Assembly: GCA_902618945.1 (NCBI GenBank)
Contig: CACNCK010000011.1
Coordinates: forward strand, 1-40,655
Direction of reading: 5' to 3'
Length of the DNA stretch: 40,655 nucleotides
DNA from: an uncultured SAR86 cluster bacterium
Lineage (GTDB): Bacteria > Pseudomonadota > Gammaproteobacteria > Magnimaribacterales > Magnimaribacteraceae
Part shown: positions 1 to 40,655 of the stretch, in pieces
How the letters are laid out: every line of letters begins with the position of its first letter
How positions within the stretch are numbered: position 1 is the first letter of the stretch
Position numbers and translations under genes: made by a program
Notes under the pieces: generated by a model
Databases searched by the model: none
What the model saw: the letters and a program-made list of their open reading frames with translations, nothing else
What the model was told of the DNA's origin: nothing

Positions 1-308
1 CCACCTGTAACAATATCAATATTAGGTGGAAAAATATTTTTCCTTTTATTATTTTTTACAAGGTCAACTATGCTGCCTTTAACAAAAATTTTATTTTTAT
101 TTAGATTGTTATGATTCCAAAAAATTTCTGCAGATTTTTTAATATCATTTGCAAAAACTGTTTCAAATTTTGTTTTAGGTAATTTAAAAAACTGTTTTTT
201 ATTTTTGCAATCAGTTAAAAACTCTTTATTTGTTTTGAACCCGCCCTGTATGCCGAGATCCATTCCGCCACATCCACTGAACAAAGAGAGGTGTCTAAAT
301 TTTTTCAC
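1..308 (-). CDS. DNA (cytosine-5-)-methyltransferase, N-terminal part (cut by window edge)
   Basis: The first 102 codons of a C5-cytosine DNA methyltransferase, which would transfer a methyl group from S-adenosylmethionine to cytosine in a specific DNA sequence. Motif I is clear near the N-terminus (LFSGCGGMDLG, residues 9-19, SAM binding). An acidic motif II region follows (VFANDIKKSA), then a motif III-like segment (GSIVDL). The reading frame leaves the window at DIVTGG, exactly where motif IV (GGPPCQ with the catalytic Cys) should follow, so the catalytic residue cannot be seen. The start is a GTG: an in-frame TAA lies 9 bases upstream, and the next Met would delete motif I. No clear ribosome binding site is visible. 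The family call is firm; sequence specificity and whether it is orphan or part of a restriction-modification pair are unknown. Confidence 0.87.
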   Translation of the reverse strand, partial: MKKFRHLSLFSGCGGMDLGIQGGFKTNKEFLTDCKNKKQFFKLPKTKFETVFANDIKKSAEIFWNHNNLNKNKIFVKGSIVDLVKNNKRKNIFPPNIDIVTG

Positions 309-504
309 GTTTGCTTATAATTCTCTGTTTTGTTCTATTCCACCGTAACTGAGTAGATTTGTTTGGTGCATTATTCTTACTTGTAATCATCTTCGAGAAT
401 TCCCTTTTTCGTCAAGGTTTAGTTTATAGTTTTTGAATAAAATTCTTCATCTAATTTTGTCAGCAAATATAATAATGATTATATTAGAAAGGATAGTCAG
501 GTTC
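309..504. other. Intergenic strip upstream of the methyltransferase
   Basis: This 196-bp AT-rich spacer lies between the methyltransferase start and the 172-aa gene. On the minus strand it has a short basic reading frame of 31 codons (390 down to 295, starting MITSKNNAPN) that overlaps the GTG start of the methyltransferase, and an AT-only inverted repeat at 466-485. The minus-strand frame just upstream (LTKLDEEFYSKTIN, stop, TLTKKGILEDDYK, stop) could be a decayed coding remnant, but this is weak. No firm gene call is made. Confidence 0.4.
466..485. repeat. Perfect AT-only inverted repeat (8-bp arms, 4-bp loop)
   Basis: The arms AATATAAT and ATTATATT are exact reverse complements around AATG. 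It lies between the stop of the 172-aa gene and the methyltransferase. It could be an operator, part of a promoter or a weak hairpin; with AT-only arms, chance in AT-rich DNA is also possible. Confidence 0.4.
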
Positions 505-1023
505 TCAGAATTGGTTTTCCGAGGGGTCTCTCCTGAAGTGATGACTTTTAAAGTGCCTATCCATAGATTCAATCAGTCTAAAAACTACATCATTTTTTGT
601 CAGTTCTAAAAGATACTTAAGAGCATCTTCTCTCTGGTTTTCTTTGTAAATTAATCTCAATGAATTCCAGATCTCAAGGATAATGAAGACCAGAATACTG
701 TTGTGCATACTTCTTGGTGTATCGGAGTTATAGGGTATGTTGCCTATTTTTCGAGTTTCAACCTCATCTAGCAAGTTTAAACTTTGACATAAATTTTCTA
801 TCATTTGTTGAAGCAATTTAGTATTTTTTACATTTCCTAATCCCCTGAAATATTCTCTTGTGCCAGTTTCCTCAGGGTTGATTTTTAGTTCTTTAACAAT
901 CGAGTCGAAAAGTCTTGTTCTAATTTCATTGCATCCGCAAGTTGAGCATCCACCTATTGCAAAAATACCAATGCAATAATTTTTTTTTAGGTGTTCTTCA
1001 TATATAACTGAAAGATAGTTCAT
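505..1023 (-). CDS. Hypothetical protein with an N-terminal Cys cluster
   Basis: A 172-aa protein that I do not recognise. A hydrophobic stretch near the N-terminus (NYCIGIFAIGG) leads into a cysteine cluster (C17, C26, C29, C31; CSTCGC), which could bind metal or form disulfides. The rest looks helical and charged, with a hydrophobic segment in the middle (ILVFIILEIW, about residues 109-118). It ends in a basic/His-rich tail (HFKSHHFRR). It lies 23 bases downstream of the MORN-like gene on the same strand, with a GAAGGA sequence upstream of its ATG, so it is probably cotranscribed with that gene. Its position between a MORN/GIY-YIG pair and a DNA methyltransferase suggests an accessory or defence role, but nothing in the sequence itself proves a function. 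Confidence 0.65.
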   Translation of the reverse strand: MNYLSVIYEEHLKKNYCIGIFAIGGCSTCGCNEIRTRLFDSIVKELKINPEETGTREYFRGLGNVKNTKLLQQMIENLCQSLNLLDEVETRKIGNIPYNSDTPRSMHNSILVFIILEIWNSLRLIYKENQREDALKYLLELTKNDVVFRLIESMDRHFKSHHFRRDPSENQF

Positions 1024-1046
1024 TCCGCAAATCCTTCTAAAACCTC

Positions 1047-1448
1047 TTAATCATCTTGTTTGAAAATATCTTCTGCGATTTCATTCCTGAATTCCTCAAA
1101 TAAGTCTTTAAAAAAACTTTTCTCATCAGATAATTCTTCGATGTGTACTTCTATTTTTGTTCCGTCCTCACGATAATAATCCCATGTGTCTCCATAGTAG
1201 TTAATTGAGAGTCTCTTTCCATCACTTCCATAATATCCAGATTGATCAATCTTTCCATTTGGGTAAATGAACTGCCAGAATCCACTCCTCACACCGTTCT
1301 TGAAGTTTCCCTTACCTCTTAAGTTTCCATCTTCATCTCTTATTTCTTCATATCCCTCTTTTGGCACTTCTTTTCCATTAACAGAAACAAAAATCATGTC
1401 CTCTTTTTTTGGTGAGGGGTTATTTAAAAACCTTTTATTTTTTTGCAA
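1047..1448 (-). CDS. MORN-repeat-like protein
   Basis: A protein of 133 aa if it starts at the TTG at 1448, or 116 aa if it starts at the internal ATG at 1397, which sits just after a GAGG sequence. The middle has MORN_2-type repeats (GNLRGKGNFKNGVRSGFW and YPNGKIDQSGYY), alternating Gly/Tyr/Asn-Gly turns that form a beta-hairpin ladder. An acidic helical tail follows (DLFEEFRNEIAEDIF). MORN_2 proteins occur widely as small bacterial accessory proteins, some beside toxins or secreted effectors, but the repeat alone does not fix a function. The TTG start would overlap the upstream GIY-YIG gene by 14 bases, which suggests translational coupling. No signal peptide is seen. The repeat assignment is by eye. 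Confidence 0.6.
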   Translation of the reverse strand: MQKNKRFLNNPSPKKEDMIFVSVNGKEVPKEGYEEIRDEDGNLRGKGNFKNGVRSGFWQFIYPNGKIDQSGYYGSDGKRLSINYYGDTWDYYREDGTKIEVHIEELSDEKSFFKDLFEEFRNEIAEDIFKQDD

Positions 1449-1929
1449 GATTGGTCACCTCTTTAATAAGATCTTCTTTTATTTCCCTTCTGTAATATTC
1501 CATATTTGACCAAATTTTGTATTCAGAAAACTTATCAGAAATTTTCTTTTCTATCTCATCATGATAATCATAATAAGACTCCTCTGGAACGAATTCCGTA
1601 GGGGAAATATGAAGATAGTTAACATGATGGTGTGGTTCGGTGCTTTCACATCCAAGGCACCTTCTTAAATAAACATTATCAAAACCCTTTTGTTTCCAAT
1701 ATTCCTCAGTTTTGGGTGGTTCTTTTTCCCTATAACCATAAGTGCTTCTATATTCTCCCATCCTTTTTTTTATGCTTTTACATTTACCAACTTTAATCAT
1801 TGTTTTGTCTACTAATTTATCCGACCATGGTCTTGGTTGATGATAGACCATTGGTTTTGCCATATTAAATGAAAGAACATAGATGCCCGAGCAATCAAGT
1901 TTAATCAGATTATCTAAATAATTAGACAT
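1435..1929 (-). CDS. GIY-YIG nuclease-like protein (T5orf172/MUG113-like)
   Basis: A 164-aa protein with the layout of a GIY-YIG endonuclease domain: GIY at residues 15-17, the second signature as IKVG at 45-48, the expected Arg after it (KKRMGEY, R56), and a late helix with a candidate metal-binding Glu (DEIEKKI, E127). The C-terminal pattern KFSEYKIWSNMEYYRREIKEDL resembles the T5orf172/MUG113 branch. A CxxC plus His cluster (C91, C94, H100-H102) sits in the middle insert and may bind zinc. Its ATG overlaps the stop of the small upstream gene as TAATG, so the two are coupled. It is presumably a DNA nuclease; it could be a restriction-type enzyme partnered with the nearby C5 methyltransferase, but this is inference. 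The domain call is by motif only. Confidence 0.62.
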   Translation of the reverse strand: MSNYLDNLIKLDCSGIYVLSFNMAKPMVYHQPRPWSDKLVDKTMIKVGKCKSIKKRMGEYRSTYGYREKEPPKTEEYWKQKGFDNVYLRRCLGCESTEPHHHVNYLHISPTEFVPEESYYDYHDEIEKKISDKFSEYKIWSNMEYYRREIKEDLIKEVTNLAKK

Positions 1930-2123
1930 TATTTGATTTTAAAATTTTTAATGAAGGTTGGGTAGATCTCATCTCTAAGTGCGATTCTTTTTTCTCTTTC
2001 TTTCATGCGTTTAAGGTTGGCATGAACTTTTGAGTTAGACCAGGTTTTCTTCGTGTGAGTTTTGATGCCAGATCGGTTAAGAAAATCAGATATTTTTCTG
2101 TATCCCATTTCCTCTTTGCGCAT
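1929..2123 (-). CDS. Small protein resembling the Recombinase/HTH segment of serine recombinases
   Basis: A 64-aa basic protein. The segment MGYRKISDFLNRSGIKTHT, then KTWSNSKVHANLKR, matches the style of the Recombinase domain that follows the catalytic domain in large serine recombinases (repetitive helix, loop, W-S-x-x-V, helix). No catalytic serine domain is present. The frame stays open about 100 bases upstream of the ATG, and reads a plausible basic helix (LKQLTKRQIAIHKLIQFM), but I find no ATG, GTG or TTG there. Either the ATG at 2123 is used, or this is the 3' remnant of a longer gene cut off near glmS. The stop overlaps the ATG of the GIY-YIG gene. A DNA-binding role is likely; mobility is unproven. 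Confidence 0.5.
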   Translation of the reverse strand: MRKEEMGYRKISDFLNRSGIKTHTKKTWSNSKVHANLKRMKEREKRIALRDEIYPTFIKNFKIK

Positions 2124-2209
2124 AAACTGAATGAGTTTATGAATAGCAATTTGTCTTTTGGTAAGTTGCTTGAGTGGTATTAATTTGTTGGTTCTATGAA
2201 CGATAGTAA

Positions 2210-2234
2210 ATTCGACGGTAATTTTCTGTCGAAT
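2210..2234 (-). terminator. Hairpin downstream of glmS, possible weak terminator
   Basis: The arms ATTCGAC and GTCGAAT pair perfectly around an 11-base centre, starting 18 bases beyond the glmS stop. On the minus strand only a short T tract follows, so it is a poor classical terminator. It occupies the position where the E. coli glmS terminator and the Tn7 insertion point lie. Confidence 0.35.
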
Positions 2235-2251
2235 AAATGCACCATTCGAGA

Positions 2252-2290
2252 TTACTCCACCGTTACAGACTTAGCGAGGTTTCGCGGCTG
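2252..2290 (-). other. glmS 3' end, attTn7-type target sequence
   Basis: The last codons of glmS encode QPRNLAKSVTVE followed by the stop, the conserved active-site tail recognised by TnsD of Tn7-family transposons, which insert about 25 bp past the stop. I see no Tn7 end sequences or tns genes in the window, so this marks a potential target rather than an insertion. Confidence 0.35.
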
Positions 2291-4087
2291 ATCAATGTCA
2301 GTACCTTTAAGGATGGCAACATGATAAGCAAGAAGCTGTAATGGTATCGAGTAAATTAGAGGAGCAATCAACTCTGGGACTTCAGGCAGTTCAATAAACT
2401 TAGTTATTGATTCATCTTCCTGATGAGCTGCAGAGTGTCCAAATACATATAGCTTTCCTCCTCGCGCTCTAACTTCTTCTAGGTTTGATTGAAGTTTTGC
2501 AAGTAAATCATCATTAGGAGCAACCGCGACGACAGGCATTTCTGAATCAACAAGAGCCAATGGTCCATGTTTTAATTCTCCTGCAGGATATGCTTCTGCA
2601 TGAATATAGGAAATTTCTTTAAGCTTTAATGCACCTTCCATAGCTACGGGGTAATGAATGCCTCTACCCAAAAAGAGAGCATGTTCCTTTTGATCAAAAT
2701 CTTCTGCCATTTCAATAATTTGATCTTCAAGCAACATTACCGAATCTAAAGAATCAGGTAGTGCTCTAAGTGAATTATTTATGGTATTTTCTGCAGCCGA
2801 GGATAGACCATGATGCCTTCCGAGAATTAAAGTTAACATCAATAAGCCAACGAGCTGAGTGGTAAAGGCTTTTGTTGAAGCAACACCTATTTCAGGGCCT
2901 GCTTTGGTTAAAAATACTAAATCAGATTCTCTCGCTAGAGAACTTGAAGGGACATTGCATATACCAAGGCGGGCTAAGTAGCCTGCATCTTTGGCGGCAC
3001 TTAAACAAGCAAGCGTATCGGCTGTCTCTCCGGACTGGGAAATGGTTATAAACAGGGTATTGGGTGCCACTACTTTATTTCTATATCTAAATTCACTTGC
3101 CACTTCTACGCTGCAGGGCAAACCGGCAAGACCTTCTAGCCAGTATTTAGCTACTGTTCCAGCATGGAAGCTAGTTCCACAAGCCACTATCTGAACGGCC
3201 TCAACATTTTTAAAAATATCAGGTGCACTAGGCCCAAATATTTCTTCTTGAACACCTGAATCAGTCAATTGTCCTTCTAATAAGCCTTTAATTTTTGATG
3301 GCTGCTCATTAATTTCTTTAAGCATGAAATGCCTATATTCGCCTTTATCAACCGTCTCACCTAAAGACTTGGCAACTACAACAGGTCTTACAACTTCAGT
3401 ATCATCCAGATCCCAGTAGCGAATTCCTTTAGATGTGATTTCAGCAAGATCGCCGTCTTCAAGAAATACAAATTTCTCTGCAAAGTCCGCTAAAGCAAGT
3501 TGATCGGAAGCTATAAAATTTTCTCCGTGACCCATACCGATAACCAAAGGGCTGCCTTTTCTGGCTGAAGCCAAAATTCCAGGTTCGTTCTCACAAACTG
3601 CACCTATTGCATAAGCTCCTCTGAGATCCTTCACTGCCGCCTTCAAGGCATCGATTAAAGTCACTTTATTCTCGCTCATTTTTGCATGAATCAGATGAGC
3701 AATAACTTCTGTGTCTGTTTCTGACTCAAAAACATAACCTAAAGCTTTAAGTGTGGTTCTAATTTCTTGATGATTTTCAATAATGCCGTTATGAATAACA
3801 AAAATATTATTATTTGAATGGTGCGGGTGAGCATTTGTCTCTGTTGGCAGGCCATGGGTTGCCCATCTGGTGTGGGCAATACCCGTATTACCATTCACAG
3901 GGTTTTCATCAATGGAGTTTTGGAGCTCTGCCACCTTACCAGTGCTTTTAAATACCTTTATTTGTTCTGTTTCATCAAAAATAGCAAGACCGGCTGAGTC
4001 ATATCCTCTATATTCCTGACGCAAAAGCCCTATCAGTAGTTTATCTACTGAGGGTTTGCTAGAAGCTACTCCGATTATCCCACACAT
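2252..4087 (-). CDS. glmS: Glutamine-fructose-6-phosphate aminotransferase (isomerizing)
   Basis: Makes glucosamine-6-phosphate from fructose-6-phosphate and glutamine, the first step of UDP-GlcNAc synthesis for peptidoglycan and LPS, in the cytoplasm. It is full length at 611 aa. The N-terminal glutaminase domain starts MCGIIGVA with the nucleophile Cys2. Two SIS sugar-isomerase domains follow (CGTSFHAG, SQSGETADT, STKAFTTQ). The C-terminal tail LAKSVTVE is the conserved end that closes the active site. The ATG lies 3 bases after glmU, so the two consecutive pathway genes are surely cotranscribed, downstream of the atp operon as in many gammaproteobacteria. No glmS ribozyme is visible, which fits a Gram-negative. 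Accessory genes begin directly after its stop. Confidence 0.97.
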   Translation of the reverse strand: MCGIIGVASSKPSVDKLLIGLLRQEYRGYDSAGLAIFDETEQIKVFKSTGKVAELQNSIDENPVNGNTGIAHTRWATHGLPTETNAHPHHSNNNIFVIHNGIIENHQEIRTTLKALGYVFESETDTEVIAHLIHAKMSENKVTLIDALKAAVKDLRGAYAIGAVCENEPGILASARKGSPLVIGMGHGENFIASDQLALADFAEKFVFLEDGDLAEITSKGIRYWDLDDTEVVRPVVVAKSLGETVDKGEYRHFMLKEINEQPSKIKGLLEGQLTDSGVQEEIFGPSAPDIFKNVEAVQIVACGTSFHAGTVAKYWLEGLAGLPCSVEVASEFRYRNKVVAPNTLFITISQSGETADTLACLSAAKDAGYLARLGICNVPSSSLARESDLVFLTKAGPEIGVASTKAFTTQLVGLLMLTLILGRHHGLSSAAENTINNSLRALPDSLDSVMLLEDQIIEMAEDFDQKEHALFLGRGIHYPVAMEGALKLKEISYIHAEAYPAGELKHGPLALVDSEMPVVAVAPNDDLLAKLQSNLEEVRARGGKLYVFGHSAAHQEDESITKFIELPEVPELIAPLIYSIPLQLLAYHVAILKGTDIDQPRNLAKSVTVE

Positions 4088-4090
4088 AAT

Positions 4091-5437
4091 TTATTTCTTC
4101 TTATTCAGATTAACTTGTTTGCCTCTTGCAACAGCAAGTTTACCCTTTGGAACGTCCTTAGTAATAACTGATCCGGCTCCAGTGTAAGAGTTTTCTCCAA
4201 GAGCCAAGGGCGCAACAAGTGAGCTATTAGAGCCTATAAATGTTCCATCTGCAATGATGGTTTTATGTTTATTTTTTCCATCATAGTTACAGGTTATAGT
4301 CCCAGCACCTACATTTACTTTAGTGCCTAGTCTTGCATCACCTAAATAAGTAAGGTGTTTGGCCTTAGAGTTTTTGCCAATATTACTTCTATTAGACTCA
4401 ACAAAATTACCAAGTTCGGCTCCTTCTGTTAGCTCGCTACCTCCTCTGATTCTTGCAAAAGGCCCAATCTTGCAATTTTTTCCAATTACACTGTCTTCCA
4501 ATACAGTATTTGCATAAACAATAGTGTTATCTTTGATAGTGCAGTTAGAAATGTAGCAATTAGGTCCTATGTGAACATTCTTGCCCAAGACATTGTTGCC
4601 CTCAAAAACATTATTGATATCTATAAAAGAGTTTTGCCCTATCTTGATATCTCCCCTGATGTCTATCCTTGAAGTGTCGGCAATAGTCACCCCGCTTTTA
4701 AGCAAATCTTCAGCTAATTTCTTCTGATAAGCTCTTTCAAGCTCATGCAACTCCTTTTTGTCATTAGCGCCACCAACTTCATAAGGGTCGCATAAAGTAG
4801 CCACAACATCTATTGAATGATTATTGGAAATTTCAACCAGATCAGTCAGATAATATTCTTTCGCTACATTATTGTTTTTGATTTTAGAAATAAATTGTTG
4901 AAGCAGGTTGGCTTTGATCGCTAGGATGCCAGAATTAACTTCTCTTAATTCTTTTTCCGCTGATGACGCATCTTTGTGCTCTATAATTTTTTGAACATTT
5001 TTCTTAGAGCTGCGGATAATTCTGCCATAACCCGTGGGGTCTTCCTTTATAAAGGTCAATAACGAAAGTTTTCCTGTTGATGCAGATTTTATAAGCCTGT
5101 TTAATGTATTCTTTTTTACCAGGGGAACGTCGCCGTAAAGGATTACAGCTACAGAATTCTTTCTGATATTGGGCAGTGCTTGCTTAACAGCATGAGCTGT
5201 TCCTAGCTGATTTTTTTGTTTTACAAAGCGAAGTTTTTTTTGAGAAACGAGATCTGTTTCAACCTCGTTGGCTTTATAACCAACCACAATTGAAGTATTA
5301 GAGTTCTGGAATGAATCGACCGTATCGATAAGGTGCTGGATCATGGGCTTGCCTGCTAAACTCGCAAGCACTTTGGGAGAATCTCCCCCCATCCTTGTGC
5401 CTTTACCGGCAGCTAAAATTATAAAATCTATATTCAT
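4091..5437 (-). CDS. glmU: Bifunctional GlcNAc-1-phosphate uridyltransferase / glucosamine-1-phosphate acetyltransferase
   Basis: Catalyses the last two steps to UDP-GlcNAc: acetylation of glucosamine-1-phosphate, then uridylyl transfer. It has 448 aa, close to the usual 456. The N-terminal nucleotidyltransferase domain opens with LAAGKGTRM (residues 7-15) and carries YGDVPL. The C-terminal half is a left-handed beta helix of hexapeptide repeats (for example IGPNCYISNCTIKDNTIV), with the acetyltransferase motif GAGTITCNYDG. The start is 43 bases after the atpC stop with no obvious promoter, so read-through from the ATP synthase operon is likely. It is followed by glmS with a 3-base gap. Confidence 0.96.
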   Translation of the reverse strand: MNIDFIILAAGKGTRMGGDSPKVLASLAGKPMIQHLIDTVDSFQNSNTSIVVGYKANEVETDLVSQKKLRFVKQKNQLGTAHAVKQALPNIRKNSVAVILYGDVPLVKKNTLNRLIKSASTGKLSLLTFIKEDPTGYGRIIRSSKKNVQKIIEHKDASSAEKELREVNSGILAIKANLLQQFISKIKNNNVAKEYYLTDLVEISNNHSIDVVATLCDPYEVGGANDKKELHELERAYQKKLAEDLLKSGVTIADTSRIDIRGDIKIGQNSFIDINNVFEGNNVLGKNVHIGPNCYISNCTIKDNTIVYANTVLEDSVIGKNCKIGPFARIRGGSELTEGAELGNFVESNRSNIGKNSKAKHLTYLGDARLGTKVNVGAGTITCNYDGKNKHKTIIADGTFIGSNSSLVAPLALGENSYTGAGSVITKDVPKGKLAVARGKQVNLNKKK

Positions 5438-5480
5438 TGGAACAATGGCGCATTCGCCCCAAGTGGTTTTTCTTATTTAA

Positions 5481-5894
5481 CTACTTCTTGCGCAGTTTCT
5501 GCAAGGCTTTTAACCTGGCAGCTGCCTCAGCTAGTTGTGCTGATGCCATGGAATAATCCATTTCTGATTTTTGATCTTCCAGTTCTCTTTCTGCTAATTC
5601 TTTTGCTCTTTCAGCGGCTGCTGAGTCTATGTCATCAGCTCTCTCGGCAACATCTGTTAAAAGGGTTACCTCTCCAGGCTGCACTTCTAGGAATCCTCCT
5701 GAAGCAAAAAATATCTCTTCTTCTCCTCCCTCCAACACTAGCTTAACAGGACCGGGCTTTAGGTTTGTTAGAAGCGGAGCATGTCTCGGTGTAATAGCAA
5801 TTTCACCAGCACCACCTTCAGCACTCAAGAGTTCGACGGGTCCAGAGAAAAGCTCTCCTTCTGGGCTAACTATATTGCACTGAATAGTTGACAT
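5481..5894 (-). CDS. atpC: F1Fo ATP synthase subunit epsilon
   Basis: Central-stalk subunit of the F1 sector, regulating ATPase activity through its mobile C-terminal helices. At 137 aa it is of normal size. The N-terminal beta sandwich is recognisable (CNIVSPEGELFSG, then ITPRHAPLL and ASGGFLEVQPGEVTLL), followed by an Ala/Glu/Lys-rich two-helix tail (ERAKELAERELEDQ to the end). It is the last gene of the atp operon, 3 bases after atpD, and precedes glmU. Confidence 0.95.
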   Translation of the reverse strand: MSTIQCNIVSPEGELFSGPVELLSAEGGAGEIAITPRHAPLLTNLKPGPVKLVLEGGEEEIFFASGGFLEVQPGEVTLLTDVAERADDIDSAAAERAKELAERELEDQKSEMDYSMASAQLAEAAARLKALQKLRKK

Positions 5895-5897
5895 AGA

Positions 5898-8176
<2,279 letters not shown>

Positions 8177-8182
8177 TCATCC

Positions 8183-9727
8183 CTACCAGGTTTGTGTTTC
8201 CATGAATTTGTCTAAGGCTTCTTTAAATGCGTTTTGGATATCATCTCCGTATTCTCCGGTCTCAGATACCTTGTCCATAAGATCTTTATGCTCGGAATTC
8301 ATATAGGCTATCAAGCTCTTTTCAAAGTCTTTGATTTTTTCGACCTCAACCTGCCTAAGATACCCTTCATTGGCCGTGTAAAGCATTAGGCCCATTTCAG
8401 CTACAGACATTGGTGAGAACTGATCTTGTTTCGTCAGTTCTGTAACCCTTACACCGTGCTCTAATTGCTCTTTGGATGCCTCGTCAAGATCTGAAGCAAA
8501 TTGGGCAAAGGCCTCTAACTCTCTATATTGAGCAAGGGCTGTTTTAATTCCTCCACCAAGCTTTTTAATTATTGGAACCTGAGCGGCACCACCTACCCTT
8601 GAAACTGAAATACCAGGATCCATGGCTGGCTTTAATCCTGAACTAAATAAAGAGGACTCGAGGAAAATTTGTCCATCGGTTATAGAAATTACGTTCGTAG
8701 GAACAAACGCCGAAACGTCTCCAGCCTGAGTTTCGATGATTGGTAGTGCAGTCAGTGAGCCGGTTTTTCCCTTCACCTCACCATTTGTGTGACTCTCAAC
8801 ATATTCCTCGTTCACTCTTGCAGCTCTTTCTAGTAATCTTGAGTGAAGGTAGAAAACGTCACCGGGATAAGCCTCCCTTCCGGGCGGTCTTCTTAGCAAA
8901 AGAGACATCTGTCTATATGCAACAGCTTGCTTAGAAAGGTCATCGTAGATAATCAGAGCATCCTCACCCCTATCTCTGAAATACTCGCCCATGGAACAGG
9001 CTGCAAAAGGGGCAATATATTGCATTGGTGCTGGGTCAGCCGCCGCAGCCACTACAACAATTGTGTTTTCCATTGCACCATACTGCTCAAGAGTTCTAAC
9101 TACCTGAGCAATTGAAGATTGCTTTTGACCTATTGCTACGTATATGCACTTAACGCCAGTGTCTTTTTGATTGATTATTGCATCAATGGCGATAGCGGTT
9201 TTGCCGGTCTGTCTGTCTCCAATGATCAATTCACGCTGACCTCTTCCAATTGGAACCATGCTATCAACGGCCTTTATACCCAGTTGCACCGGTTGATCTA
9301 CAGACTTTCTTGAAATAACTCCAGGAGCGACTTTCTCTACTGGGGCAGTTTGATTTGTCTGCACTTCGCCTTTACCATCAATTGGATTACCTAGTGCGTC
9401 CACAACCCTTCCCATAAGAGCATCTCCAACGGGGACCTCTAAAATTCTTCCAGTACACTTAGCAGAGCCGCCTTCTGCCAGTAACTTATAATCTCCCAAG
9501 ATAACAGCCCCAACAGAGTCAACCTCTAAATTAAGCGCCATTCCCATGACGCCATGCTCAAACTCTATAAGCTCACCATTCATGACTTCACCAAGACCGT
9601 ATATTCTTGCAATACCGTCTGCAAGGAAAACGATTGTGCCTTCATTGCTAGGTGTGGATACGGTATCGAGAGCATCAATTTTCTGCTTGATGACCTGACT
9701 AATTTCTGATGGGTTTAATTCTTCCAT
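8183..9727 (-). CDS. atpA: F1Fo ATP synthase subunit alpha
   Basis: Non-catalytic nucleotide-binding subunit of F1. It has 514 aa, standard length. The N-terminal region begins [17 protein letters not shown]. The P-loop GDRQTGKT is at residues 170-177. The ATP synthase alpha/beta signature region is present ([22 protein letters not shown]) together with the conserved arginine-finger region ([12 protein letters not shown]). It lies 4 bases after atpH in the canonical order. Confidence 0.98.
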
Positions 9728-9731
9728 TTTT

Positions 9732-10244
9732 TTATTTGATTTGATTTCTTAATTTTTCAAGCTTTCCCTTAATGCTGTAATCTGTAACTTCGTCACCGCA
9801 TTTGATAGAAAAACCACCTATTAAACTTTTATCTACTACTTGTTCCACTGTTAATGAATCTCCATATCTTCCTTTTAGAGAGTTTGTAACTTTTTTTAAT
9901 TGCTCATCTGTCAACTCAAACGCAGATGTAATGAAAACCTCGCTAGAGCCTTGTGTTCCCGATAACAACTTTCTGTATTCTTTGGAGATGTGTGGAAGAA
10001 GTGAAATTCTTTTGGACTCGCCTAACACTTTAATGAAGTTGTTGGTTTTGCTTTCAATTTGGCCTTCAAATAAAGAGAGGAACGCTTCAGTCTTTTCCTT
10101 ATAAGCAAGCTTAGGAGAATCTATCAGCTGTTGTACTTCAGGTGTCTCTAGAGCAAGCTCAAGCTGCTCAAGATCTTTTTCCCACCCTTTAGAGTGGTCA
10201 TAGATCGCTTGGGCGTATGGTCTTGCTATGGTTTCGAAATTCAA
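9732..10244 (-). CDS. atpH: F1Fo ATP synthase subunit delta
   Basis: Peripheral-stalk subunit joining the b subunits to the top of F1. It has 170 aa, slightly shorter than the 177 of E. coli. The N-terminal start [15 protein letters not shown] is typical of the delta/OSCP family. The C-terminal domain has the conserved region ending [22 protein letters not shown], close to the family pattern D-x-x-L-I-G-G. It is separated from atpF by 2 bases. Confidence 0.95.
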
Positions 10245-10246
10245 AG

Positions 10247-10717
10247 TTATAACTCCTGAGCTATTTGATCGATAATTTGTGAGTTTTTGTCTTTATCAAT
10301 CTCTGAGCCTAGTATTCTTTCAGCCCCCGCAACGGCTAGGGCCGCTACTTCAGACCTTAATTCTTCCTTGGTTCTTTTTGCGGCTTGATCTAAATCGCTT
10401 TGAGCAGAAACTTTTATCCTTTCAGCTTCTTCGTGTGCAGCAGATTTTGCATCCTCCACCAGCTGATTTGCTCGAGCATTTGCCTGGTTGACTAAATCAG
10501 CAGCTTCTTTCTTGGCCTCTTCTAAAATTTCAGCTTTTTTCTGATGAGCTTCATCAAGCTCTCGCTTTCCTCGGCTGGCAGCCTCTAATCCATCAGATAT
10601 TTCTTTTTCTCTCTCTTCAAGAGCTTCAAGAATATAAGGCCAGACGTATTGCATGGTGAACCACACAAAAAATACAAAGGCTAAAAGCTGTCCAAATAAT
10701 GTGGCGTTAAAATTCAT
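10247..10717 (-). CDS. atpF: F1Fo ATP synthase subunit b
   Basis: Membrane-anchored peripheral stalk. It has 156 aa, the same as E. coli. One N-terminal membrane segment (about residues 5-28, [20 protein letters not shown]) is followed by a long charged Ala/Glu/Lys-rich helix that would dimerise as a coiled coil, ending in [18 protein letters not shown]. It lies 22 bases after atpE. Only one b gene is present, without the b' copy seen in photosynthetic and alphaproteobacterial operons. Confidence 0.95.
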
Positions 10718-10739
10718 TTACAAAACTCCGAGCTTATTT

Positions 10740-10970
10740 TTATGTGAATAAGAATAGAAGACCGATCGCAAGCGAGACGATGGGTATCGCATCTACTAGA
10801 CCCATACCAATTAGCAGCTGTGTAAAAAGGTAGGGCTGAAGTTCTGGCTGTCTTGCGATTCCTTCTAGGTATTTTGCAGTAATTAAACCAACACCGATTC
10901 CGACACCAATTGCGCCTCCTCCTGTCAGTAGGGCTCCTGCGACCCTTCTTATAGCTTCTGCTTCTTCCAT
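10740..10970 (-). CDS. atpE: F1Fo ATP synthase subunit c
   Basis: Proteolipid that forms the proton-driven rotor ring. It has 76 aa in two membrane helices joined by the polar loop ARQPELQP. The ion-binding carboxylate is Asp60 in GLVDAIP. The first helix carries the Gly-rich pattern GGGAIGVGIGVGL. The Asp carboxylate and the absence of obvious sodium-site residues point to proton use. An upstream in-frame extension to 11090 exists, but the ATG at 10970 is chosen because AGGAG lies 7 bases before it and the protein then matches the family in length; the extension would also overlap atpB. Confidence 0.96.
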   Translation of the reverse strand: MEEAEAIRRVAGALLTGGGAIGVGIGVGLITAKYLEGIARQPELQPYLFTQLLIGMGLVDAIPIVSLAIGLLFLFT

Positions 10971-10993
10971 TTTATTCTCCTTAAATAAAAAAA

Positions 10994-11963
<970 letters not shown>

Positions 11964-11980
11964 AAGAATTTGTTACTTTT

Positions 11981-12847
11981 TTAAGATTTTAATTTATCTA
12001 ACACACCCTCTAGAGTATCAAGATTTTTGTAACTTACTATTATTTTACCAGAGCCCTTCTTGCTATGTTTTATTTCTACAGGCGAGCCGAGTGTTTCAGA
12101 TAATTCTTTTTCAAGCGACACTATATTGGGGTCTCGTTGGGTTTTTGATTTAGCGCTCTTTTTTTTATTACCAGATAAACCTCCAACAATGGCTTCACAT
12201 TCTCTTACTGAAAGCGATTCTGAAACCACTCTCTTTGCACATTGAAGTTGAGCGTCTTCAGTGAGTGTTAAAAGTGCTCTAGCATGGCCCATTTCAATTT
12301 TTCCCTCTTCTAATAAAGATTGAACTTCGGGACTAAGCGACAGAAGCCTCAAGAGGTTGGTTACTGTTGAACGAGATTTTCCAACTGCTGCCCCAAGCTC
12401 TTCTTGCGAGAGATTAAATTCTCCTTGAAGCCTCAAAAGACCCTTGGCTTGGTCAAGAGCATTAAGATCCTCTCTTTGAAGGTTTTCTATTAGAGCAATT
12501 TTGGCAGTTTCATCGTTATTAAGATCCCTTATGATGGCTGGAACGGAACTAATGCCGGCGAGTTGAGCCGCCCTCCACCTTCTCTCACCAACAACTATCT
12601 CAAACCTTCCGGAGGCCAGCCTTCTTACAATCAATGGCTGAAGGATTCCTTGTTCTTTTATGCTTTGAGATAACTCCTCAAGAGTAGACTTGTGCATTTT
12701 TGTCCTTGGTTGATACTGCCCAGGAGCAAGATCATCTAAGGGAATCTGGGCAACTGAAACCCCATCTGACTTTGGTCTACCTCCCAAAAGAGAGTCTAGT
12801 CCGGTGCCTAAACTAGACTTGTCTTTGTTCATGAACGTTATCGCCAT
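11981..12847 (-). CDS. parB: Chromosome-partitioning protein ParB (Spo0J family)
   Basis: Binds parS centromere sites near the origin and, with ParA, segregates new chromosomes. It has 288 aa. The N-terminal GTGLDSLLGG is the ParA-contacting motif. The ParB/Srx nuclease-like domain includes VVGERRWRAAQLAG, and the helix-turn-helix is EELGAAVGKSRSTVTNLLRLL. A basic linker (KKKSAKSKTQR) and a C-terminal dimerisation region follow. The ATG at 12847 overlaps parA by 35 bases; it is preferred to the inner ATG at 12832 because GGAAG lies just upstream of it. A parS-like site lies in recF. Confidence 0.95.
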   Translation of the reverse strand: MAITFMNKDKSSLGTGLDSLLGGRPKSDGVSVAQIPLDDLAPGQYQPRTKMHKSTLEELSQSIKEQGILQPLIVRRLASGRFEIVVGERRWRAAQLAGISSVPAIIRDLNNDETAKIALIENLQREDLNALDQAKGLLRLQGEFNLSQEELGAAVGKSRSTVTNLLRLLSLSPEVQSLLEEGKIEMGHARALLTLTEDAQLQCAKRVVSESLSVRECEAIVGGLSGNKKKSAKSKTQRDPNIVSLEKELSETLGSPVEIKHSKKGSGKIIVSYKNLDTLEGVLDKLKS

Positions 12848-13607
12848 ACTGTTCTTCCATCTTGCTAATCAATTCTCCGGCCAAGGCAAGATAAGCCAAA
12901 GAGCCTTTAGCATTCGGCTCATAAGACAGAACGGACTTACCAAAACTAGGGGCTTCTGCTAATTTTATGTTTCTAGGAATAACTGTTGAGTACAGTTCGC
13001 TGGAAAAATGTTTTTGTAGCTCCCATGTTACCTGTTGGCCGAGCTTGTTGCGAGGGTCAAACATGGTCCTTACAACGGCTTTCAATTGGAGGTTGTGGCC
13101 GGTGCTATCGTTTAACTGTCCTACGGTCTCTAACAGTCCAGCCAAGCCTTCGAGGGCAAAATATTCACACTGCATCGGAACTAATAAGTCTTTGGCAGCT
13201 CTTAACCCGTTAAGTGTTAATAAATTTAGAGAAGGCGGGCAATCGATTATTATGTAGTCGTACTTTTCATTAATGTCGGTTAAGTAGTTTAATAGAGCTC
13301 TTTCTTGGTCCCCACCCCCTCTTAAGAAGGATTCCGCGGCAATTAGCTCCGGACCAGACGGCATAATGTCGTAACCCAGCTCTGTTCCAAAAATCACCTC
13401 ACCTTGTGTTCCCATTAAAGCTGCAGCAGACCCTTTGGTTTGATCGCACTTTTTTATACCAGATCCGGTGGTGGCGTTTGCCTGCGGATCAAGGTCAACT
13501 AAGAGGACGGCTCTTTTCATTGCGCTCAGAGAGGCTGCTAGATTTACAGCGGTGGTTGTCTTGCCAACGCCTCCTTTCTGGTTTGCTATAACTAATGTAT
13601 TAACCAT
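12813..13607 (-). CDS. parA: Chromosome-partitioning ATPase ParA (Soj family)
   Basis: Walker-type ATPase that moves ParB-parS complexes along the nucleoid. It has 264 aa. The deviant Walker A motif KGGVGKTT is at residues 11-18, followed by VLLVDLDPQANATTG and the Walker B-like segment YIIIDCPPSLNLLT. It has the short N-terminus of chromosomal ParA, without the extra DNA-binding domain of plasmid type Ia proteins. It overlaps rsmG upstream by 8 bases and parB downstream by 35, so mnmG-rsmG-parA-parB should be one transcript. Confidence 0.96.
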   Translation of the reverse strand: MVNTLVIANQKGGVGKTTTAVNLAASLSAMKRAVLLVDLDPQANATTGSGIKKCDQTKGSAAALMGTQGEVIFGTELGYDIMPSGPELIAAESFLRGGGDQERALLNYLTDINEKYDYIIIDCPPSLNLLTLNGLRAAKDLLVPMQCEYFALEGLAGLLETVGQLNDSTGHNLQLKAVVRTMFDPRNKLGQQVTWELQKHFSSELYSTVIPRNIKLAEAPSFGKSVLSYEPNAKGSLAYLALAGELISKMEEQYGDNVHEQRQV

Positions 13608-14184
13608 TGTTTTGTTCTGCTTCTATTGTAACCAAGATACGCGTCTTGTCTTTCGCTTTCGAAGGAAATTTTTCAATTTTTTTTAACAGGTAACCTTGTG
13701 GTATTTTTTCTTGATCAAACTGCTTTTGGGTTTTCATAAGCTTGAGCTCTACTCCTTTTTTCTGGAGTAAGGGAGCTGTTAAGCTAATGATAAATTCTGT
13801 AGAGCCTACTGCCCTACAGACTATGTCAAATGATTCGGGAAGGGTTTTTGTTTCTACTTTTTCGATTCTTTGATTTATGATTCTTGTATTATCTAGTCCC
13901 AAGCGAGAAGTGGTGCTTAATAAAAACGATGATTTTTTGCTGTTGCTTTCAATCAAATAGAATTCCTTGTCGGGATTAGTGATTGCAAGAGGTATGCCCG
14001 GAAACCCGCCCCCACTCCCCAAGTCAACTATGTTTTTGTTTAATGAAGAGGAAATTACCAAAGAGTCTGCTATATGAGACTCGATGTTGTGGGCTTGTTT
14101 TTTTGATATTAGGTTGTGAGTTTTGCTCCATGCAATTAGGTGGGCTTTATAGTCTGCCAATTGGCTTGTTTGATCTTTACCCAA
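13600..14184 (-). CDS. rsmG: 16S rRNA (guanine-N7)-methyltransferase RsmG
   Basis: Methylates G527 (E. coli numbering) of 16S rRNA using S-adenosylmethionine. It has 194 aa. The SAM-binding motif DLGSGGGFPGIPLAI is near residues 55-69, with LIESNSKKSSFL after it and CRAVGS further on, all typical of GidB/RsmG. It overlaps mnmG by 8 bases, a conserved neighbour pair, and parA by 8 bases. Confidence 0.94.
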   Translation of the reverse strand: MGKDQTSQLADYKAHLIAWSKTHNLISKKQAHNIESHIADSLVISSSLNKNIVDLGSGGGFPGIPLAITNPDKEFYLIESNSKKSSFLLSTTSRLGLDNTRIINQRIEKVETKTLPESFDIVCRAVGSTEFIISLTAPLLQKKGVELKLMKTQKQFDQEKIPQGYLLKKIEKFPSKAKDKTRILVTIEAEQNNG

Positions 14185-16039
14185 CGGCCTTTCTTTCCTT
14201 TTTCAAGTAGATCATCAGCAAAGAGATTGCTGCCGGAGTTACTCCGGGTAGTCTTGAGGCTCGTGCCAAGCTTTCCGGCCTTGCTTCAGATAATTTTTGT
14301 TTTACTTCGTTAGAAAGCCCAACAACTTTCTCGTAATTTATGTGTTTTGGAATTGGTGTATTTTCATTCCTTTGGAGTCTCTCTATATCAATTTTTTGTC
14401 TCTTTATGTAGCCCTCGTATTTAATAGAAGCTTCTATTTCATCAACAGCATTTGGAGCAAGCGTGATTTCCCCTTTTGGTAAGTGTGAATGAAGAACTTT
14501 GGGGCGTTTTAATATTTCGAAAAGGCTAATATTGCTTGAAATACCCTCACCCGTTTGTTTTTTTATTTTTTTGGCTTCGGGCGTGTTTGGCTTAAGTTTG
14601 TCTTTCTTTAATCTCAGGATTTCCTTGTTTGTAGCATCTCTTTTGTCTTGATATTTTTGCCACAATAAATCGGACACTATACCTAGCTTTCTCCCCTTTT
14701 CTGTTAAACGCATGTCTGCATTGTCCTCTCTTAGTATCAGTCTATATTCCGCTCTGCTTGTGAACATTCTATAAGGTTCTTTTGTGCCAAGGCTTACCAA
14801 ATCATCTATCAATACCCCAATATAAGCCTCATCTCTTTGTAATTCGAATGCTTCTTGATTCGTTGCCCGAAGTGATGCGTTAATTCCTGCAACTATGCCT
14901 TGAGCTGCTGCTTCTTCGTATCCTGTGGTTCCATTAATTTGACCTGCGAAAAATAAACCTGAAATCGTCTTTGTTTCTAAAGAGTGTTTTAAGCCTGTGG
15001 GGTCAAAGAAATCATACTCTATTGCATATCCGGGTCTTACTATTTTTGCATTTTCAAAACCTTTAATAGATTTTATAAGCTCTTTTTGGGCCTTCAGAGG
15101 TAGGCTTGTTGAAATACCGTTTGGATAAATAAGATCTGAATTGAGTCCTTCCGGCTCTGCGAATATCTGATGAGAGTCTCTTTCAGAAAATCTCATAACT
15201 TTATCTTCAATAGAAGGGCAATACCTTGGTCCTACACCCTCGATCAGACCCGAGTACATGGGTGATTCGTCAAGGTGATTCAATATTACTTGATGTGTTT
15301 TTTGGTTAGTGCGTGTCATGTAGCAATTTAGCTGCTCAGGTCTTTCGCTGGCTTGAGAAGTATAAGAAAGAAGTGGTGTTGGAGTGTCGCCTGGTTGTGG
15401 TGAAAGAAGAGACCAATCTATGGAGTGTTTGTTAAGTCTGGGAGGTGTTCCTGTTTTTAATCTGCCAACTTTTAAACTAAGACCTCTAAGTTTTTGAGCT
15501 AGTTTATCGCTAGAGGGATCTCCGATTCGTCCGCCCGAAGATTGCTCCAGACCAGTATGCATTACACCTCCCAGAAAAGTTCCGGTTGTTAGAATTACTG
15601 AATTGGAAAATATTTTCTCACCCTTTTCAGTTATTACAGACTTAATGGTTGAATTCTTAATATCCAGGTCGACGACTGAGCCCTCTTTAATTGTGAGGTT
15701 GGGAGAAGAAGACAAAAAGTCTTGTATTGCAGCCTTGTAAAGATCTCTATCAGTTTGCACTCTAGTAGCCCTTACGGCTTGCCCTTTTGTAGAATTAAGA
15801 ACTCGGTAGTGTATGCCAGCCTTATCCGCTGCTCTTGCCATCAAACCACCAAGGGCATCAACTTCCTTTGCAAGGTGACTTTTGCCAATGCCTCCAATTG
15901 CGGGGTTGCATGACATCTCACCTGTCTTGGATTTATCATGAGTTATAAGTAAAGTTTTTACGCCAAACCTAGAACATGCATCTGCAGCTTCAACACCTGC
16001 GTGCCCCCCACCTATGACTATAACATCGTATTTATTCAC
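14177..16039 (-). CDS. mnmG: tRNA uridine 5-carboxymethylaminomethyl modification enzyme MnmG
   Basis: FAD-dependent partner of MnmE; together they add the carboxymethylaminomethyl group to U34 of certain tRNAs. It has 620 aa, normal length. The N-terminal FAD fold is VIVIGGGHAGVEAADA. Conserved segments include MSCNPAIGGIGKSHLAKEVDALGG, of which the CNPAIGG part is diagnostic, and FAGQINGTTGYEEAAAQG. The C-terminus has the helical MnmE-contact domain (SRLPGVTPAAISLL). It heads the mnmG-rsmG-parA-parB group, with a 230-bp spacer upstream that separates it from mnmE. Confidence 0.97.
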   Translation of the reverse strand: MNKYDVIVIGGGHAGVEAADACSRFGVKTLLITHDKSKTGEMSCNPAIGGIGKSHLAKEVDALGGLMARAADKAGIHYRVLNSTKGQAVRATRVQTDRDLYKAAIQDFLSSSPNLTIKEGSVVDLDIKNSTIKSVITEKGEKIFSNSVILTTGTFLGGVMHTGLEQSSGGRIGDPSSDKLAQKLRGLSLKVGRLKTGTPPRLNKHSIDWSLLSPQPGDTPTPLLSYTSQASERPEQLNCYMTRTNQKTHQVILNHLDESPMYSGLIEGVGPRYCPSIEDKVMRFSERDSHQIFAEPEGLNSDLIYPNGISTSLPLKAQKELIKSIKGFENAKIVRPGYAIEYDFFDPTGLKHSLETKTISGLFFAGQINGTTGYEEAAAQGIVAGINASLRATNQEAFELQRDEAYIGVLIDDLVSLGTKEPYRMFTSRAEYRLILREDNADMRLTEKGRKLGIVSDLLWQKYQDKRDATNKEILRLKKDKLKPNTPEAKKIKKQTGEGISSNISLFEILKRPKVLHSHLPKGEITLAPNAVDEIEASIKYEGYIKRQKIDIERLQRNENTPIPKHINYEKVVGLSNEVKQKLSEARPESLARASRLPGVTPAAISLLMIYLKKERKAVG

Positions 16040-16269
16040 AATTAATAAAAAATATTTTGTTTTTCTTGAATCATATATTTTAACTTAGTTCATTATTATT
16101 GGGGACCACAAAGCCTGTGGAAAACTGGCACGACCCTTTAATTTTATTCATATTCCTTGGATGCGAAAGCTGTAAAAAACCAAAATATATGTTCTCAATT
16201 TATCTGTATATTCAGTTAATAAAAAAAATAGACACAAAACAAAAATGTTTTTCAACAGCGTTTGAACAG
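16040..16269. other. Longest non-coding spacer (mnmE-mnmG), AT-rich with a DnaA-box-like site
   Basis: This 230-bp gap is the largest in the core region. It holds one DnaA-box-like sequence (TTTTCCACA on the minus strand, 16124-16116, one mismatch from TTATCCACA). That box is half of an inverted repeat CCACA-5-TGTGG (16106-16120). AT-rich runs lie on both sides, and a weak hairpin sits near the mnmE stop. It must carry the mnmG promoter, though I cannot fix the boxes. In E. coli the origin borders mnmG, so a replication-related role is conceivable. Confidence 0.45.
16221..16251 (-). terminator. Weak candidate terminator after mnmE
   Basis: On the minus strand, AAAACA-TTTT-TGTTTT forms a 6-bp AT-rich hairpin 18 bases past the mnmE stop, and a run of eight T follows 6 bases later. 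The weak stem makes this uncertain. Confidence 0.25.
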
Positions 16270-17586
16270 TTATTTACCTATACAAAACTCCGAAAAAATT
16301 TCACCCAGAAGGTCATCCGCGCTCATAGGCCTTATGATGTCACCAAGGGCCGAATGGGCAGACCTCAAACTTTCTGCAACCAACTCTAATACCTGTCCTT
16401 CACTCAACGACATTATGGCCTCTTCTAAAAAAAGACCCCCACTTCTTAAAGAAATCTCATGTCTTTGTCTAGACAGAAATACAGTTTCCTCTCCCTCGTC
16501 TATTCCTAATCTTGCAATTAAAGCTTTGAGTAATTCCTCTACCCCCTGGCCAGTAGAGCACGATAAATAGAATGTGTTGTCTGTATTGGAGAACCTACCT
16601 TCAAGCAAGTCAGACTTATTCAACACAGTCAAAAAATCACCCAAGCCCACATCAAACCCCTGAACGGTTGTTGCATCTTGAACCAATAGGCACAAGTTTG
16701 ACTTTTTGATAACTTCTTTTGATCTCTGTATACCCTGTTCTTCAATAGGCCCTTCAGGGTCATGCCTGACTCCGGCTGTATCAACAAACTCTATGAGGAC
16801 GCCCCCGATATTCACAGATGTTTTCACCAGGTCGCGCGTAGTTCCAGGAACTTTAGAAGTAATTGCCAGCTCTTCCTTAGCCAAGAGGTTTAATAAAGAA
16901 GATTTTCCGGCGTTCGGAGGTCCCACAATAGCAACTGAATAACCATCTCTTAACTTTACCCCTTCTTTTACACGAGATAGTAATTCATTAATCTCGGCAT
17001 GAAAGTCCTGGAGCTCCTCTTTGACAGACTCAAGAACCGAAACATCAATCTCCTCTTCAGGAAAATCTATATTTGCCTCAACAACAACCCTTGCTTTAAC
17101 AATACCATCAAGCAAAAAGCTTATTTGTTCCGAAAACTCCCCTGAAAGGGACGAGTTAGCTGCTACAACAGCCGTTTTGCTTTGAGCGTTTATTAAATCA
17201 GCTACAGACTCGGCCTGAACAAGGTCAATTTTTTCGTTTAGAAATGCAGTTTTTGTAAACTCTCCTGGCTCAGCTACTACTGCACCAAGATCAACAGCCT
17301 CTTCTATCACTAAATTCACTATGGTTGGATTTCCATGACAATGGAACTCAACCACGTCGTCCCCAGTGTAAGAGTTAGGAGACTTAAAAAAAACAACCAT
17401 ACCATCATCTATTTTAGATCCGCCGCGTGACTTTATAGAACAGCGCTTGAAGCGCCAGGCATCTGCCAGTTCCCCGCACATACTTTCAGCTATGCTCTTA
17501 GAAAGCTTTCCAGACATTCTAATTATTGAAACACCACCCCTCCCTGGAACAGTGGCAGGAGCAATAATAGTTCTATTTTTACTCAA
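16270..17586 (-). CDS. mnmE: tRNA modification GTPase MnmE
   Basis: GTP- and folate-binding partner of MnmG in U34 tRNA modification. It has 438 aa. The N-terminal tetrahydrofolate-binding domain has IIRMSG and FHCHGNP. The inserted G domain starts with GPPNAGKS at residues 222-229, followed by GTTRD and DTAGVR. The C-terminus is the invariant C-I-G-K motif that takes part in the modification reaction. It lies 15 bases after yidC, which continues the classic rpmH-rnpA-yidD-yidC-mnmE string. Confidence 0.97.
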   Translation of the reverse strand: MSKNRTIIAPATVPGRGGVSIIRMSGKLSKSIAESMCGELADAWRFKRCSIKSRGGSKIDDGMVVFFKSPNSYTGDDVVEFHCHGNPTIVNLVIEEAVDLGAVVAEPGEFTKTAFLNEKIDLVQAESVADLINAQSKTAVVAANSSLSGEFSEQISFLLDGIVKARVVVEANIDFPEEEIDVSVLESVKEELQDFHAEINELLSRVKEGVKLRDGYSVAIVGPPNAGKSSLLNLLAKEELAITSKVPGTTRDLVKTSVNIGGVLIEFVDTAGVRHDPEGPIEEQGIQRSKEVIKKSNLCLLVQDATTVQGFDVGLGDFLTVLNKSDLLEGRFSNTDNTFYLSCSTGQGVEELLKALIARLGIDEGEETVFLSRQRHEISLRSGGLFLEEAIMSLSEGQVLELVAESLRSAHSALGDIIRPMSADDLLGEIFSEFCIGK

Positions 17587-17601
17587 CGCCGATAGAGCTC
17601 A

Positions 17602-19257
17602 TTAGCCAGAGCCAACAGACCCAGTTCCGTACTTGGTACCTCTCGAATACCACCACTGTTGAAATATTTGAATAACCATATTTACAAGCCAATATAAAAC
17701 CAAGCCTGACGGGAACCACGCAAAAATAACTGCAAAAACCAGAGGAAAGAACTTCATCATCTGGGCCTGCATCGGGTCCGCATTGGGCGGAGTGGGTGTT
17801 AATTTTTGAGAAAGGTACATGCCAGCCCCGTTAAGAATAGGGAGAATAAAGTAAGGATCCATGGCCGACAAGTCATCTATCCACAGAAAGAAGGGAGAGT
17901 GTCTTAATTCAACGGTTTCGAGTAAAACCCAATAGAAAGCCAGGAAAAAGGGCATTTGAGCCAACATAGGCAAGCAGCCCCCAAGCGGGTTTACACCTTC
18001 TTTTTTGTACACTTCCATTAACTCTTGACTCATGGCTTGCCTGTTATCTCCGTGTTTCTCTTGTAAAAGCTGCATTTTGGGTGCTAATTCCCTCATCTTA
18101 CCCATCGACACATAGGCTTTCGCTGAAAGGGGCCAGGTTAAGAGCTTCAAGGCAACAGTGAGAAAGATAATCGCCAGACCCCAGTTATTAAAAAGGCTGT
18201 GTCCGAGGTCTAAAAACCAATACATAGGCTTACCTAACCACCATAAAAATCCGTAGTCTACGGTTAAATCAAGGTTTTCCTCGATTTCGACAAGCTGTTT
18301 AGGTAGTTTTGGGCCTACATAAAGAGTATTGTTTGTTGATACTGTCTCGCCATAAGAAAGAATAGAATCTCTGGAGGTGTAACCTAAGGAGTATCTTCCA
18401 GAGTTTTCCCCATACCTTCCCTGGTAGAGATATTCTTCATTTTGATCAGGAATCCATGCAGACAAGAAATAATGTTGTATTAAAGCAACCCAGCCTCCTG
18501 CCGACCTATTCTGATATGAAGATTCCCTTATGTCATCAAAATCATATTTTTCATAAGTATCTTTTGTTGATGAAAAGACAGGACCAAGATAGGTATACAT
18601 TAAACCGCTCTCTTCTACTGCCGAGCCGTCTCTTTCAATAACCACATAAGGCGTAATTGAAACATCTTCACCCAAAAGAGAGTTAACCTTGTCTTCAATT
18701 TTTAAAGAATAACCTGTGTTTTCAATCTCTATTTTCCTAGAAAAATTTAACCCACCAGACGTACCTTCAAGAATATAAACTTTTAAATTTCCTTCACCAG
18801 ATTGCTCCGTAATTTTTTCAAATTGTGGATTTAAATATCCTTGGGTCCGAGTGTAAAAACCACTGTTAGCAAAATACACATTTTCTCTTCCGGAGTTTGT
18901 GTCATAGGTTTTTCCAAATATGTTGAACCTTTCCCCCGACCCTTTCTCTTCCGCGATGTTTTTTAAACTCGAAAACTCGAACCTCCCTGTTCTCGATTCA
19001 ACCAATAAAGACAAATCATTATTTTGTATTTCAAAATAATTAAGCTCTTGGGCGGCAACTCCAACCGGCTCCTGATTTGCCTGTGAAAGAGGGGCAAGAG
19101 GTTCTGAAAGTGAACGCTCACTATCATTAAAAGACTTGATTTCTGTTTGTTCTTGAGAAGATACATCATAGATGTCGTTATTTGTCGGCCATTGCAAAAG
19201 AAGATAATAAAGTGTAAGGCCGATTCCTATTATCAAGAATGTTTTAACTACGTCCAT
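17602..19257 (-). CDS. yidC: Membrane protein insertase YidC
   Basis: Inserts inner-membrane proteins alone or with Sec; substrates include ATP synthase subunits a and c encoded nearby. It has 551 aa, with the first membrane helix ([20 protein letters not shown]), a large periplasmic beta domain, and the conserved C-terminal membrane core ([20 protein letters not shown] and the last helices). The large periplasmic domain is the Gram-negative form. The ATG at 19257 is preferred over the one at 19278 because GGAG lies upstream and family members start MD-x-x-R/K. The start overlaps the end of yidD. Confidence 0.96.
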
Positions 19258-19480
19258 GCTCTGATTCTCCAGGTACATTATCTATTCCACTACCACCCCA
19301 AGGATTACACCTAATTATTCTTTTAATGGCCAAGACAGAGCCTCGATAAGTCCCATGAACCTTCAAAGCTTCCAGCGCATACTGAGAACAGGTGGGATGG
19401 AACCTGCAGCTTTGACCTAACAATGGGCTTAAATACCTTTGGTAAAATTTTATAATTCTAATAAGTGTTTTGTTAATCAT
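19244..19480 (-). CDS. yidD: Membrane protein insertion efficiency factor YidD
   Basis: A small protein of 78 aa, inner-membrane associated, that aids YidC-dependent insertion. It has the full family pattern: [14 protein letters not shown], then [19 protein letters not shown] and [18 protein letters not shown]. The three conserved Cys are present. It overlaps the rnpA end by 8 bases and the yidC start by 14, so its translation is coupled to both. Confidence 0.95.
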
Positions 19481-19811
19481 CTTTGACTATAAACTTTCCC
19501 CAGATTTTATCTAAATCTTTTTTAAGCTCCCCTTCTTTTCCTTTTAAATTTTTTTTTACATATACAACAAAATCTTTATGTGGCAATTCTAAAACCTTTG
19601 CAAGAAAACTTCCTTTTATTTTTCTCTTTATATTATTTCGGTCTACAGCAAGCTTATTATCCTTTTTCCTAATCGCCACCCCTATCCTTGAAAAACCTAA
19701 GGCATTATCTTTTGAAAGAATCAATATGTTTTTGGTGGAGTGTTTTTGATCGGGACTTTCGAAAATATCACCAAAACCTTCTTTAGATGATATGGAGCGC
19801 TTAGGGCCCAT
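19473..19811 (-). CDS. rnpA: Ribonuclease P protein component
   Basis: Protein subunit of RNase P, which helps the catalytic RNA trim tRNA 5' ends. It has 112 aa and is basic. The family signature is seen as [19 protein letters not shown], continuing into NIKRKIK (the RNA-binding RNR motif appears as D-R-N-N-I-K-R). The ATG follows the rpmH stop with no intervening base (TAA ATG), the usual coupling of these two genes. The sequence is more diverged than its neighbours, but the position and motif agree. Confidence 0.92.
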
Positions 19812-19946
19812 TTAGACAGTTAGGGAAAGCCTCCCCCTTTTCCTTCTATTGCTAAGCACCTTTTTACCTCCGAGAGTAGAGTTTCTTGAACGGAAGCCAT
19901 GAGTTCTGGCTCGTTTGATTTTACTCGGCTGATATGTTCTTTTCAT
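19812..19946 (-). CDS. rpmH: 50S ribosomal protein L34
   Basis: A 44-aa, very basic ribosomal protein of the large subunit: it starts [18 protein letters not shown] and ends KRGRLSLTV, matching the family almost end to end. Longer in-frame starts exist upstream, but the ATG at 19946 gives the standard length. It is the first gene leftward of the rpmH-dnaA spacer, with its own promoter facing away from dnaA. Confidence 0.97.
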
Positions 19947-19972
19947 AGTGCTTAAAAGGTAATCGGTTGCGA

Positions 19973-20001
19973 ATGATAGAGTTTTTGTTGACTTAAAACA
20001 A
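19973..20001 (-). promoter_or_regulatory. Probable rpmH promoter
   Basis: On the minus strand, TTGTTT (20001-19996) and TATCAT (19978-19973) are spaced by 17 bp. Transcription would start near 19966, about 20 bases before the rpmH ATG. Confidence 0.5.
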
Positions 20002-20030
20002 GCAAAATGATTGAAACAATATATTAACAA

Positions 20031-20070
20031 GTTATCCACAATAAATATCTGTGTTTATTCTGTGGATAAC
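20031..20070. promoter_or_regulatory. Inverted pair of perfect DnaA boxes
   Basis: TTATCCACA on the plus strand at 20032-20040 and the same 9-mer on the minus strand at 20069-20061 face each other. The symmetry extends beyond the boxes: GTTATCCACA plus ATAAA on the left mirrors TTTAT plus GTGGATAAC on the right, making a near-perfect 40-bp inverted repeat. The right box overlaps the expected -35 area of dnaA, suggesting DnaA represses its own gene. Confidence 0.85.
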
Positions 20071-20084
20071 TTTGCTAATCTATA

Positions 20085-20090
20085 TATAAT
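20085..20090 (+). promoter_or_regulatory. dnaA -10 box very close to the start codon
   Basis: A perfect TATAAT ends 7 bases before the dnaA ATG at 20098. The -35 region would fall in the right DnaA box (GTGGAT, a poor match). If used, the transcript would begin at or next to the ATG. No Shine-Dalgarno sequence precedes dnaA, which agrees with that. Confidence 0.45.
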
Positions 20091-20097
20091 CAATTTT

Positions 20098-21468
20098 ATG
20101 ACTGAATTGCACTTTTGGGGAGAATGTAAGAAAACTTTAGAAAGAGATTTGCCTGTTGAGGAGTATTCTACATGGATTGCACCACTTACTCTAGAACAAA
20201 ATAATGGCTCAAACCCCCTTTCATACAGCGTTTTGGCTCCAAATAAATTTATATCTGATTGGGTTGAAGACAATTACGGAACAACTATTAAAGAGAGATT
20301 AAGAGCCATTACCAGAATGAGAGACTTTAATCTTAATTTTGAAATTTTTATTGACTATCATGACAAAAGCCCTGATGAAACTCTAAGAAGCGATAGAAAT
20401 ACATCTGAAACAACAACCAGAACTACCCAGTCTGCTAAGGTTCCTAAGAAAAACAACCTAATTGGTAATTTCACTTTTGAAACATTTGTAGAAGGTAAGT
20501 CCAACCATATTGCATTGGCCGCCTCTAGACAAATAGGTGATGGTCTTAAAAATTCATATAACCCCCTATTTATATACGGCGGCGTGGGACTGGGAAAAAC
20601 TCACCTTATGCACGCCGTTGGAAATGAGATTTTGAAACAAGATCCTAATAAGAAAATAGCCTATGTTCATTCAGAGAAGTTTGTAAGTGATATGGTAAAA
20701 TCACTACAATTAGGAGCAATTAATGAATTTAAGCAACACTATAGATCTTTAGATGCACTATTGATTGATGATATTCAGTTTTTTGCAAAAAAAGAACAAT
20801 CACAAGAAGAATTATTTCACACATTCAATTCTTTACTGGAAAAAGGAAGCCAGATGATACTAACTTGCGATAAGTATCCTAAAGAAATAGAAGGATTAGA
20901 GGATAGATTGAAATCGAGATTGGGCTGGGGCTTGCCTGTTGTAATAGAGCCGCCTGAATTAGAAACAAGAGTTGCAATACTCCTAAGCAAAGCAATGACC
21001 ATGGATCATGAGCTCAATGAAGAATCTGCCTTTTTTATAGCCCAAAAAGTAAGATCGAACGTGAGAGAGCTAGAGGGTGCCCTAAAAAGAGTAATTGCAA
21101 ATTCGAACTTTACAGGAAGACCAATTACTATTGAATTAATTAAAGATTCTTTAAAAGATCTTTTAGCCATACAAGCAAGACAGGTGAGTGTAGAAAATAT
21201 TCAAAAAACTACAGCCGACTATTACAACATAAAAATAAGCGACATCCTCTCCAAAAGACGAAGCAGATCTGTGGCCAGACCAAGACAGATGGCCATGTTT
21301 TTAGCAAAAGAGTTAACAAATTACAGTTTGCCTGAAATAGGTGAGTCCTTTGGTGGAAGAGATCACACAACCGTTATACATGCTTGTAAAAAAATAAATG
21401 AGCTTAGGTCGTTTAACCTAGATATAGAAGAAGATTATAGAAAGCTTTTAAGGGTTTTAACTATATAA
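20098..21468 (+). CDS. dnaA: Chromosomal replication initiator protein DnaA
   Basis: ATP-dependent initiator that binds DnaA boxes and melts oriC; it has 456 aa. Domain I starts [23 protein letters not shown] short polar linker (residues about 95-120) precedes the AAA+ domain, with P-loop GGVGLGKT at 161-168, Walker [14 protein letters not shown], and box VII-like sequence. Domain IV carries the signature [15 protein letters not shown]. An upstream in-frame ATG at 20011 would add 29 residues and run through the DnaA boxes; it is rejected because the family begins near FWxxC and no ribosome site is present. It is followed by dnaN after 7 bases. Confidence 0.97.
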
Positions 21469-21475
21469 TATAAAT

Positions 21476-22576
21476 ATGAAGTTCACCACAGAAAAAGGAC
21501 AAATAGTTGATTCTCTGCAAAATGCTGCGGCTGTAGCTGAAAGGCGCCAAACAATACCTATTTTGGCAAATTTAAGGTTAAAAACAGTTGACGGAAAGCT
21601 AGAGGTTACTGCAACTGATTTAGAAATACAAATTAAAACTTTTTCTGATTTAATTGAAATTCAAGAAGAGGGAGAAACTACAGTTTCTGCAAGAAAAATG
21701 TCAGAATTGTGTAGGTCCTTGCCAGAAGGAGAACGTGTTAAGTTTTCTCTGTCAAACGGTAAATTGACCGTTAGCTCAAGTAATTTTAATGCTGATTTTG
21801 CAACAATTTCTTCGGACGATTTCCCTGAAATAGAAATTAATGAGGAGCAGACACCAGTTATGGTTGAGTCTAGCGTTTTAAAGCGATTATTGTCTAAAAC
21901 ATCATTTTCTATGGCTTCGCAAGATGTGAGATATTATTTAAATGGCATGCTTTTAGAGATAGAAGGAAATAAGATAATTGGAGTAGCAACTGATGGGCAC
22001 AGATTGGCGCTTTCATCAACCACAACAAATACTGCAGATTTAGATATAAGAAACATACTTCCAAGAAAAGCAGTTCTAGAGCTGACAAAACTTCTTTCAC
22101 CGAATGAGGGGAATGTTGAGCTTCTAATAGGCGCCTCTTACATAGACGTACGCTCTGAAAATCTTAGTTTTTCAAGCAAATTAATAGATGGAAAGTATCC
22201 AGAATATAATAAAGTTTTCCCAACCGGGGAGCCGCTACCTATGGAAATAAGTAAAGAAGTTCTTCAATCTGCGCTCTCTCGAGCATCTGTTTTGTCAAAT
22301 GAAAAGTACAAAGGAGTAAGGTTCCAATTATCTAAGAATAAACTTAAACTTACAGCTAACAACCCAGAACAAGAATCAGCTGAAGAAGAAGTAGATGTGA
22401 TCTATAATGGCTCTGAACTTGAAGTTGGATTCAATATAGGATATTTAATAGATGTTCTAAACTCTATAGACAGTGAAACTGTTTCTTTTGAATTCTACGG
22501 CGAAGATTCTAGTTGCATTATCAAGGAACAAAACTCTGAAGATGACGTTTATGTCATTATGCCAATGAGGCTGTAA
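21476..22576 (+). CDS. dnaN: DNA polymerase III sliding clamp (beta subunit)
   Basis: Ring-shaped clamp that tethers DNA polymerase III to DNA. It has 366 aa, same as E. coli. The three-domain clamp fold is indicated by family segments: RRQTIPILANL near the N-terminus, then DGHRLALSS, FPTGEPLP and the C-terminal YVIMPMRL. It lies 7 bases after dnaA, and its stop overlaps the recF start as TAATG, so dnaA-dnaN-recF are likely cotranscribed. Confidence 0.97.
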   Translation: MKFTTEKGQIVDSLQNAAAVAERRQTIPILANLRLKTVDGKLEVTATDLEIQIKTFSDLIEIQEEGETTVSARKMSELCRSLPEGERVKFSLSNGKLTVSSSNFNADFATISSDDFPEIEINEEQTPVMVESSVLKRLLSKTSFSMASQDVRYYLNGMLLEIEGNKIIGVATDGHRLALSSTTTNTADLDIRNILPRKAVLELTKLLSPNEGNVELLIGASYIDVRSENLSFSSKLIDGKYPEYNKVFPTGEPLPMEISKEVLQSALSRASVLSNEKYKGVRFQLSKNKLKLTANNPEQESAEEEVDVIYNGSELEVGFNIGYLIDVLNSIDSETVSFEFYGEDSSCIIKEQNSEDDVYVIMPMRL

Positions 22577-23646
22577 TGCCTCTTCAGAGGCTTCACCTAA
22601 AGAACTTTAGGCTTTTTCAGGATAAAACTTTCACGTTCTCTGATGGAATAAATATTATATTAGGTAAAAATGGTTCAGGAAAAACAACAGTTTTAGAATC
22701 ATTAAATATTTTGTTAACTGGAAATTCTTTTAGATCAAAGGAAACAAAAGAATGTATTCATTCTGACAAAGAATTTTATAATTTATCTTCAAGGGGTATT
22801 GTTAAGGGCAAAGACCTTTCTCTTGTAGTTGAAAATCATCTTAATAAAAGACTGTTCTCAAAAAGAACGCTTGGCGGGCTGCCTGTAAAAAAGGGAGAGA
22901 TGTATTTTTTGCAGGTTGTGCTCGCGAAAAACCTTAAAATGATAGATGGAGAACCAGATATTAGAAGGGAGTTTTTTAACGAACTTATGTTCCACGTGAA
23001 ACCTGAGATAAAAAAATTGCATAATGCTTACCAAAAAGCACTTAAACAAAGGAATAGGTCGCTAAAGAAAAGGCTTTCTAGCTCAGAGGTTTCCTTGTGG
23101 AGCAAGAAATTAGCGGCATTAGGTTTAAAACTCAGTCTGGAACAATATAACTTTTTTAAGGTTTTTAAAGCACATACCTTAGAATCAATGGAGAAAAATG
23201 TTTCCAGTGGCTCTTTTAATTACCTTGATAAATTAAGTTTAACTTTTTCGAAAGGGTGGGAGCGCTCAAAGAAACTAGAAGAATCTTTATTGGAAAGTCT
23301 TGAGAGGGATACTGCGTTGGGCTACACATCGAAAGGGCCCCATAGAATGGATTTTACATTTACTGTAAAAAATAAAAGAGCTTCCACAAATCTTTCCCGA
23401 GGCCAACTTAAGGTATTGATTGTGTTAGTTTTTTTGTCAAGCATTCAGCTTTTAAAAGACTTAGTAGACACTGAAACTCTTCTTATGATAGATGACCTAG
23501 GGTCTGAACTAGATTTGAACAACCTAACATCTATAGTCATGAAGATTCTTGAATCAGAGAATCAAATAATTTTAACAGGGATTGAGGGTGAGGAGATGCA
23601 TAAATCTTTTAAAAAAATGACAAACTTTACACAGATAAATGTTTAA
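22576..23646 (+). CDS. recF: DNA replication and repair protein RecF
   Basis: SMC-like ATPase that helps load RecA at single-strand gaps. It has 356 aa. The N-terminus is LQRLHLKNFRLFQDKTFTF with the P-loop GKNGSGKT at residues 30-37. The ABC signature is LSRGQLKVLIV, and Walker B is LLMIDDLGSELD near the C-terminus. The start codon overlaps the dnaN stop by one base. A parS-like 16-mer lies inside the coding sequence at 22988-23003, where it encodes F-H-V-K-P. Confidence 0.95.
   Translation: MPLQRLHLKNFRLFQDKTFTFSDGINIILGKNGSGKTTVLESLNILLTGNSFRSKETKECIHSDKEFYNLSSRGIVKGKDLSLVVENHLNKRLFSKRTLGGLPVKKGEMYFLQVVLAKNLKMIDGEPDIRREFFNELMFHVKPEIKKLHNAYQKALKQRNRSLKKRLSSSEVSLWSKKLAALGLKLSLEQYNFFKVFKAHTLESMEKNVSSGSFNYLDKLSLTFSKGWERSKKLEESLLESLERDTALGYTSKGPHRMDFTFTVKNKRASTNLSRGQLKVLIVLVFLSSIQLLKDLVDTETLLMIDDLGSELDLNNLTSIVMKILESENQIILTGIEGEEMHKSFKKMTNFTQINV
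22988..23003. promoter_or_regulatory. parS-like ParB binding site within recF
   Basis: TGTTCCACGTGAAACC differs from the B. subtilis-type consensus TGTTTCACGTGAAACA at two positions, one of them the outermost base. The inner palindromic core CCACGTGAAAC keeps the CACGTG centre and the right arm. It lies 2.9 kb from the dnaA start and near the parAB genes, where parS sites normally cluster. It was the only CACGTG-centred site I noticed in the window. Confidence 0.72.
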
Positions 23647-23657
23647 TTATGTATTAA

Positions 23658-26147
<2,490 letters not shown>

Positions 26148-26153
26148 TTTGGT

Positions 26154-26849
26154 CTAAGAATTTAGTTTTCTTTCTACCCACTTTCTTACATCGCTTGCTG
26201 ATTGCCTTGAATCTTCAACATAAAAAGGCTCCCCAATTATTAACTTAATTTTTCCTGGCTTTTTAATGAATTTATGTGCTGGCCAGCAATCACCTGAGTT
26301 GTGGCATAATGGCAACACCCTAACGCCATTTCTTTTGGCTAACTCAAAACTACTCCTTGCATATTTTCCAACCATACCAGCTTTGACCCTGGTTCCCTCT
26401 GGGAACAATAAAACAAACATTCCATTTTTCAATCTATTTGAACCCTCCTCAAGAGTTTGCAAGATAGCCTCTTTAGGCTTGCTTCTATTAATTGCGATTG
26501 GATTTAACATTTTCATAGCCCACCCCCAAAGTGGAATGTACAGCAATTCTTTTTTCAGTAAGGTACACATGGGGTGAAAGAGGTATTGCATCGAATAGGT
26601 TTCCCATTGACCTTGATGATTAGAAACAATGACACAAGGTTCAGTTGGTAAGTTCTCTTGACCAATAACTTCTACTTTAATGCCGCAAGACAAATGTAAA
26701 AACCAATTAGCAAACTTTGGCCATTGTGAAAAAAGCTTTAGTCTATTTTCCAGTCCTAAAAAAGGCCCGATCATACACGCCAACAAGCTTGCTATTATTC
26801 CTGAACTCAAATAGCCAAGGTAAAAAATAGTCGATCTAATGACAATCAC
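26154..26849 (-). CDS. plsC: 1-acyl-sn-glycerol-3-phosphate acyltransferase (PlsC family)
   Basis: Acylates lysophosphatidic acid to phosphatidic acid in phospholipid synthesis at the inner membrane. It has 231 aa. A hydrophobic N-terminal anchor precedes the catalytic motif NHQGQWE (H78, E83; the H-x4-E form common in proteobacterial PlsC), and the substrate motif FPEGTR is at residues 149-154. The ATG overlaps the gmhB stop by 4 bases. The gmhB-plsC pair beside gyrB matches the P. aeruginosa arrangement. The exact acyl acceptor cannot be told from sequence; a lyso-ornithine-lipid or similar acceptor remains possible. Confidence 0.88.
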   Translation of the reverse strand: MIVIRSTIFYLGYLSSGIIASLLACMIGPFLGLENRLKLFSQWPKFANWFLHLSCGIKVEVIGQENLPTEPCVIVSNHQGQWETYSMQYLFHPMCTLLKKELLYIPLWGWAMKMLNPIAINRSKPKEAILQTLEEGSNRLKNGMFVLLFPEGTRVKAGMVGKYARSSFELAKRNGVRVLPLCHNSGDCWPAHKFIKKPGKIKLIIGEPFYVEDSRQSASDVRKWVERKLNS

Positions 26850-27394
26850 TTTTTAGAGTTTAAAATATATTCTGCAGCTCCTAGAAGGTTATTAAAACAG
26901 TGCTCATCAGGAGGACTTATATCCGTTCCATACACTTTCTCTCCATAACTACCAGTTTTAATAAGCATAGGAACGCAGCCATGTCTTCTACCTGCTAAAA
27001 TATCCGAATCTTTGTCTCCTATAAAATATTTTCCTTTGAGATCAACTTCCATTGACTTCTCAATATCTTCTAAGAGACCAGTCTCAGGTTTTCTACATTT
27101 ACATTTAGTTTCAGGCGCATGAGTACAGTAAGCGATGTAAGCAATTTTCCCTCCGACTTCTTTGAGCAGATCTTCCATGTGGTTGTGAATTTTTAATAAA
27201 TCAGCATCTGTAATAATTTTTTTCTCAATGCAAGCCTGATTAGTGGCAATCGCAACTTTAAAGCCATGTTTGTTAAGAAGCGCAATAGCCTCTAAACTGC
27301 CTTTAATAGGCTCAAAATCTTCCGGCCTTGTCACATAAGTCATGAGGTCAACATTAATGACCCCGTCCCTGTCTAAGACTAAAATATCATCCAT
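26846..27394 (-). CDS. gmhB: D-glycero-beta-D-manno-heptose-1,7-bisphosphate 7-phosphatase
   Basis: HAD-family phosphatase in the ADP-heptose pathway for the LPS inner core. It has 182 aa. The HAD nucleophile motif is LDRDGVIN (Asp8 and Asp10). The zinc-binding loop that distinguishes GmhB is present (C90, H92, C98, C100 in CTHAPETKCKCRKPE). The late acidic motif is FIGDKDSDILAG. It is 6 bases downstream of glyS and overlaps plsC, so it should be in the same transcript. Confidence 0.93.
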   Translation of the reverse strand: MDDILVLDRDGVINVDLMTYVTRPEDFEPIKGSLEAIALLNKHGFKVAIATNQACIEKKIITDADLLKIHNHMEDLLKEVGGKIAYIAYCTHAPETKCKCRKPETGLLEDIEKSMEVDLKGKYFIGDKDSDILAGRRHGCVPMLIKTGSYGEKVYGTDISPPDEHCFNNLLGAAEYILNSKK

Positions 27395-27400
27395 TGGTCT

Positions 27401-28750
27401 CTAAATATTATATTTTTGTTCTAAAAAGGTTCTAACTTCGTCTATTTTCAATCTTGTTTGATCCATTGTATCTCTATCTCTTATAGTTACACTATTGTCT
27501 TCAAGAGTTTGAAAATCGACGGTTATACAGGCAGGTGTACCAATTTCGTCGTGTTTTCTGTAGTTTTTACCGATGTTACCAGTATTTTCTATAAGAACTC
27601 GCCCTTCAATTGTTCGCTGTAAGTCATTTTTTAGATCTACTGATGTCGTTACTATCGAATTTTCATTTCTTTTTAGAGGAATAACAGCAATTTTTATAGG
27701 TGCAAGATGTGGTTTAAGAGATAAAACCGTTCTTTCTTTATTGTTTTCAAGACTCTCAACCTTATATGCTTCGTTGAGAATAGCTAAAAAGCCTCTATCA
27801 ACCCCAGCAGAGGGCTCAATTACGTATGGAACCACCCATTTCTTAGTTTCTAGGTCTTGTATAGCAAGTTTTGCATTTGATTGATTATTTTCTGTAACAG
27901 TTGCATCTATATTAAGGTCTTTTTGGCCTCTAGTGTGGGATCCTAGATCAAAATCTGTCCTGTTGGCTATTCCTTCCAGTTCCTCTAGACCATGCGGAAA
28001 GTTATACATAATGTCCACAGTAGCTTTAGAGTAGTGTGCCAACTCGTCATCGGGAACATGATATATCTCCAAGCTCTCCTTGCTTACCCCCTGATCTTCC
28101 CACCACTGCAGCCTTAAATCAGTCCACTTTTTATGCCATTCCTCATCTTCACCTGGTTTTACAAAAAATTCGAGTTCCATCTGCTCAAATTCGCGTACTC
28201 TAAATATAAAGTTTCTTGGAGTTATCTCATTTCGAAATGCTTTACCCATTTGAGCTATCCCAAACGGAAGAGGGTGAGGATTAGAATCTAGAACATTTTT
28301 AAAATTCGTAAAGATATTTTGAGCTGTTTCAGGTCTTAAGTAGGCAAAGGAATTTCCATCTTCAATTGGCCCAACATTCGTTTTGAACATTAAGTTGAAT
28401 TGCCTTGGCTCTGTTAAATCTCCTTTCTTACAATAATCTGGTACTTGATCTGCTCTGAATCTTTCACCACAAGATTTGCAATCGACCAAAGGATCAGTAA
28501 ACGTGTTTTCATGTCCAGAATATTTAAGGACAAGAGGGTTGGTTAAAATGGACGAGTCTATTCCTTCTATATCATCCCTTTCATATATCATGGATTTCCA
28601 CCAAGATTTTTTTAAATTATTTTTAAGTTCAACTCCTAAAGGGCCATAGTCATAAAGGCCTTGTAGACCTCCATAAATTTCATTGGATTGATATATGAAA
28701 CCTCGTCTTTTACATAAAGAGACTAAGTCTTCCATTGAGGCATTATTCAT
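27401..28750 (-). CDS. glyS: Glycyl-tRNA synthetase, single-chain dimeric type
   Basis: Class II synthetase that charges tRNA-Gly. It has 449 aa and is of the alpha-2 type found in Firmicutes, Actinobacteria, archaea and eukaryotes, with no relation to the large beta subunit of the alpha2-beta2 enzyme. Support: the N-terminal [20 protein letters not shown] and [15 protein letters not shown], motif-like [10 protein letters not shown] and [21 protein letters not shown], a Cys pair (CKSCGERF), and a C-terminal anticodon-binding domain ([12 protein letters not shown] and [20 protein letters not shown]). Most gammaproteobacteria have glyQ-glyS at this exact place next to gmhB, so this is a notable replacement. 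No Shine-Dalgarno sequence is visible before the ATG. Confidence 0.94.
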
Positions 28751-28779
28751 AATGTTAGTGAGTACTTACTATAGTTGAA

Positions 28780-29676
28780 TTATCTATCATATATGGAAGC
28801 TTTTTTTGTCCTCTTAAATTTCTTATACTCCCAAGCATATTGTCCAGGTAGTTTCATTATACATTTTTCAAACTCGTTATTCATTTTATCTACCCCTTCT
28901 TTGTCATCTGATGAAAAATCAATTTTGTTATGGAAATGAATAATAAATCCTTCCCCTTTTTCTTTTCTTTCACAATACATAAAGTGCGCAGCGCATTCAG
29001 TTCTTTGTTGTAATTTTGGTAAAAGATTCATGGAGTAGACTTCATTATTAAAAAATATTGAGCTTATTCCGGCACCTCTTTTTGGTACTTGATCAGAAGC
29101 TACTGCTACCAATTTTTTATTATTTAAAGCTAATAGCATTTCTTTTATTCCACCTACATTTGTCTCTACCATTTTTACACCAGCGCTATTTCTTGAGTCA
29201 GTGATCACTTTATCCAAGTCTTTATTTTTTGGCGGAGTATAAGGAATCGTACAATCTGTATGCTGACCAAGAAAATTAATGATAATTTCTATATTACCGA
29301 TGTGGGGCGTAAAGAGAAGAACACCTTTACCTGATGATAAAGAATTTTCAATTTCAGAAAAATTTTCAACATTTATAAACTTCTTATTTTTTTTATAATC
29401 CTTCTTGCCCCAAACAAGCCCTGTTTCAAGAAAATTCATTATGCTGTGAAACAAGCTATCTTTTAATACTGAATTAATTTGCGAGGGCGTTTTGTCAGAA
29501 AAGACTAATTCAAGATTAGCCCTAGAGATTCTCTTATGCTTATTTGGAAATAAGTATAGTAAACGGGCCAAAACCTTACCTGTATAAAATAGTACTTTAT
29601 AAGGAATTGCCTCTAAGCTTTTGATGATCAGTATGTACAGCAAATCGAGACGTGATAATTCACTTAATTCCTCCAA
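28780..29676 (-). CDS. lpxL: Lipid A biosynthesis lauroyl/myristoyl acyltransferase (LpxL/HtrB family)
   Basis: Transfers a secondary acyl chain to Kdo2-lipid IVA in the inner membrane. Family features: an N-terminal hydrophobic segment (LLYILIIKSLEAIPYKVLFY), RANLELVFSD, the H-x4-E catalytic motif in TPHIGNIEI, and DQVPKRGAG. The start is uncertain. The frame is open to a TTG at 29742, but this would overlap trkH by 79 bases; TTG at 29676 (overlap 13, 298 aa) or TTG at 29643 (287 aa) fit the family length of about 300 better. No ATG or GTG start is available. It lies 29 bases upstream of glyS. Whether the acyl chain is C12 or C14 cannot be judged. Confidence 0.85.
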   Translation of the reverse strand: MEELSELSRLDLLYILIIKSLEAIPYKVLFYTGKVLARLLYLFPNKHKRISRANLELVFSDKTPSQINSVLKDSLFHSIMNFLETGLVWGKKDYKKNKKFINVENFSEIENSLSSGKGVLLFTPHIGNIEIIINFLGQHTDCTIPYTPPKNKDLDKVITDSRNSAGVKMVETNVGGIKEMLLALNNKKLVAVASDQVPKRGAGISSIFFNNEVYSMNLLPKLQQRTECAAHFMYCERKEKGEGFIIHFHNKIDFSSDDKEGVDKMNNEFEKCIMKLPGQYAWEYKKFKRTKKASIYDR

Positions 29677-31115
29677 AAAGCTGGAGTAAATAGCAAAAGC
29701 ATTGTAAATATTTCTAATCTTCCCAATAACATCGCCATGCAAAGTCCTATTTTGGAGGCATCTGATATATTCCTGTAATTCTCCGCAACAACGCCCAGTC
29801 CAGGACCTAAATTATTCAAAGTAGCTCCTACTGCTGAGAATGCGCTTAGAAAATCCATGTTTTGAGACAACAGAAACATTAATATAATTAGAAAAGTAGC
29901 CACATAGACCGCAAAAAATCCCCATACAGACTCTGAAACCCTTGGATCTAATGATTTCTTGCCAAACTTTAATGTCACAACTGCATTGGGGTGAATAAGC
30001 TTGGTTATTTCGCTTGATCCCTGCCTTAAGAGGATAAGGGCTCTTATGACCTTTATTCCACCACCAGTAGAACCTGCACAAGCTCCTATAAAGGCTGCTA
30101 TGAGAAGCATGATTGGAACAAATAAGGGCCAATTAGAATAGTTAGAAGTCAGAAAACCAGAAGTTGTTCCAATAGAGACTGCTTGAAACACACTATCTAC
30201 TATCATTTCATCATATATATTATTGCTATAGTAGAGGGTAAGATAAGTTATAAATGCTGTGCTAATTAATAGTGATAGATAGAGCTTTACTTCAGAGTCA
30301 TAAAAATAGTGAAACAGCCTTTTTTTTGTCCATGCCAGGTAATGGAGTGCAAAATTTACTCCTGAAATAACCATAAATACAATCGCAGTCCATCTCAGGC
30401 TGCTGCTCTCAAAATATGCAAAATTCTCATCATGTGTAGAAAAGCCTCCAATTGAGATGGTTGAAAAGGCATGACATATTGCGTCATACCAACTCATGCC
30501 GAAATATTTATATAAAACTGAACATGATATTGTCATCAATACATATACAAACCATAAAGCCTTCGCTGTTTGAGTAATTCTGGGAGTGAGCTTCGCATCT
30601 TTAAGAGGTCCAGGAGTTTCAGCTTTGTATAGTTGCATACCTCCAACTCCCAATAAAGGAAGAACCGCAACAGCTAGGACAATAATGCCCATGCCCCCCA
30701 GCCACTGAAGTAAATGACGGTAGAAAAGTAACGACCTTGGCATTTCATCTAAACCGACTAAAACTGTCGCGCCTGTTGTTGTTAAGCCTGATATCGACTC
30801 AAAAAGTGAATCTACATATGAAACTCCTTCTAAACCCGCTAAAAAAAATGGTATTGATCCGAAAAACCCTAGTACAGTCCAGAAATAAATAGTTATAATA
30901 AAACCGTCTTTGGTTCTTAGATCTCCATCCTTTTCTGAAGACAAGAAAAAAAGAAAACATCCAATAATAAAAGTTATAAAGCCTGTAAAACCAAAGTTAT
31001 AGATAAATTCGTTCTCATCCAAGAAGTAAGCCAGAAATGCCGGAAAAAAAAGAGCAACTCCGCTAAATAGCATCAAAAGTGCTCCTAAAATACTAGTTGT
31101 GTATGGAAACTTCAT
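29664..31115 (-). CDS. trkH: Trk potassium uptake system, membrane subunit TrkH
   Basis: Potassium-translocating subunit of the Trk system in the inner membrane. It has 483 aa and about ten or more hydrophobic segments. The selectivity-filter-like repeats with conserved Gly are seen: ISGLTTTGATVL, FSTISIGGFSTH, VSIGTTSGF and AVGATLNNLGPGLG. The ending (LGRLEIFTMLLLFTPAFWRN) is typical. The start follows trkA by 2 bases, so ion pore and regulator are made together. The end overlaps the putative lpxL start. Confidence 0.95.
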   Translation of the reverse strand: MKFPYTTSILGALLMLFSGVALFFPAFLAYFLDENEFIYNFGFTGFITFIIGCFLFFLSSEKDGDLRTKDGFIITIYFWTVLGFFGSIPFFLAGLEGVSYVDSLFESISGLTTTGATVLVGLDEMPRSLLFYRHLLQWLGGMGIIVLAVAVLPLLGVGGMQLYKAETPGPLKDAKLTPRITQTAKALWFVYVLMTISCSVLYKYFGMSWYDAICHAFSTISIGGFSTHDENFAYFESSSLRWTAIVFMVISGVNFALHYLAWTKKRLFHYFYDSEVKLYLSLLISTAFITYLTLYYSNNIYDEMIVDSVFQAVSIGTTSGFLTSNYSNWPLFVPIMLLIAAFIGACAGSTGGGIKVIRALILLRQGSSEITKLIHPNAVVTLKFGKKSLDPRVSESVWGFFAVYVATFLIILMFLLSQNMDFLSAFSAVGATLNNLGPGLGVVAENYRNISDASKIGLCMAMLLGRLEIFTMLLLFTPAFWRN

Positions 31116-31117
31116 AT

Positions 31118-32485
31118 CTATAGAGGAGAGAAGGTTTCCTTGACTTGTTTTATGACTGATTTGTCCGTTAAAAATACGATAACATGATCGTTCTCCCTTA
31201 AATGTACGTGATCATGCGCTATCTTTCCTTTACTATCTCTTATTAGAGCACCAATGGTTGCTCCTTCTGGTAAGGAAATTTCTCCTAGCTCTTTACCGAT
31301 GCTACTTTCCTTTCCAGAAGGCGATTCTTTAGCAATAGCTTCGATTGCCTCAGCTGCTCCACGGCGTAATGAGTGCACCTTTACTACATCTTTTCCCTCA
31401 ATTTCTGCAATAAAAGTTCCAATTGTTATTTGCGAGGGCGCAATAGCAATATCTATACCCTTATCTTGAACAAGATCTACATAAGCTGGATTGTTTATTA
31501 GCGCTACAACTTTGTGTGCTCCCATGTCTTTTGCTAACAGACATGACATAACATTTGCTTCGTCATCATTCGTTACAGCTGCAAATACGTCGGTCCCTTC
31601 AATATTTTCTTCATGCAGCAAATGCTTGTCGCAAACATTGCCCTCTAGCACTATAGTTTGTTCCAACTTTTCCGATAATCTTTTTGCTCTGTTGTGGTCA
31701 GAATCAATGATCTTAACTCTGTGATTTTTTTCAATTCTTTTCGCCAGTCTACTGCCTATCTTGCCTCCACCAGCTATTATGACATTTTTATATGGATCCT
31801 CTTTTTTTCGCATTTCATTTACAACCTTTGATGCTTCACCTTTTTTTGATATGAAAAACACTTCATCTCCAGCACTTATAGTTGTTTGCCCTGTGGGTAC
31901 AATTGATTGACCATCTCGAAAAATGGCAGCCACTCTTGAATCAACTTTTGGCATGTGTTTTTTTAGATCCCCAATTTCGTGTCCAATCATAGGACCTCCA
32001 TCTACGGCTTTTACGGCTACTAAATTTAGTTCACCTTGGCCAAATTCCATGACCTGTAAGGAGCCGGGAACTTCAATGAGACCTTCAATATGATCAGTAA
32101 TGAGTTGCTCTGGGCTTATGTGAATATCCACTGGAATTTGGCCTGATTCCATAGCCTCTTTAGTTTTGCCTTTTAGATATGAAATTTCTCTGACCCTTGC
32201 AATGGTCTTTACGGAATCATTCAATACTTTAGATATCATGCAAGACACGAGATTAATTTCATCACTTCCTGTTACTGCGACAACCATGTCAGCTTCTTTT
32301 ATTCCAGCTGTAACCTGAATGTTTGGGAAAGATGCGCTGCCAAGGACTGTTTTTATATCTGCTTCTTCTTCTAATTTATGCAGCTTGACAGGATCATTGT
32401 CTACAATGGTGAGATCATTTTCCTGAGACAACAGATCAGCGAGAGTGCTACCTACAGCTCCGGCCCCCAAAATGACTATTTTCAC
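31118..32485 (-). CDS. trkA: Trk potassium uptake regulatory protein TrkA
   Basis: Cytoplasmic NAD(H)-binding regulator of TrkH. It has 455 aa, two RCK units in tandem: the first Rossmann motif is VILGAGAVGSTLADLL near the N-terminus, and the second, VIIAGGGKIGSRLAKRI, comes after a TrkA-C domain; a second TrkA-C domain ends the protein. It lies in a probable operon trkA-trkH-lpxL-glyS-gmhB-plsC. A promoter with a perfect TATAAT lies 28 bases before the ATG. The rsmB gene usually seen between fmt and trkA in Pseudomonas is not here. Confidence 0.95.
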   Translation of the reverse strand: MKIVILGAGAVGSTLADLLSQENDLTIVDNDPVKLHKLEEEADIKTVLGSASFPNIQVTAGIKEADMVVAVTGSDEINLVSCMISKVLNDSVKTIARVREISYLKGKTKEAMESGQIPVDIHISPEQLITDHIEGLIEVPGSLQVMEFGQGELNLVAVKAVDGGPMIGHEIGDLKKHMPKVDSRVAAIFRDGQSIVPTGQTTISAGDEVFFISKKGEASKVVNEMRKKEDPYKNVIIAGGGKIGSRLAKRIEKNHRVKIIDSDHNRAKRLSEKLEQTIVLEGNVCDKHLLHEENIEGTDVFAAVTNDDEANVMSCLLAKDMGAHKVVALINNPAYVDLVQDKGIDIAIAPSQITIGTFIAEIEGKDVVKVHSLRRGAAEAIEAIAKESPSGKESSIGKELGEISLPEGATIGALIRDSKGKIAHDHVHLRENDHVIVFLTDKSVIKQVKETFSPL

Positions 32486-32512
32486 TAGTTTATATTAGAC
32501 AACTTTTGTTTG

Positions 32513-32541
32513 ATTATAATCCTATTTTTTCAATAAAGAAT
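32513..32541 (-). promoter_or_regulatory. Probable trkA promoter
   Basis: A perfect TATAAT (32518-32513 on the minus strand) lies in the fmt-trkA gap; the -35 is weak (ATTCTT or TTCTTT at 16-17 bp). It would give a leader of about 20 bases and drive the whole trkA to plsC string. Confidence 0.42.
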
Positions 32542-32543
32542 AA

Positions 32544-33494
32544 TTATCGAATAGTAAGTTCGAATTTTCCATTTTTCTTAATCAAATCTAAATATCCAGC
32601 AATGAAATCTTTGCCCGAAACTTTATTTTTTCCCTCCATTTGTATCTGCTCAATCAATAGTGAAGAAGCATCCCTACAAAATACAACTAACCGATCGTCT
32701 TTTACGCTTATATATCCTGGATCATGTTTTATCCCTGATTCAATCTTCCTGGCTCTGTGTATCTTGACCCTTTTTCCTCCCAAAAAAGAATGAGTTCCAT
32801 ATTTGGAGCTTAGAGCATTTATTTTTCTAATTATTTCTATTGAAGAATCCCCTTGCCAATCGATCTGTAAGAATTTCTTATCAATTTTAGGAGAAAATGT
32901 TGCTTTGTTTTCGTCTTGAGCTTTATGCTTGATAGAGCCAGATTCGAGGTTATCCAAAAAAGAAACTAAGTATTTTTCACTTAGTTGAATAAACTTTTCT
33001 TCAACTGTATGAAGTGTATCGTATTCTTTAAGTGAACATTCATGCATTTCATAAACCGGACCTTCATCCAAACCTTCTGACATTTCCATATAACTTATCC
33101 CAATATTTTTGTCTCCTGACATAATTGCATGCTCCATTGGTGAGGCGCCTCTCCATCTTGGCAGAAGGGAGGCATGAATATTTACGCAGCCATACTTGGG
33201 TAACTCTAATATTTTTTTTGGTACTAGCAGTCCATATGCAACTACTAATATAAGATCTGGAGTTATATTTTTTAAATCACTGAATATTTTTTCTATTCCA
33301 AGAGATTCAGGCTGATGGATACTTATGCCATTATCTAAAGCAGTTTGCTTTACTGGACTAAAATTGATTTTTTTCCCTCGACCCGATTTCCTGTCTGGTT
33401 GTGTTATAACGCCTAAGACTTCATGCTCAGACTGCAAGACTATCTCTAAATGTCTGGCAGCAAATTCAGGAGTTCCTGCAAAAATAATTTTCAT
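32544..33494 (-). CDS. fmt: Methionyl-tRNA formyltransferase
   Basis: Formylates Met-tRNAi for translation initiation, using 10-formyl-tetrahydrofolate. It has 316 aa. The N-terminus is MKIIFAGTPEFAARHLE. The catalytic set is present: N105 and H107 in NIHASLLPRWRGASP, and D143 in EGLDEGPV. A C-terminal beta domain follows. It starts 3 bases after def, the standard pair, since the deformylase removes the formyl group added here. Confidence 0.97.
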   Translation of the reverse strand: MKIIFAGTPEFAARHLEIVLQSEHEVLGVITQPDRKSGRGKKINFSPVKQTALDNGISIHQPESLGIEKIFSDLKNITPDLILVVAYGLLVPKKILELPKYGCVNIHASLLPRWRGASPMEHAIMSGDKNIGISYMEMSEGLDEGPVYEMHECSLKEYDTLHTVEEKFIQLSEKYLVSFLDNLESGSIKHKAQDENKATFSPKIDKKFLQIDWQGDSSIEIIRKINALSSKYGTHSFLGGKRVKIHRARKIESGIKHDPGYISVKDDRLVVFCRDASSLLIEQIQMEGKNKVSGKDFIAGYLDLIKKNGKFELTIR

Positions 33495-33497
33495 GAG

Positions 33498-34001
33498 CTA
33501 CAGCCCTTTAGCTTTTAAGAGCTTTTTTCTAATCATTTCTCTTTTGATGTTAGAGATAAAATCAACCATCATTTTTCCATCAAGGTGATCCATTTCATGT
33601 TGAATCACTACTGCCAAAAGGTCATTTGCCAAAAGTAAATTTCTCTTTCCATCAATGTCGAGATATGAAATTTCTACTGAACTAGGCCTTTTTAGCTCTT
33701 CATAAAATCCTGGAACGGAAAGGCATCCTTCAGAAAACATTTTTTTATTCGGATCAATAATTTTTATTATTTCGGGATTTATTAATATCAATGGCTCGTC
33801 TTTAGACTCACTTATGTCCAAAACAATTACTCTTTTATGAACATTTACCTGAGTAGCTGCTAAGCCTATGCCTGATCCTTGATACATTGTTTCTAGCATG
33901 TCTTGGGAAAGTTTCTTAATGGAATCGTCAACTAACTCTACAGTTTTGGCAACTGTACGAAGACGGGGGTCAGGGAAAATTAGTATTTTTAATAATGCCA
34001 T
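33498..34001 (-). CDS. def: Peptide deformylase
   Basis: Metalloenzyme that removes the formyl group from nascent proteins. It has 167 aa, as in E. coli. All three motifs are present: GIGLAATQ (residues 44-51), EGCLS (91-95, Cys93 metal ligand) and HEMDH (135-139, two His ligands and the catalytic Glu). It is divergent from purE across a 48-bp gap. It precedes fmt with a 3-base gap. Confidence 0.97.
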
Positions 34002-34049
34002 TATTTAATTTCAATATATTAGTATACAATTTTTGTTTTGGAGAAAACT

Positions 34050-34544
34050 GTGACTGTAACCGTATCAATTCTAATAGGGTCCGAATCAGACTTGGACTTA
34101 GCAAATAAATGTTCTGAAACTCTGGATTCACTTTCAATTTCAAATTCAATACAAGTTCTTTCGGCTCATAGAACCCCAACTCTTCTTGAAACTCATATAA
34201 GAGAATGTGAAGCAGGCGGCACTAAAATCTTTATTGCCATGGCCGGATTGGCGGCGCACCTAGCAGGTGCTGTAGCTTCTAAAACAGTTCTTCCTGTCAT
34301 TGGAGTTCCAGGCGATGGGGGTCCATTAAGTGGCATGGATGCTCTTTTATCCACCGTACAAATGCCAAAAGGCATTCCGGTGGCAACCGGGGCAATAGGT
34401 TCCGCGGGAGCAATTAATTCTGCTTATTTAGCTGCACAAATGTTGGGTATGGAGTCTACTGAAATGCGAGCAGCATTGTTGAAAGTAAGAGAAGACGGCA
34501 TAGAAGCAATAAAAGCATCGAATAAAAAGTTAGTATCTTCTTAG
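34050..34544 (+). CDS. purE: N5-carboxyaminoimidazole ribonucleotide mutase
   Basis: Converts N5-CAIR to CAIR in purine synthesis. It has 164 aa. The family motifs are LIGSESDLDLA, LSAHRTP and a segment beginning FIAMAGLAAHLAGAVA, then GVPGDGGPLSGMDALLS. The GTG at 34050 is chosen over a TTG at 34038 because GGAG (34040-34043) lies 6 bases before it and the TTG would overlap that site. The purK gene, its usual partner, is not adjacent; tsaC follows after 4 bases. Confidence 0.95.
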   Translation: MTVTVSILIGSESDLDLANKCSETLDSLSISNSIQVLSAHRTPTLLETHIRECEAGGTKIFIAMAGLAAHLAGAVASKTVLPVIGVPGDGGPLSGMDALLSTVQMPKGIPVATGAIGSAGAINSAYLAAQMLGMESTEMRAALLKVREDGIEAIKASNKKLVSS

Positions 34545-34548
34545 TAGG

Positions 34549-35082
34549 ATGAGCTCTCTTGGCTCTGTTCTTGAACATCTAAAGTCCGGGAAAACGATTG
34601 CTTATCCAACCGAAGGAGTTTGGGGCTTGGGATGCGACCCTGAAAATCAAGATGCAATTGAAAATCTTTTAAAACTTAAGGCGCGTTCTCACGAAAAAGG
34701 CCTAATTTTGATTGCCTCAAAATTTGAGCATTTCCTGAATTTTTCCTATGTAGAAGATTACAAAGATAAACTATTAACTAAATGGCCAGGACCCCATACT
34801 TGGTTAGTCCCATCAAAACCAAACTTGAGTCCTCTTATTAAAGGTAACAATGATAAAGTTGCTTTAAGACTCAGCAATCATGAAATTGTATGTAATTTAT
34901 GTGATGCTTTTGCCGGACCAGTTGTTTCAACTTCGGCTAATAAAGAAGGACAACCCACTTTAAGCGGTCCACACGAGATTTTAGAATATTTTCCCGAAGT
35001 TAAAGTCCTAAATGGCAAATTAGGAGGCCTTGAAAAACCTTCTACCATTCAAGATGTTGTCACGGATATAATTCTCAGGTAG
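34549..35082 (+). CDS. tsaC: Threonylcarbamoyl-AMP synthase (TsaC/YrdC)
   Basis: Makes threonylcarbamoyl-AMP from Thr, bicarbonate and ATP for the t6A modification of tRNA position 37. It has 177 aa, the short single-domain YrdC form without a Sua5 domain. Conserved parts: GKTIAYPTEGVWGLGCDP near the N-terminus, LKARSHEKGLILIA, TWLVPSK and VVSTSANKEGQP. It is 4 bases after purE and 2 bases before aroE, a neighbour arrangement also known from Pseudomonas. Confidence 0.94.
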   Translation: MSSLGSVLEHLKSGKTIAYPTEGVWGLGCDPENQDAIENLLKLKARSHEKGLILIASKFEHFLNFSYVEDYKDKLLTKWPGPHTWLVPSKPNLSPLIKGNNDKVALRLSNHEIVCNLCDAFAGPVVSTSANKEGQPTLSGPHEILEYFPEVKVLNGKLGGLEKPSTIQDVVTDIILR

Positions 35083-35084
35083 TT

Positions 35085-35900
35085 ATGACAGAATTAAAAA
35101 AGTTTGCAGTGATAGGTAGTCCGATCGATCATTCCCTTTCTCCCAAGATACATTCAATTTTTGCAAAAGAATTTGGAATAGAAATTACTTACGAAGCAAT
35201 AAATGTTGAACCTATGAATTTTGATTCTTCTGTTACTAAACTTTTTGAAGAGGGATACGTAGGACTGAATGTAACTTTACCCTTAAAAGAATTAGCTTTT
35301 AAACTTGCCGATGAATTGAGTGATGAGTCTAATTTGTCTGGATCGGTTAATACCCTTTGGAAAGAAGATGGCATCATTCACGGTGATAGTACGGACGGAA
35401 AAGGCCTGATCAGAGACCTTCAAGAAAAGAAAATAAATCTCAAAAATAAGGAGATAGTCATTTTGGGAGCTGGTGGAGCTGCAAAAGCGATTATTCCAAG
35501 CTTGCTTCAGGAAGATCCACAAAGAATAAGCATTGGTAATAGAACGGTTTCAAAAGCTGAGGAACTCTTAGAGAGCTTTTCCTCTTTCAGAAATAAAATG
35601 AATCTTTTTCAAATGACCGATAATTTAAATTTTAAGCCTGAAATTCTTATAAATAGCACTTCTGCGGGAATAAAGAATCAAAGTCTTGAATTACCTCCGG
35701 ATATACTGACAAAAGACATGTGTATTTATGACCTTTCTTATTCTTTTGAAGACACGCCTTTTCTAGAGCTAGTGAAGTCTAAGGGCATAGAAAATTATCA
35801 TGACGGAATAGGGATGTTAATTCATCAAGCTGCACTAAGTTTCAAAATCTGGACCGGGAAAATGCCTATTTCCAGTATAAATAAAGTCGAGCTTTTATAG
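35085..35900 (+). CDS. aroE: Shikimate dehydrogenase (NADP+)
   Basis: Reduces 3-dehydroshikimate to shikimate in aromatic amino acid synthesis. It has 271 aa. The N-terminal substrate-binding part has GSPIDHSLSPKIHSIF, the catalytic Lys68 in NVTLPLKE and Asp104 in STDGKGL. The Rossmann part has LGAGGAAKAI (residues about 127-136) and NRTVSKAEEL. It ends the purE-tsaC-aroE string and is followed by a weak AT-rich hairpin. Confidence 0.96.
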   Translation: MTELKKFAVIGSPIDHSLSPKIHSIFAKEFGIEITYEAINVEPMNFDSSVTKLFEEGYVGLNVTLPLKELAFKLADELSDESNLSGSVNTLWKEDGIIHGDSTDGKGLIRDLQEKKINLKNKEIVILGAGGAAKAIIPSLLQEDPQRISIGNRTVSKAEELLESFSSFRNKMNLFQMTDNLNFKPEILINSTSAGIKNQSLELPPDILTKDMCIYDLSYSFEDTPFLELVKSKGIENYHDGIGMLIHQAALSFKIWTGKMPISSINKVELL

Positions 35901-35945
35901 TATTTTTCTTCTTTATAAACTTTAAATAAGTTTAACTTTTACCTA

Positions 35946-35974
35946 TTGTTTGAGGTATCTGATTGGTTTAGAAT
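35946..35974 (+). promoter_or_regulatory. Probable promoter of the cytochrome oxidase operon
   Basis: TTGTTT (35946-35951), a 17-bp spacer, and TAGAAT (35969-35974) lie in the 125-bp aroE-coxB gap. A leader of about 45 bases would precede coxB. No terminator-like GC-rich hairpin is visible in the gap; only an AT-only stem (AAACTT/AAGTTT) lies near the aroE end. Confidence 0.45.
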
Positions 35975-36025
35975 ACGCTCGCTGTTCGGTACGCCCACCT
36001 ACAAAAATAAATATATAGAAATTTA

Positions 36026-37174
36026 ATGGCTTATATTAGAAAAGTTTTCACAGGGTTTATCCTTGTATTGCCTCTCATATTTTCATCGCTTATTTTTTCA
36101 GAGACTTCAGATTACAACATGCCGATTGGTGTGACTGAAGTTAGTGAGAGTATCTTTGGTCTCCACATGCTCATATTTTGGATATGCGTTGTTATTGGAG
36201 TAATTGTTTTTTCGATAATGTTCTGGTCCTTATGGAAGTATAGAAAATCTAAGGGAGCAGTTGCTGCAGATTTTGATGATAATTTTTGGTTGGAAATAGG
36301 TTGGACTGTAGCTGCAACCTTAGTTCTTGTCTGGATGGCTGTTCCATCTACTCAGGTAATGGTTGAAGCGTATGATGATGCTGAAGGTGAAATAAACATA
36401 CTTATAACGGGTCATCAGTGGAAATGGCATTATGAATACCTAGAAGATGAGGTCGGTTTTTTCAGCAATTTATCTACTAGCCAAGAGCAAATAGATGGGG
36501 AAGTTCCAAAGGGAGAGTTTTACTTAAGAGAGGTTGATGAACCTTTAGTTATTCCAACGAATACGAGAGTTAGATTTTTAATTACTGGAAATGATGTTAT
36601 CCATTCATGGTGGGTACCTGACTTTGCAGTAAAGCAAGACGCAATACCTGGTTTTATAAATACAGCTTGGACAAATGTACCCGAACCAGGAATTTTTAGA
36701 GGGGCATGCACAGAACTCTGTGGTATTAAACATGCTTTCATGCCTGTAGTGGTAAGGGCTGTAGAAAGAGAAGAATTCGATGCATTTATAGCTGAGAAAG
36801 TTGCCTTAGCTGAAGAAGAAAGAATGCTTACCTCAAAGGTTTGGACTAAGGACGAGCTGATGGCAAGAGGTGAAAGTTTTTATGCCACTAACTGCGCAGC
36901 CTGCCATCAAGCCAATGGACAAGGTATACCGCCAGTATTTCCCTCTTTAGTGGGCAGCCAAATCACTATGTTTGACAGCAATAAACACATAGAAATATTA
37001 ATGGAAGGAGTGCAAGGGTCCGCAATGGCAGCCTTTGGGGAATCCTATAGTGAAGTAGATATAGCCTCTGTAATAACTTACACAAGACAAGCTTGGTCTA
37101 ATGGAGAAAAAGGAGATGGTGTTATTGTTACTCCACAAGATATCGTCGCATACAAAAATAGAATTGATTTATAA
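36026..37174 (+). CDS. coxB: Cytochrome c oxidase subunit II with fused cytochrome c domain
   Basis: Takes electrons into the CuA centre of an aa3/caa3-type terminal oxidase. It has 382 aa: a signal peptide or first hydrophobic stretch (about 8-25), two membrane helices (about 45-70 and 92-108), then a periplasmic cupredoxin domain with CuA ligands H193, C228, E230, C232, H236 and M239 (CTELCGIKHAFM). After residue 270 a cytochrome c domain follows with the heme motif C-A-A-C-H (290-294) and probable distal Met334 (GSAMAAFG). The fused heme domain means the subunit can take electrons without a separate soluble cytochrome c. No Shine-Dalgarno site is visible. Confidence 0.95.
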   Translation: MAYIRKVFTGFILVLPLIFSSLIFSETSDYNMPIGVTEVSESIFGLHMLIFWICVVIGVIVFSIMFWSLWKYRKSKGAVAADFDDNFWLEIGWTVAATLVLVWMAVPSTQVMVEAYDDAEGEINILITGHQWKWHYEYLEDEVGFFSNLSTSQEQIDGEVPKGEFYLREVDEPLVIPTNTRVRFLITGNDVIHSWWVPDFAVKQDAIPGFINTAWTNVPEPGIFRGACTELCGIKHAFMPVVVRAVEREEFDAFIAEKVALAEEERMLTSKVWTKDELMARGESFYATNCAACHQANGQGIPPVFPSLVGSQITMFDSNKHIEILMEGVQGSAMAAFGESYSEVDIASVITYTRQAWSNGEKGDGVIVTPQDIVAYKNRIDL

Positions 37175-37186
37175 AGGAAATAAATT

Positions 37187-38773
37187 ATGAGTACAGTAGT
37201 AGAATCACACGACCACGGACATCACGGTCCAGCAAAAGGCCTTTCTAGATGGCTTTTTACAACAAATCATAAAGATATCGGTACTTTGTATTTATGGTTT
37301 AGCTTTATCATGCTCTTTATCGGCGGTGCTATGGCAATGGTAATAAGAGCTGAGCTTTTTCAACCAGGACTTCAGATAGTTCAGCCTGAATTCTTTAATC
37401 AGATGACCACTAACCATGGTCTGATAATGGTTTTTGGAGTAATCATGCCGGCTTTTGTAGGACTTGCTAACTGGATGTTGCCTATGCAGATAGGAGCACC
37501 TGATATGGCCTTACCAAGATTAAACAACTTGAGTTTTTGGTTGTTACCAATGGCTTTCGGTATATTAATTTCAACCTTGTTTATGCCTGAAGGTGGACCA
37601 AACTTTGGATGGACCTTCTATGCACCTCTTTCAACAACCTATGCTCCCTCTACTGTTAACTTTTTTATTTTTTCAGTTCACATAATGGGCGTGTCATCAA
37701 TATTGGGCTCGATAAACATCATTACTACTATCTTTAATATGAGAGCGCCTGGAATGACTTTAATGAAAATGCCTCTTTTTGTTTGGAGTTGGTTAATAAC
37801 AGCTTATTTACTAATTGCGGTTATGCCTGTTTTAGCAGGTGTTGTAACCATGATGTTGATGGATATAAATTTTGGCACAAGTTTCTTCAATGCTGCCGGC
37901 GGCGGTGATCCAGTTTTATTTCAACATGTCTTTTGGTTCTTTGGTCATCCAGAAGTCTATATCATGATCTTACCAGCTTTCGGTATTGTTTCTCATATCA
38001 TTGAGACCTTCTCTAGAAAACCAATTTTTGGATATTCTTCTATGGTTTATGCTATGGCTTCAATAGCCATTTTATCTTTCGTTGTCTGGGCCCACCATAT
38101 GTTTACGGTCGGTATGCCACTAGCAGGAGAGTTATTCTTCATGTACTCGACAATGCTAATTGCTATTCCTACCGGCGTGAAAGTTTTCAATTGGGTTGCA
38201 ACAATGTTTAGAGGCTCAATTACATTTGAAACACCAATGTTATTCTCAATTGCTTTTGTGGCTTTGTTTACAATTGGTGGATTCTCAGGATTAATGCTTG
38301 CAATAGTACCTGCAGACTTCCAGTATCACGATACTTACTTTGTGGTGGCCCACTTTCACTATGTTCTAGTGCCGGGCGCACTATTTGGAATAATAGCTGC
38401 TGCATACTACTGGCTACCTAAGTGGACAGGAAATATGTACGACGAGACTCTTGGAAAACTACATTTTTGGCTAACATTTATATCCGTAAATGTTACTTTC
38501 TTCCCAATGCATTTTGTTGGATTAGCTGGAATGCCTAGACGATATCCTGACTATGCACTGCAGTTTGCAGACTTCAATGCTTTAATAAGTGTTGGTGCCT
38601 TTATGTTTGGCATAACTCAGCTTTTATTCTTATTTATTGTTATTAAAACAATCAGATCAGGCAAACAAGCTAAGCCTGAGGTTTGGGAAGGTGCAGGAGA
38701 TTTAGGTCTGGAGTGGACGTTAAGCTCACCTCCTCCTTATCACTCTTTTACAGTTCAACCGCAAGTAAAATAG
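37187..38773 (+). CDS. coxA: Cytochrome c oxidase subunit I
   Basis: Catalytic subunit of the heme-copper oxidase, reducing oxygen and pumping protons. It has 528 aa with about twelve membrane helices. Heme and metal ligands are all seen: H77 (heme a), H254 of HPEVY with Tyr258 (CuB and the Tyr cross-link), H303-H304 (CuB), H389 (heme a3) and H391 (heme a). The E256 in GHPEV indicates the A1 family. The start is preceded by AAGGAAATAAATT, a good ribosome site. It lies 12 bases after coxB. Confidence 0.98.
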   Translation: MSTVVESHDHGHHGPAKGLSRWLFTTNHKDIGTLYLWFSFIMLFIGGAMAMVIRAELFQPGLQIVQPEFFNQMTTNHGLIMVFGVIMPAFVGLANWMLPMQIGAPDMALPRLNNLSFWLLPMAFGILISTLFMPEGGPNFGWTFYAPLSTTYAPSTVNFFIFSVHIMGVSSILGSINIITTIFNMRAPGMTLMKMPLFVWSWLITAYLLIAVMPVLAGVVTMMLMDINFGTSFFNAAGGGDPVLFQHVFWFFGHPEVYIMILPAFGIVSHIIETFSRKPIFGYSSMVYAMASIAILSFVVWAHHMFTVGMPLAGELFFMYSTMLIAIPTGVKVFNWVATMFRGSITFETPMLFSIAFVALFTIGGFSGLMLAIVPADFQYHDTYFVVAHFHYVLVPGALFGIIAAAYYWLPKWTGNMYDETLGKLHFWLTFISVNVTFFPMHFVGLAGMPRRYPDYALQFADFNALISVGAFMFGITQLLFLFIVIKTIRSGKQAKPEVWEGAGDLGLEWTLSSPPPYHSFTVQPQVK

Positions 38774-38774
38774 T

Positions 38775-39323
38775 TTGGAAGCAACAAAAACATTACGTAA
38801 TCTAATAGGTATCGTCGTAGGTATGTTTGCCTTCGGTTGGTTGCTCGTCCCCATCTATGACGTATTTTGTGAGATTACTGGATTGAATGGAAAGGTAACT
38901 GGTCCGAGTTCTTTGAGCCAAGAATCACTTGCAATCACTGAACAGAGAGAACTCCTAGTTCAGTTTATGACACATAACAACGAATCAATGCCTTGGTTCT
39001 TTGATTCAGAAAAATCTCAGATGAGAGTCATTACTGGAAATCAATATGAAGCTACTTTTGTTTTCCACAACACAACCGCAAAAGAGATGGTTGGGCAGGT
39101 AATTCCTAGTGTTTCACCGGGTAGAGGCGCTGAGTATTTCCATAAAACTGAATGTTTTTGTTTTGAGAGACAAGTTTTAGCTGCAGGAGAAAGAATCGAA
39201 CTGCCCGTAAGGTTTATAATCGATCCTGCCCTGCCTGAAGAAATTGGATCTTTAAGCCTAGGCTACACACTATTCGATATAACAGACAGAGTACAACCGG
39301 AAAAAGAAATAGCTAAATTATAA
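38775..39323 (+). CDS. ctaG: Cytochrome c oxidase assembly protein CtaG/Cox11
   Basis: Copper chaperone that inserts CuB into subunit I. It has 182 aa. A single N-terminal membrane helix (about residues 9-27) is followed by PIYDVFCEITGLNGK, and the copper-binding motif is E-C-F-C-F (C127 and C129). It uses a TTG start one base after the coxA stop, with no good ATG alternative. It sits between coxA and coxC as in many proteobacteria. Confidence 0.93.
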   Translation: MEATKTLRNLIGIVVGMFAFGWLLVPIYDVFCEITGLNGKVTGPSSLSQESLAITEQRELLVQFMTHNNESMPWFFDSEKSQMRVITGNQYEATFVFHNTTAKEMVGQVIPSVSPGRGAEYFHKTECFCFERQVLAAGERIELPVRFIIDPALPEEIGSLSLGYTLFDITDRVQPEKEIAKL

Positions 39324-39335
39324 AAAGGGGAGATT

Positions 39336-40250
39336 ATGTCACAACAAGCTTATTACGTACCTGAATCTAGCAAATTACCTTTTGCGATGGCTATAAGCCT
39401 ACTTGTCTTTATCATCGGTGCAGCGAAGACAGTTATAGATGCCGGAACGGATTCCAACTCATACATGATACTGCTTCTTTCGTTCGCAATGATATGGATA
39501 ACAATGTATTTCTGGTTCAAACAGACGATCATAGAAAACCAAGCTGGGTTAAATAATCCTATGCTCAAGGATTCATATGTATATGGAATGGCTTGGTTTA
39601 TTTTTTCAGAGGTAATGTTCTTCTTTGCTTTCTTTTTTGCTTTAGCCTACATAAGAAACTTTGCCGTTCCATGGTTGGGTGGCGAAGGAGAAAAGGGTCT
39701 TGCGAACATGTTATGGCCTGGATTTGAAGCAAGTTGGCCTTTGATGATAACTCCTGATCAGGCAGTATTTGCCGGCCCTGAAAAGGACATGTCTCTCGCT
39801 ACTGCATATGCCTCTGGCGGCTTAGGAGGTGTTTTAGGGTGGTTACCGTTATGGAATACAGTACTTTTGTTAACATCAAGTCTGACAGTTCACATAGCCC
39901 ATTTAGGACTTAAGAACGGAAATAGGAAACAATTTAATCTTTGGCTTGGTGCAACTTTAGTACTTGGCTATGCTTTCGTAGTAGTACAGGGCATTGAGTA
40001 TTATGAGGCCTATACCCATTACGGTTTAACACTTAATTCGGGTATTTATGGAACCACATTCTTCATGCTCACAGGCTTTCATGGTTTTCATGTATGTCTT
40101 GGTGCAATAATTTTAACGATAATGCTTTTTAGGAGTTTAAAAGGACACTTTTCTTCTGATGATCATTTCGGTTTTGAGGCCGGATCATGGTACTGGCACT
40201 TTGTAGACGTTGTTTGGGTTTGCTTAGTCGCTTTTGTATACGTAATGTAA
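39336..40250 (+). CDS. coxC: Cytochrome c oxidase subunit III
   Basis: Membrane subunit that stabilises subunit I. It has 304 aa with seven predicted hydrophobic segments. Family marks: MAWFIFSEVMFFFAFF, the segment GTTFFMLTGFHGFHV and the end beginning WYWHFVDVVWVCL. GGGGAG lies just before the ATG, a strong ribosome site. It has an insert of about 40 residues between helices (GGEGEKGLANMLWPGFE). It ends 4 bases from the convergent DUF2909 gene. Confidence 0.95.
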   Translation: MSQQAYYVPESSKLPFAMAISLLVFIIGAAKTVIDAGTDSNSYMILLLSFAMIWITMYFWFKQTIIENQAGLNNPMLKDSYVYGMAWFIFSEVMFFFAFFFALAYIRNFAVPWLGGEGEKGLANMLWPGFEASWPLMITPDQAVFAGPEKDMSLATAYASGGLGGVLGWLPLWNTVLLLTSSLTVHIAHLGLKNGNRKQFNLWLGATLVLGYAFVVVQGIEYYEAYTHYGLTLNSGIYGTTFFMLTGFHGFHVCLGAIILTIMLFRSLKGHFSSDDHFGFEAGSWYWHFVDVVWVCLVAFVYVM

Positions 40251-40254
40251 AACG

Positions 40255-40452
40255 TTAAACACCAGGCCCAATTTGCCCAGTTATAAAACCATAAACTAGA
40301 GTTATAAATAGAACTACAGCAATAGAAACTCTGACGCCCAAGCTATGAACGGTTCTTTTGGAAGATCCTCCATCTTTTATTAGAAAGAAGGCACCTCTGA
40401 ATAGACTAATAAACATAGCTACGATTAGGAATAATATAAAGTATTTGATCAT
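40255..40452 (-). CDS. DUF2909 small twin-helix membrane protein
   Basis: A 65-aa protein with two membrane helices (about residues 5-25 and 43-60) joined by a charged loop (IKDGGSSKRTVHSL). The family accompanies cytochrome oxidase genes in gammaproteobacteria, placed between coxC and surf1 in the opposite direction, exactly as here. Its function is not established; assembly or stability of the oxidase is suggested by position only. The ending GPGV and the arginine after the loop match the family style. Confidence 0.85.
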   Translation of the reverse strand: MIKYFILFLIVAMFISLFRGAFFLIKDGGSSKRTVHSLGVRVSIAVVLFITLVYGFITGQIGPGV

Positions 40453-40494
40453 CTGAAAGGACGTGAATTATACACTTAGGATGACGAAAAAAAT

Positions 40495-40655
40495 ATGAGT
40501 AAATTTAGTCCAGGAAAATTAATGACTGCATTTGTAGTATTTTTTTTCCCTATCTTAATCTACTTGGGTTCGTGGCAAGTAATGAGAGGGCTAGAAAAAA
40601 AAGACATAGTTAGTCAACATTATGAAAATAAATCTTTACCAGTTATAAGTGAAAA
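40495..40655 (+). CDS. SURF1-family cytochrome oxidase assembly protein, N-terminal part (cut by window edge)
   Basis: The first 53 codons only. A membrane helix (FVVFFFPILIYLG) is followed by the SURF1 signature in the form LGSWQVMRGLEKKD. SURF1 helps deliver heme a to oxidase subunit I. The ATG at 40495 is the only long-frame start; an earlier ATG at 40481 is followed by a stop after a few codons. The position after coxC and DUF2909 agrees. Confidence 0.88.
   Translation, partial: MSKFSPGKLMTAFVVFFFPILIYLGSWQVMRGLEKKDIVSQHYENKSLPVISE

What the first reader, a model, noticed from the sequence alone, without database searches (positions are those of the whole stretch)
1..2123. Candidate restriction or defence cassette: C5 methyltransferase, GIY-YIG protein, MORN protein and an unknown Cys-rich protein in one direction
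Five same-strand genes lie next to core genes with coupled or short junctions: TAATG between the HTH-like gene and the GIY-YIG gene, a 14-base overlap to the MORN gene, a 23-base gap to the 172-aa gene, then the methyltransferase. Some GIY-YIG enzymes are known restriction endonucleases paired with C5 methyltransferases (Eco29kI). Here the GIY-YIG branch looks like T5orf172/MUG113, and the added MORN and Cys-cluster proteins are not a known arrangement to me. It could be a new type of modification-linked defence system.
Basis: partly seen in the sequence, partly recalled or inferred. Interest (0 to 1): 0.72.

Follow-up and report, generated by a model that had tools for sequence, protein, structure and literature searches.

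The report
Swappable gene cassettes stacked behind glmS
The supposed defence cluster is the start of a row of small mobile gene units that slot, one behind another, into the end of an essential gene (glmS) in SAR86 ocean bacteria, apparently by a phage-type serine recombinase, which would give these streamlined microbes an integron-like way of swapping defence and other genes.

Summary
The ORFs and junctions are as described, but the interpretation changes. The window is the glmS end of a tandem array of mobile units in a SAR86-order genome. An 18-bp copy of the glmS 3' end (TCNGTNACNGTNGARTAR) recurs on the glmS strand between units. Unit ends form inverted-repeat arms that match within a unit, not across junctions, with the dyad axis exactly on the invariant AC of the core. 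Half-core wobble positions map the crossover to that AC. This is large-serine-integrase geometry, and in one relative (SAR86 AH-326-D05) the unit beside glmS encodes one. Units are shared between families at up to 99.8% nucleotide identity where glmS is about 66%. In the window, unit 1 (346-2262) holds the HTH, GIY-YIG, MORN and 172-aa genes; a core copy at 335-352 separates the methyltransferase, which begins unit 2. So there is no single restriction cassette. The HTH gene lacks a start codon when integrated but would gain an in-frame ATG in a circle. Array cargo elsewhere includes type I, III and IV-like restriction genes, so a defence role for the GIY-MORN pair is plausible but untested. 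Integration, excision and circles are inferred from sequence, not shown.

The parts
2252..4087 (-). glmS (611 aa); its last codons are the integration target
   Evidence: ORF; all 38 oriented loci that kept glmS show unrelated sequence soon after the stop
2252..2269 (-). core 1 (TCTGTAACGGTGGAGTAA), glmS 3' end; central AC at 2262-2263
2231..2251 (-). left arm of unit 1 (contains TGGTGCATT, repeated inverted in the right arm)
346..2262 (-). unit 1, 1,917 bp from crossover point to crossover point: HTH, GIY-YIG, MORN and 172-aa genes
1929..2123 (-). 'HTH' gene as read from its first ATG; PF07508-like. The conserved open frame runs back across the glmS stop to about 2270 with no ATG/GTG/TTG; in a joined circle it would start at the ATG at 369-371
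1435..1929 (-). GIY-YIG (T5orf172-like) protein, 164 aa
1047..1448 (-). MORN_2 repeat protein, 133 aa, 14-base overlap with the GIY gene
505..1023 (-). 172-aa protein, no family found
353..376 (-). right arm of unit 1, including the ATG (369-371) that would start the HTH frame in a circle
335..352 (-). core 2 (TCAGTTACGGTGGAATAG), boundary between unit 1 and unit 2; central AC at 345-346
313..334 (-). left arm of unit 2 (AACAAAACAGAGAATTA)
3..308 (-). N-terminal 102 aa of a C5 cytosine methyltransferase, first gene of unit 2, cut by the contig end

Best explanation
The region is the glmS-proximal end of a tandem array of mobile gene units. A unit exists (inferred) as a circle carrying a palindromic attachment site: right arm, core, left arm. 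A large serine recombinase cuts at the central AC of the core in the circle and at the matching AC in the last codons of glmS and joins them. The unit lands behind glmS bringing its own copy of the last glmS codons (V-E-stop), so the gene stays intact, while the displaced half-site marks the distal junction. Later units insert at glmS again and push older ones outward (inferred), giving arrays of mostly co-oriented genes. Most units carry no recombinase and are presumably moved in trans; at least one autonomous unit (AH-326-D05) carries one, with a Rep-like protein. Window unit 1 carries a gene for an LSR-type DNA-binding domain that would regain a start codon only in the circle, plus a GIY-YIG/MORN pair that is probably (about 0.4) a nuclease-based defence or toxin module; unit 2 begins with a C5 methyltransferase. 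Shown from sequence: array, strand bias, arms, dyad axis, crossover point, sharing between families, one LSR-bearing unit. Inferred: circles, enzyme activity, insertion order, circle-only expression, cargo function.
For: Core pattern in 153 of 203 genomes of the order; 105 of 203 have two or more on one strand (my hand count), while the reversed-pattern control gave 13 hits in 203, never two in one genome. Outside the order 5 of 365 genomes had two or more on one strand (hand count), near that call's control (2 of 365). 80 chosen loci: 292 cores at <=1 mismatch, 0 on the other strand; arm score within unit 10.5, across junction 6.7, random 6.5. 126 units with distinct arms: 0.566 of arm positions paired against 0.356 permuted, maximum 0.393 in 2000. 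Testing 29 axis positions, pairing is 0.574 exactly between A and C and at most 0.326 elsewhere. Core positions 3 and 6 follow the upstream unit and 9, 12, 15, 18 the downstream unit, 0 of 2000 shuffles each. 34 unit pairs shared between families, up to 99.8% identity; in 20 of the 20 comparable pairs the unit exceeds glmS by more than 5 points. The AH-326-D05 unit beside glmS has an LSR matching Resolvase, Recombinase and Zn-ribbon models and arms of the same geometry. In the window's genome, contig C3 ends in four more cores followed by the flank genes of sister genome G005 at 97.7-100%.
Against: Only 1 of 203 genomes has a serine recombinase inside a glmS array, so nearly all arrays show no enzyme; the genomes are often incomplete. 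Arms fall into several sequence classes, which one recombinase may not recognise, and 68 of 126 units with distinct arms pair at fewer than 12 of 18 positions. Weak agreement also appears on the 'wrong' side of the crossover (position 9 with the upstream unit 23 of 2000, position 15 21 of 2000, position 6 with the downstream unit 48 of 2000), probably inherited junctions. No circle or excision was observed. The exact att string and close LSR relatives were not found in viral contigs. The half-core TCNGTN, which travels with the right end and should never encode GlmS, keeps the codon-like pattern; this is unexplained.
Confidence: 0.85

Rival explanations
1. A tyrosine recombinase (host XerC/XerD, or an integron-type integrase) moves the units; the glmS end acts like dif or attI.
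For: All 20 genomes checked have at least one tyrosine recombinase of the XerC/D size; arrays look integron-like: small units, longest ORF on the glmS strand in 179 of 210.
Against: Positions 6 and 9, 3 bp apart and either side of AC, follow opposite units with little mixing, which leaves room for an exchange of about 2 bp, not 6-8. Arms do not pair across junctions as in attC. In the 18 of 20 genomes whose array position I knew, none of the integrase hits lies in the array (G155 and G187 not placed).
Confidence: 0.08
2. A transposon that recognises the glmS 3' end (Tn7-like or casposon-like) inserts there and duplicates the target.
For: glmS 3' end is the classical attTn7 region (recalled); units have terminal inverted repeats.
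Against: The two halves of a core travel with different units, so cores are hybrids and not duplicates. TniQ gave 0 of 203, but no control genome rang, so that is weak.
Confidence: 0.03
3. One reading: one restriction/defence cassette of methyltransferase, GIY-YIG, MORN and Cys-rich protein.
For: Short or overlapping junctions; restriction-type cargo is common in these arrays.
Against: A core with arms lies between the 172-aa gene and the methyltransferase; no relative of the methyltransferase fragment or of the 172-aa protein in the other 79 array loci.
Confidence: 0.04
4. Within unit 1, GIY and MORN form a toxin-antitoxin-like pair (nuclease plus MORN_2 neutraliser) that mainly stabilises the unit, not phage defence.
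For: Overlapping genes conserved in G136; GIY and MORN kept together in three genomes. MORN_2 proteins of the YwqK type are annotated as antitoxins (recalled).
Against: MORN_2 proteins also occur in arrays without a GIY relative; no activity data; the GIY match is weak.
Confidence: 0.3

Closest known systems
SCC/ECC cassette chromosome elements (rlmH 3' end, Ccr large serine recombinases); PMC6222049, abstract and passages seen
   Same: Large serine recombinase; attB in the 3' region of a conserved gene; about 50-bp direct repeats with inverted repeats; several att copies possible; variable cargo.
   Different: Target is glmS; hosts are SAR86; units here are mostly under 6 kb and, except one, show no recombinase, whereas the ECC elements described are 21-78 kb with ccrAB.
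Integron gene cassette arrays (recalled; listings)
   Same: Small, mostly co-oriented gene units in a hypervariable array at one anchor; single units shared between distant hosts.
   Different: Arms belong to the unit and not to the junction; crossover lies on the dyad axis; no tyrosine integrase in the arrays of the 18 genomes where I could place them.
Serine phage integrases and their attP/attB (A118, phiC31 types); PMC3783163, passages seen
   Same: Pseudo-palindromic attP with about 25-bp half-sites around a central dinucleotide; recombinase and zinc domains. The AH-326-D05 LSR matches solved SPbeta (YokA), TP901-1 and phiC31 enzymes.
   Different: Here attP-like sites are carried by passive gene units and stacked in tandem.
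Tn7 at attTn7 (recalled)
   Same: 3' end of glmS as a safe insertion site.
   Different: Crossover inside the last codons, hybrid cores, no transposon genes seen in the window.
T5orf172 GIY-YIG proteins and MORN_2 proteins (Pfam)
   Same: GIY-YIG-like motif spacing; one MORN_2 repeat.
   Different: Both score below curated cut-offs; the overlapping pair was seen only in these units.

Membership tests
Mobile elements using large serine recombinases | Crossover at a central dinucleotide on the dyad axis of the att site | tested here: met
Mobile elements using large serine recombinases | An LSR (Resolvase, Recombinase, Zn ribbon) encoded by the element or acting on it | tested here: inconclusive
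   Present in the AH-326-D05 unit (Zn ribbon below its cut-off); none in the window or its genome; activity not testable here
SCC/ECC | Insertion in the 3' end of rlmH | tested here: not met
   Insertion is in glmS
SCC/ECC | ccr recombinase genes in the element | tested here: not met
   No PF00239 in the own genome and in 197 of 203 genomes; relation of the one LSR to Ccr not tested
Integron | attC arms paired inside one junction | tested here: not met
   Junction pairing about equal to random
Integron | Tyrosine integrase beside the array | tested here: not met
   No PF00589 hit in the array of 18 of 20 genomes; 2 not placed
Tn7-like transposon | TnsABC/TniQ proteins | tested here: inconclusive
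   TniQ 0 of 203, but nothing rang in the controls; TnsABC not searched
Tn7-like transposon | Target-site duplication | tested here: not met
   Cores are hybrids of two units
Type II restriction-modification, Eco29kI-like | GIY-YIG endonuclease and C5 methyltransferase in one unit | tested here: not met
   Core 2 and arms lie between them
GIY-YIG nuclease | GIY-YIG catalytic residues in a GIY-YIG fold | tested here: inconclusive
   Residues invariant in 3 relatives; profile hits below cut-off; no PDB hit by sequence; model pLDDT 51.7

The most novel reading that the evidence does not exclude
A serine-integrase counterpart of the integron: a gene-capture platform of the SAR86 order in which tiny, mostly recombinase-free cassettes stack behind glmS, are mobilised in trans by rare autonomous elements, are traded between families, and in some cases encode an att-binding protein whose gene is completed only when the cassette is a circle, favouring reinsertion.
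Probability: 0.65. Interest if true: 0.88.

Novelty: new variant of a known kind. Interest (0 to 1): 0.78.

Why it matters
SAR86 is among the most abundant bacterial groups of the surface ocean (abstract of PMC11582366, listing) and has small genomes. A site-specific cassette array would explain how such genomes gain and lose restriction systems, nucleases and metabolic genes, and why MAG contigs such as this one break behind glmS. It would add a serine-recombinase route to integron-like gene capture and supply a natural set of att sites with a candidate enzyme, directly testable in E. coli. A gene split by its own attachment site, switched on only in the circle, would be an elegant control of reinsertion.

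Tried and rejected
One-cassette restriction system: rejected, because a core copy and arms separate the methyltransferase. Integron attC and target-duplicating transposon: rejected by arm pairing and hybrid cores. Tn7: TniQ gave 0 of 203 but the control was silent, so it carries little weight. Finding GIY relatives directly: 2 of 61 relatives matched, own genome included, the other a weak 40% hit over 58 residues; none in viral contigs. The exact att string and close LSR relatives in viral contigs: none. GIY structure: pLDDT 51.7, not used; no PDB hit by sequence. HTH model good (pLDDT 85.8), but fold search gave no match at E<=0.001; Bxb1 serine recombinase appears only among insignificant hits. 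LSRs of G041 and G044 sit away from glmS with no array around them. L176 (G550, another order) has a second core 980 bp behind glmS without convincing arms. Library searches for this system: SAR86+glmS+genomic island 0 papers, SAR86+serine recombinase 0, others without a match to it in the listings; PMC11582366 searched for six terms, with integrase, recombinase, glmS, mobile and hypervariable at 0. Subscription papers and preprints are not in that library.
Full report
WHAT IS IN THE WINDOW. The window is the end of contig C11 of a 1.37-Mb, 30-contig genome. The 'cassette' begins at the stop codon of glmS. The genome belongs to the same order as G169, whose public record is the SAR86 bacterium AH-326-D05.

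HYPERVARIABILITY BEHIND glmS. Relatives of the HTH gene occur in 18 of 203 genomes of the order. Of the 19 matches, 12 (own included) lie directly after glmS, and the closest four are 73-80% identical where glmS is about 50-57% (the fifth close one, in G120, lies about 1.4 kb from glmS). In 38 of 40 fetched stretches glmS was kept; what follows its stop differs from locus to locus, even between same-genus genomes with 99-100% glmS identity.

THE REPEATED CORE. The last 18 bases of glmS, TCNGTNACNGTNGARTAR, recur downstream between genes. In whole genomes the pattern is present in 153 of 203 genomes of the order; I count 105 of 203 with two or more on one strand (not necessarily one contig). 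The reversed-pattern control gave 13 hits in 203, never two in one genome. In a class-wide draw, 5 of 365 genomes outside the order had two or more on one strand, against 2 of 365 for the reversed control, so this is close to background (hand counts). I then chose 80 loci: 39 stretches behind glmS, 40 stretches picked mostly because they had several cores, and the window. One duplicate, L066, was dropped. They hold 292 cores at up to one mismatch and none on the other strand. With two mismatches a few reverse hits appear, four in the part that was printed. 75 of 80 loci have at least two cores.

UNITS AND ARMS. Between cores lie 210 units, median 634 bp. The sequence after a core and the inverse of the sequence before the next core match: mean score 10.5 within a unit, 6.7 across a junction (134), 6.5 for random pairs. 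40 of 210 units and 2 of 134 junctions exceed the 99% random level. For 126 units with distinct arms, 0.566 of 18 arm positions pair in fixed register against 0.356 after permutation, maximum 0.393 in 2000; 58 of 126 have at least 12 of 18 paired, 7.4 expected. So arms belong to the unit. Testing 29 possible symmetry axes, pairing is 0.574 exactly between core positions 7 and 8 and at most 0.326 anywhere else. Positions 7-8 are the nearly invariant AC.

WHERE THE CROSSOVER IS. Units that recur in different arrays were used as tags. Cores that share the downstream unit agree at wobble positions 9, 12, 15 and 18; cores that share the upstream unit agree at positions 3 and 6 (0 of 2000 shuffles each; 34 and 27 arm clusters). 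Agreement on the other side is weak (21 to 1367 of 2000 shuffles reach it). The exchange therefore lies between positions 6 and 9, at AC, on the symmetry axis. A pseudo-palindromic attP with about 25-bp half-sites around a central dinucleotide is what serine integrases use (PMC3783163, passages). A target duplication would not give hybrid cores, and a 6-8 bp overlap would mix positions 6 and 9.

THE ENZYME. Serine recombinase catalytic domains are found in 6 of 203 genomes, 5 over the cut-off. In one, G169 = AH-326-D05, the gene lies in the 6,047-bp unit directly behind glmS, between two perfect cores with matching arms. The 551-aa protein has Resolvase (6e-24), Recombinase (1e-11) and Zn-ribbon (2.8e-4, below cut-off) matches; the unit also encodes a Rep-like protein (REP_ORF2-G2P, 1.6e-6). 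Its solved relatives are SPbeta, TP901-1 and phiC31 recombinases; phage matches are below 60% identity over at most part of the protein. The other five genomes have no array around their gene. Tyrosine recombinases occur in all 20 genomes checked, but not in the array of the 18 I could place.

MOBILITY. 34 unit pairs are shared between arrays of different families over at least 75% of their length, up to 99.8% identity over 449 nt where glmS is 65.7%. In all 20 pairs with glmS available the unit exceeds glmS by more than 5 points. In the window's own genome, contig C3 ends with four more cores and then the flank genes seen in G005 at 97.7-100% identity, while G005 has a different set of units next to its glmS. 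The join of C11 and C3 is inferred.

THE WINDOW'S UNITS. Unit 1 runs from 2262 to 346. Its arms share TGGTGCATT in inverted orientation in the common register. It holds the HTH, GIY, MORN and 172-aa genes. Core 2 (335-352) and the arm AACAAAACAGAGAATTA precede the methyltransferase, so that gene opens unit 2, as start codons often do within 60 nt of a core (95 of 179 units). Related HTH units in G136 and G132 carry an HNH protein, with GIY and MORN in G136 but not in G132, so cargo behind the HTH gene is exchangeable.

A GENE SPLIT BY ITS ATTACHMENT SITE. The HTH frame has no ATG, GTG or TTG between the glmS end and the ATG at 2123, yet it is conserved upstream of that ATG, and the model places a strand there (residues 12-17, pLDDT 85.8 overall). 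If the unit's ends are joined through the core, an in-frame start appears in the right arm: an ORF runs at least 40 codons past the junction in 11 of 14 HTH units (8 with ATG), against 9 of 173 other units. G120's case, missed there because its HTH unit is not the first, shows with a TTG start. L067 and L072 have none, and in L060 and L090 an in-frame TTG in the core or left arm could serve without a circle. The comparison is not conditioned on frame, and the related units are not independent. I infer that the protein is made mainly from the circle.

CARGO. Of 150 representative array proteins, Pfam finds HNH in 5, HSDR_N_2 in 3, and N6_Mtase, N6_N4_Mtase, ResIII, MrcB_N and NucS_C in 2 each, beside metabolic genes such as aldo/keto reductases (the 25 commonest of 114 families were shown). 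PADLOC gives methyltransferases and type IV enzymes. Examples: a type I HsdR-like gene plus a fused MS-like gene in G018, a type III-like pair in G086, an MrcB_N-nuclease in G004. A defence role for unit 1 is thus plausible. No enrichment against the rest of the genome was computed.

WHAT IT IS CLOSEST TO. In mechanism it resembles SCC/ECC elements, where large serine recombinases insert elements at the 3' end of rlmH between about 50-bp repeats with inverted repeats (PMC6222049, passages); in architecture it resembles an integron cassette array. It fails the membership tests of both. I call it a new variant of a known kind. My ten library searches and the terms sought in PMC11582366 showed no description of it.

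Noticed in passing
L169 (G041) 6636-8213 and L170 (G044) 322-1881: Two 519-525 aa large serine recombinases away from glmS whose C-termini end in a GGIEPPTS/RGIEPRTP-like peptide that I recall from integrases reading into tRNA genes; perhaps a second LSR-element family in SAR86.
   Followed up: partly
L171 4633-4989: The second unit behind glmS in AH-326-D05 encodes an endonuclease VII-like protein (E=7.4e-5, just below cut-off), another small nuclease cargo.
   Followed up: no
L056, oriented 480-10065 behind glmS: An ORF of 3,194 aa, apparently a giant surface-type protein, lies just beyond the last core.
   Followed up: no
cores in general: The half-core TCNGTN that travels with a unit's right end keeps a codon-like wobble pattern although it should never encode GlmS. 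Unexplained; the pattern search itself favours such sites.
   Followed up: no
L176 (G550) 1430 and 2410: In a 1-Mb genome of another order a second core lies 980 bp behind glmS, but without convincing arms.
   Followed up: partly
G000:C6:41776-42648: The window's genome has a second C5 methyltransferase on another contig (frame of 323 aa, PF00145 E=1e-64).
   Followed up: no
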